64,000 nt of DNA, taken from assembly GCA_004376055.2 (NCBI GenBank), contig CP049016.1:868001-932000 (forward strand), written 5' to 3'. Source of the stretch: Nitrospirales bacterium LBB_01. GTDB lineage: Bacteria > Nitrospirota > Thermodesulfovibrionia > Thermodesulfovibrionales > Magnetobacteriaceae. The translations under genes and the position numbers were made by a program. The notes beneath the pieces are model-generated. The model was not told the DNA's origin, made no database searches, and saw only the letters and a list, made by a program, of their open reading frames with translations. This document shows, one piece after another, positions 1 through 64,000 of the stretch (within the stretch, counting starts at the first letter, position 1; every line of letters starts with the position of its first letter).

Positions 1-47
1 TAATAACGAAATCAGTCATGCCAGCATGATGGAATATTATAGTAGCC

Positions 48-503
48 TTGAGTAAAAATAAGCCTAAACGTAAAGAGAAACCGTCAGGCAAAAAAAAGCC
101 AAATAGTGACCCTGCTAATTCACCTGCCTCAATAAAGCAAAAAATGCCTGTTTGGCGAATTGGCATGATAGATTTTGAAGGGAACTGGGGGTGGGGGAAA
201 TTAAATAGTATGTATGACATCAAAACAATACTATGCAAACTGAAAGATTTTGAGACGATGACATGGGGTGAAATAGAAAAAAAGATAACCCGCAAAGGCA
301 CTCCAGCAAATCATTTAATATCAGTAGACAAAATATGCAGAGAAGCTAGGGATCGCTTAAGGGAAATCAAGTTAGATGATTATGATAATATCTACACTTT
401 AAGGTTTTCCGGGAAAGAACGCCTATGGGGCTTTCGTGAGGCAGAGATTCTTCATATACTTTGGTGGGACAACGATCATTCTGTATATCAAATCCAAAAT
501 TAA
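48..503 (+). CDS. Small basic protein of unknown function, possibly RelE/HigB-like at its C-terminus
   Basis: The product is 151 residues, starting at a TTG; an in-frame stop at 27-29 leaves almost no room for an earlier start. The first 30 residues are lysine- and proline-rich and probably disordered. The remainder looks like a compact alpha/beta domain. It ends in a Leu-Arg-Phe-Ser-Gly-Lys-Glu-Arg-Leu-Trp-Gly-Phe stretch and then an Ile-Leu-Trp-Trp-Asp motif, which resembles small phage and toxin-associated proteins of the RelE/ParE type. I cannot name a family with certainty. It lies 38 bp upstream of glnE on the same strand. Any partner gene would lie left of the window. Confidence 0.55.
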   Translation: MSKNKPKRKEKPSGKKKPNSDPANSPASIKQKMPVWRIGMIDFEGNWGWGKLNSMYDIKTILCKLKDFETMTWGEIEKKITRKGTPANHLISVDKICREARDRLREIKLDDYDNIYTLRFSGKERLWGFREAEILHILWWDNDHSVYQIQN

Positions 504-541
504 CCTCTAAAAAATGAGCAATCTTTTTAAATTTTTAACCA

Positions 542-3328
542 GTGTCACAAATTGACGAACTATCATTAGCAACGCCTGATCCAAAACGGGCGCATGGGAA
601 CTTGAAAGCGTTTTTTACCGAGTGCCCACTCATTGCAGAATCGCTTTCAGATGACGAGTTACTCAGCACTGCTATGGTATTTAGCTGCAGTCAGTTTCTT
701 ACCTCATATGCGTTAAGAGAGCCGGAGTCGTTGGTGTTTTCTCTTAAAAATGCTGCATGCGATGTAACCAAAGAATATCTGCGCTCGGAGATGGCACGAT
801 TTTTCCCTGATATGGAGATAAACTCAAGGCTTAGGAAATTCAAAAAGTGCTACCTGCTTTTGATAACTCTTCGCAATGTGACAAACAAAACCGACACTAT
901 AGTCTCCATGACTGAGCTAAGCGCTCTTGCCGATGTGCTGACTGAGACAGGCTTAAAAGCGGTCAAAGTAAACCTTACACAACAGCATGGAGAGCCGCAA
1001 TCTGATGCTTTTTCGGTTCTGGCTTTAGGAAAACTTGGCGCTAATGAGCTTAATTACAGCTCCGATGTAGATTTTATCTGCGTTTATGGCACAGCAGAGG
1101 GACAGACCGAAGGCGTTTTAAATGTCAGCGGTATTAGGACAAACCGGATAAGCAACCATGAGTTTTACTGTAAGCTGGTAGAGGGGTTAAGTAGAGTTCT
1201 CAATCAAAACACGGCGGATGGGTTTGTATATCGCGTTGATTTACGGCTGCGACCGCAAGGCAGCAGAGGGGCGCTTGCCATGTCTTTGGGCGCTTACGAG
1301 CAGTACTATGAATCGTGGGGCAGGGAGTGGGAACGGCTCGCTCTTATCAGGGCAAGGCATATTGCAGGCGATGCCGCCCTAAGCGAAGATTTCTTTAAAA
1401 TGACACTCCCCTTTGTCTATAGAAAGTACATTGACACACGCTCATTTGATGAGATTAAAAAACTCAAAAACAAGATTGACTCCAAGTTTGATGAAAAAGA
1501 CATTAAGAAAGGCTATGGCGGTATCCGTGAGATAGAGTTCTTTACGCAGGCACATCAACTTGTCTATGGCGGACAGTCTCCAATTCTAAGAGAAAAAGGA
1601 CTGCTTATTGCTCTTCATAAGTTAACTCAGAAAAACCTGATTGGTTATGATGACTACTCAATTTTATGCAATAACTATCTGTATTTGAGAAAACTTGAGC
1701 ATTACATTCAAATGCTGGATGATCTGCAAAGCCACTCTCTTCCAACCGATAAAGAACAGCTTGAAGCTTTAGCAAGGAAAATGGGAAGTACTAACACAAA
1801 AGAATTTCTGGAAGTACTTCAAAATAACAGACGACAGGTGAGGCAAATTTACGATTCCCTGTTTGGAACTCACTCAAAGGCTGTGTCAGATGAGAACACC
1901 AGAATAGAAACTGTATTTGACAGACATAAAGCCGGCAAACTCATGGATGAGCTAAGAGAGATGCAAATCCAAAACCCGGAACACATAAATCACAGCATTG
2001 GTAAGATACGTGAGACGATGAGTTCTTTTCAAACACTGCAAAGCAGAAAACTTCAGGATGCGATAATGCCGGTTTTTGCTGCTTTGTCTTTGCAGTCAGC
2101 TAACCCTGAGATGTCTTTTGGCAATCTCAGGAGGTTTTCCGAAATCCTTGTAGCAACTCCGCCGTATCTTGAGCTTTTTAACTCAAACCGCTGGCTAATT
2201 AATGCGTTGGTTGAGATTTTTGCACTGAGCCCATATCTGACACACATTGTAACTGGTGACAGAAAATACATTGACATGCTCTCATCCGGTACTGAGTTAA
2301 CAAAACCACTGTCAGTTATGCTGAGTGAATTAATGGAAATGCTTGAGAACACAAATTCTCTGTCAGAGGCAGTGTCAGCATTTAAGAAAATGGAGGAACT
2401 CCGTATTGGGATAATGTACATGCGGGGTAGGAAATCTCCTGGGGGTACGTTAAAAGGGCTTAGCCGGGTGGCAGATGCTGTGATGAGAAGTGTAGTTAAC
2501 AGCACAGCGCCGGAGCTCAATTTATGTGTGGCAGGGTTTGGTAAATTTGGAGGCAGAGAGCTTACCTTTGGTTCAGACTTAGACATTGTGTTTATAGCCG
2601 ACAATGCCCAAGATGAGCGCATAAATGCGGCGTCCCAAAAAATCCTGCGAACGCTTACTGCCTATACAAAAGAGGGCTACACTTATAAGGTGGATACAAG
2701 ACTAAGAGCAGAGGGTTCAAAGGGCCAGTTAGTAAATACTATAAACGGCCTTAAGGACTACTACATCAATAAGGCGCGTTTTTGGGAGCTACAGGCGCTT
2801 GTTAAGGCTCGTCCAATTACCGGAAATCCTCAGTTAAGAAGAAAATTTCTAAACATGAAGCGAGATGTTATCCCTCTGCGCGGAGCAGAGGTCGGTGCTT
2901 ATGAGATAACATCAATGCGTGAAAAAATCATGCGGGAGCTAATTAAGTCCGATGAGGGGCTTAATATAAAACTACAGAGCGGCGGCATTGAAGACATTGA
3001 GTTTTTAAGCCAGTACCTTGTGTTGAAAAACTCGCATAAAGAGCCGTCAATCATAGTCCCAGGGACTATTACAGCACTAGGGAGACTCTCTCGTCATGGG
3101 TTTTTATCTGATGAGGAAACAAGAAAGCTAATTAGAAATTACCTTTTGTACAGAGAGCTTGAGACGATTCTTAGGCTGCGCAGCGAAAAAGCGCTGAAAG
3201 ATGACACAGCAACGCTTAAAGCAATCTCAGCTGTGTTGGGATTTGCAAATATTTCTGATTTCAAAAACTCCTTAAATGATGCGCTTAAGGAAACCTCAGA
3301 AATTTGCAGCAGATATATGGGAGGTTAG
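542..3328 (+). CDS. glnE: Bifunctional glutamine synthetase adenylyltransferase / adenylyl-removing enzyme
   Basis: GlnE adenylylates and deadenylylates glutamine synthetase in response to nitrogen status. The 928-residue protein has the expected two nucleotidyltransferase domains. The N-terminal one carries LGKLGANELNYSSDVD near residue 163, and the C-terminal one carries GFGKFGGRELTFGSDLD near residue 663. Each is followed by its helical GlnD/PII-responsive region (GGIREIEFF near 325, GGIEDIEFL near 815). Both catalytic Asp-x-Asp pairs are intact, so both activities are expected. The length is typical of the family. The start is a GTG without a strong ribosome binding site. The gene stands alone: the next gene has its own promoter at 3343-3372. 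Confidence 0.96.
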   Translation: MSQIDELSLATPDPKRAHGNLKAFFTECPLIAESLSDDELLSTAMVFSCSQFLTSYALREPESLVFSLKNAACDVTKEYLRSEMARFFPDMEINSRLRKFKKCYLLLITLRNVTNKTDTIVSMTELSALADVLTETGLKAVKVNLTQQHGEPQSDAFSVLALGKLGANELNYSSDVDFICVYGTAEGQTEGVLNVSGIRTNRISNHEFYCKLVEGLSRVLNQNTADGFVYRVDLRLRPQGSRGALAMSLGAYEQYYESWGREWERLALIRARHIAGDAALSEDFFKMTLPFVYRKYIDTRSFDEIKKLKNKIDSKFDEKDIKKGYGGIREIEFFTQAHQLVYGGQSPILREKGLLIALHKLTQKNLIGYDDYSILCNNYLYLRKLEHYIQMLDDLQSHSLPTDKEQLEALARKMGSTNTKEFLEVLQNNRRQVRQIYDSLFGTHSKAVSDENTRIETVFDRHKAGKLMDELREMQIQNPEHINHSIGKIRETMSSFQTLQSRKLQDAIMPVFAALSLQSANPEMSFGNLRRFSEILVATPPYLELFNSNRWLINALVEIFALSPYLTHIVTGDRKYIDMLSSGTELTKPLSVMLSELMEMLENTNSLSEAVSAFKKMEELRIGIMYMRGRKSPGGTLKGLSRVADAVMRSVVNSTAPELNLCVAGFGKFGGRELTFGSDLDIVFIADNAQDERINAASQKILRTLTAYTKEGYTYKVDTRLRAEGSKGQLVNTINGLKDYYINKARFWELQALVKARPITGNPQLRRKFLNMKRDVIPLRGAEVGAYEITSMREKIMRELIKSDEGLNIKLQSGGIEDIEFLSQYLVLKNSHKEPSIIVPGTITALGRLSRHGFLSDEETRKLIRNYLLYRELETILRLRSEKALKDDTATLKAISAVLGFANISDFKNSLNDALKETSEICSRYMGG

Positions 3329-3342
3329 AATGTGTCAAACGC

Positions 3343-3372
3343 TTGACTTAATAAATTCATCTCATCTAAAAT
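3343..3372 (+). promoter_or_regulatory. Sigma-70-type promoter for the O-acetylation pair
   Basis: TTGACT (3343-3348) and TAAAAT (3367-3372) are separated by 18 bp, about 50 bp upstream of the MBOAT gene. The site lies in the short gap after glnE and is well placed to drive the two-gene polysaccharide-modification unit. Confidence 0.5.
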
Positions 3373-3428
3373 CAGACACAATCGGCCAACGGATTTTCTG
3401 ATTAAAATTAATTGGAGGTATTTCGTAC

Positions 3429-4907
3429 TTGCTTTTTAATTCGTTACAGTTTCTTATTTTTTTCCCTGTTGTTACTGTGCTGTATTTTGCCCTTCCTCAA
3501 AAGTACAGAAATCTTATGCTTTTGGCGGCAAGCACGATATTTTACATGGCCTTTGTTCCTGCATACATACTAATCCTTGCAACTCTTATTGCGATAGACT
3601 ATATCTGCGGCATACTCATAGAGAACTCTCCTGTCCAAAAGAAACGAAGATACCTTCTGTTGAGCATTGCTGCAACATGCCTTATGCTGTTTGTGTTTAA
3701 GTATTTTAACTTCTTTGTTAATAACGTATCTTTTGCGGCGCATCTGTTACATGTTAACTGCTCGCCTCCGGTTTTAAATATACTGCTGCCACTGGGGCTG
3801 TCTTTTCACACGTTTCAGTCACTAAGCTACATAATCGAGGTGTATAAAGGAAAGCAAAAAGCAGAAAGGAATCTGCTTATATACGCTCTTTACGTGATGT
3901 TTTATCCACAACTTGTAGCAGGCCCAATTGAAAGACCGCAGAATCTTTTGAAGCAATTCTACGAAGAGCACACTATAGACTATGTAAGAATAACAAATGG
4001 CTTAAAGTTAATGACTTACGGTCTGTTTAAAAAAGTTGTTGTAGCTGACAGGCTTGCCGCCTTTGTTGATGCAGCATATATATCTCCACAGCAACATGCC
4101 GGAGTGCCTATGATTATTGCGGCAATTTTTTTCTCATTTCAGATTTTTTGCGATTTTTCAGGTTATACAGATATTGCGTTAGGCTCGGCAGAGGTAATGG
4201 GATTTAGGCTTATGCAAAACTTCAGGCAGCCATATTTCTCTCGCTCTATATCGGAATTCTGGAAAAGATGGCACATTTCTCTTACAAGCTGGTTAAGAGA
4301 CTATATCTATAATTACCTGACATATCGCGCCCTTCACAAAAAAAAATGTACTCAAACTACGCTCCACTTTAATGTCATACTGGTTTTTCTTATCTGTGGA
4401 TTATGGCATGGGGCAAACTGGACTTACATAGTGTTTGGCTTTTTACACGGGTTTTATATAGTCACAGGCGATATAACAAGAAAGCTCAGAAAAACTTTTG
4501 TAAATGCTCTGGGGCTCTCTAAGCTTACAGTTGTGCACAAAGTGTGGCAAATAAGCGTAGTATTTACTCTTGTAACATTTTCACTAATAATTTTTCGTTC
4601 CAAAAACCTTTCAGAAGCTTTTTTTATCATAAAAACACTTTTTATTAACATAGAAAATATTACAAATTTAAAATACATGAAGTCCTTATTTGAAATGCCG
4701 CAATTCAAATTATCGGATTTGATAATATCCGTACTCTCAATTTTGCTTATTGAAAGCATCCACTTTTTTCAAACGCGTTACAATATAACTAACTGGTTTG
4801 CAGCCAAACCATTGTGTTTCAGATGGTCATTTTACTATGCCGGAATTTTAACCATAATTTTTCTTGGTGTTTTCAATAACAACCGTTTCATATATTTTGC
4901 ATTCTGA
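3429..4907 (+). CDS. MBOAT-family membrane O-acyltransferase (AlgI-like)
   Basis: This is a 492-residue polytopic membrane protein with about ten hydrophobic segments. It belongs to the AlgI/DltB branch of the membrane-bound O-acyltransferases, which pass acetyl groups across the membrane onto exopolysaccharide. Diagnostic stretches are QLVAGPIERP (near 160), the FSGYTDIALG segment (near 241), SEFWKRWHISLTSWLRDYIY (near 277) and LWHGANWTY (near 327), which holds the catalytic-type histidine. The start is a TTG with GGAGG at 3413-3417. The next gene begins 7 bp after its stop and encodes an SGNH protein, the usual partner. The substrate polysaccharide is unknown, because no alginate or cellulose synthesis genes are nearby. 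Confidence 0.9.
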   Translation: MLFNSLQFLIFFPVVTVLYFALPQKYRNLMLLAASTIFYMAFVPAYILILATLIAIDYICGILIENSPVQKKRRYLLLSIAATCLMLFVFKYFNFFVNNVSFAAHLLHVNCSPPVLNILLPLGLSFHTFQSLSYIIEVYKGKQKAERNLLIYALYVMFYPQLVAGPIERPQNLLKQFYEEHTIDYVRITNGLKLMTYGLFKKVVVADRLAAFVDAAYISPQQHAGVPMIIAAIFFSFQIFCDFSGYTDIALGSAEVMGFRLMQNFRQPYFSRSISEFWKRWHISLTSWLRDYIYNYLTYRALHKKKCTQTTLHFNVILVFLICGLWHGANWTYIVFGFLHGFYIVTGDITRKLRKTFVNALGLSKLTVVHKVWQISVVFTLVTFSLIIFRSKNLSEAFFIIKTLFINIENITNLKYMKSLFEMPQFKLSDLIISVLSILLIESIHFFQTRYNITNWFAAKPLCFRWSFYYAGILTIIFLGVFNNNRFIYFAF

Positions 4908-4914
4908 ACATTGT

Positions 4915-6162
4915 GTGAAAAGTGTGAATACTGATTTAAAAAAAATAATACTTAAAATCACGTGGGGTATCTCCTCCTCTGCATTTCTTGCCGTTTTAGT
5001 TATTTTCATAAATGTGTTTTATCTGCCGTTTTATGATGAGGAGTTTCTTACTTTTTTAGATATTTTGGAGAATGGGTTGCCGGGATTAGTTGACAACAAT
5101 GAACTGAAGTGTTACCGCAAACCAATTTTTGATAAAGCGTTGGAACAAAGATTATCCCCCGAGTGTGCCGGTATTGATAAAAACGGCTACAGAAACAAAT
5201 CAACGCTAAACAAAGCTGACATTGTAGCAATAGGTGATTCAGTGACTTTTGGTTACAATGCCTCCTCTGATAAAACATGGCCCGCAGAGCTGTCAACTTT
5301 ATCAGGCCAAAGTGTTTATAACATGTCGGTGATGGGATATGGGCCAGTTCACTATCTAATGTTAATGGATGAGGCAGTGACTCTTTCCCCTAAGACTATA
5401 GTGGTAGGGCTTTTTGCAGGCAATAATATTATAACTGCCTACAGGCTTGCATATAGTAACGACCTGTACAAATATTTACGCAAGAACGAGTACATGGACG
5501 GTGGAAAAAATTATTTTGAAGATTTCTCTAAGAGGTTCAATGACGTCGTTAAAAAGAGAGATGATTTTTTTAAACTGTATGAAAAAACGCATGTAGTGGA
5601 ATGGTTGAAAAGAAATCTTAACCCTTTAAGACTTTTTTTTATAGTTGACCGCTTCAAAAGCAGCTCTTTTTACAGAGGTAAAAGCTGGGCTTTGGCAAAC
5701 AATGATGACGCTGCATTTTACGATGACCATAAGCTGCGGACAGTGTTTCAGACAAAATCACGCCTGATGTCTATGGATACCGATAACGAATTAGTAGTAA
5801 GAGATGGACTTAGGATAACAAAAGCTGCAATGAAATTGATGACAGAAAAGGCACAAAAACATAATATTAAATTAATGTTCATCTTAATTCCAACTAAAGA
5901 GCTGGTATATGCCAATCTTTGCAAAGTTGACAAAATGCAGGACAGTGATACTTATTTCAGACTGGTGAAAATGGAAACTGTAATCAATGACGATATTTTG
6001 GCTTTTTGCAAACAAAATGGCATTCAATGTGTAAACAGTCTCACAAAATTAAGAGAGAGCCTGAGTAAAGGCAATAAAATATATCCTGACAATGTAGATA
6101 GTCATCCATCTGAGGGGGGTTATAAAAATATTGCTGAAACTCTGCTGCCGTACGTCAGGTGA
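4915..6162 (+). CDS. SGNH/GDSL-type hydrolase or acetyltransferase, membrane-anchored (AlgX/AlgJ-like role)
   Basis: An N-terminal transmembrane anchor is followed by an extracytoplasmic SGNH domain. The block I motif is IGDSVTFGYN, the block III-like motif is GLFAGNN, and the C-terminal block V is VDSHPSEGGY with the catalytic Asp and His. In AlgI systems such a protein completes acetyl transfer to the polymer outside the inner membrane. The reading frame is open back to a TTG at 4864, but that start would overlap the MBOAT gene by 44 bp. The GTG at 4915, 7 bp after the MBOAT stop, is a more natural start and keeps the membrane anchor. The gene converges on the minus-strand gene ending at 6184. 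Confidence 0.85.
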   Translation: MKSVNTDLKKIILKITWGISSSAFLAVLVIFINVFYLPFYDEEFLTFLDILENGLPGLVDNNELKCYRKPIFDKALEQRLSPECAGIDKNGYRNKSTLNKADIVAIGDSVTFGYNASSDKTWPAELSTLSGQSVYNMSVMGYGPVHYLMLMDEAVTLSPKTIVVGLFAGNNIITAYRLAYSNDLYKYLRKNEYMDGGKNYFEDFSKRFNDVVKKRDDFFKLYEKTHVVEWLKRNLNPLRLFFIVDRFKSSSFYRGKSWALANNDDAAFYDDHKLRTVFQTKSRLMSMDTDNELVVRDGLRITKAAMKLMTEKAQKHNIKLMFILIPTKELVYANLCKVDKMQDSDTYFRLVKMETVINDDILAFCKQNGIQCVNSLTKLRESLSKGNKIYPDNVDSHPSEGGYKNIAETLLPYVR

Positions 6163-6183
6163 TGTGGAAAAAGTTAGACTGCA

Positions 6184-8175
6184 TTACCTGCTGACAGCTC
6201 TCTCCTTTAATGAATGTTTTATGGAAATAAGAAACGGGATAACATCATTTTGCAAAATATCTGGAATTAAATCAGAGTTTTCAATAATGCTTAGCACCGG
6301 CAGACTGCCCGACATCAGAGCCTTGCCCGCCTCTATCAGGGTATCAGTCTGTTCACAGCTCTTTTCAGGATGAGCCAGTTTTATGTTAACTGAATCTGTC
6401 TTCATAAGATGCCGGTTGTCAGCCATTTTAACCAAAATCAGTAATAAAGATATTCGCGCTGCTCTGTGCCACAAGTCTGAATCGTCAATAAAAACAGTGC
6501 CGTCAGTGTGGAAATCGCCGTCAATATACATTTTGACAATATATTCCGGCTCAAACCCTGTAGTTATTAAACCAGAGAGGCTTGCGCTTTTATCTGCCAG
6601 AGCTTTCCATATTATTTTCAGCAATGCACGGTTTTCAGTGAAAATTGAGTACGCTAAAAGATTAAAAATTATTCTTGAAACATAAATTCCTTTTAGTGCA
6701 GCACGTACATTTTCCAGTATAACCGATTTTATCTCATCAATCCGTCTGAACTTGTCTTTTTTATAGTATGATGATACTTTTTGGTGAAAAGCAGTAAAAG
6801 ACTCAGACCACTCATCAAGCATGTTGATAGTTGTAATCTCAATGGCTTTCCTCTGGAGATCCTCAAGCGATGAGTAAACAGAGAGCTCGTCACTCATTTC
6901 AATATACTTTTTACGATTCAGCTCAATCAGTGTCTGATTATAAATCTCAAAGGAAAAAGGCGCAGGGGCTGGGAGCTTCTGAAGTTCATTGAAAAAAGCA
7001 GCAATACTTTCCTGAGAGCCTTTTAGTAAGGCATTTTTTAAGGATTTTGCGAGGGAGCGGTTTAAAATATCCAGATACTCATAAGAGAAGTCATCTTTTC
7101 TGAAAACTGCTTCTGTAAACCACAAAAAAACAGTTTCAGGCGTTTGTGATTTTCCGGACATTTCAAAAAATATCTCGATGCAATCTCTTATCAAATCTGT
7201 ATTTTGTTTGGAGCAAGAGATATCAGAGAATATTCCAACCGCTGACCGCTCAACAATTGCAGAGACTGCCGAATTGCTGCAAAGGGCAGCTTCAGCGTGT
7301 ATTTTTGCAACTTGTTCTAACGGTAATAGGAGGATTCTTTGAAAGTTTGCAGAAGATTTGTCACTGTCTGAGGTGACAGCAGCGTCCCCAACCGTAGGGA
7401 CATCGTCAGTGTTCAGTTTTAGCAGATGAGAGGCAATTTGTTGAAGCTCAGAGAGAGTTTTTGCGAGGTTTTTACTGTTATGGACTTTAACCTCACGGGA
7501 GAGCATCTCACCGATACTTTGAAGAGTTTCTGCAAACAGAGCAAATCTGTTCTTTGCTTTTGTTTTTAAAACACAATCCCATGCCTCACTAAGCAGCCTG
7601 TCAAGTGCAAAACCTGCGTCTGAGACAAAGAGTCTCATCTTGATAAGAAAACTAAGCGACGTCCAAAGTATAAATGCAAATATTATCAACGCAATCCACG
7701 CCGACACTGTCCATATATCACTGACCGGTTGCTCACGGATAAAAAACTTTAAGATAACGCAGTAAAGCACACTGAAGGCAAGCAAAAAAGGCAGCAGCTT
7801 TGCCTCCCATATACTGAAAAACACCTCTGACACTTTAGATGTGCCGTACTTGTTATCAGCCCTGTCCATTACCATGTAAGAAAGTGGAATTAAAAGCGCA
7901 AACACGGCAACATTAAAAATTATTATATCGCTTAAAAAACCAACTCCAGGCATTATGAATTTGTTTATGTGCCATGAAAAATCAATCTGACCCTCAACCC
8001 CTGGAACGTACAGCCTGTTTTGTCGAAGGTTCTGATACTTTGTTATAAAAGATTCCTTATACTTTAAATAATAGACGACAGATGAGACTGTCATCCCAAG
8101 GACAAAAAGTCCTAACGAGTATAAAATATACTTTAAAGCCTTCACAACAATGCTATTATACAGGTAATCTGCCAA
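6184..8175 (-). CDS. Large membrane protein of unknown function
   Basis: The product is 663 residues. Four predicted membrane segments lie in the first 180 residues (about 12-34, 78-98, 127-148 and 154-179). A long hydrophilic, mostly helical C-terminal region of about 480 residues follows, presumably cytoplasmic. I see no catalytic motif, nucleotide-binding loop or cysteine cluster, and I recognise no family. The gene is divergent from pilT and convergent with the SGNH gene, so it is probably a single-gene transcript. A scaffold or envelope role would be a guess. The open frame is real: its codon use resembles the neighbours and the length is far beyond chance. Confidence 0.85.
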   Translation of the reverse strand: MADYLYNSIVVKALKYILYSLGLFVLGMTVSSVVYYLKYKESFITKYQNLRQNRLYVPGVEGQIDFSWHINKFIMPGVGFLSDIIIFNVAVFALLIPLSYMVMDRADNKYGTSKVSEVFFSIWEAKLLPFLLAFSVLYCVILKFFIREQPVSDIWTVSAWIALIIFAFILWTSLSFLIKMRLFVSDAGFALDRLLSEAWDCVLKTKAKNRFALFAETLQSIGEMLSREVKVHNSKNLAKTLSELQQIASHLLKLNTDDVPTVGDAAVTSDSDKSSANFQRILLLPLEQVAKIHAEAALCSNSAVSAIVERSAVGIFSDISCSKQNTDLIRDCIEIFFEMSGKSQTPETVFLWFTEAVFRKDDFSYEYLDILNRSLAKSLKNALLKGSQESIAAFFNELQKLPAPAPFSFEIYNQTLIELNRKKYIEMSDELSVYSSLEDLQRKAIEITTINMLDEWSESFTAFHQKVSSYYKKDKFRRIDEIKSVILENVRAALKGIYVSRIIFNLLAYSIFTENRALLKIIWKALADKSASLSGLITTGFEPEYIVKMYIDGDFHTDGTVFIDDSDLWHRAARISLLLILVKMADNRHLMKTDSVNIKLAHPEKSCEQTDTLIEAGKALMSGSLPVLSIIENSDLIPDILQNDVIPFLISIKHSLKERAVSR

Positions 8176-8197
8176 TAAAGGCTATATTTCCAACTTT

Positions 8198-8227
8198 TTG
8201 ACAAAACGATGAAATGTTTGCTACAAT
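8198..8227 (+). promoter_or_regulatory. Sigma-70-type promoter for the pilT operon
   Basis: TTGACA (8198-8203) and TACAAT (8222-8227) are separated by 18 bp, 65 bp upstream of the pilT start. The pilT start itself has GGAGG at 8282-8286. The position fits transcription of the four plus-strand genes that follow. Confidence 0.65.
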
Positions 8228-8291
8228 CGCTATCGGGTGAGGGTGAGGGGTGTCAGCATTAATGTGAAGACGTTTAATTGTGGAGGTATAA

Positions 8292-9365
8292 ATGGCAAAA
8301 ATAGATGCCTTTTTTAAACTTATGAATGAACAGGGAGCATCGGACTTGCACATGGTAGCCGGTTCTCAGCCGATATTGCGAATACGCGGTGAGATGGAAC
8401 GTATTAAGTACAAGGAGCTTGAAAATGACGAGCTTAAGGCTATGCTCTACGAGATAGCCCCCGAAGAGAAAGTTAAACTCTATGAGGAAACAGGCGATGT
8501 GGATTTTGCGTATGAAATTCCTAAGCTTGGCAGGTTCAGGTCTAACTTTTTCAAACAGAAGTGGGGCGTAGGCGCAGTGTTTAGACAGATACCTGAAAAA
8601 ATCGCTACAGTTGACGAGCTTGGACTGCCCCCTGTCTGTAAAAAATTTGCAATGCTTAACAAGGGTCTTGTGCTTGTAACTGGGCCTACCGGAAGCGGTA
8701 AATCAACCACGCTTGCCGCAATTGTTGACTATGCTAATAAAAACAGAAAAGACCATATCCTTACCATAGAGGACCCTGTTGAGTTTGTGCATAAAAGTGC
8801 AACCTGTATTGTAAACCACCGTGAGGTGGGGCCGGATACCAGATCATTTGCAGCAGCTCTAAGGGGCGCCCTTCGTGAAGACCCCGACATCATACTGGTT
8901 GGGGAAATGAGAGACCTTGAAACTATTCAGCTGGCATTAGAGGCGGCCTCAACCGGTCACCTTGTCTTTGGCACCCTGCACACACAAAGCGCTACTAAAA
9001 CTGTTGACAGAGTAATAGACGTTTTCCCTGCCAATCAGCAAGCTCAGATTCGCACCACCCTGTCTGAGTCACTAAAGGGTGTTGTAGCCCAAAACCTGTT
9101 TAAACGAATAGATAAAAAGGGGCGTTGTGCTGCGCTTGAAATTCTTGTTATAACATACGCCGCTGCTAACCTTATACGTGAGGCTAAGACTCCGCAATTG
9201 GCCTCTGTTATGCAAACCGGTAAGAAACTTGGCATGGTAACCCTTGACGACGCTATCCTTGACCTACTCCAAAAGGGCTGGATATCTTCCGAGGATGCCT
9301 ACGATAAATCAATGGACAAAAAACGGTTTATTCCATTTTTGAAAGAACCGCCGCCGGAATTCTAA
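8292..9365 (+). CDS. pilT: Type IV pilus retraction ATPase
   Basis: PilT is a cytoplasmic hexameric ATPase that depolymerises type IV pili for twitching motility. The 357-residue product shows a Walker A GPTGSGKST (near 131), an Asp box (LTIEDPVEFVH), a Walker B LVGEMRDLETI (near 203) and a His box TGHLVFGTLHTQ (near 224). Length and motif order are typical. It begins a plus-strand run with a second PilT-type ATPase 28 bp downstream, a degenerate receiver and an aminotransferase. No pilus structural genes are in the window. Confidence 0.96.
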   Translation: MAKIDAFFKLMNEQGASDLHMVAGSQPILRIRGEMERIKYKELENDELKAMLYEIAPEEKVKLYEETGDVDFAYEIPKLGRFRSNFFKQKWGVGAVFRQIPEKIATVDELGLPPVCKKFAMLNKGLVLVTGPTGSGKSTTLAAIVDYANKNRKDHILTIEDPVEFVHKSATCIVNHREVGPDTRSFAAALRGALREDPDIILVGEMRDLETIQLALEAASTGHLVFGTLHTQSATKTVDRVIDVFPANQQAQIRTTLSESLKGVVAQNLFKRIDKKGRCAALEILVITYAAANLIREAKTPQLASVMQTGKKLGMVTLDDAILDLLQKGWISSEDAYDKSMDKKRFIPFLKEPPPEF

Positions 9366-9393
9366 AAAAACTTGAAAAAGAGGTGATACACTT

Positions 9394-10572
9394 ATGAGAA
9401 GAGCTGAGGTTGACTTTATCCTTTCAGGGATGCTGGAGAGCGTTGGCAGCGTGTCTGACCTTAACTTTACTGTCGGTAAACCGCTTCAGGTGGAATCCTC
9501 CGGCGTGCTGCTACCGGTGCATCTTGAAGAGATGCCGATAGAGGAACTGACCCCTTATCAGACTGAAATTTTTGCAATGAATCTTATAAACTCTGACAGG
9601 CGGCTTACCGAAAATCTCCTTAGACATGGCTCCTGCGATTTATCTTACTCTTTGCCCGGCAAGGCCAGGTTCAGAGTAAATATTTTTTCACAACGAGGCA
9701 GCTACTCCATTGTTTTGAGAAAACTTGAGTCAAGAATCCCCACACTTGCCGATTTAAAAGTGCCAAAGGTGTTAGGGCAAATTGCGGAGGAAAAAAACGG
9801 ACTTGTACTTATCACCGGTGCTACCGGAAGCGGTAAGTCGTCAACTCTTGCCGCCGTGTTAAATATAATCAATGAAAACAAACAAGTACATGTCCTTACG
9901 CTTGAAGACCCGGTTGAGTTTGTACATCCTCACAAAAAAGCTACTTTTAATCAAAGAGAAATGGGTTTGGATTTTGATAATTTTTCTAACGGACTTAGGG
10001 CAGCTCTCAGGCAAGCCCCAAAGGTCATACTGGTTGGAGAGATGAGAGATAGAGAGACTGTGGAAATCGGTATGACTGCCGCAGAAACCGGACACCTTGT
10101 GCTTTCCACCCTTCATACAATAGACGCCGGACAAACAATAAACAGGATTATCGGCATGTTTGATAAAGAGGAGGAGGTTTTGGTAAGGAACCGCCTCTCA
10201 GACACTGTCCGGTGGATAGTAAGTCAGCGCCTCCTGCCAAAGGTGGGCGGCGGACGGGTTGCAGCAATTGAAATCATGAAAACAAACTTGCGTGTAAAAG
10301 ACAGTCTCATTAACGGTGAGTCGGATGGTAAGACCTTCTACGAAATTATAGACGCCGGCGAGACTTACGGTATGCAGACATTTGACAAGTCCATAATAAA
10401 TCTCTTCAGGGTTGGACTGATAACTGAGGAGACGGCGATGGCTTACGCTTCGCGAAAAGCGCTTGTTGGCCGCGGCTTAGATACGGTAAAGAGCACCAGA
10501 GGCGAAAAAACCACAGACATAGAAAGCCTGTCGCTGGACAGGGAATATGCCCGCAAGGCTAAGACTAAATAG
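9394..10572 (+). CDS. Second PilT-family ATPase (PilU-like)
   Basis: This 392-residue paralogue of the gene before it has Walker A GATGSGKSS (near 146), LTLEDPVEFVH, Walker B VGEMRDRETV (near 212) and TGHLVLSTLHT (near 231). The N-terminal domain differs from PilT, and a charged tail of about 50 residues follows the ATPase core. Tandem PilT and PilU-type ATPases usually work together, with the second as an accessory retraction motor. All catalytic motifs are intact, so it should hydrolyse ATP. The start is an ATG preceded by AGAGGTG. Confidence 0.9.
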   Translation: MRRAEVDFILSGMLESVGSVSDLNFTVGKPLQVESSGVLLPVHLEEMPIEELTPYQTEIFAMNLINSDRRLTENLLRHGSCDLSYSLPGKARFRVNIFSQRGSYSIVLRKLESRIPTLADLKVPKVLGQIAEEKNGLVLITGATGSGKSSTLAAVLNIINENKQVHVLTLEDPVEFVHPHKKATFNQREMGLDFDNFSNGLRAALRQAPKVILVGEMRDRETVEIGMTAAETGHLVLSTLHTIDAGQTINRIIGMFDKEEEVLVRNRLSDTVRWIVSQRLLPKVGGGRVAAIEIMKTNLRVKDSLINGESDGKTFYEIIDAGETYGMQTFDKSIINLFRVGLITEETAMAYASRKALVGRGLDTVKSTRGEKTTDIESLSLDREYARKAKTK

Positions 10573-10611
10573 CATTCCGATTAATAGAAAGAGGAAGGGA
10601 GAGGGGGATAC

Positions 10612-11091
10612 ATGTCACAGCAAAACTATCGTGGAATGGATTTTGAGCACTACACTGAGGGGTTTATGGACTCTCTTGTCTGTGATGATAATCAGAGCAA
10701 CCTTAAAATCATAAGTGAAACCCTTAAAGATTTGAAATGCAATGTGGTCGTATCGCCCGACTTAGAAAATGCCTTTGACCGCATCAGATATAATCAGTTT
10801 GACGTACTGGTTCTTAATGAAACCTTTGGCGGCGGAGATCCTGAAAAAAACGAACTGCTTGAAACATATCAAACTATGCCCATCAACAACAGAAGACGGA
10901 TATTTCTTGCCCTTATCGGTACTAATTTCAAAACGCTGGACAATATGACGGCCTACATTAAAAGCGTAAATGTGGTTATAAACATAAATGACCTGCCTAA
11001 TTTAAAAGTAATCCTGACTAAGGCAATATCTGAAAACGATCAGTTTTATAAGGTGTTTAAGGGGGTTCTTACAGAACTGGGTAAGACCTGA
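10612..11091 (+). CDS. Degenerate receiver-domain protein
   Basis: This 159-residue protein keeps the receiver fold pattern: a VCDDN acidic pocket near residue 24, a DVLVL beta-3 strand and the helix spacing of CheY. The phosphoacceptor Asp is replaced by Asn (VLVLNETFGG), and the conserved lysine loop near the C-terminus reads VNVVININD with no Lys-Pro. It is therefore probably a phosphorylation-independent pseudo-receiver. It lies 39 bp after the PilU-like gene in the same run, which suggests a protein-protein switch or adaptor on the pilus motor. That role is inference from position. Confidence 0.7.
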   Translation: MSQQNYRGMDFEHYTEGFMDSLVCDDNQSNLKIISETLKDLKCNVVVSPDLENAFDRIRYNQFDVLVLNETFGGGDPEKNELLETYQTMPINNRRRIFLALIGTNFKTLDNMTAYIKSVNVVININDLPNLKVILTKAISENDQFYKVFKGVLTELGKT

Positions 11092-11134
11092 TGGCGGTAA
11101 CGCTCAAAGGCGTAACAGTTTAGTATAGATTCTA

Positions 11135-12235
11135 ATGTCAGACATATCATCACATCTACATGGCGGCGATGTTTACTCGTTGTCTGAATTGCTAAAGATA
11201 CCTGAGAGAAAGATAATTGATTTCAGCTCCTCACCTAATCCTCTTGGCGTCTCTAAAAAGGTAAAAGCCGAAATTCGCAAATACCTTAAATTTCTAAATA
11301 ATTACCCAGACACAGAGTGCAGAAGGCTTACAAAGGTTCTTGCCGGGCGTTATAGCGTCAGTACAGAAAATATCATCTGTGGCAATGGCAGCACTGAGTT
11401 GATATACCTAATCGTACGAGCATTAAAACCTCAAAAAGCGCTTATCGTTTCACCCACATTCAGCGAATATGAGCGGGCGCTTTCCATGTATGGGGTCAGT
11501 GATATTTCCTTCTTTTCGCTTAACGAAACTGATAATTTTAAACTTGATGTGCAGGCTTTTATGGAAATGATGAAAGGAAACGATATAGCATTTCTCTGTA
11601 ATCCAAATACTCCAACTGCCGGATTTATAAGTAAGGAGGATATGCTAAAGATTGCCGCAGCAGCACATGAGTTTGGCTGTTACCTTATAGTGGATGAGGC
11701 GTTTATGGATTTCTTGTACACTCACAGTAAAAACCCTGATGGCTTTAGTATGATTGACGGTGTTTTAAAAAATCCGCATCTCATAGTTTTAAAGTCATTC
11801 ACTAAGTTTTATGCTCTGTGCGGTCTTAGGATAGGAGCTGTTTTTTTGGACGAACGGCTGACGAGTCTTTTAAAAACACACAAGGAACCATGGACAGTTA
11901 ACACGCTTTCTCAGAGGGCGTTAGTTACTGCGCTTAAAGACAATGTTTATGAGCGTGACACATTTGCTCTTCTAAAGACTGAAAAAGCATTTTTTGAAAA
12001 ATCACTAAATAAACTTGAAATTCAATATTTCCAATCTCAAGTTAACTTTTATCTGATTAAAGATAAACGGGCGCTTCATATTTATGAAAAACTCAAAAAC
12101 CGGAGCATATTGCTAAGAAGTTGCGCTAACTACAGAGGATTAAACGAGCAATTCTTAAGAGTATCGGTAAAAACCCACAGAGAAAACTCAGTTTTATTTA
12201 AAACCGTATCAAATATCCTATCCCATATAGATTAG
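11135..12235 (+). CDS. Class I/II aminotransferase, CobD-like (threonine-phosphate decarboxylase) or HisC-like
   Basis: This is a PLP-dependent fold type I enzyme of 366 residues. An N-terminal HLHGGDVY followed by IDFSSSPNPLG is characteristic of CobD, which makes (R)-1-amino-2-propanol phosphate for the cobalamin lower-ligand arm. Other motifs are CGNGSTELIY (phosphate binding), CNPNTPTAG, VDEAFMDF and LKSFTKFYALCGLRIG, which contains the PLP lysine. Histidinol-phosphate aminotransferase is the alternative, since the families are close. A cobalt/nickel ECF transporter lies about 20 kb away, but no other cobalamin genes are in the window. Confidence 0.8.
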   Translation: MSDISSHLHGGDVYSLSELLKIPERKIIDFSSSPNPLGVSKKVKAEIRKYLKFLNNYPDTECRRLTKVLAGRYSVSTENIICGNGSTELIYLIVRALKPQKALIVSPTFSEYERALSMYGVSDISFFSLNETDNFKLDVQAFMEMMKGNDIAFLCNPNTPTAGFISKEDMLKIAAAAHEFGCYLIVDEAFMDFLYTHSKNPDGFSMIDGVLKNPHLIVLKSFTKFYALCGLRIGAVFLDERLTSLLKTHKEPWTVNTLSQRALVTALKDNVYERDTFALLKTEKAFFEKSLNKLEIQYFQSQVNFYLIKDKRALHIYEKLKNRSILLRSCANYRGLNEQFLRVSVKTHRENSVLFKTVSNILSHID

Positions 12236-12240
12236 CTTTC

Positions 12241-12540
12241 AAAAAATAAGTTGGCATTGTCGTCAACTCTGTTAATAAAAAATTGGATTCCTGCTTTCGC
12301 AGGAATGACAAAAGAAGACAGAATGACTGTAGTCCACCCTTCCTTGTCATTCCCGCCTGCGAGCGGGAATCCAGTCCTTTAATACCAAGTTGCACTCTAA
12401 ACTGTACGAATAAAGATGAGATTACCACGTCGCTAACGCTCCTCGTAATGACGGATAGGGATGCCATACAGCCTCACGCCATCATTGCGAACCCCCAAAG
12501 GGGGTGTGGCAATCTCCTCCTTTGAACGCTACTCGGTATA
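12241..12540. repeat. Two adjacent miniature repeats (palindromic type A and type B)
   Basis: This gap holds no gene. From 12283 to 12380 lies a type A element: two imperfect palindromes, GGATTCCTGCTTTCGCAGGA and ATTCCCGCCTGCGAGCGGGA, pointing at each other. From about 12380 to 12540 lies a type B element. Its ends, ATACCAAGTTGCACTC on the left and GAACGCTACTCGGTAT on the right, form an imperfect terminal inverted repeat. Its interior has CGCTAACGCTCCTCGTAATG facing ATCATTGCGAAC. The same parts recur elsewhere in the window. Confidence 0.8.
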
Positions 12541-12602
12541 AATACATCATTTGCTGAAAGAAAACTCTCTTCCAGAGTTAACTCAATAAGCATTTTAATT
12601 TT

Positions 12603-13487
12603 TTAAAATTGACTTGGCAATAAGGCCAGGTGTCTAAGCATGGAGCGTTTTGAAACAGACGATGTATCCGGCTTAAAAATTTTACCTTTGGTTTTAAGTC
12701 CAATAGGTGTCTTCTTTTTAGATAATTCAATTATCAGATAAGTTATACCGGAAATTCTATTTTCTAACGATTCGACAGGAAAATTTTCAAAATCAATCAC
12801 TACCGGCTGAAATGTCAGCGAGGACAGCTCTTTGGTCTTAAGTGTGCCTGTGCGTGCTGTGGCTTTCCAATGAACGTACTTAAGGGGGTCGCCTGCCACG
12901 TAATCCCGCACTGAGATTAACTCTGAATCATACCCTGCTCTGTCTGAAGAACTCTCGCCTTTAGAAAATCTTGTCTTTTCGCTTATAAGAGGAATGCTGC
13001 ATTTGCGAGGCTCAGGATAGACTACAATATCGGTTTTAATTTCTAATTGACGATATCTGGTAAACAAATTAAATGGGTAAACCGAGGAAACCTCTATGGA
13101 GTCAATAGTTGTAATTCCCCTATGAGGAAACTGCATCTGCACAGTTTTTTGCTCTTTAGCGTTTGGCCCGACATAAGGAAACAGAATTTCATTGCCGTAA
13201 ACTCTGACCCTTACAAGTGAGGCCGGCAAATATGTCTTTTGATTAATCAGCGTTACACGCAGCGGAAACTCCCTGTTAGCATATACATCATCAGGAAACT
13301 CAAGCATGACCTGAAGCTTAAAAATATTCTTTCTGCCAAACGCTCCAGAGATGGCCATAAAACTTAAAATTGCCGCCGTTATAAGGTATATGAGATTGTT
13401 ACCCGTGTTTGTAGCCGACACACCGATAAGTATCGACAGCACAATGTAAATAGTACCGGCTTTGTTAACTTTTATACCATGCTGCAT
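12603..13487 (-). CDS. DUF58 domain protein
   Basis: Two N-terminal membrane segments containing NTGNNLIYLITA are followed by a DUF58 domain with the signature VRDYVAGDPLKYVHWKATAR near residues 205-225. DUF58 proteins are membrane-linked, VWA-like partners of MoxR ATPases, and a moxR gene lies just upstream in the same direction. The frame is open to 13529, but the family normally begins just before the first membrane helix. The ATG at 13487 (MQHGIKVNKAG) fits that, and the extra 14 codons lie in a repeated sequence. The third usual partner, a VWA/BatA-type protein, is not present here. Confidence 0.85.
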   Translation of the reverse strand: MQHGIKVNKAGTIYIVLSILIGVSATNTGNNLIYLITAAILSFMAISGAFGRKNIFKLQVMLEFPDDVYANREFPLRVTLINQKTYLPASLVRVRVYGNEILFPYVGPNAKEQKTVQMQFPHRGITTIDSIEVSSVYPFNLFTRYRQLEIKTDIVVYPEPRKCSIPLISEKTRFSKGESSSDRAGYDSELISVRDYVAGDPLKYVHWKATARTGTLKTKELSSLTFQPVVIDFENFPVESLENRISGITYLIIELSKKKTPIGLKTKGKIFKPDTSSVSKRSMLRHLALLPSQF

Positions 13488-13592
13488 TCTATCGCCTAAC
13501 TTCGTTGGCATCGTCAAAAAGCTCCTCAACGTACTAAAAGTACGCCTGCGTCGCTTTCTCCTTGCCGCCTTGTTATACTCTGACTGCCACTT
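13488..13592. repeat. Type C repeat between moxR and the DUF58 gene
   Basis: The gap contains a small palindrome (CGTACTAAAAGTACG, 13529-13543) and a stretch whose minus strand reads CCAACGAAGTTAGGCGAT. Nearly the same 18 bases occur again at about 24766-24783, as CTAACGAAGTTAGGCGAT. The rest is GC-richer than its surroundings. This looks like a dispersed intergenic repeat rather than coding sequence. Confidence 0.5.
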
Positions 13593-13599
13593 GGTATTA

Positions 13600-14535
13600 T
13601 TACAGAGGGGTGGGAATTTTTTCTAAGAGCGATCTTATTATCTCCCTTTTGGTATCGGCGTCAAACTCCTCCTTAAAGAGCACCCTGTGAGGGATGGTAA
13701 ACTCAGCCAGCGCTTTTATATCCTCTGGGATTACGTAATCTCTGCCGTCAAAGAAGGCATGTGCCCGGGCTGTGTGGGCTAAAGCAAGCGCTCCGCGGGT
13801 GGACACACCTGCTATAAGGTGTTTGCTCGTGCGTGTCGCCTCTATGATATTTAACGAATAGTCAAGAATTTTTTCGGATATAAAAACGTTTTTACGAATG
13901 CTGTCTTGAATATTAACACAGTCCTCACTGTTTAAAAACGGCTTTAACGAGTACAACTCCTCACGTCTGCTGCCTCCCCTTATAATATCCATCTCAGCTT
14001 TCCTGTTAGGATAACCGATACCGATTTTCATCATAAACCTGTCCAGTTGAGACTCTGGAAGGGGAAACGTTCCATAATGTTCAATCGGGTTCTGGGTGGC
14101 TATGACAAAAAACGGTCTGGCAAGCTTGTAGGTTGTCTCCTCAATTGTTACCTGTTTTTCCCCCATAGCCTCAAGGAGTGCGCTTTGGGTCTTAGGGGTT
14201 GCCCTGTTTATCTCATCAACGAGGACGATGTTACTGAAAATTGGCCCCTTACGAAATTCAAATTCCCCCTTAGCCTTGTTAAAAATGGAAAGACCGGTTA
14301 TGTCTGTTGGCAGAAGGTCGCTTGTGCACTGAATTCTGCCAAACGTAAGCCCTAGCGCTCTGGCAATGCCTATAGCAAGTGTAGTTTTACCAAGCCCCGG
14401 CAAGTCCTCAATAAGGAGATGTCCGCGTGAAAAAAACGCTATCAAAGACAGCTTTAAAGCATTTTCCTTACCTTGAAGATACTTTGAAAGCTCTTTTAAA
14501 ATAGCTGATATGGCTTCATTTTTAATTTCCGGCAT
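13600..14535 (-). CDS. MoxR-family AAA+ ATPase
   Basis: MoxR ATPases act as chaperones for assembly or metal insertion, generally with DUF58 and VWA proteins. Visible motifs are Walker A EDLPGLGKTTL (near residue 43), Walker B ILVDEINRATP, sensor 1 FVIATQNPIEHYGTFPLPES and the family-typical STRGALALAHTARAHAFF. The size, about 310 residues, is normal. A GTG at 14559 would add eight residues; I prefer the ATG at 14535, although neither has a strong ribosome binding site. The DUF58 gene follows about 110 bp downstream, across a type C repeat. Confidence 0.92.
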   Translation of the reverse strand: MPEIKNEAISAILKELSKYLQGKENALKLSLIAFFSRGHLLIEDLPGLGKTTLAIGIARALGLTFGRIQCTSDLLPTDITGLSIFNKAKGEFEFRKGPIFSNIVLVDEINRATPKTQSALLEAMGEKQVTIEETTYKLARPFFVIATQNPIEHYGTFPLPESQLDRFMMKIGIGYPNRKAEMDIIRGGSRREELYSLKPFLNSEDCVNIQDSIRKNVFISEKILDYSLNIIEATRTSKHLIAGVSTRGALALAHTARAHAFFDGRDYVIPEDIKALAEFTIPHRVLFKEEFDADTKREIIRSLLEKIPTPL

Positions 14536-14612
14536 ATTTTCGTAAAGATATGGTAACACAGGATGAGTTTAAGTTGCAAAGATACAAGTAATTTATATAC
14601 TGTAGTGATTCC

Positions 14613-14906
14613 TTAGTTAACGGAACACGGAGTTATGGCCTCAACCTCCTTAGAGTATATTTTTTTAGCCTCCTCCAAATCATAAAGGGTTTGCAGGTTT
14701 AACCAAAACTCAGGTGGAACATTAAAATATTTACCAAGCTTCAAAGCGGTTTCGGTTGTTATATTTCTTTTACCTTTTATGATTTGGCTTAGACGTGTCT
14801 GAGTTAATCCGGTTTCTTTATAGAGTCTATATACAGATATACACATAGGCATAAGAAACTCCTCTTTAAGTATCTCTCCGGGGTGAATATTGTTTAAAGT
14901 AGTCAT
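14613..14906 (-). CDS. higA: HigA-family antitoxin (XRE-type helix-turn-helix)
   Basis: The 97-residue protein starts with IHPGEILKEEFL, the hallmark of the HigA/VapI group. A helix-turn-helix follows (GLTQTRLSQIIKGKRNITTE), then the conserved PPEFWLNLQTLYDLEEAKK tail. It should neutralise HigB and repress the module. It follows the HigB reading frame, in the toxin-first order normal for higBA. AGGAGAAAATGAA precedes its ATG. The antitoxin is intact although the toxin is frameshifted. Confidence 0.9.
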   Translation of the reverse strand: MTTLNNIHPGEILKEEFLMPMCISVYRLYKETGLTQTRLSQIIKGKRNITTETALKLGKYFNVPPEFWLNLQTLYDLEEAKKIYSKEVEAITPCSVN

Positions 14907-14922
14907 TTCATTTTCTCCTATT

Positions 14923-15209
14923 TTAATGATAATCAGTTATCTCTACATCATAAGCATTATTGTTATGCATCTAAAGCATATCCGCCACTTTTCATTAATT
15001 CTTATACTCAATAGACCCTCTCTGTTTCCTTTAAGCACCTCAAGTTTATTGCCAGGAGGAACAGCCAATGTCTCAATATTTGTAGCAGCTGCGATCATTC
15101 TTAATTTTCTCCTTGCAATATTATACAAGGTGGATGGAAGTCTAATTTTTTTGGAAAAATACCCTTCCCAAATAAGCCTTGCATCTTCATTCTTAAAAGA
15201 TACTATCAC
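14923..15209 (-). pseudogene. higB: HigB-family toxin with a frameshift near the C-terminus
   Basis: HigB is a RelE-fold, ribosome-dependent mRNA endonuclease. The open frame from 15209 matches the family through LEVLKGNREGLLSIRINEKW and ICFR, then runs into an unrelated tail and stops at 14943. One frame over, directly after that point, the minus strand encodes HNNNAYDVEITDYH and a stop at 14923, which is the expected end of HigB. A single missing base after AGATG, restoring TGG for the usual Trp, would repair the gene. The intact gene would end 16 bp before higA. Either the toxin is inactivated or this is a sequencing error. Confidence 0.85.
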
Positions 15210-15321
15210 TGTTGTATAGTAACATTATACGATAGTATCTGTCTATAGAAAACTACTTGAGACTTATAATGGGAATTCAATGTGAGTCAGTTGCAGGATT
15301 AGCAGTAAGTACAGAAATTTT

Positions 15322-15350
15322 AAGGGGAAGGACTATAAGTCCTTCCCCTT
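15322..15350. terminator. Strong inverted repeat downstream of hppA
   Basis: Arms of 13 bp (AAGGGGAAGGACT / AGTCCTTCCCCTT) are separated by 3 bp, 23 bp beyond the hppA stop. The arms match perfectly. The T-run is short on the minus strand (AAAATTT follows) and better on the plus strand (TTATTTATATTTT). It probably ends hppA transcription and may act in both directions. Confidence 0.6.
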
Positions 15351-15372
15351 ATTTATATTTTCCTTTACTATC

Positions 15373-17520
15373 TTAAATGAAAAGAGGTGCTAAAACGAGA
15401 GTGATAGTGGAAAGGAGTTTAATTAACACGTGAAGCGAGGGGCCTGCGGTGTCTTTAAATGGATCGCCAACAGTGTCACCGGCAACAGCGGCCTTGTGAG
15501 CAAAGGAGCCTTTACCGCCCATATTTCCGGCTTCAATGAATTTCTTAGCGTTATCCCATGCACCGCCTGCGTTATTAAAAAACGTTGCCATTAGAATTCC
15601 GGCAATTGTTCCAACCATAATAAGCGCCGCCACAGCCTCAGCGCCCTTTCCAACCTGCTTAAACAACAATCCCACAACAATAGGGCTAAGCGTTGCTACA
15701 AGACCTGGAAGAACCATCTGCTTAAGTGCTCCCTTTGTTACGATATCAACACAGCGGCCATAATCTGGCTTCTCTGTTCCGGCTAAAATACCGGGTTTTT
15801 CCCTGAACTGGTCTCTCACGTCCTGAATGACGTAGTAAGCTGCCGTTCCTACTGCCTTAACTGCAAGCGCTGAGAAGATAAACACAAGGGCTGCGCCAAG
15901 TAGCGCTCCAACAAACACTACCGGATCAGCCAAATCAACTGACTCTATTTTATGTCCATAGTTGCTGACCTCATCAAGGTATGCTCTGAAGAGCAAGAAG
16001 GCAGCAAGTGCTGCTGAGCCTATTGCATAACCCTTTGTAAGCGCCTTTGTAGTGTTACCGGCTGCGTCAAGTTTATCTGTTCTGTTTCTTACGTCCTCCG
16101 GCTGGTCGCTCATTTCGATAATACCGCCGGCGTTGTCAGAAATTGGTCCAAAAGTGTCCATAGCTAGAACATAAGCGGCCGGCCCAAGCATTCCCATCGT
16201 CGCAACTGCTGTGCCAAAAATTCCTGCGTTTGGAAATCCAGAATGGAGCCCTAAGTAGTAGGCTATCAGCAAAGAGGCTGATATTGCAATCGCTGTAGGC
16301 GCTGTACATTCAAGTCCTATTGCCACACCGGTTATGATGTTTGTGGCAGGGCCTGTCTGACTTGACTCAGCTATGGAGCGAACAGGTCTGAACCTAAACT
16401 CTGTGTAGTACTCAGTGATGTAAATAAACACAACCGATGTCAACACACCTACAACTCCAGCCATAAACAGGTATATCCATGCGCTGGGATAGTCAGGATG
16501 TGCAAACAGAATTTTACTTGCTATAGCAAGACCAATTATGGCCAGCACAACAGTTACATAGTAACCCCTGTTAAGCCCGGCCATAGGTTCCTCGTCTTCT
16601 CTGATTTTAACAAACAAAATACCCACAATTGACGCTATTATGCCAAAAGCTCTGGCAAGCAATGGGAACATCATAACGCCTATAACCCAAAGCGGGTCAA
16701 CGCCAGGTATGCCTTTGGCCATAACGGCAGCCAAAATCATAGCTCCGATGTTCTCAGCAGCGGTGGACTCAAAAAGGTCGGCACCACGGCCTGCGCAGTC
16801 ACCAACGTTGTCGCCAACCAGGTCGGCAATAACAGCCGGGTTTCTTGGATCATCCTCTGGGATTCCTGCCTCTACCTTTCCAACAAGGTCAGCGCCCACA
16901 TCAGCTGCCTTAGTGTAAATACCGCCGCCTAACTGGGCAAACAGTGCCACAAAAGAAGCGCCAAAACCATAACCTACTATCATAAATGGAATCTTAGTGG
17001 CCTCCACGTTTGAAAATACTTTAACCAGCACATAAAGACCGGTAACACCAAGCAAGCTCATACAGACCACCATAAGGCCGGATACTGCGCCGCCCCTGAG
17101 AGCTATCTGCAGAGCATCGTTTACACTGTAACGGGCTGCAGAAGCTGTTCTTATGTTACTTCTTATACTGACCCACATGCCGATGTAACCGGCAAACAGT
17201 GAGCATATCGCCCCGAAGACAAAAGATAAGGTTATCCATATAGACAGCTCAATGCTTGAAGAGACAGGGTCAAAATCCTGGTGCTGCCTTATGATCCCAT
17301 ATCCTATGAATAACACCACCGAAAAAATCGCTGCAAGTAATACTATCGTTTTATACTGCCTTTTTAAAAAGGCATTGGCACCCTCTCTTATAGCATCCGA
17401 TATAGCTCTCATGTTGTCCGTGCCGTCATCTTTTGCTAAAACCCATTTGGCAAACATGAAAGCTACGATAATGCCAACAATGCTGATACCGAATATCAGC
17501 GCCAGCAAGACATTTTCCAT
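15373..17520 (-). CDS. hppA: K+-independent H+-translocating membrane pyrophosphatase
   Basis: This integral membrane protein couples pyrophosphate hydrolysis to proton export. The 715 residues give about 16 membrane segments. Signature motifs are IYTKAADVGADLVGKVEAG with DDPRNPAVIADLVGDNVGDC (substrate and Mg2+ site), DNAGGIIEMS, and the C-terminal FNNAGGAWDNAKKFIE with GDTVGDPFKDTAGPS. In this family the residue after GNTT separates K+-dependent (Ala) from K+-independent (Lys) enzymes. Here it reads GNTTKALTKG, so the K+-independent H+-pumping type is expected. It has its own consensus promoter and a long leader. Confidence 0.96.
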   Translation of the reverse strand: MENVLLALIFGISIVGIIVAFMFAKWVLAKDDGTDNMRAISDAIREGANAFLKRQYKTIVLLAAIFSVVLFIGYGIIRQHQDFDPVSSSIELSIWITLSFVFGAICSLFAGYIGMWVSIRSNIRTASAARYSVNDALQIALRGGAVSGLMVVCMSLLGVTGLYVLVKVFSNVEATKIPFMIVGYGFGASFVALFAQLGGGIYTKAADVGADLVGKVEAGIPEDDPRNPAVIADLVGDNVGDCAGRGADLFESTAAENIGAMILAAVMAKGIPGVDPLWVIGVMMFPLLARAFGIIASIVGILFVKIREDEEPMAGLNRGYYVTVVLAIIGLAIASKILFAHPDYPSAWIYLFMAGVVGVLTSVVFIYITEYYTEFRFRPVRSIAESSQTGPATNIITGVAIGLECTAPTAIAISASLLIAYYLGLHSGFPNAGIFGTAVATMGMLGPAAYVLAMDTFGPISDNAGGIIEMSDQPEDVRNRTDKLDAAGNTTKALTKGYAIGSAALAAFLLFRAYLDEVSNYGHKIESVDLADPVVFVGALLGAALVFIFSALAVKAVGTAAYYVIQDVRDQFREKPGILAGTEKPDYGRCVDIVTKGALKQMVLPGLVATLSPIVVGLLFKQVGKGAEAVAALIMVGTIAGILMATFFNNAGGAWDNAKKFIEAGNMGGKGSFAHKAAVAGDTVGDPFKDTAGPSLHVLIKLLSTITLVLAPLFI

Positions 17521-17732
17521 AACTCCTTAATCTCCTTGACGTTTTATTATGTACAGTTGCCGCACAATGTGCGACCTGCTCTAACCGATTACACCTGTGT
17601 GCAGCCACATTGACGCCGCTATACGCACATCTCTTATTTGCTTAGGAATGGCTAAACAGATGCAACCATATCTCAAACCGTGGGACCGCCTTGTCACCGG
17701 CAAACTAACCGGATTGTGGTTATAAACCATAA
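17521..17732 (-). ncRNA. Long, apparently structured 5' leader of hppA (unknown class)
   Basis: The promoter at 17739-17767 predicts a leader of about 210 nt before the hppA ATG. The leader is GC-richer than nearby spacers and has no open frame of note. On the minus strand, AGTTTGCCG near its start can pair with CGGCAACT near its end (one bulged base), closing a domain of about 140 nt. Inside are a 6-bp palindrome CGCACATTGTGCG and other short complementary segments. I do not recognise a known riboswitch; fluoride, c-di-GMP and ydaO-type consensus motifs are not evident. Confidence 0.4.
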
Positions 17733-17738
17733 CTTCAG

Positions 17739-17767
17739 ATTATATACTTTTTGTAGCGTATTGTCAA
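17739..17767 (-). promoter_or_regulatory. Perfect-consensus sigma-70 promoter of hppA
   Basis: On the minus strand TTGACA and TATAAT are separated by exactly 17 bp, a full match to both consensus hexamers. The site overlaps the last codon of the upstream acyltransferase gene. The predicted start of transcription is near 17732. Confidence 0.85.
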
Positions 17768-18786
17768 GTTTTTTTAACGGATAGCCTGCTGGTTTTGTAA
17801 TCGGTGAAAAAAGGATGATCATCCCACCATGAATTCAACTTCATTTCATAGAGAAAGTAAGCAAATTGCTCAGGGTGCAGTCTAACATATTTTGTCAAAA
17901 CAGCCAGGTACTTATCCAGAAGGGTTTCAGAAGTATCGCTTTCCGAAACATCTAATGCAGGCTCAACAACCATTTTTGCTACGCCGTCCCGAAGGTCAAT
18001 GAGAAACACAGGCAGTAGTGCTGTTCCGGTTTTAACGGCAAGTTTGAAGGGGGATATATTAAAATTTACGGTGCGGCCCAGAAATTGTGCCTCTGCCCAC
18101 TTTCTGCCGCCTCGTCCGGTTGAAGGAAACAGTACAACCTCATTTCTTTGCAAAGCAAGCATGACATCTCTCATAGACATATTTCTTAAACCGTTCTTGT
18201 CTCCAATGGGGATGCTTGCATTTATGAAATTTACAGGCATCAGTTTTTCCACAGCCTGAAATTTGGCTTCATTAGCGTACCAGTAAAAACCTTTTCTGGC
18301 TACTGTTGGAGGGTCTCCCTGAATAGCTACCTGGTTAACCCGATAGCCTCTGTAACCGAGAGCCGGCATAACCATCATGTAGGGTCCAAAATGAGAATTT
18401 AATAAGAGCGCCCCTTTGTTTCTTTTAAGAGCGTTGTCAAGGTGCTTTGCCCCCTCAATTGCAATATAGTCTTCAATGTTGCTGCTGTTGATTTTTCGTA
18501 GATAACAGAGTTTTGCCCATGAATTTAACTGGGTTTGAAATACAACATGCAACGTCTCCCGCGTATTGCAGCTATCATCTATTAAGCCTGATTTGTAAAG
18601 CTCCTCAAGTGTTATAATCTTGCGTTGTCTGTTTGATGACATTTGCAGGCGCGCTAAAAACGACATGATTGTATTAACCAACTCAACCGGAAACTCTGAA
18701 AAAAGCAATCTCAAATACCGCCAGTAAAGCCACTTCAGAAAAGCGGCAGGATTTAAAAACCCTCTTATTGTTTGAAGATATGCCAT
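17764..18786 (-). CDS. LpxL/HtrB-family lipid acyltransferase
   Basis: The protein resembles lipid A late acyltransferases, which sit at the inner membrane. Recognisable parts are GALLLNSHFGPYMMVMP, FPSTGRGGRKW, GTALLPVFLIDLRDG and the C-terminal PEQFAYFLYEM. In E. coli LpxL the catalytic signature is His-x4-Asp/Glu. Here the His is followed four residues later by Met (HFGPYM), so the acyl-transfer mechanism or substrate may differ. The frame opens at 18825, but the ATG at 18786 (MAYLQTIRGF) is the more natural start. Neither start has a clear ribosome binding site. Confidence 0.75.
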   Translation of the reverse strand: MAYLQTIRGFLNPAAFLKWLYWRYLRLLFSEFPVELVNTIMSFLARLQMSSNRQRKIITLEELYKSGLIDDSCNTRETLHVVFQTQLNSWAKLCYLRKINSSNIEDYIAIEGAKHLDNALKRNKGALLLNSHFGPYMMVMPALGYRGYRVNQVAIQGDPPTVARKGFYWYANEAKFQAVEKLMPVNFINASIPIGDKNGLRNMSMRDVMLALQRNEVVLFPSTGRGGRKWAEAQFLGRTVNFNISPFKLAVKTGTALLPVFLIDLRDGVAKMVVEPALDVSESDTSETLLDKYLAVLTKYVRLHPEQFAYFLYEMKLNSWWDDHPFFTDYKTSRLSVKKT

Positions 18787-18862
18787 AACGGTATATTCTA
18801 TAACAAAACCTAAACATAAATGCAAATGTTTTATGGGTAATAATTAATGACAAGAACTCAGA

Positions 18863-19102
18863 GAGGGATTGACAGGGCAACCGCATTTAACAGGAAATAA
18901 TAATATATTGCCAATGCAGTGTAGCTTCGCTAAAAAACTGGATTCCTGCCTGCGCAGGAATGACAAAAAAAAGACATATCCTTCCTTGTCATTCCCGCCT
19001 ACGAGCGGGAATCCAGTCCTTTTCTCTAAAAATTCTGCCTTGCAACAGAGAAGTCTTTTGCTGCTTTTTTCTCTAATGCGTTTGCCCTGGAGGGATTGAC
19101 AG
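18863..19102. repeat. Type A miniature repeat flanked by 13-bp direct repeats
   Basis: A type A element (facing palindromes GGATTCCTGCCTGCGCAGGA and ATTCCCGCCTACGAGCGGGA) occupies 18938-19020. The left flank contains ATTGCCAATGCAGTGTAGC, related to the TTGCCTATGCAGTTAAC ends seen at other copies. The 13-base sequence GAGGGATTGACAG occurs at 18863-18875 and again at 19090-19102, enclosing the element. No gene lies between 18787 and 19187. Confidence 0.7.
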
Positions 19103-19123
19103 CTTATGACAAGTAGATATAGC
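19096..19123 (+). promoter_or_regulatory. Probable promoter of the glycosidase/polymerase pair
   Basis: TTGACA (19096-19101) is followed after 16 bp by TATAGC (19118-19123). A strong AAAGGAGG ribosome binding site and the ATG at 19188 lie about 65 bp downstream. The -35 hexamer lies inside the second copy of the 13-bp direct repeat. Confidence 0.45.
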
Positions 19124-19187
19124 ATATATGGCAGTAGTGCAACAGTAATTAAAATCCGACATATAGCCGCAAAGGAGGATAGCATTA

Positions 19188-21215
19188 ATGAACACAAGTG
19201 AGTCACGTATTGCGATGAAGATGTTTTTGTGCTTTGTTGTATTGGCTTGTGCTGTTTATATGCCTGAGTCTGCAATGTCTGAGATGAGGGAGAATCCGCC
19301 TGCACAAAGCACAGTAGATATTAACTCAATGGTAAAACAGGTAAAGGCAGCGCCCACGGATCAGACAACTATGAGGCAGCGTATGGAGGTTCTAACCCAC
19401 TGGGCGCAGAGCATGATGATTAAGGGAGTAAGCGTTGACAGCGTGATTCCACAGGAAAAGGGGAGGCTGCTTGAGTCGCTCTCACAGAACAATCCCTCTG
19501 AGGCCTGTAAGATGATTGACGCCATATATGGCGATGTAGAGAAATTTATCGGCGATGGCAAATACAGCAGCCCCATGGGAAACTCTCCTCAGATGATGCC
19601 GCAAGCCGAGATAGATAAAGTAAGAAAAGAGGTTAAAACTGCTCAAACGAACTCATCCAATGTCAAAGTACGGGTCTTAGCCCTGAAGTCTTGGGCGGAA
19701 TCACTTTCTAAGAAAAACGCCTATGCCGACAAGATATACACAATAGAAACCGATTTGTTCATCAAGGTGCTGCAAAAAGAAAACCCGGAGAAAGCCTACA
19801 GTCTTGTGGATAAGACATTTGCCGATTTAGAGCGGGCAGTGGATCCCCAAACTGACTGGAATGCAGTAAAAGCGGAAAAACACGTGCCGCAGGCAAAAAA
19901 ATTCATCCCTGCCGTCTTGACAGTAAATGCCTCTGAGGTCAGAGTGTCAGAGAGTGTGCCTCATTATGTATCAGGCGCTCAGGTTACTAATTACCCTGCT
20001 GCCTTTGACTCTGGTACCGTACGAGTTGTAAACGGTTTGGTAAATATAAGCGTCGGCTCCGTGCCTGTAATTGTTGAACCCTTAACAAATGCGGGGGCAG
20101 TTTGCACTGCAACTGCAAATAGCTCACCGTTTGGGATTTTAGAGGTAGTGGAGAGGCTTGATAGGTTAGACACGGATTTTTATGCAGGGAAATTTGCTAA
20201 GGATGTCGGCTATAAGTGGCTGCGTTTTATGGGGCCACCCTCTGCCCAGTATATGATATACAAGAGGGGCGGCATGAATTTGCAGGCAGGAGACGCATAC
20301 TTAGCTCATCTAAGCAGCCTCTATGAAAGCGCAATGGGCCGCGGGGTCAGCGCACTTGTAACAATTAATCCCAGCACAGGCGATGCTAAACCTCCGATGA
20401 AGGCAGGGGTGTTTACGCAGGCTGATGTCTCTGGGTACTCAGAATTTCTTAGAGCGCTTATTCGTAAGCTCCCAAAGGTCAAACACTACACGATGGAAAC
20501 CGAGGTTGACGCCTCATGGAACGCCGCTGACTATGCCCTTGCTCTTGCCACTACAAAGAAAGTATTTAATCAGGAATGCCCTGACTGCAAACTTTACACA
20601 GGCGGATACATTAATCCTGTCGGCACTTTTTTTGAAGAGGTGTTTGACAATCTTAAAACTCTAAACGCCAAAAACTCCTTCGATGCCTTTGGACTCTGGC
20701 ACGCCTTTGACTTGTTTCTTGGCGTAAAACGCGGCGATGTAGATAAGTTTGAACTCATAAAAACTCAGTACAAAAAAAGCAGGGAGTTGCTTAACCGCTA
20801 CGGATACACCAACATGCCTGTATTTTTGGGTGAGACAAGTTATCCACACGATACCCATAACCCATTTACAAAGGGTTATTCAGAAGCTAATCAGGCAGCA
20901 AACCTCGTTAAAACCTATACAACAATGATTGGTCTCGGAGCTTTCAGAGTTTTTTGGTCTAATATTCAAGACTACCACTATTATGCTGGCGGGTACAGTA
21001 TTTTTGACTACTCAGGTCTTATCAATAACCCGGGAAACGATGGTGTATCCTCAAAAAAGTTATCCTATTACTCGTATAAAAATCTTGCTCAAAAGCTCAG
21101 TTGTTTTGAGGCGGCAAAAACCTCAGAGGTCAACGCAGGTCCCGGTGTGACGGCTCACAGGTTTGAAAAAGGTGGAAAAGAGCTTTACATTGTATGGGCA
21201 AACAATGCCGATTAA
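19188..21215 (+). CDS. Secreted glycoside-hydrolase-like protein with duplicated N-terminal helical repeats
   Basis: The 675-residue product has a signal peptide (hydrophobic stretch about residues 11-30). Residues about 45-120 and 140-215 are two related helical modules, each with a Lys-Ala-Xaa-Thr start, a [HS]WA[QE]S core and a Pro-x-Glu/Ala-Ala/Lys end. A linker leads to a (beta/alpha)8-type domain. There YTMETEVDASWN and PVFLGETSYP are placed like the acid/base and nucleophile glutamates of clan A glycosidases. It lies 22 bp before an O-antigen-ligase-like gene, so a role in exopolysaccharide trimming or synthesis is likely. The exact family is not assigned. Confidence 0.7.
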   Translation: MNTSESRIAMKMFLCFVVLACAVYMPESAMSEMRENPPAQSTVDINSMVKQVKAAPTDQTTMRQRMEVLTHWAQSMMIKGVSVDSVIPQEKGRLLESLSQNNPSEACKMIDAIYGDVEKFIGDGKYSSPMGNSPQMMPQAEIDKVRKEVKTAQTNSSNVKVRVLALKSWAESLSKKNAYADKIYTIETDLFIKVLQKENPEKAYSLVDKTFADLERAVDPQTDWNAVKAEKHVPQAKKFIPAVLTVNASEVRVSESVPHYVSGAQVTNYPAAFDSGTVRVVNGLVNISVGSVPVIVEPLTNAGAVCTATANSSPFGILEVVERLDRLDTDFYAGKFAKDVGYKWLRFMGPPSAQYMIYKRGGMNLQAGDAYLAHLSSLYESAMGRGVSALVTINPSTGDAKPPMKAGVFTQADVSGYSEFLRALIRKLPKVKHYTMETEVDASWNAADYALALATTKKVFNQECPDCKLYTGGYINPVGTFFEEVFDNLKTLNAKNSFDAFGLWHAFDLFLGVKRGDVDKFELIKTQYKKSRELLNRYGYTNMPVFLGETSYPHDTHNPFTKGYSEANQAANLVKTYTTMIGLGAFRVFWSNIQDYHYYAGGYSIFDYSGLINNPGNDGVSSKKLSYYSYKNLAQKLSCFEAAKTSEVNAGPGVTAHRFEKGGKELYIVWANNAD

Positions 21216-21237
21216 TCTTCAATCTGAGCGCTGAGAT

Positions 21238-22722
21238 ATGTATGAATTTATAAAAGAAAGGCTGAGTTTATCAGATGAAAAAACTTTTCTTGAGATGTTT
21301 TTACTTCTATATGCTCTCGTATCTGCCGTTTCTTTTCTGCTCACTCCGTATGCGCTAATTCCTATAATATTGATACCAGTATTGTTTTTAACGATACTGA
21401 AGCCTGAGATATTTCTTGCGCTTACATTTCTAACCGTTTACATTCAGCACACGGCACTTAAGTTTATGTTTAGCGCAGGCGACATAATGGAGTATCCAAT
21501 TTACATGATTTTTTTATTTCTGACGCTCATTTCCTGGATATTAAAAAAGGCCATACACAAAGAGACAAAGAGACAAATTAGTCCGCTTGATGCGCCGCTT
21601 TTAATCATTTTTTTGGCTGAGACCATTACTTTACTATGGACACCAAACCTTGAACTGGGGCTGCACTTTTTTGCTATGCTCACCTGCAATGCCATCACAT
21701 TTTATCTTATTACGGCTATTGTTAATGATGAGAAATCCTTGAAAAACGCAGTTATCACAATTGCAGTTTCCACATTCATAATTATAATATCCGTTATAGT
21801 TTCAAAGTACTATGTCAAAAGAATAGATATGACTTTGGCTAAGGGCGTGACACTCGGTTTTTTTGGAATCGAGCAGGTGGACAAAAGACCAATGGGACTT
21901 GCCGGAGGTCCTCCCGCTTCTGAGCTTATAGTAATGGTTATTTTGGTCTTTGCTCCGATTGGTTTTAGATATAAGGGGTTAAAAAACAATTTATTTTTTA
22001 TTGCAACCCTATCAGCGTTCTATGCAATTGGTATTATGGCAGTTCGTTCGGCTTTAGCAGCAGCTATTATAGGCATTATTTTGCTTATCTACCTTCATCC
22101 GAGGACCAGGGAAAAGTTCATTCGCAATGCCCTGAAATATGTAGTCAGCATAGGGCTTGTAGTGGTGTTTTTGACCCCTGGTTTTATAGACAGAGTGCTG
22201 ATGGGTTTTGGTTATACGGAAAAACTCTGGTTTACTCCGACCAAAACCCCAGCTAGCACTGAGTTTCTTAGCTCAAGCACTCAGGGTGTTGCAGGGGTTA
22301 ATACCCGTTGGTTGATATGGAAATCCGGGTTTAAACACTTTGCGGAAAATCCATATACGGTTTTAGTAGGGATAGGAATGAGCGGTTTTGTTTATATCTC
22401 TAAGTACACTGCTACTGAGACCCACGGGCTAGTGCTGTCTTTTCTGTTTGACATGGGACTGATAGGTATTGTGCTTTTTCTGTATCTTTTGTGGAAAATC
22501 GTTTATTCAATGAAAGAAATATATAAGCGTATGGACGGCTCACTCACCGCTGACATTGCGCTGGGCTCTGTTGTTTCAGTTATTGCGGTGTTGGGAGTAG
22601 ATGAGCTTGTATGGGGAGATTTGACCTCCGTCTCCTCAAGATACAGTTGGTATGTTTTAGCCTTCCTTGCAGCTTCTTATAACGTTTTAAAAAACAAACA
22701 ACTAACTCATACCGACAACTAA
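21238..22722 (+). CDS. O-antigen ligase / polysaccharide polymerase-like membrane protein
   Basis: This is a 494-residue polytopic membrane protein with about eleven hydrophobic segments. Between late helices is a large periplasmic loop (about residues 320-400) containing GVAGVNTRWLIWKSGFKHF and ENPYTVLVGIGMSGF, followed by THGLVLSFLFDMGLIG. This is the layout of the Wzy/WaaL (O-antigen ligase) superfamily, in which the loop carries the catalytic residues. The neighbouring secreted glycosidase-like gene supports a polysaccharide function. The glycan is unknown, and no glycosyltransferases are in the window. Confidence 0.8.
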   Translation: MYEFIKERLSLSDEKTFLEMFLLLYALVSAVSFLLTPYALIPIILIPVLFLTILKPEIFLALTFLTVYIQHTALKFMFSAGDIMEYPIYMIFLFLTLISWILKKAIHKETKRQISPLDAPLLIIFLAETITLLWTPNLELGLHFFAMLTCNAITFYLITAIVNDEKSLKNAVITIAVSTFIIIISVIVSKYYVKRIDMTLAKGVTLGFFGIEQVDKRPMGLAGGPPASELIVMVILVFAPIGFRYKGLKNNLFFIATLSAFYAIGIMAVRSALAAAIIGIILLIYLHPRTREKFIRNALKYVVSIGLVVVFLTPGFIDRVLMGFGYTEKLWFTPTKTPASTEFLSSSTQGVAGVNTRWLIWKSGFKHFAENPYTVLVGIGMSGFVYISKYTATETHGLVLSFLFDMGLIGIVLFLYLLWKIVYSMKEIYKRMDGSLTADIALGSVVSVIAVLGVDELVWGDLTSVSSRYSWYVLAFLAASYNVLKNKQLTHTDN

Positions 22723-22800
22723 ACTAACCCACATCTACAGCAGTTTTTAGCCTTGTGTGCACAGAGTAACCGTCCAGCTAACTTTTAAGATAGTCTGCGG

Positions 22801-23196
22801 CTACTCTGCAAAGTTATATTTTTTAAGCAGGTCAAGTAATTTGTTCTTGTCAATGGGTTTTACGAGATAATCTGTGCATCCCCATTCAAAGGCTTCATCC
22901 TTTTCCTCCTGAATGTCATACGCTGTAGTCATGATGATTTTAACTCTATGGTCCTGCTCAATGCCGGCTTTTTTCTCAATTTCCCTTATATCCTTAAGGG
23001 CCTGCTGACCGTCCATCTCAGGCATCATGATATCCATACAGATGAGATCATAGGGATGTTCTTCTTTCCATGCGTGAACAAAGGCTTCTATCGCCTCATG
23101 CCCGTTGATTGCAACATCACAGTCCCCATATCGTGACATTATCCTTTGTAAAAGAGTCCTGCTTCTGAACTCGTCCTCTACCACTAAGGCTTTCAT
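22801..23196 (-). CDS. Single-domain response regulator (CheY-like)
   Basis: The product is a 131-residue receiver with VVEDE, the phosphoacceptor in LICMDIMMPEMDGQQAL, a Thr in IIMTTAYD and Lys in DYLVKPIDK, so all switch residues are present. There is no output domain. The frame is open to 23286, but the ATG at 23196 has GGAGGAAATC immediately upstream and starts the domain correctly (MKALVVEDE). It is the last gene of the kinase operon, 16 bp after the hybrid kinase, and probably receives or passes on its phosphate. Confidence 0.92.
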   Translation of the reverse strand: MKALVVEDEFRSRTLLQRIMSRYGDCDVAINGHEAIEAFVHAWKEEHPYDLICMDIMMPEMDGQQALKDIREIEKKAGIEQDHRVKIIMTTAYDIQEEKDEAFEWGCTDYLVKPIDKNKLLDLLKKYNFAE

Positions 23197-23212
23197 GTGA
23201 TTTCCTCCATAC

Positions 23213-24457
23213 TTATTGTGTTTGTCTTTGTAGTTGTACCGTAAACATGGCACCCGCATCTGTACTGCTAACGTACAGCTTGCCATTCATATAGCTTTCT
23301 ATTATAAGTTTAGACATGTATAGACCTATCCCTATGCCGTCGCTTTTTGTCGTAAAATAGGGTTCAAAAATTCTGTCCCGTACCGAGTCGGAAATTCCCT
23401 CTCCATTGTCTTTGATACTTACGCATAATGAATCCTCTTTTTCACTAAACTCTATTATGATTTCGCCGTTTTCGCCATGCAAACAGCTGCCGCTCACTCG
23501 CTTTGAAAAAATTGCATCTTTGGCATTATTTAAAATGCTAAGGATTACTTGTTTAAACTCACCAGGGTAACCCTCTGTCATATACGAGTTCGGTTTAAAA
23601 CCGCTTCCGTCAGCCTTACGGGTTATTATATCTATTTGGTTATTTTCAAGCTGGCTTTTCACAAGAGCAACCACATTGTCCAACGCTTCTTTAATATCAA
23701 ACACTATCTTTGTATCCGAGGGTCTGCAAAAATTACTGAAATCGGATATTGTTTTTGACATTAGGTTAAGCTGCTCCATAGTATCACTGGACATTTTCTT
23801 CACATATTCGTCGTTAATTTCGCCAAACGTGGAGGCCTCATCAAGGTCCTGAATCAGTAAGCCTATGATATTTAACGGCTGTCTCCAGTGATGGGCAATA
23901 TTAAACATCATCTCTCCCATGGCCGCAAGTTTAGACTGCTGAATTAACATATGCTCTCTGTGCCGGCCTCTTTCCACCTCTTCTTTAACCTTAAGCTTAA
24001 GGGATTTGTTTAACTCCTCTAACTGCCGTGATTTCTCCCTTAGCTCCCTCTCCATCCTGTGCTTATACACGGCCATTTCTATGGCATACCTTAACTCGGT
24101 TCTTTCAAACGGTTTAACCAGATAACCAAATGGCCCGGAACCCTTTGCCCTTTGAAACGTGTGTTCGTCAGTGTGGGAGGTCAGATACACTACCGGAATA
24201 TCGTAAAGTTCTCTTAATTTCTCGGCCGTCTCTATGCCGTCCATTTTACCGTGCAGCAGGATGTCCATAAGAACAACGTCAGGTCTGTTGTCCTCTGCCC
24301 GCCTAAGAGCCTCTTCGCCGGAGAGAATCACCCCTGTTACGGTAAGCCCCATATCCTCAAGCACGTTTTGGAGATTGGTTGCTATTATCCACTCATCCTC
24401 AACAACCATTACGCGTGTCTCAGACAATTCACTTAGCTTATTAATATTAATGTCCAT
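23213..24457 (-). CDS. Receiver-histidine kinase hybrid
   Basis: The 414 residues start with a receiver domain (VMVVEDEWII, phosphoacceptor in VVLMDILLHGKMDG, Lys in GYLVKPFER). A coiled coil (about 135-175), a DHp helix with IAHHWRQPLN (phosphorylated His) and an ATPase domain (NNAKDAI N-box, DNGEGIS G1, GIGIGLYMSKLI G2) follow. No membrane segment or PAS domain is present, so the protein is cytoplasmic. A receiver in front of the kinase suggests a phosphorelay from the membrane kinase encoded upstream. The two genes are separated by a 350-bp repeat block. Confidence 0.93.
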   Translation of the reverse strand: MDININKLSELSETRVMVVEDEWIIATNLQNVLEDMGLTVTGVILSGEEALRRAEDNRPDVVLMDILLHGKMDGIETAEKLRELYDIPVVYLTSHTDEHTFQRAKGSGPFGYLVKPFERTELRYAIEMAVYKHRMERELREKSRQLEELNKSLKLKVKEEVERGRHREHMLIQQSKLAAMGEMMFNIAHHWRQPLNIIGLLIQDLDEASTFGEINDEYVKKMSSDTMEQLNLMSKTISDFSNFCRPSDTKIVFDIKEALDNVVALVKSQLENNQIDIITRKADGSGFKPNSYMTEGYPGEFKQVILSILNNAKDAIFSKRVSGSCLHGENGEIIIEFSEKEDSLCVSIKDNGEGISDSVRDRIFEPYFTTKSDGIGIGLYMSKLIIESYMNGKLYVSSTDAGAMFTVQLQRQTQ

Positions 24458-24511
24458 ACGGGTTGCACCTATGATAACACAAAAGAGTATTTATTTTGTC
24501 AATATAGTCAC

Positions 24512-24785
24512 CTTATACCGAGTTGCGCTCAAAGATATTAATAAAAACTGGATTCCTGCCTTCGCAGGAATGACAAAGAGAGTTGTAATACCGAGTTGCG
24601 TTCAAAGACATAAATAAAAAACTTGATTCCTGCCTACGCAGGAATGACAAATAAGGAAAAGGAATGACAAAGGAACGACTAAAGATTACGCCCCTTTGTC
24701 ATTCCCGCCTACGAGCGGGAATCCAGTCCTTTCTCATCACCATTATATTACCTTTTGGAAGCTAACGAAGTTAGGCGATTGGATG
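24512..24785. repeat. Composite repeat block: nested type A elements with two copies of the terminal sequence
   Basis: The gap 24458-24804 holds no gene. TATACCGAGTTGCGCTCAAA (24513-) and ATACCGAGTTGCGTTCAAAG (24591-) are two direct copies of the terminal repeat, each followed by a palindrome of the GGATTCCTGC type. The facing palindrome ATTCCCGCCTACGAGCGGGA ends near 24725, followed by a type C segment, GCTAACGAAGTTAGGCGAT. The arrangement looks like one element inserted into, or duplicated within, another, between two genes of one signalling cluster. Confidence 0.75.
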
Positions 24786-24804
24786 CGGCTTGGTATAGGG
24801 GGAA

Positions 24805-26529
24805 TTATGTAACGGTTTTTGTTTCGATACAATTAAGCTCTATTGTAAAACTTGCTCCGTTGTGTGTATTTTCAGCGTATATTTTGCCATTTAAGTTGTT
24901 TTCAATAATTACCTTTGCCATATATAATCCAATCCCTGTGCCCTGGCTTTTAAATTTCGTGGTAAAATAAGGTTCAAAAACCCTGTGCTTTATATCGTCA
25001 GGGATTCCCTTGCCGTTGTCGCTTATTTTGACAATTGCCTTACCGTCTGCCTTTGCAAAATCTATATCTATAATTCCATTATAAGGCGTTTCCAAACTAT
25101 ACCTGGCTTTTTCCTTAATAGAGTCTGAAGCGTTGTTTATGAGTATGATTATAACCTGCTTGAACTCGTTTTTGTAAATATCGGCATAGAGCCTGCTGTC
25201 TGTATGAGTTGGCAAGCGCTCTGATGCGATGCTGTAAACTTTACGGTTAATATTACAGGATATTGCGTTACGCTTAAGCTCTGGAGAGACAATGGATACT
25301 GCCTCCTCTACGACCTCTACAATATCACACTGTTCTTTTTCCTTGTCAGGTTTGAAAAAATCCATGAAATCGTCTATAGTCTTCGACATATATATTAGTT
25401 GCTCGTTTGACTGTTTAATGTTATCGTAAAAGTAGTCCTTATTAAGTTCCTCGTAATCGTATGTGTCTTGCAAGTCTAAGGATAAAGCTTTCAGGTTGTT
25501 TAGCGGCTGACGCCAATGATGGGCTATAGAGCTTAACATCTCTCCCATAGAGGACAGCCTGGATTGATAAATCAGGATTTTCTCCTGTTCCCTCTGCTTA
25601 TTTATCTCCGTATTTACCCTGTCGTCGAGAGTCCTGTTTAATTCCATTACTGCCTCTTCGCTCTTAATACGCAGCTCTATTTCCTCCTGCAGGGTGGAAA
25701 CCATTGCTTTTAGTTCAGCTGTCCGGTCGTGCACCTGTTTGCCCATTTCGTTAAAAGCCTGTGCCAGTTCGAATATCTCATCCCTAATGTGTGATTGTGT
25801 AACCGCTATGCGGCCACTGTTACTATAGTTTCTGACATTGTCAGTCAGTTCTTTTATAGGCATGGTTATAGTCCTTACGACAAGATATGCCGCCAACAAT
25901 CCAATTAATAAAAATATCACACCAAGCGAGAGACTTTTATATATCAATTTAAGCCGCTCATTTTTAAACTCATTTTTCCACATTCTTATGTGAGCGTAGC
26001 CTATGATGACATCGGTTTTATCTGCTTCAAAGACACTTAAAGGTTCAGTGTCCCCTTCAGGATTATTATAACTTGAATAAACTGGAGCCCAAAATTCAAA
26101 GTCTTTGTCGGTTTCTAAATAATACGACAACATTTTGTTTTGTATTTTCTTAAATTGTTCGTTAACTGCCTGTGCGTTGTCATTAAATTCAGGGATTTTT
26201 AATTTGCCGATATTTACGAACTTTTTTAAGATCAGCTTTCCTTTAGCGTTATAAATGGAGACAAAAAAGACGTTCTTACGCTTCGTTACCGCCTCTATGG
26301 AGGCATCCAGAAGTTTTTCGCTTTCAGAAAAAACTCCTAATCTGCAATTGTAAGCAAGAAGCTCTATAAGCAAAGTCCCCTCCCGTATGATATTTTTCTT
26401 CAGCAGCTCCATTTGATTATAAATAAAGAAGGTAAACAGAGTTGTGCACAAAAAAACGATAAAAATCGTAGAGAGGACAAATATCCGTACGCTTAATTTT
26501 TCTCGATATAGTTTTGTAAATGATTCCAT
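24805..26529 (-). CDS. Membrane sensor histidine kinase with HAMP domain
   Basis: The 574-residue product has a membrane helix (about 14-36) and a periplasmic sensor of about 160 residues. A second helix (about 200-222) leads to a HAMP segment (about 220-275), a coiled coil, a DHp helix with IAHHWRQPLNN and an ATPase domain with NNASDSI, DNGKGIP and GTGIGLYMAKVI. It ends in ELNCIETKTVT. Its ATG overlaps the stop of the upstream binding-protein gene (TGATG), so the two are translationally coupled. That suggests the binding protein presents a ligand to this sensor. Confidence 0.93.
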   Translation of the reverse strand: MESFTKLYREKLSVRIFVLSTIFIVFLCTTLFTFFIYNQMELLKKNIIREGTLLIELLAYNCRLGVFSESEKLLDASIEAVTKRKNVFFVSIYNAKGKLILKKFVNIGKLKIPEFNDNAQAVNEQFKKIQNKMLSYYLETDKDFEFWAPVYSSYNNPEGDTEPLSVFEADKTDVIIGYAHIRMWKNEFKNERLKLIYKSLSLGVIFLLIGLLAAYLVVRTITMPIKELTDNVRNYSNSGRIAVTQSHIRDEIFELAQAFNEMGKQVHDRTAELKAMVSTLQEEIELRIKSEEAVMELNRTLDDRVNTEINKQREQEKILIYQSRLSSMGEMLSSIAHHWRQPLNNLKALSLDLQDTYDYEELNKDYFYDNIKQSNEQLIYMSKTIDDFMDFFKPDKEKEQCDIVEVVEEAVSIVSPELKRNAISCNINRKVYSIASERLPTHTDSRLYADIYKNEFKQVIIILINNASDSIKEKARYSLETPYNGIIDIDFAKADGKAIVKISDNGKGIPDDIKHRVFEPYFTTKFKSQGTGIGLYMAKVIIENNLNGKIYAENTHNGASFTIELNCIETKTVT

Positions 26530-27494
26530 CAGTTCTTCTTTGACAAGTCTATTTTTATAGTGTCATTGCTTTTAAAGTTGTCAGTAATGATAAGATTCAT
26601 TTTGGAGGCAACGATTTTATTTATAGTTACGGTGGCGTATTGCGATTGGTTTATAAGGTTATCAGGATGAGAGCCTCCGCTTATCATTAAATCTGCCAAC
26701 TTTCCGCTCTGGGCGCCAATGTCGCCAGGCTTTGCCATAATAGACAGACATGCCCCCATCTCCAGATGTTTATCTGTAAAGGAAAACACCGGCACCTTGT
26801 ATTTGATTGAATAAAGCATGATGTGCTCGATAATTGCAGGCGTTGCCATCAGCACATCCGGAATAAGCCATAGGGCGTCAATATTTCCATCCATATTGTC
26901 AACTGCAGTTACCAGGTCATTACTGTCATGGAATTTACCCTCCATTATTGTTATTCCTAACGAGGCGGCTTTGTTTAGGATATGGTTTATCGCAGGCCCT
27001 ATGAAATTGCCTGTGTGATATACAATACCAAGCCGCTTGACAGACGTAAATATAGAGGCGATGGCATCTAACTGTTTATCATAAGGTATATCCATAGTTA
27101 TGCCGATAAAGTTTTTCTTGTCGTTTACCAGAGGTTTAGGGTCATGCACCATTGTATAGATTACGGGCAGGTCGTTGACACCGCTAAGGAATTGCAGAGC
27201 CTTTGAACCTATGGCAAAAACAAGCCTCGGTTTGGAGTTATATATCTCATTAAGTGTAGTGTCTCCGCTGTCTAATGGGATAATCTTTTTGACTTTACAA
27301 TTACAGGTACGCTCAAAACCGGCAATGACATCCTCGTATATTTTATAGGCGCTGCTTTCTACTATAACGACGTCAAACCTGTCTGCACACCACCCGGTGT
27401 CTGTAGTTAGAAGCATGAATAACATGACAGGGAACGCAATTGCCATAAATGCCGTGGTATATATGTAACCACTTTTTCTGGTTGCGATTTGCAT
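26529..27494 (-). CDS. Periplasmic ABC-type substrate-binding protein (ABC_sub_bind family)
   Basis: This 321-residue exported protein has a signal peptide (about residues 12-36, ending near WCA-DRF). The body follows the pattern of the family formerly called DUF534 or ABC_sub_bind: VFAIGSKALQFL, PVIYTMVHDPKPL, IGITMDIPYDKQL, RLGIVYHTGN, LWLIPDVLMATP and PVFSFTDKHLEMGACLS. No permease or ATPase gene is adjacent. Instead it is translationally coupled to a sensor kinase, so it is more likely a ligand-binding input for signalling than a transporter part. The ligand is unknown. Confidence 0.85.
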   Translation of the reverse strand: MQIATRKSGYIYTTAFMAIAFPVMLFMLLTTDTGWCADRFDVVIVESSAYKIYEDVIAGFERTCNCKVKKIIPLDSGDTTLNEIYNSKPRLVFAIGSKALQFLSGVNDLPVIYTMVHDPKPLVNDKKNFIGITMDIPYDKQLDAIASIFTSVKRLGIVYHTGNFIGPAINHILNKAASLGITIMEGKFHDSNDLVTAVDNMDGNIDALWLIPDVLMATPAIIEHIMLYSIKYKVPVFSFTDKHLEMGACLSIMAKPGDIGAQSGKLADLMISGGSHPDNLINQSQYATVTINKIVASKMNLIITDNFKSNDTIKIDLSKKN

Positions 27495-27540
27495 CTTTAT
27501 AACTTAAGAGTAAAGCCTCACTTCAGCTTTTAAATAGGCG

Positions 27541-28290
27541 TTAATCAGCCGCTGTTACAAGCGTATCGTATCCGACCTCGGCAAGGCCCTTAGCGTACTC
27601 TATGGCTTTGGTCTTATCATTATACTTACCGACACGCACTCTGTAAAAGGTCTTACCGTTAGCTGAAATCTGTTTTATATAAACCCCCTTGTACTCAAAC
27701 TCAAGAGAACTCTTAAGCCTAAGAGCGTTTTGCTGTTCCGCAAAGGCGCCAATCTGAATCGTATATCCTGATGAGGATAAGGCAGCGGAGGCAACAGCGT
27801 CTGAGACCTTTATGTATTTAACATATTTCATATCTCTGCCAAGATAATCAACCTCAACAGTCAGAGTGCCTGGGCCGTAAACTCCAATATCTTTAGCTGC
27901 GCTATAAGACAAATCCAAATCGCGTCCTGCAATAAAAGGCCCCCTGTCGTTAACCACTACCTTTGCCGATGCCCCGCTGTTTGGATTTGTGACCCGTAGG
28001 ATTGTGCCAAATGGCAGTGTCTTATGTGCTGCCGTCATGGCGTTCATGTCATAAATTTCACCAGATGCCGTTGGTTTACCGTGAAAATCAGGGCCATACC
28101 ACGATGCCACCATAACAGAGCCCTCTTTAATCGGAATATCCTCACGGGGAGGTTTCTCAGGGATATAGACATTTCTCTGATAGTTTACAGAGGTAGTTCT
28201 TTTGGACGGAGCCGTAGAACAGCCAACAAGTAAAAATGCCGCCGCTGTAAATATTACCCACAGAGCTTGCCAGCTGTATTTACCTACTAT
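27541..28290 (-). CDS. rlpA: RlpA-like septal ring lipoprotein with SPOR domain
   Basis: RlpA is an outer-membrane lipoprotein lytic transglycosylase of the septum. The double-psi beta-barrel is clear ([27 protein letters not shown] with its catalytic-type Asp). A C-terminal SPOR repeat follows ([32 protein letters not shown]). The first ATG in frame is at 28113, but the frame stays open upstream and encodes a lipoprotein signal with lipobox LVGC near 28180. No ATG, GTG or TTG lies in frame between the lipobox and the upstream stop. An ATA at 28288-28290, overlapping the hslU stop, or a CTG would have to serve. The start is therefore uncertain. Confidence 0.85.
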
Positions 28291-29627
28291 AGTATGTATC
28301 TGCTTAAATCCTCATTTTTGACTATATCTGCCAGTTTGTCAGCGACATACTTTCTGTCCACCACGAGACTGCCGTCGGTTGTATCAGGGGCGTCAAAGGA
28401 AACGTCTTCAAGTAGTTTCTCAAGCACTGTTTGCAACCGTCTTGCGCCTATGTTTTCTGTTCTTTCATTGACCTGTGTTGCAATTTCCGCTATCTCATCA
28501 ATGGACTCTTCAATGAATTCAAGTTTATAGTTTTCGGTAGCAAGGAGAGCCACGTACTGCTTTATGAGAGCGTTACTTGGCTCGGTAAGAATCCTGATAA
28601 ATTCTACTTTACCAAGCGCTTCAAGCTCAACTCTGATAGGAAAGCGCCCTTGAAGCTCAGGAATCAAATCCGAGGGCTTTGACACGTGAAATGCGCCAGC
28701 CGCTATGAAAAGCACATGGTCAGTCTTAACAGGGCCGTGTTTGGTTGTTACCGTTGTCCCCTCAACAATTGGCAAGAGGTCTCTTTGCACGCCCTCGCGT
28801 GAGACGTCAGGGCCGTGAGACGAACCCCGTGAGGCAATCTTATCCACCTCGTCTATGAAGACCATTCCTGTCTGCTCGGTTCTGGTAATGGCCTCTTTGG
28901 TTACCGCCTCCATGTCTATCAGCTTATTAGCCTCATCTTTGATAATTAGAGTGAGAGCGTCGGGAACTCTCATTTTTTTCTTTTTAGCCTTCTCAGGCAG
29001 GAAACTGCCAAGCATTTCCTTTAAGTTTATTTCAAGGTCTTCAAGCCCAATATTTGATATAACGCCAAAGGGCATCACTCTTTCCTTTACGTCAATTTCA
29101 ACGTATTTTGAATCAAGCTTGCCGCCTCTGAGTTTATCCCTGAATTTCTCTCTTGTCTCGGACTGTTTTTGTTTGTCCTCAAGAGACGGGCTTAACCCCT
29201 TCATACCCTTATATGGCGGCAATAAAATATCCAGCATACGCTCCTCGGCAAGAGAGCGGGCACGTTCCTGGATTTTAGTAAAATGCTCATCCTTAACCAT
29301 ATTAACGCCGATTTCAGTTAAATCTCTTATCATAGATTCAACATCACGTCCTACATATCCGACCTCGGTAAACTTGGAAGCCTCCACTTTTATAAAAGGA
29401 GCGGCGGCAAGTTTGGCAAGCCGTCGGGCTATTTCGGTTTTACCAACACCGGTGGGGCCAATCATGATGATATTTTTAGGGAGCACCTCATCTCGCAGCT
29501 CATGTGTCAGTTGCTGACGTCTCCATCGGTTTCTAAGAGCTATAGCAACGGCGCGCTTTGCAGCGTTTTGGCCTATTATATACTTATCAAGTTCCTCTAC
29601 GATTTTTCTGGGAGTGAGATTATCCAT
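28287..29627 (-). CDS. hslU: ATP-dependent protease ATPase subunit HslU (ClpY)
   Basis: HslU is the AAA+ unfoldase of the HslUV protease. The 446 residues contain [17 protein letters not shown], Walker [16 protein letters not shown] (near 55), the pore loop in [11 protein letters not shown], the I-domain (about 105-240), Walker [12 protein letters not shown] (near 257), sensor motifs and the C-terminal [12 protein letters not shown] with the terminal YIL docking residues. It overlaps hslV by 8 bp. The rlpA-like frame begins at its stop. Confidence 0.97.
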
Positions 29628-30153
29628 TTAGCTCCTCTGTTGTGATATTTTTATTGGTATATATGCAAATCTCGGCGGCTATTTCCATAGACTTGTTAGC
29701 AATCTCAGCAGCACTCAGTGAGGTGTTATCAAAGAGCGCTCTTGCTGCCGCAAAGGCATAGGTGCCCCCTGAGCCAATTGCCGCTATCCCGTGCTCAGGT
29801 TCAATGACATCCCCTGTGCCGGATATAATCAAAGTCGTGTCCTTATCTGAAATGAGAAGCAGAGCCTCAAGCCGCCTTAAAATCTTATCCATGCGCCAGT
29901 CCTTAGCAAGCTCAACGGCAGCGCGGGTCAGATTGCCGCGATACGTTTCAAGTTTCCCCTCAAATTTTTCAAACAGCGTAAAAGCATCCGCAGTGGCGCC
30001 TGCAAATCCAGCCAGCACTTTATCATTGTACATTCGTCGTAATTTCTTTGCATTATGTTTCAGCACGGTTGAGCCAAATGTCACCTGACCGTCCCCTGAG
30101 ATTGCTACCTTGCCGTCCCTTCTTACACATATTATCGTTGTCCCCTCAAACAT
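29620..30153 (-). CDS. hslV: ATP-dependent protease peptidase subunit HslV (ClpQ)
   Basis: This is an N-terminal nucleophile threonine peptidase of the proteasome fold, 177 residues long. After the short MFEG propeptide comes [21 protein letters not shown], with Thr5 the expected active-site residue. [10 protein letters not shown]-type and [15 protein letters not shown] motifs follow, then the [15 protein letters not shown] region. It is the first gene of the hslV-hslU-rlpA run. A plausible but weak promoter (TTGTAC-17-TATTTT on the minus strand) lies upstream near 30220. Confidence 0.97.
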
Positions 30154-30387
30154 CTAACCGCCTTCCAATCATTTTTTGCCGCTAACGTTTGTGTTTCGGC
30201 ATCAACTCGTATGATAACAAAATATTTAAGAAAAAATCTGTGTACAAATAATCAAAATTATAAATAACTGAGATGCTTCCTCTGGCAGCCGCTATGGATG
30301 CGGCGTTACTGATAAAATAGTAATATGTTCATTTCCTGGGCCGTAGTGCCAAAAAATACGTGGGAAAAAACTTATACAAAACCCACC

Positions 30388-30546
30388 CTACAACTCGTCA
30401 ATATCTATCTTCTGAACTCTGCCAGCTTTAGAATCTTCTATTCCAGCGAGGACGCTTTCAAGCGCCTCTTTATTCTCATATAGCCATTGTTCTGATAACG
30501 GTATGTCCACTTCACTATCGTTATGTAATGTGTTTGCCGTCTTCAT
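30388..30546 (-). CDS. Short antitoxin-like protein, apparently without a toxin
   Basis: This 52-residue frame starts at ATG 30546. The pattern of an N-terminal basic/polar segment, PLSEQWLYENKEALESVLAG and an acidic tail ending IDIDEL resembles the small antitoxins that accompany RelE/ParE-type toxins. No toxin frame follows on the minus strand before hslV, and none precedes it. Residual matter in 30180-30385 has no open frame. It may be an orphan antitoxin or the remains of a module. Confidence 0.5.
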   Translation of the reverse strand: MKTANTLHNDSEVDIPLSEQWLYENKEALESVLAGIEDSKAGRVQKIDIDEL

Positions 30547-30653
30547 AATTGATTGTAAGTCTTTTTATACGTCTAAGTTAATAATACACTAAATGCTTAT
30601 ATACTTAACTCAGGTACATAGCTTTATGTCAGCCAAAGATACATTAAAAAAGA

Positions 30654-30800
30654 CTGGATTCCCGCTCGGAGGCGGGAATGACAGAGGAGGTGGTTTTCTT
30701 TTTCTTGTCATTCCTTTTTTTTCTTGTCATTCCTGCGAAGGCAGGAATCCAGTTTTTTCTTTGCGGAGCTAAGGGCATAGGCAATAATACATTTTTATGT
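30654..30800. repeat. Type A miniature repeat upstream of the ECF transporter end
   Basis: Facing palindromes GGATTCCCGCTCGGAGGCGG and ATTCCTGCGAAGGCAGGAAT occupy 30654-30752. The right flank continues with TTTGCGGAGCTAAGGGCATA, which matches the end of the copy at 37.9 kb base for base over this stretch. The rest of 30547-30828 holds no gene. Confidence 0.75.
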
Positions 30801-30828
30801 AGATTTTCTCTAAAGATATCATGCGCAC

Positions 30829-31563
30829 TTACCGCCCCTGCAGAGTCAAAGGTAACTCAAGATTGTTTTCTTCAAGCAGCTTTGAATCGGCAAGAAGCTC
30901 CATTGCCGGCTTATCTGCCGCTATTTTCCCCTCTTTAATTATGATGCAACGCTGACAGGTATCCAGAATAAGATCAAGATCATGAGAGGCTATGATTTTA
31001 GTGTGATAGAAATTTCTAAGTAGATTAATTAAAAATCTCCGTGATTTAGGGTCAAGATTAGACGCAGGCTCATCCATAACCAGAATATCTGGAGACATTG
31101 CAAGCACTGTTGCTATGGCTACTCTGCTCTTTTGCCCGCTTGAGATGTGATGAGGCGCACGGTCTTTTAACTCAAGGCATCCTACCTGAGACAGTGCCTC
31201 AGTAGTCACGTCTCTTACCTTATCTTTGCTAAACCCTAAGTTAAGAGGGCCAAAAGCCACATCCTCAAACACGGTTGACATAAATAGTTGATCATCCGGA
31301 TTTTGAAACACCACACCTACCTTTTTTCTTATGTCTTGTTTATTTTTTGAGTTTATCTCTACATCGCCAATTGTAATGGAGCCTTTTGAGGGGGTCAGTG
31401 TTCCGTTAATGTGCATAAGAAGCGTTGATTTCCCGGCCCCATTTGCTCCCACTATTCCCACCGATTCCCCATGCAGCACTCTAAAGGATACTCCGTCAAG
31501 CGCTAAAGTGCCGTCAGGATAGCTATAGTAAACATCTCTGAACTCTACGAGATGATGGCTCAT
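30829..31563 (-). CDS. cbiO: Cobalt/nickel ECF transporter ATP-binding subunit
   Basis: The product is a 244-residue ABC ATPase with Walker A GANGAGKSTLLMHING (near 37), Q-loop VVFQNPDDQLF, Walker B ILVMDEPAS and a His switch SHDLDLIL. The signature loop reads ISSGQKSRVAIA instead of LSGGQ, as in many CbiO/NikO proteins. It completes a cbiM-cbiQ-cbiO set on the minus strand. Its start overlaps the end of cbiQ by 4 bp, indicating coupled translation. Confidence 0.94.
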   Translation of the reverse strand: MSHHLVEFRDVYYSYPDGTLALDGVSFRVLHGESVGIVGANGAGKSTLLMHINGTLTPSKGSITIGDVEINSKNKQDIRKKVGVVFQNPDDQLFMSTVFEDVAFGPLNLGFSKDKVRDVTTEALSQVGCLELKDRAPHHISSGQKSRVAIATVLAMSPDILVMDEPASNLDPKSRRFLINLLRNFYHTKIIASHDLDLILDTCQRCIIIKEGKIAADKPAMELLADSKLLEENNLELPLTLQGR

Positions 31564-32372
31564 TTGAGTCCACGCATTAAGGCTCTGCCTGAAAGCTCTG
31601 TCACATCATACACTCTGAAAAACACTAATAAAACTGTGGTAATGGCTATATACAACAAATCTGTACGCTTAAGCGATATGTCCTTAATTGAATGTACAGT
31701 GCCGGCAAAACCCCTTGACAGCATCGCCCTGTAAATCCTCTCAGCCCGTTCACAGGTTTTTATAAAAAGCAGCCCTGCAAAGCCTATAAAATCCTTCACA
31801 CTCATGTTGACCTCACCAAAAGCTCTCAGTCCGCGTGCTCTTAGCATTTTCATTGTCTCCTCTGCTAAAACAAAAATGTAGCGGTAGAGAAACATTAGTT
31901 GAGCGGTAAAAATGTCCGGCACTCCAAGACGCTTTAACCCTGCACAAACTTGAGACAGTGGAGTTGTCGCTATGAATATCACGGCAAAGCTAAAAGTTAG
32001 CTCAAATTTAATGTAAATTGAGAGCAGTGAAATCCATCCGCCCGATATGCTTATATTCATAAAGGAGGCAACAGGTTTCGTATCTATAAGAGGGTTGAAG
32101 ATTCCGATTAAAAGTGGAAAAATACTAAAGTAGAGGAGTTTTTTTAAAATATACTTTAAGGGCACTTCTCCCAAACTGGAGCATACCATAGGAAACAAAA
32201 AAAACGGCATCAGTCCTGTAAGCTCATATTTTGAGTACGAGACCACCAAAACGGTAAATGCCGCTGTGGTTATAATTTTTACTCTTGGGTCAAGACTTTG
32301 CATAAAGCTGTCTTTGTATGCTAATTTATCAATAAACCCAAGATTAAAATACTCTTTTTCAAAAGATATCAA
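31560..32372 (-). CDS. cbiQ: Cobalt/nickel ECF transporter transmembrane (T) subunit
   Basis: This 270-residue integral membrane protein has five to six hydrophobic segments. The cytoplasmic coupling motif is MLRARGLRAF, and the second Ala-Arg-Gly-type motif is MLSRGFAGTV; these are the two short helices that contact CbiO in ECF transporters. The N-terminal SLDPRVKIITTAAFTVLVVS is typical of CbiQ. A type A repeat separates it from cbiM by about 190 bp. Confidence 0.93.
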   Translation of the reverse strand: MISFEKEYFNLGFIDKLAYKDSFMQSLDPRVKIITTAAFTVLVVSYSKYELTGLMPFFLFPMVCSSLGEVPLKYILKKLLYFSIFPLLIGIFNPLIDTKPVASFMNISISGGWISLLSIYIKFELTFSFAVIFIATTPLSQVCAGLKRLGVPDIFTAQLMFLYRYIFVLAEETMKMLRARGLRAFGEVNMSVKDFIGFAGLLFIKTCERAERIYRAMLSRGFAGTVHSIKDISLKRTDLLYIAITTVLLVFFRVYDVTELSGRALMRGLK

Positions 32373-32418
32373 TTTAGTTTTCTAAATTGTCTTTATAGTT
32401 AAGTACGTTAATAAGGAA

Positions 32419-32505
32419 CTGGATTCCTGCTTTCGCAGGAATGACAGAAAGAGAAAAGTATCTCCACCTTTGTCATTCCCGCCTACGAGCGGGAATCCAG
32501 TCTTT
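32419..32505. repeat. Type A miniature repeat between cbiM and cbiQ
   Basis: GGATTCCTGCTTTCGCAGGA and ATTCCCGCCTACGAGCGGGA face each other across about 40 bp. The left flank reads AAGTACGTTAATAAGGA. The element lies inside what is otherwise a single transporter operon, so it is probably transcribed as a hairpin within the mRNA. Confidence 0.75.
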
Positions 32506-32566
32506 TTCTGTATGTTTTTAGCTGACAGGCAACCGTCAGCTAAAGTTAACTTCATAAGCATATTCT

Positions 32567-33484
32567 CTAATGCCTTTTCCTTACTGCACCGATTCCAAAA
32601 CTAATTGCTAATCCCACGCCTAAAACCATGACAGAGCCGAGTACTCCGGCTACAGACTTATTTGTGTCACCGATGAGGCCTCCAACATTCTTAATGGTCT
32701 CAGCTTTCCTTGTAACCTTACTGATACTCCACTCTAGCCCGTCAGGATTTTCTGAGGCAAACCACGAAATCACGCCGCCAATTATAAAGGCAGTCAAAAG
32801 GAATGTTATTGCGATTTTTTTGAACGAATGACTATTGGCGCCGTAATGAGTAATATTAAGCAGCTCCGGGCGCTCTTTCCTAACATAACTAATGATTCCT
32901 GCCGTAACAACTCCCTCAACTATCCCTATAATAAGGTGTATGGGCTGCATGAAAAGAGCAAACATGGTAAGTGGCAGCTCGGAGCGTCCGGAAAGGTATG
33001 TTTGAAGGACTACAGAGAAAGCTCCAAACTGTAATCCTATCACGGAAGCGGCAACGGCGGCAAAAAACAATCGCTTTGACGAGTTGTTATTATTTGTTAT
33101 CAGTTTATAAATTGGATACGATATAAAGCATGAATAAACGCCCATGTTCCAAATATTAGCGCCAAGCGCCAAAATCCCACCATCGGCAAAAAACAGTGCC
33201 TGAACAAGAAGCACTGAGGCAATTGCAATCACTCCGGCATATGGACCTAATAAAATAGAAAGTAAAAGCCCTCCCACAAAGTGTCCGCTTGAGCCGGTAA
33301 ACGGGATAGAGAAATTAATCATCTGCATGGCAAACACAAAAGCACCGAGAACGCCCATTAATGGGACTAACTTATCCTCTGTATTTGTTTTTAGCTTATA
33401 AGAGCTGTAAGCTATCACTCCTGCAGTAGCGGCACAGAAAGAAACACCAACCTCCGGCGACAACAGCGCATCAGACATGTGCAT
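32567..33484 (-). CDS. cbiM: Cobalt/nickel ECF transporter substrate-specificity subunit, CbiM with fused CbiN/PDGLE part
   Basis: CbiM/NikM binds the metal through its own N-terminus, normally Met-His followed closely by Asp. A start at ATG 33484 gives MHMSDALLSP, exactly that arrangement, with AGGAGGTT upstream. The longer frame from 33502 would bury the Met-His and begin inside the ribosome binding site, so it is unlikely. Membrane segments and a conserved GSSGHFVGGLLLSILLGPYA region follow. The C-terminal part has a membrane helix and ENPDGLEWS, the PDGLE motif of CbiN/NikN. Cobalt against nickel cannot be settled from sequence alone. Confidence 0.93.
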   Translation of the reverse strand: MHMSDALLSPEVGVSFCAATAGVIAYSSYKLKTNTEDKLVPLMGVLGAFVFAMQMINFSIPFTGSSGHFVGGLLLSILLGPYAGVIAIASVLLVQALFFADGGILALGANIWNMGVYSCFISYPIYKLITNNNNSSKRLFFAAVAASVIGLQFGAFSVVLQTYLSGRSELPLTMFALFMQPIHLIIGIVEGVVTAGIISYVRKERPELLNITHYGANSHSFKKIAITFLLTAFIIGGVISWFASENPDGLEWSISKVTRKAETIKNVGGLIGDTNKSVAGVLGSVMVLGVGLAISFGIGAVRKRH

Positions 33485-33513
33485 ATCAAATAACCTCCTC
33501 ATCAGTTAAAATC

Positions 33514-33570
33514 AAAAAAGCCATGACGGCATAAGAGTGTCATCCAACCCACTCCTAAGCCTTCATGGCT
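33514..33570 (-). terminator. Terminator-like hairpin in the cbiM leader (possible attenuator)
   Basis: On the minus strand a 52-nt hairpin has an outer stem AGCCATGA/TCATGGCT, then GGC/GCC and GAGTG/CACTC around a GGTTGGATGA loop. It is followed by TTTTTT at 33519-33514. It lies between the promoter (33589-33617) and the cbiM ribosome binding site. Only about 11 nt separate the predicted transcript start from the stem, too little for a separate aptamer. Confidence 0.65.
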
Positions 33571-33588
33571 TATCTGTGACTATTTCTC

Positions 33589-33617
33589 AATGTAGCATAT
33601 CACAAATTAATTGTCAA
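33589..33617 (-). promoter_or_regulatory. Sigma-70-type promoter of the cbiMQO operon
   Basis: TTGACA (33617-33612) and TACATT (33594-33589) are separated by 17 bp on the minus strand. Transcription should start near 33581, about 97 nt before the cbiM ATG. A terminator-like hairpin lies within the leader. Confidence 0.75.
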
Positions 33618-33656
33618 GAGATTTTTTACATTTGTAGTTAAGTCACTAATAAAACA

Positions 33657-33845
33657 CTGGATTCCTGCTTTCGCAGGAATGACAAGAAAAAAGGAATGAC
33701 ACTCATCTAAATGACACTCATCTAAATGACACTCATCTAAAGGGGATTCCTCTATGACGTACTCCCTTTGTCAACCTGTCTCTCATTTTTGTCATTTCTG
33801 TGCCCCTTCCTTGTCATTCCCGCCTACGAGCGGGAATCCAGTCCT
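33657..33845. repeat. Type A miniature repeat with an internal 15-bp tandem triplication
   Basis: The outer palindromes are GGATTCCTGCTTTCGCAGGA and ATTCCCGCCTACGAGCGGGA. Between them, 33695-33739 carries three exact head-to-tail copies of AATGACACTCATCTA. No gene is seen between 33618 and the tRNA. Confidence 0.8.
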
Positions 33846-33961
33846 TTTTTCCCATACTTATATTATCTTTTGGGATACTATTTGGATATTGCTTGGTATT
33901 AGATTTATTTTACGTTTTATTGACAACAAATGCCGCAAACATGTAGGATACGGTTAGCAAT

Positions 33962-34035
33962 CGGGGCGTAGCGCAGTTTGGTAGCGTACACGGTTCGGGA
34001 CCGTGTGGTCGCTGGTTCGAATCCAGTCGCCCCGA
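33962..34035 (+). tRNA. tRNA-Pro (CGG)
   Basis: The acceptor arms CGGGGCG and CGCCCCG pair perfectly. The anticodon stem CACGG/CCGTG holds the loop TTCGGGA, giving anticodon CGG (Pro). The T arm reads CTGGTTCGAATCCAG. The CCA end is not encoded. The tRNA stands alone between minus-strand genes. Confidence 0.95.
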
Positions 34036-34503
34036 TTATTCTGCTTCAGAGCGCATCTCACATCATGATGGACAAGACAACAGCTTCAAGCCTGTAGCTA
34101 TAGGATTTTAGAAAGGTATTTGTGCAGGTAATTCTTAGTTAATCAACATGCCAGTTCGCTGGCATAGTAACCGCACCAAAAACAATCGGAGACCTTCTTT
34201 TTTTGGCTGTCAAGACAACAATCCAATGACATAAAACAGCCTTTGGTTTGGCACCAAACCTCACTATTGCTTACATCGTCGTACATATTCCCTCACTGTA
34301 GTATAACATTCTGGATACATCTTTCTCAATATCCCCTCAAATTATGCAAATTATAATTAGCAAAACATATGCCATATCTAATTATAGAACAAAACTACCA
34401 GAAAAGTACAGTTTCAAACTCATGAATTTATGAATTAATCAATAATAACACACCTTGTTGTAAAATTGACACATAAATCTTGTGATTTAGTGCCGGCAGC
34501 AGC
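34036..34503. other. Intergenic region without a recognisable gene
   Basis: This AT-rich spacer lies between tRNA-Pro and the serine hydrolase gene. The only notable structure is a perfect 7-bp stem with a TTCG loop (ATGCCAG-TTCG-CTGGCAT, 34149-34166) that lacks a T-run. No open frame, promoter or repeat was found with confidence. Confidence 0.5.
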
Positions 34504-35850
34504 CTAGTTCCACATCTTTTCCGTATCGACAGCTCTCCATAGTGCAGCACGTGAGATTCTGTTAAATTTGTGCCAATTCTTTGGACGGGTGTTTACAATC
34601 AGAGCTACCGCTACGGCATCCTCACGCCTTGCCACAAAAGCTAATGTGCCGGGAAGTGAGCCGCTTCTGTACCATAGACTTTTTATTGGAGCTGTGCCCT
34701 CCACTATATTCCAACCCATGCCGAAGTACTCGGTTTTATTATCCCAATGTGAGAGGGTAGGGCGTGACAACATCAATCTCAGAGATGCCTGCGAGATTGA
34801 TGGAGAAACTACATGGTTGTCACCAGCCACTGTTGTTATGAATGTGACAAGGTCTGAGGCAGAGGCTATCCATGCTCCGTCAGCGCTGTGTGTCTCAAGA
34901 GCAAACTCCGAACCATACTCCTCCGACACAAGTCCCTGTTCCCCTACAAAAAGACTCGGTCTGAGTTTTTGACCGGCAGTTGGATAATATAGTGTTTCAC
35001 CCTCTGCTCTGTCTTTTCTTAATGTTTTTCCTAATCGCATGGCTAATAGTCCCATTGGGTTTAAAATCTCTGACTTGACATATTTTTCATAAGGCATCCC
35101 TGATACCCTCTCTATTATTTTGCCAAGAATTACATATCCTATGTTTGAGTAAGCATAGTCAGTGCCAGGGTCAAAATCAAGCGGTTTACCCATCCAGTAG
35201 CGCAGGGTGGTGTCAATATCTGCTGGCGGACGCTTACCGGCAATTTTAGCGGCTATGACGGCATGAGGGTAATTTACAGGGTCTCCGCTCCTTTTTCTGT
35301 TCCATCCGCCGGACATCTGCAAAAGCTGCTGCACTGTTATATCATAGATTCTGGGGTCAGGAGTTGTGCCGCTCTCAAGCGGAGTCAAATCACTAAGTAG
35401 TCTAAAAACTTTGTCCTGTAAACTTAATTTGCCCTCCTCACAGAGTTTTATTATGCTTACCGCTGTTATTGCCTTTGACACGCTTGCCACTCTAAAGAGT
35501 GTCTGAGAATTTACCGGTACATTTGCATACTTGTCGGCATACCCAAAACCCTTCGCATATACGATTTGTCCGTTTTTTGCAACTGCTACTGATGCCCCCG
35601 TGACGTCATATTTACGCATTTGTTCTAAAAACCACGTCTCAAACCCAGCTATGCCAACCACAGAGCTAACGTCAATTTTCTCAACCGCCCTTATTGCACG
35701 TTTTTTCTTGTGATACCTGCCGGCAGATTTTTTACCACTGTGGTGTTTTACACGTGCCTGAGCATCGGAGGGTATTACTAACATTGATATGATAACCGCA
35801 ATAACCGCATACAGTAAAAATGATTTGTGAAGATTATTGGTAATCAGCAT
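34504..35850 (-). CDS. Exported serine beta-lactamase-family hydrolase (class C-like)
   Basis: The 448-residue product has a signal peptide (about residues 10-31) and a basic linker, then a penicillin-binding/beta-lactamase fold. FRVASVSKAITAV carries the Ser-x-x-Lys nucleophile, and YAYSNIGYVILG carries the Tyr-x-Asn motif. TLSHWDNKTEYFGMGW and WYRSGSLPG lie in the C-terminal part. Proteins of this type are more often esterases or D,D-peptidases than true resistance enzymes. It overlaps the upstream PBP1A gene by 17 bp, so a peptidoglycan role fits. Confidence 0.85.
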   Translation of the reverse strand: MLITNNLHKSFLLYAVIAVIISMLVIPSDAQARVKHHSGKKSAGRYHKKKRAIRAVEKIDVSSVVGIAGFETWFLEQMRKYDVTGASVAVAKNGQIVYAKGFGYADKYANVPVNSQTLFRVASVSKAITAVSIIKLCEEGKLSLQDKVFRLLSDLTPLESGTTPDPRIYDITVQQLLQMSGGWNRKRSGDPVNYPHAVIAAKIAGKRPPADIDTTLRYWMGKPLDFDPGTDYAYSNIGYVILGKIIERVSGMPYEKYVKSEILNPMGLLAMRLGKTLRKDRAEGETLYYPTAGQKLRPSLFVGEQGLVSEEYGSEFALETHSADGAWIASASDLVTFITTVAGDNHVVSPSISQASLRLMLSRPTLSHWDNKTEYFGMGWNIVEGTAPIKSLWYRSGSLPGTLAFVARREDAVAVALIVNTRPKNWHKFNRISRAALWRAVDTEKMWN

Positions 35851-37681
35851 TTTTCATAAACTCCATCCAAATTGGCAAAGCGGCTTGAGCGCCGGTTTCT
35901 CTTGCTCCGATAGGTTTGTGGTCGTCTCGCCCTACCCATACGCCAACTGCCAGCCGGTCGTCAAACCCCATAAACCACGCATCGGCAAAACTATCTGTCG
36001 TGCCGGTTTTACCATACACAGTTTTGTTTAGCGCCATTGCTGCGTTTCCGGTACCCGACGTTATTACTCCCCTGAGAAGCTCTTTTAATTCTGAGTCCAC
36101 ATTTTCGTCTATCACGTTCTTATAGGATGTTTTCATCTCCTGAAGAGGTACGCCGTCTTTGTTGGTAATCTTCACTATGGAATATGGAGCGTAACGGTTT
36201 CCACTGCTAAAGGCAGCGTAGGCATAAGTCAACTCTAAGAGAGTCAGGTCGGAGGCGCCAAGAGCAGACGGCATGTAGGGTTGTACGGGATTTTTAATGC
36301 CAAGCACTTTAGCTGTCTCTATAACTTTCTTAATTCCAACCTTATCGGCAAGATACACAGTGGCAGCGTTTAATGAGTGCGCAATGGCATAGCGCAGCGT
36401 TACCTCACCGTTATATTCACGGTCATAGTTTTGAGGCGTCCATATGTCAGACTTGCTGCTTCCGGTAAAACTTATCGGTGCGTCCATGATAGTGCTGTCA
36501 GGGGTAAATCCCTCATTAAGGGCTGTCAGATAGACAACCGGTTTAAAAGAAGATCCCGGCTGTCGTATCGCCTGAGTTACTCTGTTAAACTGTGTTTCCC
36601 AAAAGTCCGTACCTCCTACCATCGCCTTAATTGCTCCGGTTTGGGTATCTACGGCAAGGAGAGCCACTTGAACGTTTTTCCGTTTCCGTTTAGCTAAATT
36701 ATTCACGCCAAACAAAACCGCTTTTTCCGCTATTTTTTGCAGACGGTAATCAAGTGTCGTATAAATTTTAATACCTGCGGTGTAGAGTCTTTCGCCGTAT
36801 TCGTCCTCAAGCTCGTTCTTTATATAATCTATAAAATATGGTGCGTTGTAGCGCCTTGTGTGCTGGTTTGTAGGTAGGGGTACTTTCATAGCTTTCTCAC
36901 ATTGTGCGTCGGTTATGAAGCCAGCTGCAAGCATCCGTTTAAGAACAAAATTTCTCCTCTGCAGGGATTTTTGAGGATTCTTAAACGGTGAATAAGTGGT
37001 TGGAGCTTTGGGTATGGCGGCCAAAAGAGCTGCCTCAGCTATGTTCAAATCAGAGGTAGATTTGCCAAAATAAGTATAAGATGCCGCCTCAATGCCATAA
37101 GCACGTGTGCCAAAGTATGTCTGGTTTAAGTACAGCCCTATTATCTCATCTTTTGTATAGTGGCGCTCAATTTGCAGAGAAAGTGTCGCCTCCTTAAGCT
37201 TTCTCTCAAGTGACCTTTCAGGCTTTAAAAACAACATTTTGGCCAACTGTTGTGTTATGGTGCTGCCGCCCTGTACGAAAGACTTAGCCTTAATGTCTTC
37301 ATACATTGCTCCAAAAATTCTTACAAAATCTATTCCCCTGTGCTTATAAAACCGTGCATCTTCTACCGCTATGAATGCCTTCTTAACGTGGTTGGGAATC
37401 TTATGGTATGGAACAAAGGTTCGTCTTTCTATGAAAAGCTCGGCCAGAAGTTCGTTATCTGCCGAGTAAACAAGGGATGTTTGAAGAGGGGTATATTCCT
37501 CAAGCATCTTGATTTTGGGTAAATCAGAAAGAGTCCAAAACAAAAATCCGCCGCCAAAACCCAGCGACAGGGCTATAGCCATAATGATAAAACCTATTAG
37601 AAAGGAAAGAAATCCCCGTTTTTTTTTGGGCTTCGCAGGCTCTTTGCGTGGCACCCGCTGTGCTGCTCTCTTTTCAACCAT
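35834..37681 (-). CDS. Bifunctional penicillin-binding protein 1A (transglycosylase/transpeptidase)
   Basis: PBP1A-class enzymes polymerise and cross-link peptidoglycan. After a basic N-terminus and one membrane anchor (about 27-50), the GT51 domain shows VEDARFYKHRGID, GGSTITQQLAKMLFL and IIGLYLNQTYFG. The transpeptidase domain shows QPGSSFKPVVY (Ser-x-x-Lys), SLNAAT (Ser-x-Asn) and YGKTGTTDSFADAWF (Lys-Thr-Gly). At 615 residues it is on the short side for PBP1A and lacks the long OB-fold insert. All catalytic motifs are intact. It overlaps the downstream hydrolase gene. Confidence 0.95.
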   Translation of the reverse strand: MVEKRAAQRVPRKEPAKPKKKRGFLSFLIGFIIMAIALSLGFGGGFLFWTLSDLPKIKMLEEYTPLQTSLVYSADNELLAELFIERRTFVPYHKIPNHVKKAFIAVEDARFYKHRGIDFVRIFGAMYEDIKAKSFVQGGSTITQQLAKMLFLKPERSLERKLKEATLSLQIERHYTKDEIIGLYLNQTYFGTRAYGIEAASYTYFGKSTSDLNIAEAALLAAIPKAPTTYSPFKNPQKSLQRRNFVLKRMLAAGFITDAQCEKAMKVPLPTNQHTRRYNAPYFIDYIKNELEDEYGERLYTAGIKIYTTLDYRLQKIAEKAVLFGVNNLAKRKRKNVQVALLAVDTQTGAIKAMVGGTDFWETQFNRVTQAIRQPGSSFKPVVYLTALNEGFTPDSTIMDAPISFTGSSKSDIWTPQNYDREYNGEVTLRYAIAHSLNAATVYLADKVGIKKVIETAKVLGIKNPVQPYMPSALGASDLTLLELTYAYAAFSSGNRYAPYSIVKITNKDGVPLQEMKTSYKNVIDENVDSELKELLRGVITSGTGNAAMALNKTVYGKTGTTDSFADAWFMGFDDRLAVGVWVGRDDHKPIGARETGAQAALPIWMEFMKNADYQ

Positions 37682-37746
37682 TAGTAGCTATTTCAAACCC
37701 CTTTGTACAGAGTAACAGCAAGCTGATAAAAAAATCAAATTTTAAA

Positions 37747-37977
37747 TTAAATTGCCTATGCAGTTAACGCCGTCAAATGTATTTCTGTCAGCAACTGATA
37801 GACTTAAAAGGACTGGATTCCCGCTCGTAGGCGGGAATGACAAAGAAGGGTCGCCATTCTGTTGTTTTCTTGTCATTCCTTTTCTATCATTCCTTTTTTC
37901 TTCTGTCATTCCTGCGAAGGCAGGAATCCAGTTTTTTCTTTGCGGAGCTAAGGGCATAAGCAAATAAATTAATAGAA
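37747..37977. repeat. Complete type A element with TTGCCTATGC-type terminal inverted repeats
   Basis: The left end reads TTGCCTATGCAGTTAACGCC. The right end, read inward on the minus strand, is TTGCTTATGCCCTTAGCTCC. Inside are facing palindromes GGATTCCCGCTCGTAGGCGG and ATTCCTGCGAAGGCAGGAAT. At about 230 bp with matching ends and no coding capacity, this is the clearest whole element in the window. No gene lies between 37682 and 38125. Confidence 0.8.
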
Positions 37978-38035
37978 TTAATCTGCTTTAAAAATCTGAT
38001 TTTACTGAATTGTAAAGTTGACGCTGGAATGGTGC

Positions 38036-38064
38036 TTGACTTTTTAAATAAATACGTATATGCT
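38036..38064 (+). promoter_or_regulatory. Probable promoter upstream of the tetranucleotide tract and receiver gene
   Basis: TTGACT (38036-38041) and TATGCT (38059-38064) are separated by 17 bp. A transcript from here would cross the inverted repeat and the tetranucleotide tract before reaching the receiver gene at 38460. Confidence 0.5.
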
Positions 38065-38260
38065 ATTTACATCAGGTACATTCCCTTGGAACGTAGGTTT
38101 CTATATTATTTTTTGATAGTTCGCTATGTGGGACAGGGCTGGAGGTAGCGGGATGGTTTTTGTCTTTTTTTTTAGCTGTAATTCTGTCGCACGCCAGATA
38201 ATCACAGGGGATAGGTACAGTATAGAAATACTGTTTGGTCCGTTGGAACAGCAGAGAGTA

Positions 38261-38292
38261 CAATTAAACAAGTATACATACTTGTTTAATTG
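38261..38292. repeat. Perfect 15-bp inverted repeat
   Basis: CAATTAAACAAGTAT and its exact reverse complement are separated by 2 bp (AC). The right arm ends where the tetranucleotide tract begins. It could be a protein-binding operator, or an RNA hairpin in the leader of the receiver gene. Confidence 0.9.
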
Positions 38293-38368
38293 TATGTATG
38301 TATGTATGTATGTATGTATGTATGTATGTATGTATGTATGTATGTATGTATGTATGTATGTATGTATG
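38291..38368. repeat. Tetranucleotide microsatellite, TGTA repeated about 19.5 times
   Basis: This is an uninterrupted run of the 4-bp unit over 78 bp. Perfect tracts of this length are rare in bacterial chromosomes outside phase-variable loci, because they change length by slipped-strand mispairing. It lies 91 bp before the receiver gene and beside the 15-bp inverted repeat. Confidence 0.97.
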
Positions 38369-38459
38369 GGGCGCAAAATTACCATTTCCTCACGAGAACT
38401 TCACAACCTCTGTATAAAAATACTGTTGACTGATATGCACAAGAAGTGGACTTGCAGCT

Positions 38460-38834
38460 ATGGAATCTGAAAACATACTTAAGAGATTAAGCATCTTATG
38501 CGTAGAGGATGAGAAGGCAGTAGAAGGTATTATTTATAGATACATGAAAAGGCGATTTGGGATAGTGTATATGGCATACAATGGTAAAGATGGTTTAGAA
38601 ATGTATTTACAACACAGGCCTGATATTGTAATAACTGATAATAAAATGCCAATTATGGATGGAATTACAATGTCAAATCTTATCTTAGAGATAAACAATA
38701 AACAACCGATTATTATAACAAAGTCTTTTATTGATGATGAGGATATTAGATGTAACACATATACAATTATTAAGAAACCTGTTGATATGATAAAATTGAT
38801 GGATGCACTTTATAATTATTTAAGATTGGTATAA
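38460..38834 (+). CDS. Single-domain response regulator with an AT-rich gene
   Basis: The product is a 124-residue receiver with LCVEDE (acidic pocket), the phosphoacceptor in DIVITDNKMPIMDG, Thr in PIIITKSF and Lys-Pro in TIIKKPVDM. It has no output domain. The gene is more AT-rich than its neighbours, which may indicate acquisition. The ATG at 38460 has no good ribosome binding site, so translation may depend on ribosomes arriving through the upstream frame that ends at 38470. No kinase is adjacent. Confidence 0.9.
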   Translation: MESENILKRLSILCVEDEKAVEGIIYRYMKRRFGIVYMAYNGKDGLEMYLQHRPDIVITDNKMPIMDGITMSNLILEINNKQPIIITKSFIDDEDIRCNTYTIIKKPVDMIKLMDALYNYLRLV

Positions 38835-38912
38835 TTGAGAGTATGGGAGGCAGTATCACGTGCAAAAATGTAGATGGTGGTGCTGAGTTCAGGATAAATC
38901 TTTGATAATTCA

Positions 38913-38937
38913 GGGGGGAGGACAGAGTCCCTCCCCC
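38913..38937. terminator. GC-rich hairpin downstream of the EF-G2 gene
   Basis: An inverted repeat GGGGGAGGAC / GTCCCTCCCCC with a 3-nt loop and one bulge lies between the convergent receiver and EF-G2 genes. No long T-run follows on either strand, so termination activity is uncertain. Confidence 0.4.
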
Positions 38938-38959
38938 AAACTAAATTACTTTATGGCTT

Positions 38960-41050
38960 CTATTCTTCTTCGTCTTTTTTCGTTCTTTCGCTGATTATTT
39001 TTTGTGCCAGATGTTGAGGGAGTTCCTCGTAATGTGAAAATTCCATAGTGTAAAGTCCCCGTCCTGAAGTTATGCTGTGAAGCTGGTTAGCATAAGTCAG
39101 CATTTCAGACATGGGAACAAGGGCTGTGACTTTTTGGTTGCCGCCCGGACTTGAATCCATTCCCTGAACCTTGCCGCGCTTAGAGTTTAAATCGCCGATT
39201 ACAGCGCCGAGGTTTTCGTCAGGGCATACTGCCTCCATTTTCATAACAGGCTCAAGAATTACCGGATGAGCGTCGGCAACAGCCTTTTTAATGGCAAATG
39301 AGCCGGCTATCTTAAATGCCATTTCAGAGGAATCCACAGCATGATAGCTGCCGTCAAAGATAGTTACACGAATATCCACCATTGGATACCCAGCAATGAT
39401 ACCGCCCTTTAACTTTTCTACGATGCCTTTTTCAACTGCCGGAATGTACTGTCTTGGCACTGAACCACCGACGACTTTATCCACGTACTCAAACCCGGAG
39501 CTGCGCGGAAGCGGCTCTATCTCTATCCAGCAGTCTCCGTACTGCCCACGACCGCCGGACTGCTTTTTGTACTTGCCCTGTGCTTTAGCGCGCGCCGTTA
39601 TTGTCTCACGATAGGCAATCGTCGGGGTTTTCATCTCAACCTCTACTCCAAACTTTCTCTTAAGTTTGTGAAGAGTGACCTCTATGTGAACCTGTCCCAT
39701 GCCGGAGATTATCATCTCATTGGTCTCATCCTCACGGTGAAAGCGAAGTGTGGGATCCTCATCCAAAATCCTATGAAGTCCGGAGCTGACCTTTTCCTCA
39801 TCCCCTTTAGTTTTTGGCTCTATAGCGTACGATATAATAGGCTCGGCAAACTTCACATCAGGCAGCTTTACGTGTGTGGTCTCGTTGCAGAGTGTGTCGC
39901 CTGTGCCGGTTTCTTTTAGTTTTGCCACAACTCCGATTTCCCCTGGGCCAAGCACCTGAGCTGGCGTTTGCTTTTTACCCAGCATGTACAATACCTGACC
40001 GATTCTCTCCTTTACACCCTTTGATGAATTAAAGATTGTGGTATCAGGCCTGAATGTACCCGAAAAAACTCTGAAAATCGTAAGTTTCCCTGCATAAGGA
40101 TCGGCTACGGTTTTTAGCACATAAGCGGCGGGATGCTCGGCGCTCTCAGGTTTAAGAACAACATCCGAATTATCTTTTAAATTTTTGGCCGTTACGGGTT
40201 TATATTTTACTCTGTCAGCTGGAGATGGAACGCAGAATAAAATTGAATCAAGAAGCGCTTTTATGCACAGGTTTTTCTCAGCGGAACCGCAGGTTACAGG
40301 CAAAAAACACCGTCTGTTAACACCGTCCTGTACACCGTTTATCACCTCATCATCTGTAAGCTCGCCGGTTTCAAGGTATTTCTCAAGCAAAGCATCATCT
40401 GCCTCAGCTACGACCTCTACCAGTTTTTTTCTGTACTCTGCTGCCTTTTCCGACATATCTGAGGGAATTGCAGTCTCCTCAAAACCTGTGCCCTTAAAGA
40501 TATATGCTTTCATTTTAAGTAAATCCACATATCCATTAAAAGCAGCAGCCTCACCGATTGGCAGCATCACAGGCAGCGGTTCAATTGAAAAGGCATCCTG
40601 AGCCTGCTCTAATGCTGAGTAAAAGTTCGCATTTTCCTTATCTATCTCATTAACAAAAACCATAGCAGGCGTTTCAAACTCAGTGATATAGTTCCAAATC
40701 TTTTGCGTTTCGGCTTTTACACCGCTTTCTGCTCCTATCACTATTATGGCACAATCGGCTACCCTCAAACATCCCCTTGCATCCTCTATAAAATTTATAA
40801 ACCCCGGCGTGTCCATCACGTTTATCTTATGCCCGGAGTAGTCAAACGTTGCTACGGCTGATGTTATAGAGGCCATACGCTCTATCTCCTCAGGGTCAAA
40901 ATCGCTGACCGTGTTACCGTCTGACACAGTTCCCATCCTACCGATAACTCCGGCACTTAGAAGAAGAGCCTCTGTGAGGGTTGTCTTACCTGAGCCGCTG
41001 TGTCCTACCAATGCTATGTTACGTATTTTTCCCACTTCGGTGTTTCCCAT
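38960..41050 (-). CDS. Elongation factor G-like GTPase (EF-G2 type)
   Basis: This 696-residue translational GTPase has the five-domain EF-G layout. The P-loop reads GHSGSGKTTLTEA instead of the GHIDAGKTT of canonical EF-G, and the guanine-specificity motif reads FVNEIDKE instead of NKMD. Switch 2 is DTPGFINF. Domain IV has GGRGQYGDCWIEIEPL. These differences mark the EF-G-like paralogue group (EF-G2) rather than the housekeeping fusA gene normally found with the str operon, and no ribosomal protein genes are near. Its role in translation or ribosome recycling cannot be fixed from sequence. It may share a transcript with rseC upstream. Confidence 0.9.
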   Translation of the reverse strand: MGNTEVGKIRNIALVGHSGSGKTTLTEALLLSAGVIGRMGTVSDGNTVSDFDPEEIERMASITSAVATFDYSGHKINVMDTPGFINFIEDARGCLRVADCAIIVIGAESGVKAETQKIWNYITEFETPAMVFVNEIDKENANFYSALEQAQDAFSIEPLPVMLPIGEAAAFNGYVDLLKMKAYIFKGTGFEETAIPSDMSEKAAEYRKKLVEVVAEADDALLEKYLETGELTDDEVINGVQDGVNRRCFLPVTCGSAEKNLCIKALLDSILFCVPSPADRVKYKPVTAKNLKDNSDVVLKPESAEHPAAYVLKTVADPYAGKLTIFRVFSGTFRPDTTIFNSSKGVKERIGQVLYMLGKKQTPAQVLGPGEIGVVAKLKETGTGDTLCNETTHVKLPDVKFAEPIISYAIEPKTKGDEEKVSSGLHRILDEDPTLRFHREDETNEMIISGMGQVHIEVTLHKLKRKFGVEVEMKTPTIAYRETITARAKAQGKYKKQSGGRGQYGDCWIEIEPLPRSSGFEYVDKVVGGSVPRQYIPAVEKGIVEKLKGGIIAGYPMVDIRVTIFDGSYHAVDSSEMAFKIAGSFAIKKAVADAHPVILEPVMKMEAVCPDENLGAVIGDLNSKRGKVQGMDSSPGGNQKVTALVPMSEMLTYANQLHSITSGRGLYTMEFSHYEELPQHLAQKIISERTKKDEEE

Positions 41051-41101
41051 TGTGTGTCCCCCTTTATGCTTTATATTAAAATTTACATTAATTTGTCTGC
41101 T

Positions 41102-41527
41102 TTAAAGTATTTGTGTCACTACGGGTTTATTTTCTGTTGTTCTCTCCAGTTTTCGTGATATTAGGCTTGCAATGGCAAAAAGCATGGCAAAAGCGCCAAG
41201 CCCCGATATTGCAGAGATAAGCTCGGGCGATGTACCCCTAAAATATTGGGCTAAAAAATATTTTCCCAGAACTGCCCCAGCAATAAGTGCAAGCGCAGGG
41301 AATCCATAAACCAAAGCAGTTCCCTTCATATAGGTGTAGCGCCTCATAACGACAACCACACGCTGACCTACTCTGGCCTGAGCCTCGTTAAGCGCCTCCC
41401 ATTCTACAACATGTTCGCCGTCAGTGCAAGTATCGTTTTGAGGACAATTCTGGCATGTGCCAGTTTTTTGTACCTCCACAATTGCAATATGCCCTCTTAC
41501 TGCCTTTACAACACCTGTCTCATCCAT
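41102..41527 (-). CDS. RseC/MucC-family positive regulator of sigma-E or SoxR reduction
   Basis: The 141-residue product has an N-terminal domain with Cys-x2-Cys-x5-Cys (TCQNCPQNDTC), then a beta-rich segment. Two membrane helices follow (about 72-92 and 99-120). The layout matches RseC, which in some proteobacteria modulates sigma-E activity or SoxR reduction. No rseA/rseB or rnf genes are near, so the process here is open. Confidence 0.85.
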   Translation of the reverse strand: MDETGVVKAVRGHIAIVEVQKTGTCQNCPQNDTCTDGEHVVEWEALNEAQARVGQRVVVVMRRYTYMKGTALVYGFPALALIAGAVLGKYFLAQYFRGTSPELISAISGLGAFAMLFAIASLISRKLERTTENKPVVTQIL

Positions 41528-41654
41528 ATCTGAGATTTTAACATAATCGTTTCTTTATAAAAAATAGCTGTTTATAATTTGGCTTTAAAAAAGTAATTTT
41601 TCCTTGAGTTAACAGTTCAAAACTGTTATAGTTAAGAATAATTAATGCAATATT

Positions 41655-41912
41655 GATACCAAGTAGCTGTCAAAAAAGTAAATAACTATTGATGAAAAAG
41701 AAGCTGAAACCTAACGTTTTGTTGGTTTGATGAGATTGCTTCGCTACGCTCGCAATGACAAATCTGGGCTGTTTTTTATCTGTCATTGCGAGGAGCGATA
41801 GCGACAAGGGGAATCCCCTCTAGGGGAGGGCAATCTCGTCCTAAGTAACCAGCAAATTAATCTGTATAACGGAGAAATTTACCACTATGAACGCTACTCG
41901 GTATTAATTAAT
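41655..41912. repeat. Complete type B miniature element with terminal inverted repeats
   Basis: The left end reads GATACCAAGTAGCTGTCAAA. The right end, read inward on the minus strand, is AATACCGAGTAGCGTTCATA. Inside, CGCTACGCTCGCAATGACA faces TGTCATTGCGAGGAGCGATA, and AGGGGAATCCCCT and CCCTCTAGGGGAGGG are further palindromes. It is about 258 bp with no coding capacity. The right end overlaps the 3' end of the short minus-strand frame at 41894-42082. Confidence 0.8.
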
Positions 41913-42082
41913 AAAAGGAGCTTGAGTCTTCGTTCTATATTTCTTTTTAATAAATCTATCTCGTTTGTACGCAGTACAATTTTCGGATCAAATGCCGTAA
42001 AATATGACCTTGGTCCAGTCAAACTATGAGGGTCCAACCTTATCATCATTATATGTTGTCTGAGATATATACTATGGCACAA
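41894..42082 (-). pseudogene. Short gene remnant truncated by a type B element
   Basis: This 62-codon frame contains LDPHSLTGPRSYFTAFDPKI and VLRTNEIDLLKRNIERR, which look like real protein sequence but match no family I can name. No ribosome binding site is seen, and upstream sequence to 42190 has stops in this frame. The stop codon TAG lies within the terminal ACCGAGTAG of the adjacent repeat, so the original 3' end was probably lost when the element arrived. Confidence 0.35.
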
Positions 42083-42193
42083 TAGACTTATTTATATCAA
42101 GCAATTAAATGCTTTTCTGTATTTTTTCACAGGACATACGTAAGCGCTCAACACTTGCGATTTTTCACCTGATGTCAAACAATTCTGTTCCCA

Positions 42194-42382
42194 TTACCTA
42201 AGTCCTTCAAGTTTATCACTAATCAAAATAGTTGCTGTTCCTTTTATCTTTAACAAATCTCTTTGTAGTTTTTCAGATTTTCCCCTTATAAAGCGAATCT
42301 GCTCTTCTACTGAAAAACTTTTTGTTTCTTCATAATATTTATCGCGAATATTTCGAATTATCTCAACTGCTTTCACAGCCAT
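42194..42382 (-). CDS. Small antitoxin-like partner of the PIN-domain gene
   Basis: This 62-residue helical, charged protein contains VEIIRNIRDKYYEETKSFSV and EEQIRFIRGKSEKLQ. Short proteins of this pattern typically accompany PIN-domain toxins. It starts with GGGAGGTGACATTAT upstream. Its ATG lies inside the end of the PIN frame (20-bp overlap), as expected for a coupled two-gene module in toxin-first order. Confidence 0.7.
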   Translation of the reverse strand: MAVKAVEIIRNIRDKYYEETKSFSVEEQIRFIRGKSEKLQRDLLKIKGTATILISDKLEGLR

Positions 42383-42836
42383 ATAATGTCACCTCCCTTG
42401 GTGAATAAATTGAAAGCTGTTTATAACCCATTTCAAGATTTACGGCATTAAATCTCTGTATTTTTTTAAAATGAACAATATGTTTGAAATTCCAACTTAC
42501 TAATAAATCTGACTCGGCAATCGTCGCTATTGCTATATGAAGCGCATCGTTGCGGTAATTCTGAGATAAAATGTTATGGCTTAATTAAACATCAGCCAAC
42601 TCTATTGCTTCTGAATTAACCATGTGAATTTCTTTGGTACAGTCCCTAAACTCACTGTAAATATCTTTAACTTCATTTGGTGCATCCTGTATTTCAGCAT
42701 CAATCAATTCTGAAAGCAATAGAGTAAAAGTCCCTGATTTAAAATCAGAGAGAAGTCCACGTGACCATTGTTGAAATTCTATATCACAACATCCACCTAT
42801 CACAGATGTATCTACATAAATAACTGCTTTCTTCAT
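42363..42836 (-). pseudogene. PIN-domain ribonuclease toxin interrupted by an in-frame TAA
   Basis: The first 83 codons (MKKAVIYVDTSVIGG with the first catalytic Asp, LLSELIDAEI) are the N-terminal half of a PIN domain. A TAA at 42585-42587 stops it. The same frame then continues for 73 codons with NYRNDALHIAIATIAESDLL and VSWNFKHIV, the expected C-terminal half including the late Asp. It ends in SPREVTLYG overlapping the partner gene. The total of 157 codons is normal for the family. The stop should leave an inactive toxin, unless it is suppressed or is a sequencing error. Confidence 0.85.
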
Positions 42837-42896
42837 AATTATATTTTAGCATTATAAATAACTATTTTGATGGTTCCAAGGAATCCGAGTTTTGTA

Positions 42897-43988
42897 TTAC
42901 GGGTGTTTATTTAACTGCACGCACATGACGTAAGGCAGCTTTCTATAGTTCATGCAGCCGTTACAGGAGATGCAGGCTGCGCGCTCGGTGCCCTTTTCAA
43001 ATAAAGCCGGCAGATTGGGCTGTCTGATAAGAGGTCTGCCAAATGATATAAGGTCGGCATATCCTTCTTTTAAAATATTCTCAGCTACTGATTTGGAACG
43101 AACCCCTCCAACCACCATTATAGGCACTGTAACCGCTTTTTTAAACTCCATTCCTGCTATGCGATTATACGCCTCGTCCGTGACCTCAAGTATTTTAGGT
43201 CTTGCCGTCTTAACTTTAGATTCGTACATGCTGGTGCTGACCTCTATGGCATCTATTGAGGCGCTCTGAAGACGTTTTGCCGTTCTTAGGGCCTCAGGAA
43301 GCGTTACGCCTCCCTGCATATAATCGTCATAGTTCATTTTTATAAACACAGGGTAGGCATCTCCGACCTCTTTTCGGATAGCTTTTAGCATCTCTCCTAC
43401 AAAAGTAAATCTGCGCTCTTCATCGCCGCCCCATGCGTCATCGCGCCGGTTGGTATACCCTGAAAGAAACTGGCTGACAAGGTATCCATGTGCGCCATGA
43501 ATTTGAACTCCGTCAAAACCCGCCTTTTGCGCCCTTTTAGCGGCAAGTGCAAATGCCCCTATAATCTCCCATATTTCACCCTCTGTCATCTCCCTGGGCA
43601 TCGCTCTCATAAACGGCTCATACACAGCCGATGGCGCAATATTTTCTTTACTGTCAAGAAGCTCGGGAACGCTCTGTCTGCCTCCGTGAGTTAACTGAAG
43701 GGCAATCTTGCCGCCTTCTTTATGCACCACTGAGGCAATTTCTGACAGCCCCGCAATATACTTATCATCGTACGCACAGAGTATCTTATCCACGGTAAAT
43801 CCAGTGCGGTGCACCAGCGTATTGCCGCTTATGATTAATCCTACACCGCCGACAGCTAAGTCTTTGTATAGTTTAAATATTCTATCTGTAACAAATCCGT
43901 CGTCATCGGCCATTTTCTCATAACAAGCCGAACGCACCATCCGGTTTCTTAACTCTATTGTCTTAAGGTTATATTTTTCTAATAACAT
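42897..43988 (-). CDS. NADH:flavin oxidoreductase, old yellow enzyme family
   Basis: This is a 363-residue FMN-dependent TIM-barrel enzyme. Motifs include LQLTHGGRQS, VQIHGAHGYLVSQFLS followed by NRRDDAWGG (substrate and FMN region) and VVGGVRSKSVAENIL with FGRPLIRQP (FMN phosphate). The C-terminus has Cys-x2-Cys-x2-Cys-x10-Cys (CISCNGCM...C). This resembles the 4Fe-4S site of the 2,4-dienoyl-CoA reductase branch, but the protein lacks the second flavin domain of those enzymes. The start has AGGAGGG upstream. The substrate cannot be inferred. Confidence 0.9.
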   Translation of the reverse strand: MLLEKYNLKTIELRNRMVRSACYEKMADDDGFVTDRIFKLYKDLAVGGVGLIISGNTLVHRTGFTVDKILCAYDDKYIAGLSEIASVVHKEGGKIALQLTHGGRQSVPELLDSKENIAPSAVYEPFMRAMPREMTEGEIWEIIGAFALAAKRAQKAGFDGVQIHGAHGYLVSQFLSGYTNRRDDAWGGDEERRFTFVGEMLKAIRKEVGDAYPVFIKMNYDDYMQGGVTLPEALRTAKRLQSASIDAIEVSTSMYESKVKTARPKILEVTDEAYNRIAGMEFKKAVTVPIMVVGGVRSKSVAENILKEGYADLISFGRPLIRQPNLPALFEKGTERAACISCNGCMNYRKLPYVMCVQLNKHP

Positions 43989-44007
43989 GTTAAATCCCTC
44001 CTGCTAA

Positions 44008-44036
44008 ATAGTACAAAAAAAAAGGTCATTTGTCAA
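44008..44036 (-). promoter_or_regulatory. Sigma-70-type promoter of the old yellow enzyme gene
   Basis: TTGACA (44036-44031) and TACTAT (44013-44008) are separated by 17 bp on the minus strand. The spacer contains a run of nine T. Transcription would start near 44001, giving a leader of only about 13 nt carrying the ribosome binding site. Confidence 0.7.
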
Positions 44037-44141
44037 ATTAACTTCGCACAAGCAATTCGTGGGGTTGCTATTTTACTTTTAAAATGTTACAATATGTCCC
44101 GCTTCAGCCAAGTATCATCAGGCAGAGGTAGGTTAAGAAAT

Positions 44142-44230
44142 GGAGAGGTGGCCGAGCGGTCGAAGGCAGCCGCCTGCTAAGCGGTTGTGGGGGTAATACT
44201 CCACCCAGGGTTCGAATCCCTGCCTCTCCG
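44142..44230 (+). tRNA. tRNA-Ser (GCT)
   Basis: Acceptor arms GGAGAGG and CCTCTCC pair. The anticodon loop CTGCTAA gives GCT (Ser, AGC/AGU codons). A long variable arm and the T arm AGGGTTCGAATCCCT follow. Length is 89 nt, as expected for a type II tRNA. CCA is not encoded. Confidence 0.95.
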
Positions 44231-44334
44231 GTTATAACTTGTTGGTAATAAAGGGAATTTTGGACTTGTAATAAGGCTTGGTGACGGTTCATTAGTTTCG
44301 GTAATTAATTTTTAGGTTTAATTTTAGCTATTTC

Positions 44335-45186
44335 TCAATCATTAATTATAAAAGGGGTTGGCATAAAGGTAACTATAAAAATAAGCAGGGACAGGAAAGC
44401 AACTTTTTTTCTTGAAGGATCAAGCGGTATATCTGAAAAATAAACCGGAGGATGATGCAGCTTAAGCACAACCATTAAAAAAGCCCACATTAGCCATCCC
44501 TCCCAATATAAAATTCCCATACAGAAGAGCACAACCACAACCACTCTTGACGACCACTTATGTCCGATGTCTGTTACTGCGTATGCAATGTGGCCTCCGT
44601 CAAGCTGCCCGACCGGCAGCAGATTTAGCGAGGTTATAAATAGACCTATCCATCCGGCAAACGCTACTGAGTTTAACATTATGTCATGTCCGGCTGGAGG
44701 CGTTCCAAGTATAAGTTTTGACATAAATGTAAATAATATTGAATCGCCAAGAATCAATCCCTGATTCCCTGATATCTCCACTATTTTTGAACCCATAAGC
44801 CCAATAATTGAGGCTGCCACGGAGAAAATAAACCCGATTACCGGCCCTGATGCCCCAATGTCAAGCAGCGCTGTGCGTGTTTGTATGGGAGATTTCATCT
44901 TTATAAATGCCCCAAAGGTGCCAAAGATAGAGGGTGCCGGTATAAAGTAAGGAAGCGTTGCATGTGTATTATGTTTGACCGATGATATATAGTGCCCAAG
45001 TTCGTGTGCAAGAAGTATCGTCAATAGAGTTAATGCAAAAGGCAGCCCCTCATAAAATCTCTCCGGTGATTTAATCGGGCTTATACCCTTTTGAAACATA
45101 CCGGCAACTATCGTTGACAAGAGCGTCAGAAAAAAAAGTATCACGTGCAGAGCCGTTATTTTTTGTACATGGGCATATGCTTTCAT
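44335..45186 (-). CDS. Site-2 protease-family (M50) membrane metalloprotease
   Basis: This 283-residue polytopic membrane protein has the zinc motif LLAHELGHYISS (near residue 61) and a second metal-ligand motif LNLLPVGQLDGGHIAYAV (near 190). The GASGPVIGF stretch is typical of the subgroup without a PDZ domain. Substrates in this subgroup are mostly unknown. It lies 125 bp after rimO, separated by a short repeat, so it may have its own transcript. Confidence 0.9.
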   Translation of the reverse strand: MKAYAHVQKITALHVILFFLTLLSTIVAGMFQKGISPIKSPERFYEGLPFALTLLTILLAHELGHYISSVKHNTHATLPYFIPAPSIFGTFGAFIKMKSPIQTRTALLDIGASGPVIGFIFSVAASIIGLMGSKIVEISGNQGLILGDSILFTFMSKLILGTPPAGHDIMLNSVAFAGWIGLFITSLNLLPVGQLDGGHIAYAVTDIGHKWSSRVVVVVLFCMGILYWEGWLMWAFLMVVLKLHHPPVYFSDIPLDPSRKKVAFLSLLIFIVTFMPTPFIIND

Positions 45187-45248
45187 AAGTTGTCTTATAC
45201 CATATAATACCTTATTTTAAGAAAGTCTATATAAAAAATAAGAATTCT

Positions 45249-45312
45249 ATCCGCAGATTGCACAGATTTTCGCAGATTTTTTCATCTGTGTCATCTGCGT
45301 CATCTGCGGATT
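45249..45312. repeat. ATCCGCAGAT inverted and direct repeats
   Basis: ATCCGCAGAT at the left faces ATCTGCGGAT at the right. Between are several imperfect copies of GCAGATT and CATCTGYGTCATCTGCG. It could form a long hairpin between rimO and the M50 gene. This is a different sequence from the type A and type B elements. Confidence 0.7.
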
Positions 45313-46684
45313 AATACTCAGTTTTTTTGTCATTCCTGCGAAGGCAGGAATCCAGTTTTTCTATTAGCAGAGTTAACTGCATAGGCAATTTAAATAATTT
45401 CCCTGTTAAATCATATTCGCTGGCATCGGTTATGGTTACATTTATATAACCGGACAAAATATCTGCATCAATTTTCTCACCGTTGTTTAATTCTATAATA
45501 ACATTTCCATCTATTTCGGGAGCGTGTCTTTGCAGCCGTCCGATAAGAACACCCTCTCCTACCTCATCAATGAGAGCAGGGTATGTGCCGCCGATTAGCT
45601 TAAGATTTTTCTCGTAAGATATTTTTGCCTGAAGCATCATTATGTCATCAATTCGGGTTTTTTTGGTTTTTTCGGATACCTTCTTTGTCATGCCAAATGA
45701 TGGTGTGCCCTCCTCATCAGAATATGCAAATACGCCGACATGGTCAAATTGTGCCTCATTTACAAAAGACGTCAGGGCGGTAAAGTCATGATGAGTTTCA
45801 CCGGGGTGCCCCACAATAAATGTTGTACGAAAAACGGCATTAGGTATTTCTGAGCGGATTTTTTCAATCAGCTTTAAATACTGTGTACTGCTGCCGCCGC
45901 GTCCCATTGCCTTAAGAACTCGCTCCTCAGAGTGTTGAAACGGGATGTCAAAATATTTCAACACCTTCTCCTCATCCCTTACACACGCTATAAGCTCATC
46001 GGTTAAAGAGGTCGGATATAGATACAGAAGACGTAACCAAAAGTCGCCGGCAAGTGCCGCAACTTTCCTTATCAATGTGTTAAGTGATGAGCTTGTGTCA
46101 GAGCCATACGATGTAAGGTCTTGTGCCACAAGAATCAATTCCCTTTTTCCGGCATCTATATGTTCTTTAGCTTTTTGTACAATCTCCTCAATTGGAAAAC
46201 TTCTGAAGCCTCCCCGTATTGCAGGTATTACGCAAAAAGAACATTTGCGATTGCACCCCTCGGCTGCTTTTAAATAGGCATAGGGCAGATTAGATGATGT
46301 TTTTTTCTCCCCATGTTTTTCTTCTGCTAATCCATCAGAGGTCTTACAGTATCTAACAATATCATCCTCTTTTCCAACTCCCCAGATTGCATCAATTTCA
46401 GGAATTTCAGTCATCAACTCATCCCTGTACCTCTCGGCAAGACAGCCAAAGACGAGAATTTTTTTGCCGCTGGCCTTTTCTGCCGTCAGTGAGATGATTT
46501 CGTTTATGGACTCACGTTTGGCATCTTCAATAAACCCACAGGTGTTGATAATTATGACAGAGGCATCACTGACTGAGCTTACCGTGTGAATGCCGTGTTT
46601 ATTAAGAAGGCTTTCCAGATTTTCAGAGTCCACCTGGTTTTTTGGGCAGCCCAAAGTAACTATTAAGGCGGCAGGGGCAGACAT
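45311..46684 (-). CDS. rimO: Ribosomal protein S12 methylthiotransferase
   Basis: RimO is a radical-SAM, two-[4Fe-4S] enzyme that methylthiolates Asp of ribosomal protein S12. The N-terminal UPF0004 domain has LGCPKNQVDSE, NTCGFIEDAKRES and VFGCLAERY (three cluster Cys). The radical SAM motif is CNRKCSFC, and a TRAM domain closes the protein. The last 16 residues (EKLDSCLRRNDKKTEY) are encoded by a type A repeat (palindrome at 45329-45357) and are not part of the family. The gene follows the DUF2062 gene by 3 bp. Confidence 0.95.
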   Translation of the reverse strand: MSAPAALIVTLGCPKNQVDSENLESLLNKHGIHTVSSVSDASVIIINTCGFIEDAKRESINEIISLTAEKASGKKILVFGCLAERYRDELMTEIPEIDAIWGVGKEDDIVRYCKTSDGLAEEKHGEKKTSSNLPYAYLKAAEGCNRKCSFCVIPAIRGGFRSFPIEEIVQKAKEHIDAGKRELILVAQDLTSYGSDTSSSLNTLIRKVAALAGDFWLRLLYLYPTSLTDELIACVRDEEKVLKYFDIPFQHSEERVLKAMGRGGSSTQYLKLIEKIRSEIPNAVFRTTFIVGHPGETHHDFTALTSFVNEAQFDHVGVFAYSDEEGTPSFGMTKKVSEKTKKTRIDDIMMLQAKISYEKNLKLIGGTYPALIDEVGEGVLIGRLQRHAPEIDGNVIIELNNGEKIDADILSGYINVTITDASEYDLTGKLFKLPMQLTLLIEKLDSCLRRNDKKTEY

Positions 46685-46687
46685 CTC

Positions 46688-47167
46688 TTATTGTTTGTCA
46701 TCAGGCAGTAGGTTTGCCTCAACAGGTCTATATTTAGATCTAAGTTTAAGTATATAAAATAAAATTGCAAAACTAATAAATCCAGCAATTACAGAGAGTA
46801 CGGTGTTGCCTATCATAAAAGGCCATAGAAGCGACTCAAGTGTGTCTTCAATGTTTGAGAGCGTTAGTCCTTTAAGATTAAAATCAGATAGAGAGGCAGT
46901 GCTGCCGGTTATTTTTATACCAACCCACGTGCCAAAGGTGTATATGGGAATCACTGTCAGTGGATTTGACAAATATACGCCTGTTATTACGGATGCCTTA
47001 TTAAGTTTAAAAGCCCACGCTGCCATTAAGCCTAAAACTGTGTGAATACCATAAAGCGGTGAAAATCCAAAAAATACCCCGATGCCAAAAGAAAGAGCTA
47101 TTAGAAACGGAGGATCATCAATCCCAATAAGCTGTTTGCAGGCGCCTTTAATTTTTGAAATGATCAT
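46688..47167 (-). CDS. DUF2062 membrane protein
   Basis: The product is 159 residues with three membrane segments. FGIGVFFGFSPLYGIHTVLG and LNKASVITGVYLSNPLTV are the diagnostic DUF2062 stretches. Function is unknown for the family; in some genomes it neighbours cell-envelope genes. It overlaps the end of thiL by 20 bp and precedes rimO, so it is in the middle of an operon. Confidence 0.88.
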   Translation of the reverse strand: MIISKIKGACKQLIGIDDPPFLIALSFGIGVFFGFSPLYGIHTVLGLMAAWAFKLNKASVITGVYLSNPLTVIPIYTFGTWVGIKITGSTASLSDFNLKGLTLSNIEDTLESLLWPFMIGNTVLSVIAGFISFAILFYILKLRSKYRPVEANLLPDDKQ

Positions 47168-48149
47168 ACCCGCAATCCTTTAGTTCTGTTTCATTGCCGT
47201 CAGAAGTCTCAATTGTAACACTGCCGCCTTTTACTATATCTCCTATATAAACGGCGTCTGTGACACTGATCCCTCTTGAACATGTAAAAAGCAGCTCATA
47301 GTCCTCGCCTCCGCAAAGGCATAAATCAAGAGGGTTAAGATTAAGGTGCTTGCAAAGGGTGGTCATCTCATCAGACAATGGCAGATTCTTTTCATAGATA
47401 CGTGAGCCGACCCCACTCTCAGCGCAAAGCCGCCTCAGATCCATTGCAAGTCCGTCGCTTATATCCATCATTGAGCTTATATGCTCAGTTTTTGGGAGCG
47501 GTTTAACATTTGGCATAAGGTGTCTTGTAATGAGCGGTTTTAGTATATCCCATGACATTGGGAAATAATCTATTGTTTCAGAATTTTCAATACGTACGAC
47601 TTTTCCAATTTTCTGTAAGGCATGTAATCCAGCCGCAGAGTCTCCCAAACAGCCTGTAACATAAACCCTGTCGCCTGGTTTTGCGCCAGTTCTCATAACT
47701 GGAGTTTTCTCGGCAACTCCGATAACAGTAGCGCTCAGTGCCAGCCCAGAGTGGGACGATGTCACATCTCCGCCAATCAGTGATGTGTTATAAATGTCCA
47801 AAGCATTTTTCATACCGGTTAAAAAGTCATCAATATTTTCGGAAACCTCAGATTGCGGGGGAATCGACAGCGACAACAGCATGTAGAGAGGGCGTGCCCC
47901 CATAGCGTATATATCGCTTACATTTACACTGACTAGTTTATAGCCAACTTGATACAGGGAGCAGTATGAAAGGTCAAAATGAACTCCCTCCATCATAGCA
48001 TCCGTAGTTACGAGAAGGCTGCCTGACGGCGGGTTTATAACGGCGGCATCATCCCCAATCCCAGCAATGAGTCCCGTCACAGCCGGTTTTAAAAAGCCCC
48101 CCCTGATACGCTTAACTAAGGACAACTCGTCCATGCCGGATGTTTCCAT
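47148..48149 (-). CDS. thiL: Thiamine-monophosphate kinase
   Basis: ThiL phosphorylates thiamine monophosphate to the diphosphate cofactor. The 333 residues contain GIGDDAAVI (Mg2+/ATP site), VTTDAMMEGVHFDL, VSVNVSDIYAMGARPLYMLL, SLIGGDVTSS and MDISDGLAMDL, all in the expected order. It lies 11 bp after lon. No other thiamine genes are in the window. Confidence 0.96.
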   Translation of the reverse strand: METSGMDELSLVKRIRGGFLKPAVTGLIAGIGDDAAVINPPSGSLLVTTDAMMEGVHFDLSYCSLYQVGYKLVSVNVSDIYAMGARPLYMLLSLSIPPQSEVSENIDDFLTGMKNALDIYNTSLIGGDVTSSHSGLALSATVIGVAEKTPVMRTGAKPGDRVYVTGCLGDSAAGLHALQKIGKVVRIENSETIDYFPMSWDILKPLITRHLMPNVKPLPKTEHISSMMDISDGLAMDLRRLCAESGVGSRIYEKNLPLSDEMTTLCKHLNLNPLDLCLCGGEDYELLFTCSRGISVTDAVYIGDIVKGGSVTIETSDGNETELKDCGYDHFKN

Positions 48150-48160
48150 AACGGCCAGGG

Positions 48161-50524
48161 TTATACAGCAGCCGGTCTTTTTAAGGCAACCTCAAGGACA
48201 TAGTCCATAGTCTCACAGAGAACAAACTCCATGTCCTTTCGTATATACTTCGGAATGTCGTCAAGGTCCTTTTGGTTTCGGTTAGGTATTATGATTTTCC
48301 TGATACCATGCCGCTTAGCCGCCAGAGTTTTCTCTTTAAGACCGCCAATCGGTAAAACAGTTCCTCTCAGGGTTACCTCGCCTGTCATGGCAATGCCTTT
48401 ATGTATAGGAATTCCAATAAGCGCTGAGGCAACAGCGGTTGTTATGGTAATCCCAGCGGACGGGCCGTCTTTGGGTATGGCTCCAGCCGGTACGTGAATA
48501 TGAATGTCTTTTTCTGAAAATAAATCCTCGTTAATGCCGAGTTCTTTGGCACGGGAGCGAACATAGGAAAGGGCAGCATGTGCGGATTCTTTCATAACCT
48601 CGCCAAGCTGTCCTGTGATGGTAAGGGTACCTTTGCCTTTCATGGTGGTGGCCTCAACGTAAATTATGTCGCCGCCGCTTTCTGTCCACGCAAGCCCAGT
48701 AGCCACGCCTACCTCGTCCTTTTTCATCTCCTCTTCAGGCAGAAACCTGGGCGCACCAAGATACTTTGTAAGGCTGCTGTTGGTTATCAGAAACTTTCTG
48801 CGCTTACCCTCAGCTATATGTTTAGCTACCTTGCGGCATAGTTTGGCTATAGTACGTTCCAGATTTCTTACCCCAGCCTCCCTTGTATATTGTGTGATGA
48901 GAAGGTTCAGGGCGGCACTGGAAATTCTCAGCACGCCTTTTGTAAGACCGTGCTCCTGATACTGCTTTGGTATAAGATAGTTTTTAGCAATGCCTACTTT
49001 CTCCTCTGCCGTGTAGCCGGAAAGGCTGATAATTTCCATTCTGTCTTTAAGCGGCCCAGGTATTGTGTCAGCAATATTGCCGGTAGTTATAAACATGACC
49101 TTAGTAAGATCAAAGGCCACCGCTATGTAGTGGTCAACAAAGGAGTTATTCTGCTCTGGGTCTAACACCTCAAGAAGTGCCGAGGAGGGGTCTCCTCTGA
49201 AATCCGTACCGATTTTATCCACCTCATCCAGCATAAACACAGGGTTATTGGTTCCAGCCTGTTTAATCCCCTGTATGATTCTGCCAGGGAGTGCGCCAAC
49301 ATAAGTCCTTCTGTGTCCTCTGATTTCTGCCTCATCACGCACACCGCCAAGTGACATACGGACAAACTCCTTACCGAGCGCACGTGCTATTGACTTACCC
49401 AGTGAGGTCTTACCAACACCGGGAGGCCCTATAAAGCAAAGAATCGGGCCCTTCATCTTTGGGTTTAACTTTTTAACGCTAAGATGTTCTAAAATCCTGT
49501 CCTTTATTTTTTCCAGATCGTAGTGGTCTTCATTAAGCACCTTTCGTGCTGTTTTTATATTAAGATTATCCTTTGTGGACTTTGACCACGGAAGCTCCAC
49601 AAGCCAATCAAGATATGTTCTTACAGTGGCAGCCTCAGCGCTGTCCGGGTGCATCTTCTCAAGTCGTTTGAGTTGTTTTTCAGCCTCTTTTTGTACCTTA
49701 TCAGGCATCTTGGCCTCTTCAATCTTCTTTTTGAACTCGCGGATTTCCTCCATCTTCTCGTCTATATCGCCAAGCTCTTTTTGTATTGCCTTAAGCTGCT
49801 CTCTGAGGAAATACTCGCGCTGGGTCTTGTCTATCTCGCCGCGTGCCTCAGTCTGAATTTTCTGCTGTACAATGAGAAGCTCAATTTCGCGGTTAAGTAC
49901 CTCGCTCACTCTCTTTAACCGGACAACCTGATCCTCTATCTCAAGAATATGCTGAGCCTGTTCGGTTTTTAACCCAATGTTTGATGCGACTAAATCGGCA
50001 AGTCTGCCCGGGTCGTCAAGGTTTTCTATTACTATCATAATATCAGGAAGAATCGTCTTTCCTAAAGACAGCGCCTTTTCTATCTGCTCTTTTACCGACC
50101 TTATGAGCGCTTCGACCTCTAAGGACAAAACGTCAGGCTTTCTCTCCTCTATTTTTTGTATATGGGCAACAAAAATATTATCCTTTTCATGTATGTTGAA
50201 ACAGCGGGCTTTTGTTATTCCCTGAACTAGTATTTTGACGCGCCCATCGGGCAGCTTCAACATTCGCATGATGAGTCCTACGGTGCCCGTGTGATAGAGC
50301 TCGTCTATGGACGGATTTTCAGTGTTAAGGTCCTTCTGAGTGAGCAGCATTATCATTCTGTTTGTGCTCAAAGATGAGTCTATAGAACTAATTGACTTTT
50401 CACGCCCAACAAACAATGGGATTATCATGTAAGGAAATACTACTATATCTCGCACCGGAAGAACCGGTAGCACTTCAGGAATTTCAAGCTCTTTTTCATC
50501 TATTTTTTTATCGGCTTCACCCAT
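48161..50524 (-). CDS. lon: ATP-dependent protease Lon
   Basis: This cytoplasmic AAA+ serine protease has a LAN substrate-binding domain (LPVLPVRDIVVFP), coiled-coil helices (about 190-300), Walker A GPPGVGKTS (near 369), Walker B VFMLDEVDKI, and a Ser-Lys catalytic dyad (PKDGPSAG near 690; Lys in GGLKEKTLAAKRHG). The frame opens at a TTG at 50545, overlapping hsp20. The ATG at 50524 has GGGAG seven bases upstream and is the preferred start; it lies 1 bp after the hsp20 stop. Confidence 0.97.
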   Translation of the reverse strand: MGEADKKIDEKELEIPEVLPVLPVRDIVVFPYMIIPLFVGREKSISSIDSSLSTNRMIMLLTQKDLNTENPSIDELYHTGTVGLIMRMLKLPDGRVKILVQGITKARCFNIHEKDNIFVAHIQKIEERKPDVLSLEVEALIRSVKEQIEKALSLGKTILPDIMIVIENLDDPGRLADLVASNIGLKTEQAQHILEIEDQVVRLKRVSEVLNREIELLIVQQKIQTEARGEIDKTQREYFLREQLKAIQKELGDIDEKMEEIREFKKKIEEAKMPDKVQKEAEKQLKRLEKMHPDSAEAATVRTYLDWLVELPWSKSTKDNLNIKTARKVLNEDHYDLEKIKDRILEHLSVKKLNPKMKGPILCFIGPPGVGKTSLGKSIARALGKEFVRMSLGGVRDEAEIRGHRRTYVGALPGRIIQGIKQAGTNNPVFMLDEVDKIGTDFRGDPSSALLEVLDPEQNNSFVDHYIAVAFDLTKVMFITTGNIADTIPGPLKDRMEIISLSGYTAEEKVGIAKNYLIPKQYQEHGLTKGVLRISSAALNLLITQYTREAGVRNLERTIAKLCRKVAKHIAEGKRRKFLITNSSLTKYLGAPRFLPEEEMKKDEVGVATGLAWTESGGDIIYVEATTMKGKGTLTITGQLGEVMKESAHAALSYVRSRAKELGINEDLFSEKDIHIHVPAGAIPKDGPSAGITITTAVASALIGIPIHKGIAMTGEVTLRGTVLPIGGLKEKTLAAKRHGIRKIIIPNRNQKDLDDIPKYIRKDMEFVLCETMDYVLEVALKRPAAV

Positions 50525-50525
50525 T

Positions 50526-50912
50526 TTAATCTCCCGCTCTTTCAATTGTAATTGTTATGACTCTGTCTTTGGTTTTTTCAAAAGTAAGTCTTATAACTCC
50601 TTTAGCATAAACAGCTTTTCCTGATGCGGCATTTACTCTGATTGGCAGTTTCACCATGCGTTTAAAGTGGTCATAACATCGCTCCATGCAAAAAAACCGG
50701 CTTCCCTCGGCATTTTTTGTCTTACACTTATCCCCTTCTATAACTACAACATCGTCGCAAACTCTTAAGTTAAGCGTCTCCAAAACAACACCAGGCGCAT
50801 CCACTTCAAACACTAGCAGCTCCTCGGTCTCGTATATATCCATAAGGGGCATTGCCCTTGCAGCATCAGTGCTATAGAACATACACTCTTTTACATTCAT
50901 TGTCTGTGGCAC
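50526..50912 (-). CDS. Small heat shock protein (Hsp20/alpha-crystallin family)
   Basis: The 128-residue product contains an alpha-crystallin domain: LVFEVDAPGVVLETLNLRV, VVIEGDKC, RFFCMERCYDHFKRMVKLP and the conserved Val-x-Ala-Ser-Gly-Lys-Ala-Val-Tyr-Ala-Lys-Gly-Val segment. It lacks the usual C-terminal Ile-x-Ile extension motif in a clear form. As the first gene before lon it suggests a heat- or misfolding-responsive unit, though no CIRCE or sigma-32 promoter was identified. Confidence 0.92.
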   Translation of the reverse strand: MPQTMNVKECMFYSTDAARAMPLMDIYETEELLVFEVDAPGVVLETLNLRVCDDVVVIEGDKCKTKNAEGSRFFCMERCYDHFKRMVKLPIRVNAASGKAVYAKGVIRLTFEKTKDRVITITIERAGD

Positions 50913-51028
50913 ACTTTCTCTCTTTATTAGTAATCAACTGCTCTGACACATCCCTCAGCAAAGAATATAACATTTACGTTTTAAAAAAGTAAATATGACT
51001 GCCCCAAAAAGCCATAAATTAAATTAAT

Positions 51029-51053
51029 AAGGGAAAGGCAATGCCTTTCCCTT
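51029..51053 (-). terminator. Terminator of the small secreted-protein gene
   Basis: There are 12-bp perfect arms (AAGGGAAAGGCA / TGCCTTTCCCTT) with a 1-base centre. On the minus strand they are followed by the T-rich tail TTATTAATTTAATTT, 47 bp beyond the stop at 51100. Confidence 0.65.
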
Positions 51054-51099
51054 AAACCATGTTTCCCGGAAACAGCAGGAATAACAAAAAAATGCGTGG

Positions 51100-51363
51100 T
51101 TATTTCCAACCAGATTGCTTTTCGCAAGCCTTCATTTCTGCAGGATGAGATTTTTCCCATTGACTTATTGATTGAGTCTCACTCTCACTCATCTTGTTGT
51201 TCATACATTCACAGTACTTATAAACAACCTCTTCTTTAGCTCCCTCTCCTTTGTTGTCTTTGATGCACTGAGCGATCCACTTGGTATCGTCAGCGCCGCC
51301 AAAGGCTAAACCGGTAGTCATTGCAAACGCAACAAGAAACAGTACAATTGTTAGCTTTTTCAC
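51100..51363 (-). CDS. Small secreted cysteine-containing protein of unknown function
   Basis: The 87-residue product has a clear signal peptide (residues 1-21, cleavage near LAFG-GAD). The mature part, about 65 residues, has four Cys (QCIKDN, YCECMN, KACEK), a charged helix and a WEKSHPAEMKACEK end. The Cys could form two disulfides in the periplasm. The start is a GTG with GGGGG upstream. It has its own terminator, and a possible promoter lies near 51432-51462 (TTGACA-19-TATTAT). No family is recognised. Confidence 0.75.
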   Translation of the reverse strand: MKKLTIVLFLVAFAMTTGLAFGGADDTKWIAQCIKDNKGEGAKEEVVYKYCECMNNKMSESETQSISQWEKSHPAEMKACEKQSGWK

Positions 51364-51487
51364 TTTATACCCCCTGAACTAAAGTTGCCATCCTAAAAGG
51401 ACGGTTAGTAACGAATCTATAAATCGTAAAAATAATAACATAATTTTAAAATGTAATGTCAAACATTTTTAGTAATTATCACTTATG

Positions 51488-51642
51488 TCAGGTAGCGCTT
51501 AAAGACATAAAAAAAGAATGGATTCCTGCCTTCGCAGGAATGACAGAGAGAGGGGTTACGTCCCTTTGTCATTCCCGCCTACGAGCGGGAATCCAGTCCT
51601 TTCTCTCCTCTATTACATTACCTTTTTGGAAGCTACTCGGTG
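51488..51642. repeat. Type A element whose right end forms the stop of the downstream-strand gene
   Basis: The left end AGGTAGCGCTTAAAGACATA and the right end GGAAGCTACTCGGTGTAA form an imperfect terminal inverted repeat related to ATACCGAGTAGCGTTCAAAG. Facing palindromes GGATTCCTGCCTTCGCAGGA and ATTCCCGCCTACGAGCGGGA lie between. On the minus strand the right end supplies ACCGAGTAG, the final Thr-Glu-stop of the binding-protein gene. Confidence 0.8.
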
Positions 51643-53210
51643 TAATGTTGTATCTCTATGAAATTGCCTTTGTCAATGCTATATATGGCAGACAGTCTAA
51701 ACTGTTTTATCCACGGCTCTGTGACAACGAAATCTTTTCTGTGCCAAAAAAATACGGCAGGACACGCTTCAACTATTTCTTGCTCTATTTCTTTATAAAG
51801 TGTTTCCCGTTTATTATCATCAATAGTTCTTTGTGCCTCCTCTATGAGCGCATCAATACGTTTATCTATAAATCTGGTTCTGTTTCCACCTGCTCCAAAA
51901 TTAGAGGAGTGAAAAAGCGGATACAGAAAATTTTCGCCGTCAGGGTAGTCTGCCCACCAGCCAAGCCAAAACAAATCGCTTTCCCCATTATTGATAGCAG
52001 ACTTATAGGCGCTCCACTCAAGCACCTTTATTTCCACCTCAATACCAGCCTCTATTAAATAAGACATTATGATTTCTGCAATGTCTATGGAGTCCTGAGC
52101 TGTGTTGATGTAAAACTTAAGTTTTTCGGATTTTTTGTAACCAGACTTTTTGACCAGTTGTTTTGCCAACTCTGGGTTGTACGGATAGCGCTCCGGTAAT
52201 TTATATGATTTAAGGGCATCGGGTATGGGACCCGCTGCCAATGCTCCTCGTCCCTGAAAATAAGTTTTTAAAATCTTATCCTTATCTATTGCATAAGCTA
52301 TTGCCTGTCTGAGAACAACATTATTAAGCGGTGGTTTTGAGTTATTTAGCCCTAGATAGTATGTGTTTAAGCCAACAGCCGTTTTTAGATTATCTGAGTA
52401 CTTCTTATCGGTAGTAAAGAGTTTATAGGACGCTGCCGTTACGTCTGTAACATCAAGGTTACCAAGCATAAACTCCGTGATGGTTGTTAAATCCTCGGGG
52501 ATCACTCTGTATCGGATGCCGGCAATTTTTGCAACAGATTCAAAGTATTTTGGAAAGCGTGTTAAAACTAATTCACTGTCAGGCTCCCAACGTAAAAATT
52601 GAAAAGGCCCCGTACCAATTGGCTGGTTAGCAAAACTTTTTTTCAGGCGTTCCACCTCCTTTTGGGGCACAATATAAGCTGGTGTCATAGTGAGGAGTTT
52701 TATAAATGGTGCAAACGGAGTTTTTAGCGTTAGCTCAATAGTAAGGTTATCTATCACCTTAATGCCGTTAAGTGTTGATGATTTGCCAGAAAGAAACTCT
52801 TCGGCTCCCAAAAGGCTCATCACTACCCACGTGTTTGGGGATTTTGTCTCTGTCATAAGGAGGCGTTTCAGGGAGTATTCAACATCATTTGCGGTAAGGA
52901 GCGCTCCGTTATGAAACGTTACGTTGTCTCTGAGATAAAATGTATATTTTAACCCGTCAGGGCTTACCTTCCAGCTTTTGGCAATATCGGGAATGACGTC
53001 AAGATTTTCGTTTAGTTTAACGAGGCCGTTGAACATTTTTGCGCATATACTGCCCCCTGCAACGTCAACAACATAAGCCGGGTCAAGAGTGGTGGGGTTA
53101 GCGTTTATACGCAGATGAAGATATCCGTCAGAGGCGGCAGGCTTGCCGCAAGAGGACACACACACAGTAAGAATCAGCAATAGCGGCAGAAGCAGGGCAG
53201 GTTGTTTCAT
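51633..53210 (-). CDS. Peptide-type ABC transporter substrate-binding lipoprotein (family 5)
   Basis: The 525-residue product starts with a lipoprotein signal (LILTVCVSSC, lipobox Cys about 21). The body is a family 5 extracellular solute-binding protein of the DppA/OppA type: TLDPAYVVDVAGGSI, SWKVSPDGLKYTFYLRDNVTFHNG, PIGTGPFQFLRWEPDSELVL, LRQAIAYAIDKDKIL and WADYPDGENFLYPLF. No permease genes are adjacent. It follows pepF by 11 bp, so peptide uptake coupled to intracellular cleavage is plausible. The last codons and stop come from a repeat element. Confidence 0.92.
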   Translation of the reverse strand: MKQPALLLPLLLILTVCVSSCGKPAASDGYLHLRINANPTTLDPAYVVDVAGGSICAKMFNGLVKLNENLDVIPDIAKSWKVSPDGLKYTFYLRDNVTFHNGALLTANDVEYSLKRLLMTETKSPNTWVVMSLLGAEEFLSGKSSTLNGIKVIDNLTIELTLKTPFAPFIKLLTMTPAYIVPQKEVERLKKSFANQPIGTGPFQFLRWEPDSELVLTRFPKYFESVAKIAGIRYRVIPEDLTTITEFMLGNLDVTDVTAASYKLFTTDKKYSDNLKTAVGLNTYYLGLNNSKPPLNNVVLRQAIAYAIDKDKILKTYFQGRGALAAGPIPDALKSYKLPERYPYNPELAKQLVKKSGYKKSEKLKFYINTAQDSIDIAEIIMSYLIEAGIEVEIKVLEWSAYKSAINNGESDLFWLGWWADYPDGENFLYPLFHSSNFGAGGNRTRFIDKRIDALIEEAQRTIDDNKRETLYKEIEQEIVEACPAVFFWHRKDFVVTEPWIKQFRLSAIYSIDKGNFIEIQHYTE

Positions 53211-53221
53211 GTTTTATTTGA

Positions 53222-54979
53222 TTACCCCAAAGCCTTGTCAATCATTTCCTTAATAAAGTCAAAACCGCCGTGCCAAAACTGCGCATCTCTCATGTCTATT
53301 GAAACCTCTTTCAGTATCACATCCGGCGATGCTGACCCCCCGTGTGAGAGGATTTTTATAATTTTGGGAATGAAGTTTTTACCCTCCTCCTTATATCTCT
53401 TATAGAGCGATAGAGACAGCAGCTCTCCAAAACTATAAGCATAACAGTAAAACGGTGTGTGGTAGATATGCGGAATGGTTATCCATTCAATCTGAAAATC
53501 ATCCGAGACGTCAACCGAATCACCAAACTGCTCTCTGAGAAGCTCCATATAGATGCGGTTAAGCTCATTAACCGGAGCGTTCTCTTCAATCATTGTGTGA
53601 GCGGTTTTTTCAAAGAGCACAAAGAAAGCCTGTCTAAGAACCGTTGCATACATGTCGTCAATGGCAGAGCTTAAGATTAAACGGCGTGCATCAGCGTCTT
53701 TTTCCTCTTCAAGCAATCGTTCGGTAAGGAGCATTTCGGAAAACACGGAGGCGGTCTCAGCAAGTGGAAGCGGAGCATGAAAGGTCAGCACAGAGTGGTT
53801 TTGCGCCAATAGCGAATGAACGGCGTGTCCAAGCTCGTGCGCTAATGTTGCTACCTGACGCGGCTCACCGGTGTAGTTAACCAGCACCCACGGCGTCAGC
53901 TTTGGATGCACTCCGTAGCAAAACGCCCCACCGCGCTTACCAGTGCGGTCATCCGCGTCAATGTGTTTTTTATCAAAGACCTCAGCAGCCAATTTGCCAA
54001 ATTCCGGACTAAACTCAGTGAAACTCTCCAGCACCATTGAAACTGCATCTGGATAATCAATTTTTTTCTTAGTCTCAGCCTTTATAGGAGCATAGAGGTC
54101 AAACCGCCGAAGTTTGGGCAGATTAAGCCACTTTGCTTTAAGTTTGAAATAATCGTGAAATACATAAGAATCCTCTTTGCATACCGAAAGGAGGGTATCT
54201 ACGACATCGTCCGGTATATCGTTTGACTTATTGCGGACATTTATTGGGCTTTTAAATTTCCTTAATTCAATTTGCTCCTTTGCCCAATCTCTTACACGGT
54301 ATGCGTACATCTGAGAAAGCACAGCAGTGTCGTTACCAAACACACGGAAAAGCTCCTTGTAGGCGCTTTCTCTTACATCTGGGCGAATATCCCTGACATA
54401 AACCATCAGCCCGTCGCGGGTGTTATGCGTTGTCTTACCATCAACATCCATCACAAAATCGTACTTACTTGTCAGCATATCGTATATTGTTAGCAGGGCG
54501 CCTGAGCCGTTTGCGTCCTTTATGTTAATGATTTTTTCTTCTGGTTCACTTAAGATATGCTCTTTGAACTGCCTTAGCCTCTCAAGATAATATTTCAGAT
54601 TACCGGCATAAGATAGAAGCCGCTCCGATTCCTCATCTGTAAGTGATTTCCACCACAAACTGAAAAACAGAATCCGGTTTTGCATATCCATAAGGAAATT
54701 CTCAACATTTCCCATAACAGCAAGAGCCGCCGCATCCTGCGTATCTTCTGAGAATCTGAGAACGCTGTAAGCGGTTATTTTTCCGGCAAGTGCTGAAAGA
54801 GTCTCTGTTAATGTGAGGATTTCACAGAAAGCACCGCCATCCATATCGGCTGTAAGTGTATTCCTTTTTGACTCAATTTGATTCACACAGCCCTCTATTT
54901 CTATAAACACCTTTTGAATATCGCTATCGGAGGGTAAAAGCTCACTCAAATCCCACCGGCTCTTTTGATACGTCTGCAC
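53222..54979 (-). CDS. pepF: M3-family oligoendopeptidase F
   Basis: This cytoplasmic zinc metallopeptidase of 585 residues degrades oligopeptides. The zinc motif is TLAHELGHAVHSLLA (near residue 380), followed by a downstream Glu in ASVFSEMLLTERLLEE. An N-terminal helical domain with SRWDLSELLPSD and a C-terminal IPHIYHTPFYCYAYSFGELL region are typical. The neighbouring family 5 binding protein suggests the two share a peptide-use role. Confidence 0.95.
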   Translation of the reverse strand: MQTYQKSRWDLSELLPSDSDIQKVFIEIEGCVNQIESKRNTLTADMDGGAFCEILTLTETLSALAGKITAYSVLRFSEDTQDAAALAVMGNVENFLMDMQNRILFFSLWWKSLTDEESERLLSYAGNLKYYLERLRQFKEHILSEPEEKIINIKDANGSGALLTIYDMLTSKYDFVMDVDGKTTHNTRDGLMVYVRDIRPDVRESAYKELFRVFGNDTAVLSQMYAYRVRDWAKEQIELRKFKSPINVRNKSNDIPDDVVDTLLSVCKEDSYVFHDYFKLKAKWLNLPKLRRFDLYAPIKAETKKKIDYPDAVSMVLESFTEFSPEFGKLAAEVFDKKHIDADDRTGKRGGAFCYGVHPKLTPWVLVNYTGEPRQVATLAHELGHAVHSLLAQNHSVLTFHAPLPLAETASVFSEMLLTERLLEEEKDADARRLILSSAIDDMYATVLRQAFFVLFEKTAHTMIEENAPVNELNRIYMELLREQFGDSVDVSDDFQIEWITIPHIYHTPFYCYAYSFGELLSLSLYKRYKEEGKNFIPKIIKILSHGGSASPDVILKEVSIDMRDAQFWHGGFDFIKEMIDKALG

Positions 54980-55035
54980 TGTCTGATACCTCCACAGTAG
55001 TTAATTTTGCACTGCTTGTATTATATAACTTTCAA

Positions 55036-55152
55036 CATTTTAATACGAGGTGATGTAAGTTACTGCACGGTTAGAAGCGATATTGTAGAATGTTTTGTAC
55101 ATTCCATCTAAACCTTCCTCTCAGGCCCTGACGTGGTTAGGGCCTTTTTTTT
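55036..55152 (+). ncRNA. Candidate small RNA with its own terminator
   Basis: Between the divergent pepF and exonuclease-like genes, a possible promoter (TTAATT at 55001-55006, 17-bp spacer, TATAAC at 55024-55029) is followed by about 115 bp with no open frame. A small hairpin (GAATG-TTTTGTA-CATTC, 55089-55105) comes next, and the region ends in a textbook terminator. No plus-strand gene exists upstream for that terminator to serve, which is why a small RNA is proposed. Confidence 0.5.
55124..55152 (+). terminator. Rho-independent terminator
   Basis: GGCCCT and AGGGCC stems (55124-55129 and 55139-55144) enclose a 9-nt loop and are followed at once by eight T residues (55145-55152). Confidence 0.85.
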
Positions 55153-55223
55153 GCCGTTATATTGAACACCTAAAATATTTATAAATTAAACGGTTATAAA
55201 GACTACACGTTCTAAACGCAATC

Positions 55224-55232
55224 TGGTATAAT
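55224..55232 (+). promoter_or_regulatory. Extended -10 promoter placed for a leaderless transcript
   Basis: TGGTATAAT (TG at 55224-55225, TATAAT at 55227-55232) lies 9 bp before the ATG at 55242. A transcript starting 7 or 8 bases after the -10 would begin within a few nucleotides of the start codon. There is no ribosome binding site and no good -35. Confidence 0.65.
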
Positions 55233-55241
55233 ACAATTGGT

Positions 55242-56027
55242 ATGATAGAGAATAGTTTTTCTATTTTGGACGGCATAGGGCAAAAGGGTGAGAAGCGTTT
55301 ATGGAGCCGCGGAATATATACGTGGCAGGATTTTATAAATGAGCGTAGTATCCCGTTTCTAAACGACAGACACAAGGGTGCTCTTGACGGTAAACTGGAG
55401 CGCTTCACAAAAAGTCTGAGAGACGGCGATCAGGAGGAGTTTAACAAATCACTCAACCGAAAAGAACACTGGAGACTGTTTGAGCGTTTTAAGGATAATG
55501 CGGTTTATCTCGATATAGAGACAAACGGTCTGCCCTCTAAGGGTGGAGGATACGTTACCATGGTTGGCCTCTATGACGGTTTTGAGTATAATTGTCTGAT
55601 TAGAGGAAATAACCTAAATCGCCAAAATCTCATGAATGCCCTAAAACCCTTCAAGATGTTAATAACCTTTTATGGCGCTGTTTTTGACATTCCATTTTTA
55701 GTTAACAACTTTGCGTTAGAGCTTGATATGCTTCATTTTGACGTCTGTCTGGAGGGTAAACGGGTGGGATTTAACGGGGGATTGAAAAAAATCGAGAGTG
55801 TGATGGGAATACTCAGAGACGACGATGTGGTGGGAATGGATGGGTATGCTGCAGTGAGGCTTTGGCAGATGTATAAGCGCGGCGATAATGACTCTCTTTC
55901 TACACTGATAAAATATAACAGAGAGGATACGGTTAACCTTCTTACAATCAGCAAGCATGTCTATAATGAACTTAAGCGTTCAACCGGCATATATGATTAC
56001 ATAACTGAGAGCGCTGCCGGTGGATAG
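55242..56027 (+). CDS. RNase H-like DEDD-family exonuclease (YprB-type)
   Basis: The 261-residue product has a small N-terminal helical segment (SILDGIGQKGEKRLW, resembling a helix-hairpin-helix). A ribonuclease H-like domain follows, with AVYLDIETNGLP (first acidic pair), ITFYGAVFDIPFL (second Asp) and YNREDTVNLLTI (final Asp). The DEDD-type metal-binding residues are all present, so nuclease activity is likely. It overlaps xerD by 8 bp, linking it to DNA processing, and probably has a leaderless mRNA. Confidence 0.88.
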   Translation: MIENSFSILDGIGQKGEKRLWSRGIYTWQDFINERSIPFLNDRHKGALDGKLERFTKSLRDGDQEEFNKSLNRKEHWRLFERFKDNAVYLDIETNGLPSKGGGYVTMVGLYDGFEYNCLIRGNNLNRQNLMNALKPFKMLITFYGAVFDIPFLVNNFALELDMLHFDVCLEGKRVGFNGGLKKIESVMGILRDDDVVGMDGYAAVRLWQMYKRGDNDSLSTLIKYNREDTVNLLTISKHVYNELKRSTGIYDYITESAAGG

Positions 56028-56916
56028 GTTATCAGATAAAAAGCGAAATATCTTAAAGGAGTTTTTGCTCTACTTAACAGTGGAAAGAGGGGCTGCGCTG
56101 AACACTGTGAATTCTTATGAACTTGACATCGTGCAGTTTCAGTCGTATCTGTCCGGAAACAACGAAACCCTTGAGACATTTACAAGAGAGGATATCGTCG
56201 GGTTTATTGAGAGATCCAAAGACAACCAATACTCAATGACTTCAATATGCAGGTTTATATCGTCTATCAGAACTTTTTGTAAGTTTCTGGTTATTGAAAG
56301 AGTCAGAGAGGATGATCCGGCTGAGACCATACGGCTTCCCAAGAAGTGGGAGTCAATTCCAAAGGCGTTAAGTTTTGACGATGTGTTGTCGCTTCTTAGC
56401 GCAAAGGTTTCAGGCAGGATGGTTGTAAGGGACAGGGCGATGCTTGAGCTTTTGTACTCATCAGGGCTTAGGGTGACTGAGCTTATGGGGGTAGAGGTGG
56501 ACAGGGTGAATTTTCAGGCCGGGTTTTTAACCATAACCGGAAAAGGCTCAAAAGACCGTATTGTGCCCATGAATGTGCGTGCTCTGGAGAGCATTAAGGT
56601 ATATATGGCAGGATTAAGGCAAGACTTACTAAAGGGAAAGACGTCTCCGTATCTTTTTTTGAATTATAAGGGAGAGCTTATGACACGGCAGAGGTTTTGG
56701 CAAACGCTTAAAAACTACGGTAAAGCCGCAGGAGTTGAGCTTTCCCCGCATACATTAAGACACTGCTTTGCAACACATTTGCTTGATGGCGGGGCGGACT
56801 TGCGCTCCGTTCAGAAAATGCTTGGGCACTCAGATATTTCCACAACTCAGATATATACAAAAATAACCACAGACAGAATTAAGACAGAATATAAAAAATA
56901 CCATCCAAGGGCGTAA
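56020..56916 (+). CDS. xerD: Tyrosine recombinase XerC/XerD
   Basis: This 298-residue site-specific recombinase resolves chromosome dimers at dif. The N-terminal SAM-like domain has TVERGAALNTVNSYELDI. The catalytic residues are Arg151 (SGLRVTE), Lys175 (GKGSKDR), His244/Arg247 (SPHTLRHCF), His270 (LGHSD) and Tyr279 (TQIYTKI). The start is a GTG overlapping the upstream gene. With no integrase-type flanks or attachment sites seen, a housekeeping Xer role is likelier than a mobile element. Confidence 0.93.
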   Translation: MDRLSDKKRNILKEFLLYLTVERGAALNTVNSYELDIVQFQSYLSGNNETLETFTREDIVGFIERSKDNQYSMTSICRFISSIRTFCKFLVIERVREDDPAETIRLPKKWESIPKALSFDDVLSLLSAKVSGRMVVRDRAMLELLYSSGLRVTELMGVEVDRVNFQAGFLTITGKGSKDRIVPMNVRALESIKVYMAGLRQDLLKGKTSPYLFLNYKGELMTRQRFWQTLKNYGKAAGVELSPHTLRHCFATHLLDGGADLRSVQKMLGHSDISTTQIYTKITTDRIKTEYKKYHPRA

Positions 56917-56928
56917 TCGGAGAGTTCT

Positions 56929-57687
56929 ATGGCATTAATACTCGTAACTAATGATGACGGAGTGTATTCAGAGGGGATTTTAAGTCTCCACAGAGCGCTG
57001 AGTGAGATAGCTGAGGCTGTGATAATAGCGCCTGACAGAGAGCAGAGCGCCACGAGCCATTCACTTACTATGCACAGACCACTTAAGGTAACAGAAATTA
57101 AAAAGAACATCTTTGCCGTAAATGGAACTCCTACTGATTGCGTAGCGCTGGGAATCGGGAAGGTGCTTGGCAGAAAGCCGGATTTGATAGCCTCTGGGAT
57201 TAATAAAGGCGGTAACCTTGGGGATGACATCACATACTCAGGCACGGTTTCTGCGGCATTTGAGGGTACAATTTTAGGGGTACCATCGTTTGCCATATCA
57301 ATGGTCGGTGAAAAGGATTACCACTTTTCCGTGGCAGCGGAGTTTGCCGTTAAGTTAGCTAAAATAATACTTGACAAGGGTCTTCCGAAGGATACGCTGA
57401 TTAATGTAAACGTACCCAATGTGACTAAGGATGAGGTAAAGGGACTGAAATTTACAAAACAAGGTAAACGCGTGTATATAGGTTCAATAAAAGAGACATT
57501 TGACCCGTGGGGCAGGCTTCACTATTGGATAGGCGGGGGTACGCCTTCATGGGCAGACGATGAAAACACGGACTATCTTGCCGTGGAATCAAAGTACATT
57601 TCGGTGACGCCGCTTCATCTGGATTTAACAAACTATGACGCTCTCAGCTGTATCAAAGACGATTGGGCGCATTCACTTAAGGACTGA
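56929..57687 (+). CDS. surE: 5'-nucleotidase SurE
   Basis: This 252-residue metal-dependent survival-protein phosphatase has ILVTNDDGVYSEGI (metal-binding Asp pair), APDREQSATSHSLT, VNGTPTDCVALG and SGINKGGNLGDDITYSGTV in the standard order. It lies 12 bp after xerD and just before pcm; surE-pcm is a widely conserved pair linked to stationary-phase survival. Confidence 0.96.
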   Translation: MALILVTNDDGVYSEGILSLHRALSEIAEAVIIAPDREQSATSHSLTMHRPLKVTEIKKNIFAVNGTPTDCVALGIGKVLGRKPDLIASGINKGGNLGDDITYSGTVSAAFEGTILGVPSFAISMVGEKDYHFSVAAEFAVKLAKIILDKGLPKDTLINVNVPNVTKDEVKGLKFTKQGKRVYIGSIKETFDPWGRLHYWIGGGTPSWADDENTDYLAVESKYISVTPLHLDLTNYDALSCIKDDWAHSLKD

Positions 57688-57691
57688 ACAG

Positions 57692-58339
57692 TTGGAACTG
57701 TATGTAAAAGAGCGAGAGCGTATGCTTAAGGAGCAGCTGGTAGGGCGCGGCATTACAGATAAAAGAGTCCTTGATGCAATGCTGAAAGTTCCTCGTCATA
57801 ATTATGTTACAGAGGAAAACTTGGTTCGCGCCTATGGCGATATGGCACTGGAGATAGACTGTGGTCAGACGATTTCGCAGCCCTACATGGTGGCAGTTAT
57901 GACAGAGCTTCTTGAGTTAAAGGAAACCGACAGGGTACTTGAGATAGGTACAGGCTCTGGGTATCAGGCAGCGGTTCTATCTGAGCTTGCAAAAGAGGTG
58001 TACACTATAGAGAGGATAGAGCAGCTTGCAAAGGGTGCTATGGAAAAATTTGAATTAGCAGGAAAAACTAATATTTTCGTTAAAGTATCGGATGGTACGC
58101 TTGGGCTCCCTGATTGTGCGCCGTACGACAAGATAATAATAACAGCGGCAGCGCCCTCGGTGCCTCCTCCACTGATAGATCAGCTCTCATCAGATGGCGG
58201 TATATTGGTAGCGCCAGTTGGGAGCCGGCATACCCACAGGATTATCAAGCTCAGAAAAGTTGGTGATAAAATTGAAGAAACCCGGCATGTGCAATGTGTG
58301 TTTGTTCCCTTAATTGGGGCGTTTGGGTTAGATAGATAA
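57692..58339 (+). CDS. pcm: Protein-L-isoaspartate O-methyltransferase
   Basis: Pcm repairs isoaspartyl residues using S-adenosylmethionine. The signature includes RHNYVTEENLVRAYGDMALEI, DCGQTISQPYMVAVM, VLEIGTGSGYQAAVL (SAM site) and APYDKIIITAAAPSVPPPLI. The frame is open to 57635, inside surE. The TTG at 57692, just after the surE stop, with AAGGA nine bases upstream, is a better start. An ATG at 57722 is also possible and would still give a complete domain. Confidence 0.93.
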   Translation: MELYVKERERMLKEQLVGRGITDKRVLDAMLKVPRHNYVTEENLVRAYGDMALEIDCGQTISQPYMVAVMTELLELKETDRVLEIGTGSGYQAAVLSELAKEVYTIERIEQLAKGAMEKFELAGKTNIFVKVSDGTLGLPDCAPYDKIIITAAAPSVPPPLIDQLSSDGGILVAPVGSRHTHRIIKLRKVGDKIEETRHVQCVFVPLIGAFGLDR

Positions 58340-58366
58340 GAGTGTGACAGATGGAGGAGGGGGTAG

Positions 58367-59374
58367 ATGAAAAAAGCCTGTTTTTATGAAACGCTGCCAA
58401 ATGATAACGTTAAATGCAGCCTCTGTGCTCACAGATGCACGATTGCTATTGGAAAACGTGGACTATGCGGAGTAAGAGAAAATCAGGACGGCGTATTGAT
58501 GAGCCTTGTGTATGGCTCAGTTTGTTCAACGCAAGTTGACCCCATAGAGAAAAAACCGCTCTTTCATTTTAAACCCGCCTCACGCACATTTTCAATCGCA
58601 ACCGTAGGGTGTAATTTCAAATGTCTGCACTGTCAAAATAGTTCAATCTCACAGTATCCAAGAGAGCACGATGGCGCTGTGACGGGCTATCCGGTAGCGG
58701 CAGAGTCAATAGTGGCGGCAGCAATAGCTGAAAGATGCGAGAGTATTTCATATACCTACACGGAGCCTACAATCTTTTATGAGTTTGCGCTTGATTGCGC
58801 CGTTTTAGCGGCTGAGAAGGGATTAAAAAATATCTTTGTAAGCAACGGGTTTATGACTCCGGAAAGTGCTGAGGTAATAATCCCCTACCTTCACGGCAAC
58901 AATATAGATTTAAAGGGAGACGACGGGTTTTATAAGGAAATCTGCGGGGGGAATGTTGAACCCGTAAAGGACACAATACGATTAATGAAAGAGGGCGGGG
59001 TGTGGGTAGAAGTTACAACGCTTGTGATTCCCGGGCTTAACGACAGCGAGCAGGTGCTTAGGGGTATTGCAGAATTTATTGCTTCAGTAGATGCTTCAAT
59101 CCCTTGGCATGTGAGCCGATTTTATGGCACCTATAAGATGACAGACAGACCGGGCACTCCGGTTGAGACACTGAAAAGAGCATGTGAAATAGGATATGAA
59201 AGCGGGCTTAAATTTGTTTATCAAGGAAACGTTCCCGGCTTAGGAGGAGAAAACACAAGCTGCCCAACTTGTAAAAAACTCCTAATTAAAAGAGACAGAT
59301 TTACCGTTATCTCAAACGCCGTAAAAAATGGCAACTGCCCCTCTTGCGGCAGCGCTGTTGCAGGGGTGTGGTAG
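58367..59374 (+). CDS. amrS: AmmeMemoRadiSam system radical SAM enzyme
   Basis: The 335 residues have an N-terminal Cys cluster (CSLCAHRCTIAIGKRGLCG), then a radical SAM core with GCNFKCLHCQN (Cys-x3-Cys-x2-Cys). YTEPTIFYEFALD and NIDLKGDD follow, and a C-terminal four-Cys zinc-like site closes the protein (CPTCKK...CPSCG). This is the layout of the AmrS/PflA-like proteins associated with AMMECR1 and Memo. The other two partners are not in the window. The substrate of the system is not established. The start has GGAGGAGGGG upstream. Confidence 0.9.
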   Translation: MKKACFYETLPNDNVKCSLCAHRCTIAIGKRGLCGVRENQDGVLMSLVYGSVCSTQVDPIEKKPLFHFKPASRTFSIATVGCNFKCLHCQNSSISQYPREHDGAVTGYPVAAESIVAAAIAERCESISYTYTEPTIFYEFALDCAVLAAEKGLKNIFVSNGFMTPESAEVIIPYLHGNNIDLKGDDGFYKEICGGNVEPVKDTIRLMKEGGVWVEVTTLVIPGLNDSEQVLRGIAEFIASVDASIPWHVSRFYGTYKMTDRPGTPVETLKRACEIGYESGLKFVYQGNVPGLGGENTSCPTCKKLLIKRDRFTVISNAVKNGNCPSCGSAVAGVW

Positions 59375-59384
59375 AGCTGTTACT

Positions 59385-59705
59385 ATGATCATTAATGATG
59401 AAACTCTAAATGAAATTATCCAAAGGATTGCTTCTTTTTGCAGTCCTGAAAAGATCATCCTGTTTGGCTCATATGCTTATGGAGCGCAGACTTCAGAGAG
59501 CGATTTGGATATCATGGTCATAATGGAGACACTTTCCCCGCCACATAAAAGGGCTGTATCTTTAAGAAAGCTCCTGAGGGATATATCCGTGCCAAAAGAC
59601 ATTATTGTAAAAACTCCTGATGAGTTTAAGAGGTATAAGGATGTGATAGGCACAATTGTTTATCCAGCTGCCCATTACGGACGGATAGTATATGAGCGAA
59701 AGTGA
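59385..59705 (+). CDS. MNT-domain nucleotidyltransferase (antitoxin of a HEPN/MNT module)
   Basis: This minimal nucleotidyltransferase of about 106 residues has ILFGSYAYGAQTSESDLDI, the Gly-Ser-x10-Asp-x-Asp signature. In HEPN/MNT modules this partner AMPylates and silences the HEPN toxin. The frame is open to 59328 within amrS, but the ATG at 59385 (MIINDETL) starts the domain. It overlaps the HEPN gene by 14 bp. Confidence 0.9.
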   Translation: MIINDETLNEIIQRIASFCSPEKIILFGSYAYGAQTSESDLDIMVIMETLSPPHKRAVSLRKLLRDISVPKDIIVKTPDEFKRYKDVIGTIVYPAAHYGRIVYERK

Positions 59706-60102
59706 TAGGATTGTTATTGCAAAAAGTTGGTTTCTCAAAGCAGAAAATGATATTATTAATGCCGAGCACACTATGACGATGTCCAATCCTCCATGTGACA
59801 CTGTCTGCTTTCATGCAGAGCAGTGCGCTGAAAAATATCTCAAGGGATTTCTCACATATCATCAGATAGAATTCCCAAAGACACATTCAATAGAGACTCT
59901 GGTTAGATTGTGCAAACAGGCTGCTCCTGCTATAGAGATAGAGCTTGGAGACATAGTAGAGATACTCACAAGTTACGGGGTTGCGGTGCGTTATCCTGAT
60001 GGTGTCTATTATGATATCCCCAAAGAAGATGCCATAGAGGCAATAGAACTTGCAAAAAAGGTAAAAGCCTGTATTTTGAAACAGCTTGAAGGGAATATGT
60101 AA
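59692..60102 (+). CDS. HEPN-domain protein (toxin of a HEPN/MNT module)
   Basis: The 136-residue helical product has KAENDIINAEHTM, FHAEQCAEKYLKGFLTYH, FPKTHSIETLV and VAVRYPDG, the usual pattern of PF05168 HEPN proteins. The Arg-x4-6-His ribonuclease motif is not clear, since the RYPDG Arg is not followed by His at the right distance. Nuclease activity is therefore uncertain. It is translationally coupled to the upstream MNT gene. Confidence 0.88.
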   Translation: MSESDRIVIAKSWFLKAENDIINAEHTMTMSNPPCDTVCFHAEQCAEKYLKGFLTYHQIEFPKTHSIETLVRLCKQAAPAIEIELGDIVEILTSYGVAVRYPDGVYYDIPKEDAIEAIELAKKVKACILKQLEGNM

Positions 60103-60170
60103 TTTGGTATAAAGTAGATGTAGCTTATCATATAGAATCATTTTGGATTAAAAAAACCATGGAAAACCAT

Positions 60171-60200
60171 TTGAAAAGTTGCGTCATTTAATGATAAAAT
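60171..60200 (+). promoter_or_regulatory. Sigma-70-type promoter of the gatA-gatB operon
   Basis: TTGAAA (60171-60176) and TAAAAT (60195-60200) are separated by 18 bp, 43 bp upstream of the gatA start. Confidence 0.6.
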
Positions 60201-60242
60201 CACATCTGTGCGAAAATATTAAAATCTGCCGGAGGTAATTTC

Positions 60243-61685
60243 TTGGAATATTTCAGGCTTGGCATAAAAGAAGCTCATAAATTGCTGCAAAATAAAGATA
60301 TAACTGTGAAGGAATTAACCGAGAGCGTGTTTGAGCGCATTGAGTCGGTAGAAAAAACTGTAAACGCCTATGTTACTGTAACTAAAGATAAGGCATTTGA
60401 GATGATTGAAAAACTCCCGCAATCCCAAAGCACATACCTCTATGGAATACCCATAGCAATTAAAGACAACATGTGCACAAGAGGAATAAAGACCACCTGT
60501 TCATCCAAAATCCTTGAAGGCTTTATTCCTCCGTATGAAAGCACTGTGACAGATAAATTGCTAAACTCTGGCTACATTCTTACAGGGAAAACCAATTTGG
60601 ATGAGTTTGCAATGGGCTCATCAACGGAAAACTCTGGGTTTTTCACAACAAGAAATCCATGGGACACTGACAGAGCGCCGGGAGGCAGCAGCGGAGGCTC
60701 TGCGGCGGCTGTAAGCGCCGATGAGTGTATAGCAGCCCTTGGCTCAGACACCGGTGGCTCAATACGACAGCCCGCATCATTCTGCGGTGTTGTCGGTCTT
60801 AAACCCACTTATGGGCGGGTTTCAAGGTTTGGTCTTGTTGCCTTTGCCTCCTCACTTGACCAAATCGGCCCCATTACTAAAACTGTTGAGGACTCTGCCA
60901 TTTTGCTTAATGTCATATCCGGTCATGACCCGTTTGACAGCACATCTGCTGCCGTTGATGTGCCGGATTTTACCTCCTGTATCGGAAAGGATATTAAGGG
61001 CTTAAGAGTTGGTATTCCATCAGAATATTTCATTGACGGAATGGACAAAGAGGTGGAGCTTTCCGTAAAGGCGGCAATCGCCCATATTGAATCCCTTGGA
61101 TCTCAAATTATAGAGATTACCCTTCCTCACACTGGTTATGCTGTGGCAGCATACTACATACTGGCAACCTCTGAGGCAAGCTCAAACCTTGCCCGCTATG
61201 ACGGCATAAAGTACGGTCTTAGGGTTAAAGCCGATGATTTAATTGAAACATACATGAAAAGCCGTGCCGTAGGGTTTGGCACTGAGGTTAAAAGACGAAT
61301 AATGCTTGGCACCTATGCTCTGTCCTCCGGCTACTACGACGCTTATTATAAAAAAGCTCAGCAGGTTAGAACCCTCATAAAGCAGGATTTTGACCGCGCC
61401 TTTGAGCGTGTTGACATAATTGCCACTCCAACTGCTCCCACTACGGCTTTTAAAATTGGAGAAAAAGTAAACGATCCGCTTCAGATGTATCTAAGCGATA
61501 TTTTCACTATATCGGTAAATCTGGCAGGAGTGCCTGCCATATCGCTGCCCTGCGGGTTTGACCAAAAGGGTTTGCCTATTGGACTTCAACTGATTGGAAA
61601 GGCTTTTGATGAGGAGACTATTTTGAAAGTTGCACATGCTTTTGAGGCTTCAACCCCACATCACACAAGGAGGCCTGCGCTATGA
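60243..61685 (+). CDS. gatA: Aspartyl/glutamyl-tRNA amidotransferase subunit A
   Basis: GatA generates ammonia for transamidation of misacylated Glu-tRNA(Gln) or Asp-tRNA(Asn). In the 480 residues the amidase Ser-cisSer-Lys triad is visible: PIAIKDNM (Lys74), [11 protein letters not shown] (Ser near 149) and [16 protein letters not shown] (Ser near 173). The start is a TTG with GGAGG at 60231-60235. It overlaps gatB by 4 bp. gatC is not adjacent and must lie elsewhere. Confidence 0.97.
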
Positions 61686-63112
61686 AAAAATACGAGGCCG
61701 TTATAGGGCTTGAAATACATGCCCAGATGCGTACTAAAACAAAGATGTTCTGTGGCTGCAGCACAACGTTTGGAAAAGAGCCTAATTCTCAAACTTGTCC
61801 TGTGTGTATTGGAATGCCGGGAGTGCTTCCAGTTATAAACAGAAAAGCCGTTGAGTTTACAGTCAGGGCGGGGCTTGCCCTTGGCTGTAAAATTTCATCA
61901 TACAGCCGTTTTGCCAGAAAAAACTATTTTTATCCGGATCTCCCCAAAGGCTATCAGGTAAGCCAGTACGAACTGCCCATCTGTGAGGGCGGAGCGGTTG
62001 TGCTTAATATGGAGGACGAGCAAAGAAAAATAGAGCTGACACGAATCCACATGGAGGAGGACGCAGGGAAAAACATCCACGAAGGAATGAAGGATTTCAG
62101 CTGTGTTGATTTAAACAGAGCCGGCGTACCGCTTATGGAAATTGTGACGGAGCCTCAGATACGCTCTCCCAAAGAGGCCTCAGCGTTTATGAAAAAACTG
62201 CGCTCTGTTTTGCGTTATCTTGACGTCTGTGACGGTAACATGGAGGAGGGATCATTGCGCTGCGATGCTAACGTCTCACTGAGACCCGTAGGCTCAACAG
62301 CGCTTGGCGTTAAAGCCGAGATCAAAAACATCAACTCTTTTAAGTTTGTTGAAAAAGCGATTGAATACGAAATATGGCGTCAGGAGGAGGTGCTGAAAGA
62401 GGGTGGACGTGTTAAGCAGGAAACACGCCTCTATAACACCACAACCGGCACTACGGAGTCTATGCGCTCAAAAGAAGAGGCTCATGACTATAGATATTTC
62501 CCTGAGCCTGACCTTGTTCCTATAGTAATTTCAAACGCTTTGCGTAACGAAATAAAAGCAACGATTGTAGAACTCCCTGATGAGAAAGTTACTCGCTATG
62601 TTAACGATTTCGGATTACCCCTCTATGACGCTGAGCTGTTGTCACAGGAAAAGGACACGGCGCTTTGGTTTGAAGAGGCGGTAAACAAAGGCGGCAATCC
62701 TAAAGCGATAAGCAACTGGATGATGGGTGAGCTGATGAGGCTGCTTAACGAAACCACGACCAGAATTGAAGACTGTAAGGTAACGCCTGAGCATCTCACT
62801 GGTCTTATTAAACTGGTTGATAGTGGAGCAATAAGCGTTAAAATTGGAAAAACCGTATTTGAGGAAATGTTTAACTCCGGCGAGCAAGCTGAAAAAATTG
62901 TAAAATCAAAGGGGCTTCTTCAGATAAGCAACGAGGGTGAGCTGGACAGCGTTATAGACGGCATTTTAAGCCAGTACAGCGCCGAGGTGGAAAGATTTAA
63001 GGCCGGTGAGGTTAAGCTAACCGGATTTTTTGTCGGCGAGGTTATGAAACAAACAAAGGGTAAGGCTAATCCCAAACTTGTTAATGAAATCCTGAAAAAG
63101 AAGCTCGGATAA
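61682..63112 (+). CDS. gatB: Aspartyl/glutamyl-tRNA amidotransferase subunit B
   Basis: GatB activates and amidates the misacylated tRNA. The 476 residues contain [19 protein letters not shown] with the zinc Cys (CGC...CPVC), [25 protein letters not shown] and [16 protein letters not shown]. The C-terminal YqeY-like tail ends in [12 protein letters not shown]. The length is normal. It is coupled to gatA through an ATGA overlap and followed by the Nudix gene after 2 bp. Confidence 0.97.
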
Positions 63113-63114
63113 TC

Positions 63115-63630
63115 ATGAACGATGTTGGAGAAGAGCTGCTTGAAGTTGTAACCCCAGATGGCGATATAATCGGAAAAGCGCTCCGCAAAGAGGTTCACGG
63201 CAATAACACACTTTTGCACCGCGTGGTGCATGTGTTTGTGTTTAACAGCGCAGGAGACCTGCTTCTTCAACAAAGAGCACTAAATAAAGACGTGGCTCCG
63301 GGCAAATGGGACACATCAGTAGGAGGTCACGTTGATTTTGGCGAGACCATAGAAGCTGCAATGAAAAGAGAAATGGAGGAGGAACTGGGAATCAAATCCG
63401 GTAAAAAAGCCCCAGTGTTCCTCTATAAATACATTCACTCAAACGCTTTTGAATCTGAACTTGTATATTCGTATTCTTTCACTTATGACGGACAAATTGC
63501 ATTTAATAAAGAAGAGATAGAATCGGTAAAATTCTACCCGATAGCAGAGATTGAGGAAAAACTTGGCACAGAGCTATTTAGCGATAATTTTGAACATGAG
63601 TTTCAACAATTTTTGAGATATAAGGGATAA
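63115..63630 (+). CDS. Nudix hydrolase
   Basis: The 171-residue product carries the Nudix box GGHVDFGETIEAAMKREMEE followed by ELG, a complete match to the consensus. The N-terminal EELLEVVTPDGDIIGKALRK and LQQRALNKDVAPGKWDTS segments resemble the isopentenyl-diphosphate isomerase/YfcD-like subgroup, which acts on varied pyrophosphate substrates. It lies 2 bp after gatB. The substrate is not predictable. Confidence 0.92.
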   Translation: MNDVGEELLEVVTPDGDIIGKALRKEVHGNNTLLHRVVHVFVFNSAGDLLLQQRALNKDVAPGKWDTSVGGHVDFGETIEAAMKREMEEELGIKSGKKAPVFLYKYIHSNAFESELVYSYSFTYDGQIAFNKEEIESVKFYPIAEIEEKLGTELFSDNFEHEFQQFLRYKG

Positions 63631-63645
63631 AGAGAGTTAACACCT

Positions 63646-64000
63646 ATGAGATTAGATTTAAGCAGTTTTAAAATGGCAATAACCTCTATGCAGCAGGCTT
63701 TAGATGTATTAAAGCCTGACAGCATTTCTCAGTTTAATGAGGCAACACAGAGCGTCATTAAAGCAGGGGTCATACAAAACTTTGAGTTTACTTATGAATT
63801 ATCTCATAAAATACTTAAGCGATACCTCGTAAAAACCTTGCCAAACCCCTCAGATGTTGACGAGATGTCTTTTGCTGACATGATTCGTACAGGCTCTGAA
63901 CTTGGGCTATTGGCAAGTGGGTGGGATGTTTGGAAAAAATACAGAGCAGCCCGAGCAATCACCAGTCACACGTATGATGAGGATAAAGCCGATGTTGTAC
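63646..64000 (+). CDS. Nucleotidyltransferase substrate-binding (HI0074-type HEPN) protein, partial at window edge
   Basis: The frame starts at ATG 63646 with AGAGAG upstream and is open to the window end (118 codons seen). Residues VIQNFEFTYELSHKILKRYL and ARAITSHTYDEDKAD are the hallmarks of the HI0074 family, the HEPN partner of a minimal nucleotidyltransferase. Arg-x4-His in RAITSH is the HEPN ribonuclease-type motif, which is clear here, unlike in the HEPN gene at 59692. The nucleotidyltransferase partner should lie just to the right of the window. Confidence 0.88.
   Translation, partial: MRLDLSSFKMAITSMQQALDVLKPDSISQFNEATQSVIKAGVIQNFEFTYELSHKILKRYLVKTLPNPSDVDEMSFADMIRTGSELGLLASGWDVWKKYRAARAITSHTYDEDKADVV

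Follow-up and report, generated by a model that had tools for sequence, protein, structure and literature searches.

A conserved, covarying hairpin in the hppA leader as a candidate cis-acting RNA element of the Magnetobacteriaceae

The window analysed is a 64,000 nucleotide stretch of contig CP049016.1 from Nitrospirales bacterium LBB_01, a member of the Magnetobacteriaceae. On its reverse strand lies hppA (15373..17520 (-), ATG at 17520), encoding a 715 aa product that matches the Pfam family H_PPase (PF03030) at 9.5e-262. The best solved relative of this product is 8b37, a K(+)-insensitive proton pump, which has in common with it the motif GNTTKA; the K+-dependent pump of mung bean carries GNTTAA. 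The Lys replacing Ala in GNTT(K/A)A is taken here to be the mark of the K+-independent type, and on this motif and the family match the product is assigned to the H_PPase family as a K+-independent H+-pyrophosphatase. Upstream of hppA is a lipid A acyltransferase-like ORF (17764..18825). Downstream, at 14613-15209 (-), a HigB-like toxin (PF05015, 3e-15) adjoins a HigA-family antitoxin (TIGR02607, 1.8e-28). Elsewhere in the window, tRNA genes were identified by Rfam at 33962-34035 and 44142-44230 (+), and a palindromic repeat, GGATTCCTGC..CGCAGGAATGACA, is present in ten copies (at 12285, 18940, 24550, 24624, 30725, 32421, 33659, 37904, 45328 and 51520), where none are expected from shuffled sequence. 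A similar copy is found upstream of hppA in locus L043, and the repeat looks like a REP-type element.

The promoter of hppA lies approximately 210 nt upstream of the initiation codon. Its -35 box, TTGACA (17762..17767 (-)), includes the TGA stop of the acyltransferase ORF and is separated by a 17 nt spacer from the -10 box, TATAAT (17739..17744 (-)). The initial annotation of this DNA had described a perfect promoter here, and this is borne out: the sequence at 17767..17739 (-) is of the sigma-70 type, matches the consensus at 12 of 12 positions and is identical in all four members of the genus. The leader then comprises a variable 5' domain of about 140 nt (17587..17730 (-)), a hairpin, GTCGCAC-ATT-GTGCGGC, of 7 bp with a 3 nt loop (17559..17575 (-)), an A/U-rich 3' tail of the hairpin element (17545..17558 (-)), AANTATA-like and partly kept in the family, and a Shine-Dalgarno region (17523..17537 (-)) with AAGGAG twice, at 17537..17532 and 17528..17523. 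No intrinsic terminator or attenuator, as a G+C-rich stem followed by a U run, was found between 17300 and 18000. The long leader was also considered as a possible repeat or mobile element; this was rejected, as the window genome has one significant copy only, the other matches listed being short, with E of at least 0.19.

The leader had been described as containing no frame, which is not right, as a 49 codon AUG frame (17581..17730 (-)) starts 8 nt after the -10 box. All four genus members have this ATG at exactly 8 nt past the -10 box, near where the transcript is expected to begin, in the window around 17732, which makes this a possible leaderless upstream frame. It is very improbable, however, that hppA is controlled through translation of a short, possibly leaderless, leader peptide. 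While the 49 and 43 codon frames of G000 and G001 end at the same TAG, those of the other two genus members have 19 and 18 codons, no amino acid conservation is apparent by eye, and the short leader of L036 lacks such an ATG after its -10 box. The frame is probably not a conserved peptide.

Complementary segments had also been proposed to close a domain of about 140 nt. The segments are present as described, AGTTTGCCG at 17706..17698 and CGGCAACT at 17562..17555. Helices of this kind, 8 bp with a one-base bulge, number 16 in the leader; 100 shuffled sequences average 13.3, and 33 of them reach 16. Across the four genus members 75% of the cells of the AGTTTGCCG/CGGCAACT helix pair, with no both-sided changes. 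This long-range helix was therefore rejected, being at chance-level frequency in the leader and without covariation in the genus.

The leader had been suggested to be responsive to a ligand or ion, of which there is no sign. A riboswitch for a ligand or ion in the 140 nt 5' domain has some appeal, in that the long leader is kept in all four genus members, those of L042 and L045 are also long, and the minimum free energy (MFE) fold of the window leader shows several helices. The whole leader, however, folds no better than shuffled sequence (z -0.97; 32 of 200 shuffles as good). The MFE pairs placed on the genus alignment have four both-sided changes; the figure for shuffles is 2.8, and 141 of the 500 do as well, in a comparison of weak power with four sequences. 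Mean pairwise identity within the genus is 59% in the 5' domain, where covariation is not above shuffles, as against 85-88% in the hairpin and ribosome-site region. Most of the family lacks the domain or has a different one, and it is missing from the short leaders of g3 and of two g2 genomes. As had been proposed, the leader matches no known riboswitch: with Rfam 15, riboswitches included, no family reached the gathering cut-off in the window leader, and there was no match in the loci of 16 relatives. A permissive search of the leader (E up to 10) gave a single snoRNA model (E 3.7, 15.2 bits where the cut-off is 43), a chance match. A consensus of the four genus leaders from RNAalifold (54 pairs, eight both-sided changes, -31.9 kcal/mol) was also considered and found unconvincing, being long-range and weak. 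No conserved multi-helix aptamer was found in the leader, with just four sequences sharing the long leader of the genus. In addition, the conserved part of the leader is too small, and its 3 nt loop presumably too short for a pseudoknot, to indicate a ligand or ion sensor. A riboswitch in the hppA leader is therefore unlikely, and for the 5' domain in particular quite improbable; the extra 140 nt in the genus of the window is most likely a fast-evolving spacer.

Conservation and covariation within the leader are instead found in the 17 nt hairpin near the ribosome site, and not in the domain of about 140 nt. The hairpin was recognised through comparison of same-subfamily hppA leaders from the family. 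All 19 family genomes have hppA, with two unreadable for this purpose: G012, in which the 5' end is off the contig, and G009, in which the gene belongs to another subfamily (47% identity). This leaves 17 readable leaders, of which 16 carry the hairpin. The sole exception is G008 (L046), which has an unrelated perfect 6 bp hairpin, ACCTGG-TTAA-CCAGGT, about 60 nt before the hppA ATG; this was located by a script, an inverted-repeat search with a 12-base minimum having found none, and a stem of this kind arises in 9% of shuffles.

When the family genomes were searched with a 33-position covariance model, the top-ranked match was the hppA leader in 16 of the 19, at E values between 2.9e-8 and 4.6e-4. 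Among 395 genomes from across the phylum there are ten matches at E<=0.001, every one in this family. Within the order, 176 genomes yielded 20 with a match at E<=0.02, these being the 16 family genomes and four others (L185-L188, 0.009-0.017), which are known by scores alone and stand against about 3.5 matches expected by chance. Additional matches in G004 (a second, E 0.004), G009 (E 0.06) and G008 (E 0.62) showed no visible resemblance to the leader in the raw sequence. A strict hairpin pattern finds exactly one site per genome in 11 of the 19 family genomes; ten of these coincide with hppA leaders, and the eleventh is on a separate contig of G016 and leads into hppA there. In other phyla, nothing alike was seen by eye before hppA in the 18 loci read, of 80 fetched.

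The hairpin is downstream of the predicted promoter in all 16 loci. The promoter-like sequence that matches best upstream, in a stretch of up to 330 nt, scores 10-12 of 12 in each of the 16 hairpin-bearing leaders, the weaker of these calls being uncertain. The nearest ORFs upstream vary between genera, which indicates that the hairpin belongs to hppA. A ribosome initiating at the hppA start codon would be expected to cover the mRNA to just short of this site. Relative to the presumed 5' end, it lies some 140-160 nt away in the genus of the window and close by in short leaders such as L036-L038, L040 and L041. Words of the form GGTATGT or CATACC occur just upstream of the hairpin in L036, L039 and L045; these could pair with the hairpin arms to form an alternative structure and are not universal.

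Covariation was counted in 15 leaders (14 distinct), the sixteenth, L147, having been found later and lying outside the model. In the 14 distinct rows 98% of stem cells are paired and four of the seven pairs have both-sided changes. None of 500 shuffles was as high, and slid partners pair in 8-47%. Two of the 105 stem cells are unpaired by other mismatches (L040 and L047). As kinship among sequences can mislead plain shuffles, the stem was also simulated without structure on a quickly rebuilt hppA protein tree at two rate settings. The observed pairing was reached in 1.5-2.9% of the runs and the observed both-sided changes in 0.9%; jointly, they were reached in none of 3000 runs at either setting. 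Compensatory changes above this tree-aware null argue for a conserved cis-acting RNA hairpin. The possibility that it is a functionless product of chance, in a drifting leader behind a promoter, is consistent with the ordinary folding of the leader overall; it is given very little weight, however, because the hairpin covaries on the tree and is kept while the upstream sequence diverges.

The same site could act as DNA, with a dimeric transcription factor binding it as a 17 bp dyad located downstream of the promoter. The dyad is near-perfect, and in L036, L039 and L045 there are additional upstream words, GTATG or CATAC, that resemble half-sites. Where one side of the stem has changed, however, the unequal half-sites read on the transcript strand as 10 G-U and 0 A-C, whereas the simulation gives approximately equal numbers. 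A G-U pair holds in RNA and is an ordinary mismatch between DNA half-sites, and the bias therefore favours RNA action over a DNA operator. The distance from promoter to site ranges from 21 to 192 nt, while that from the site to the ATG is held to 26-45 nt, and there is one site per genome, at hppA, although a regulator with a single target could still account for the latter. A DNA operator is on balance rather unlikely. Position, covariation and wobble pairs, as read from the sequences, point to an RNA hairpin acting on the hppA mRNA at initiation or in its decay.

Such a hairpin may be no more than structural, acting constitutively to free the ribosome site from upstream pairing or to slow decay from the 5' end, with no partner and no regulation. 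Its location just upstream of the ribosome site, and near the presumed 5' end in the short leaders, would suit this role, as would the different hairpin of L046 at a similar place. Any stem would then do, yet it is the stem sequence, not the fold alone, that is kept across genera, and the middle U of the loop is invariant. This conservation of stem letters and loop U suggests specific recognition by a factor. In addition, while the hairpin dominates the predicted full-leader folds in 11 of 15 leaders, its probability is 0.01-0.34 in the other four (L039, L040, L042 and L047), which counts against a purely constitutive RNA fold. A constitutive structural role is accordingly seen as a possible but lesser alternative.

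The best explanation, held tentatively, is that a small cis-acting RNA element, the hairpin with its A/U-rich tail, controls the hppA mRNA, at translation or at decay, through recognition by a trans-acting factor. The strong promoter would transcribe a leader carrying the hairpin and tail, and the hairpin would act as RNA at its near-constant position ahead of the hppA start codon. An RNA-binding protein or nuclease would recognise both its sequence and its shape, and this recognition would set how the mRNA is translated or how long it lasts. Weighing against this explanation are the four leaders in which the hairpin is not predicted to dominate, the leader of L046, which lacks it, and the two stem cells left unpaired. 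That an RNA-binding factor specific to the family reads the hairpin, coupling translation of hppA to energy or pyrophosphate status, is a more speculative extension and is considered doubtful. Of the remaining alternatives a neutral stabiliser ranks highest, followed by a single-target DNA operator and then by a hairpin that arose by chance.

Full-text literature searches found no paper on RNA-level control of bacterial hppA or of translocating or membrane-bound pyrophosphatases, and passages of PMC5069720, PMC8914203 and PMC5069961 contain nothing on hppA leader RNA. The hairpin seems to be undescribed, with no such family in Rfam. If the proposed recognition is true, a dedicated RNA operator would be, within the literature searched, the first known cis-RNA control of this pump. 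The element, if real, is a small feature through which control of the pyrophosphate-driven pump could be tested in an uncultivated bacterial family. It also illustrates that conservation in a long leader can reside in a short hairpin instead of a striking long domain.

Lineage-specific hairpins in 5' UTRs are of a well-known kind. The fluoride (crcB) and Na+ riboswitches are the ion riboswitches to be expected near pyrophosphatases, and the likeness to these is in the presence of a leader on an ion- or pyrophosphate-related gene. Unlike them, the hppA leader has no Rfam match and its conserved core is the 17 nt hairpin only. The 5' mRNA-stabilising hairpins of the ompA type are also leader hairpins, and in some hppA relatives no more than about 25 nt separate the element from the presumed 5' end. 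In the genus of the window, however, it is far from that end, and it is conserved in sequence. A further comparison is with translational operators, the short hairpins of bacterial 5' UTRs to which proteins bind. Although hppA encodes a membrane pump rather than a self-regulating RNA-binding protein, and the binder of its hairpin is putative, the element shares with these operators a small, sequence-conserved stem-loop near the ribosome site of one gene, with compensatory changes.

Follow-up and report, generated by a model that had tools for sequence, protein, structure and literature searches.

Repeat-driven phase variation is known mostly from the surface structures of host-adapted bacteria, where the tract sits in the gene or in its promoter. 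The contingency loci of Haemophilus influenzae, for instance, carry the tract within the switched gene, in its 5' part. These tetranucleotide loci (PMC2651432) resemble the locus described here in having long tracts that change a reading frame and in occurring several times per genome. Repeats also occur in leaders. As described in PMC4679880, uspA2 of Moraxella catarrhalis has an AGAT tract in its 5' untranslated region, likewise a tetranucleotide of variable copy number between promoter and start codon, with copy number affecting expression; the TAACTGA leader repeats of Beggiatoaceae (169 sets of heptamers, in 2–6 copies directly at start codons) share with our locus a position upstream of start codons, a proposed role in translation and an environmental setting, that of sulfur bacteria. 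Among response regulators, FlgR of Campylobacter jejuni is phase-variable by repeat slippage in coding-sequence tracts (PMC3930126), and the two-component regulators CmrRST of Clostridioides difficile are phase-variable through an invertible element (PMC6837544). A preliminary description of our locus had held that no phase-variable CheY-like regulator of this design is described; with FlgR and CmrRST known, that statement holds for the leader design only.

The locus lies in a 64,000-nucleotide stretch of DNA, the window, from a genome assembled as a single 3.27-Mb contig. The genome encodes MamK (NF040964, 469 bits) and therefore carries magnetosome genes; we infer a magnetotactic member of the Nitrospirota. 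The leader of a receiver gene in this window may be of contingency type, with a slipping TGTA tract in an upstream frame coupling translation of the receiver, and one of a genus-specific set, a reading to which we assign a probability of about 0.5. Its starting points are direct observations: the anatomy of the leader, the arithmetic of its frames, a family of similar leaders and tract lengths that differ between species.

Anatomy of the receiver leader

The gene (38460–38834, forward strand, as are the features at 38036–38905 below) encodes a CheY-like, receiver-only response regulator of 124 aa (Pfam Response_reg PF00072, E 1.9e-14); in alignment the acidic pair, the phospho-acceptor Asp, the Thr and the Lys are all there, without an output domain. 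It is flanked by PBP1A and EF-G genes, both on the opposite strand, and its start at 38460 has no clear ribosome site, as the preliminary description had said of this single-domain receiver. Ending 91 bp before the gene is a perfect (TGTA)19.5 tract (38291–38368), which TRF reports with a period of 4, 19.5 copies and 100% matches, in agreement with the 78 bp first described. A tandem-repeat survey of 844 kb of the genome (the window plus 39 spaced stretches) was complemented by degenerate-pattern scans, which genome-wide covered the TxTy class. In the 844 kb, the TGTA tract is the longest perfect short repeat, followed by a (TATC)11, and these two are the sole perfect tetranucleotide runs longer than 13 bp. 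A 16-mer of the tract recurs in the genome just as runs of 5 and 4 units; five TGTA units lie just after or before mamK, in the small space that separates it from its neighbour gene (L068 2379–2400). The tract is thus of the kind that marks simple-sequence-repeat contingency loci: long, pure, of short unit and exceptional in its genome.

A perfect inverted repeat (38259–38294; blastn and a match search of the window) precedes the tract, with arms TACAATTAAACAAGTA at 38259–38274 and its inverse at 38279–38294 around a TACA loop. Initially reported with 15-bp arms and as directly joined to the tract, it has 16-bp arms and does more than touch the tract, overlapping it by 4 bp, since the first tract unit also forms the end of the right arm. 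The arm has no other match in the window at up to three mismatches, blastn found no second copy of the inverted repeat in the genome, and it is absent from all related repeat-bearing leaders; judged by those leaders, this element special to one copy is not required. It repeats, in inverted orientation, the element that flanks the tract in this leader, GAGTACAATTAAACAAG (38256–38272), which motif comparison finds in two other repeat-bearing leaders (G003:C168 and G002:C10), and such an arrangement fits a template switch during replication. An invertible-element phase switch was rejected, the arms enclosing 4 bp only. In Rfam, every match to the leader fell below the gathering score and no known riboswitch or cis-regulatory RNA emerged; a lax threshold gave low-score matches alone, the top one being mir-297, driven by the TGTA repeat.

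Further upstream, a candidate sigma-70 promoter, TTGACT-17-TATGCT, lies at 38036–38064. It had been called likely, and it does match at 9/12 positions; because the region holds 6 such matches against a shuffled expectation of 6.1, it is not above chance by itself. In related leaders the corresponding position is taken by a CTTGAC promoter-like box (alignment A1). That tract length might act by altering promoter spacing, an alternative raised early on, is unlikely and was rejected from position, since this candidate lies about 230 bp upstream of the tract.

Between candidate promoter and gene, an ORF at 38126–38470, in a frame free of stops between 38120 and 38468, spans the tract and has an 11-bp overlap with the receiver gene from its ATG on. 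Here frame and overlap stand as first described, and the start is probably not at 38126. ATG 38153 is the better candidate, with a Shine-Dalgarno-like GGAGG (38141–38145) 7 nt upstream, and by ORF list and frame analysis yields a frame of 105 codons (38153–38470) that runs through hairpin and tract. With 19.5 units this frame reaches 38470, 8 nt into the receiver gene; with one unit more it ends at 38431 (−29 from the receiver ATG) and with two more at 38415 (−45). These computed ends (+8, −29, −45) bear out the claim that gain or loss of 4-bp units changes the frame that reaches the receiver, and a tract so placed is what a contingency locus has, provided that the upstream frame is translated.

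In sister species G002 and G003, the same two neighbours flank an intact PAS histidine kinase of 517 aa (L065 4418–5971, L066 6687–8240); by comparison with them, its last 24 codons and stop survive here at 38831–38905, fused to the region of the receiver stop codon. As read from this comparison, the receiver, its leader and dispersed repeats have replaced most of a histidine kinase that the two sister species kept. No receiver ortholog was found in three sister genomes at the sensitivity used (best match 46%); the nearest relatives, at 48–53%, are in other genera, and several adjoin a histidine-kinase-like gene. The wider genome collection returned just generic receivers from unrelated phyla, and distant blastn against the plasmid collection gave no match. 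Beside the EF-G gene of sister genome G001 are an AAA ATPase-like ORF and a 252-aa partner instead (L067 3106–4967), a two-gene set that looks, by eye, like a defence pair; the site seems variable. Dispersed REP-like repeats (CCTGCGAAGGCAGGAAT..., from sequence and TRF copies) lie at 37815–37945, within the stretch that differs from the sister genomes. Repeats of this kind (CTGGATTCCTGCC..GCAGGAATGACA) occur at several places in the window, 24515–24684 and 37815–37945, and repeat-bearing leaders here and in sister genomes contain insertions of similar ones.

Related leaders in the genome and genus

A TxTy-class pattern scan of the whole closed genome found four long tracts, that of the receiver leader and TATC tracts at 1639371, 1689424 and 2292028, and all four lie in leaders. 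A (TATC)11 tract stands 92 bp before a Cache-HisKA-HATPase-receiver-Hpt hybrid kinase gene; a 10.5-unit tract stands 115 bp before a chemotaxis receptor gene, itself followed by two ORFs that by eye resemble cheW and cheA; and a 9.75-unit tract stands 377 bp before a gene whose secreted product has a Peptidase_S74 chaperone domain. These three leaders have a module in common, comprising promoter, small frame, CAATTAAT, TATC tract and GCAAAA. Its order is a CTTGAC promoter-like box, a G-rich stretch, ATG TTT TAT/C, CAATTAATC, the tract, then GCAAAA or GGGCCGAAAA.

Model R1, built on the sequence that precedes the tract (matches counted at E <= 0.001), finds 5, 9, 9 and 3 copies in the four genomes of the genus and none in 15 others of the family. 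The number of units per module copy ranges from 2 to at least 39, and the genes that follow are mostly secreted or sensor genes. Some draft contigs break inside a tract, as in G002:C29, where a TATC tract of at least 39 units reaches the contig end before a 680-aa secreted protein (L197 3313–3469). A module start in G002 and in G003 reads in frame into a secreted protein (L237, L238), which suggests that it is a real, used start. Among secreted-protein genes with the module, most have a good ribosome site themselves and are out of phase in the assemblies, so the direction of the repeat effect may vary from gene to gene; the hybrid kinase and the receiver have poor sites and are in coupling phase in every genome examined.

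Whether the receiver leader belongs to this family is less immediate. R1, as a whole-module model, gives it 2 bits and does not recognise it over full length, and its repeat unit is TGTA, not TATC. Its pre-tract element matches that of a G003 leader (L230) at 17/18 positions, a score reached by 0/2000 shuffles. The post-tract bases, too, resemble the module set (mean P 0.001): motif comparison aligns GGGCGCAAAATTACC (38369–38383) with GGGCCGAAAATAACC and GCGCAAAAA of other leaders. A pattern, GAGTACAATTAA-N(0-2)-AAG, occurs three times in the four genomes (~14 Mb), each time beside such a tract, and the receiver leader has, in position, both a CAATTAA element before the tract and a GCGCAAAA-like element after it. 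We read it as a diverged member of the genus leader family.

Repeat number differs between species at orthologous hybrid-kinase and secreted-protein loci, the receiver locus having no ortholog. For the hybrid kinase, the tracts measure 44, 32 and 20 nt in this species, G002 and G003, and the distance from tract to ATG is 92 nt in all three. Tracts of these lengths differ in 12-nt steps, which by calculation keep the frame: the module frame always ends TAG-AAG-ATG, the other two ending at −34 and −80. As a pattern in sequence, these lengths support the idea of frame coupling.

Long tracts were also seen elsewhere in the family. In G013, of another genus, a (TGTA)9 tract (L144 2839–2874) lies 99 bp before a PAS histidine kinase, with GGAG directly before it, so that start codons lie inside the repeat. 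Long CT/AG dinucleotide tracts occur upstream of a CHASE histidine kinase in G011 (L206 2306–2343) and near other genes in G006 and G004 (L203 655–704, L204 2612–2657), all of other genera. WWSS repeats appeared in the pattern scan of G010 only.

Proposed frame coupling and competing explanations

A plausible sequence of events would begin with transcription from near 38070. Ribosomes would start at ATG 38153 and translate the small frame through the slippage-prone TGTA tract; at 19.5 units, and at every third unit, the frame would end 8 nt inside the receiver gene, where termination-reinitiation could let the receiver be made, reinitiation being needed because its own start has no good ribosome site. 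In the other two phases, ribosomes would terminate 29 or 45 nt before the receiver start, and less receiver would be made. Because leaders of this sort form a genus-specific set, phase variation would act separately on each of the sensor, chemotaxis, surface-protein and receiver genes, and a population could switch among their states. Slippage in such repeats probably acts on a set of genes across the genus, either as a switch or by tuning them.

Evidence for the frames themselves comes from the family. At the receiver locus alone, the open upstream frame is not notable by shuffling (P 0.42), nor is that of the hybrid-kinase leader; several secreted-protein leaders do stand out (P 0.05 to 0.001), and in the longer leaders one frame is open for most of the distance to the gene. 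Averaged over 13 loci, the open stretch of the post-tract sense frame covers 86% of the distance to the gene, versus 49% for antisense (P 0.002), a comparison in which the loci are partly orthologous, not all independent, and REP-like inserts may favour open frames. The proposal that the tract couples and uncouples receiver translation draws on the frame arithmetic, on the phase kept by hybrid-kinase orthologs and on these 13 loci. A functional leader peptide was rejected: substitutions in the upstream-frame peptides have no codon-position bias (5/7/7 and 6/8/8), so the peptide is not conserved and protein-level selection leaves no sign.

The statistics at the receiver locus, where the frame is not special, would suit a neutral origin, in which a short ATCTATC/TGTA seed is hypermutable and expands by slippage, perhaps helped by the hairpin, with the receiver expressed independently. 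Module copies with just 2–3 units exist, as such seeds would, and since the tracts share ancestry, finding them in leaders does not count as independent evidence. Against this, phase is kept in three hybrid-kinase orthologs (chance about 1/9), frames in long leaders are open far beyond chance, and the 844 kb surveyed hold hardly any other such tracts; on balance we consider neutrality rather unlikely. The same three orthologs bear on the possibility that the tract acts through RNA or DNA length, by graded change of leader folding, of access to the receiver start or of mRNA stability, as for the uspA2 AGAT tract, whose 5' untranslated position offers a precedent (PMC4679880). A graded effect does not predict lengths that, across three species, differ by whole multiples of 12 nt. 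The tract does lie in a long predicted leader, and the RNA is predicted to fold more stably than shuffled sequences (z −2.7, inflated by the self-pairing repeat), with tract and inverted repeat paired into hairpins; control by length is to us an unlikely account.

Of the elements in the leader, the inverted repeat could instead be the true control, as operator or attenuator, with the tract incidental. Perfect 16-bp arms around a 4-nt loop predict a stable hairpin, but this repeat is unique in the genome, missing from every related leader and derived from the flanking element of this leader by inverted duplication, as a template switch would make it; no U-run follows it and no terminator was found there. 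We regard such a role as very improbable. Frame coupling remains our favoured reading, and beyond it lies a broader, more tentative one, held at somewhat less than even odds: a duplicated leader cassette in a genus of magnetosome-gene-carrying bacteria may permit independent switching, by translational coupling, of hybrid kinase, chemotaxis receptor, receiver and surface-protein genes, forming a phase-variation network largely of input and response genes in a non-pathogen.

Comparison with known phase-variable systems

Searches of the literature provide the backdrop to this proposal. Among the matches listed for magnetotactic Nitrospirae, none mentions 'phase variation'; leader-frame phase variation was not found in the literature searched; and no description of a duplicated leader cassette with its tract in a separate upstream frame before sensory genes was found in searchable papers.

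The described systems differ from the leaders here in where the variable DNA lies and in how it acts. Unlike in H. influenzae, the tract belongs to an upstream frame distinct from the gene, and this frame ends at the gene start. FlgR has homopolymer tracts inside the regulator's coding sequence and no leader frame (PMC3930126), whereas the receiver has a leader tract; CmrRST relies on site-specific inversion of an upstream DNA element (PMC6837544) in place of a repeat tract. The uspA2 tract serves a surface protein and shows a graded optimum (18 copies), not frame phase, with no upstream frame mentioned in the passage of PMC4679880 on it, and the Beggiatoaceae repeats (PMC4679880) are without upstream frame or module homology. 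The repeats described here form a shared leader cassette before sensory and surface genes of an environmental lineage. Should the upstream-frame switch work, single cells of one population would differ in the environmental inputs they answer, and repeat lengths in environmental reads would give a direct count of those states without cultivation.
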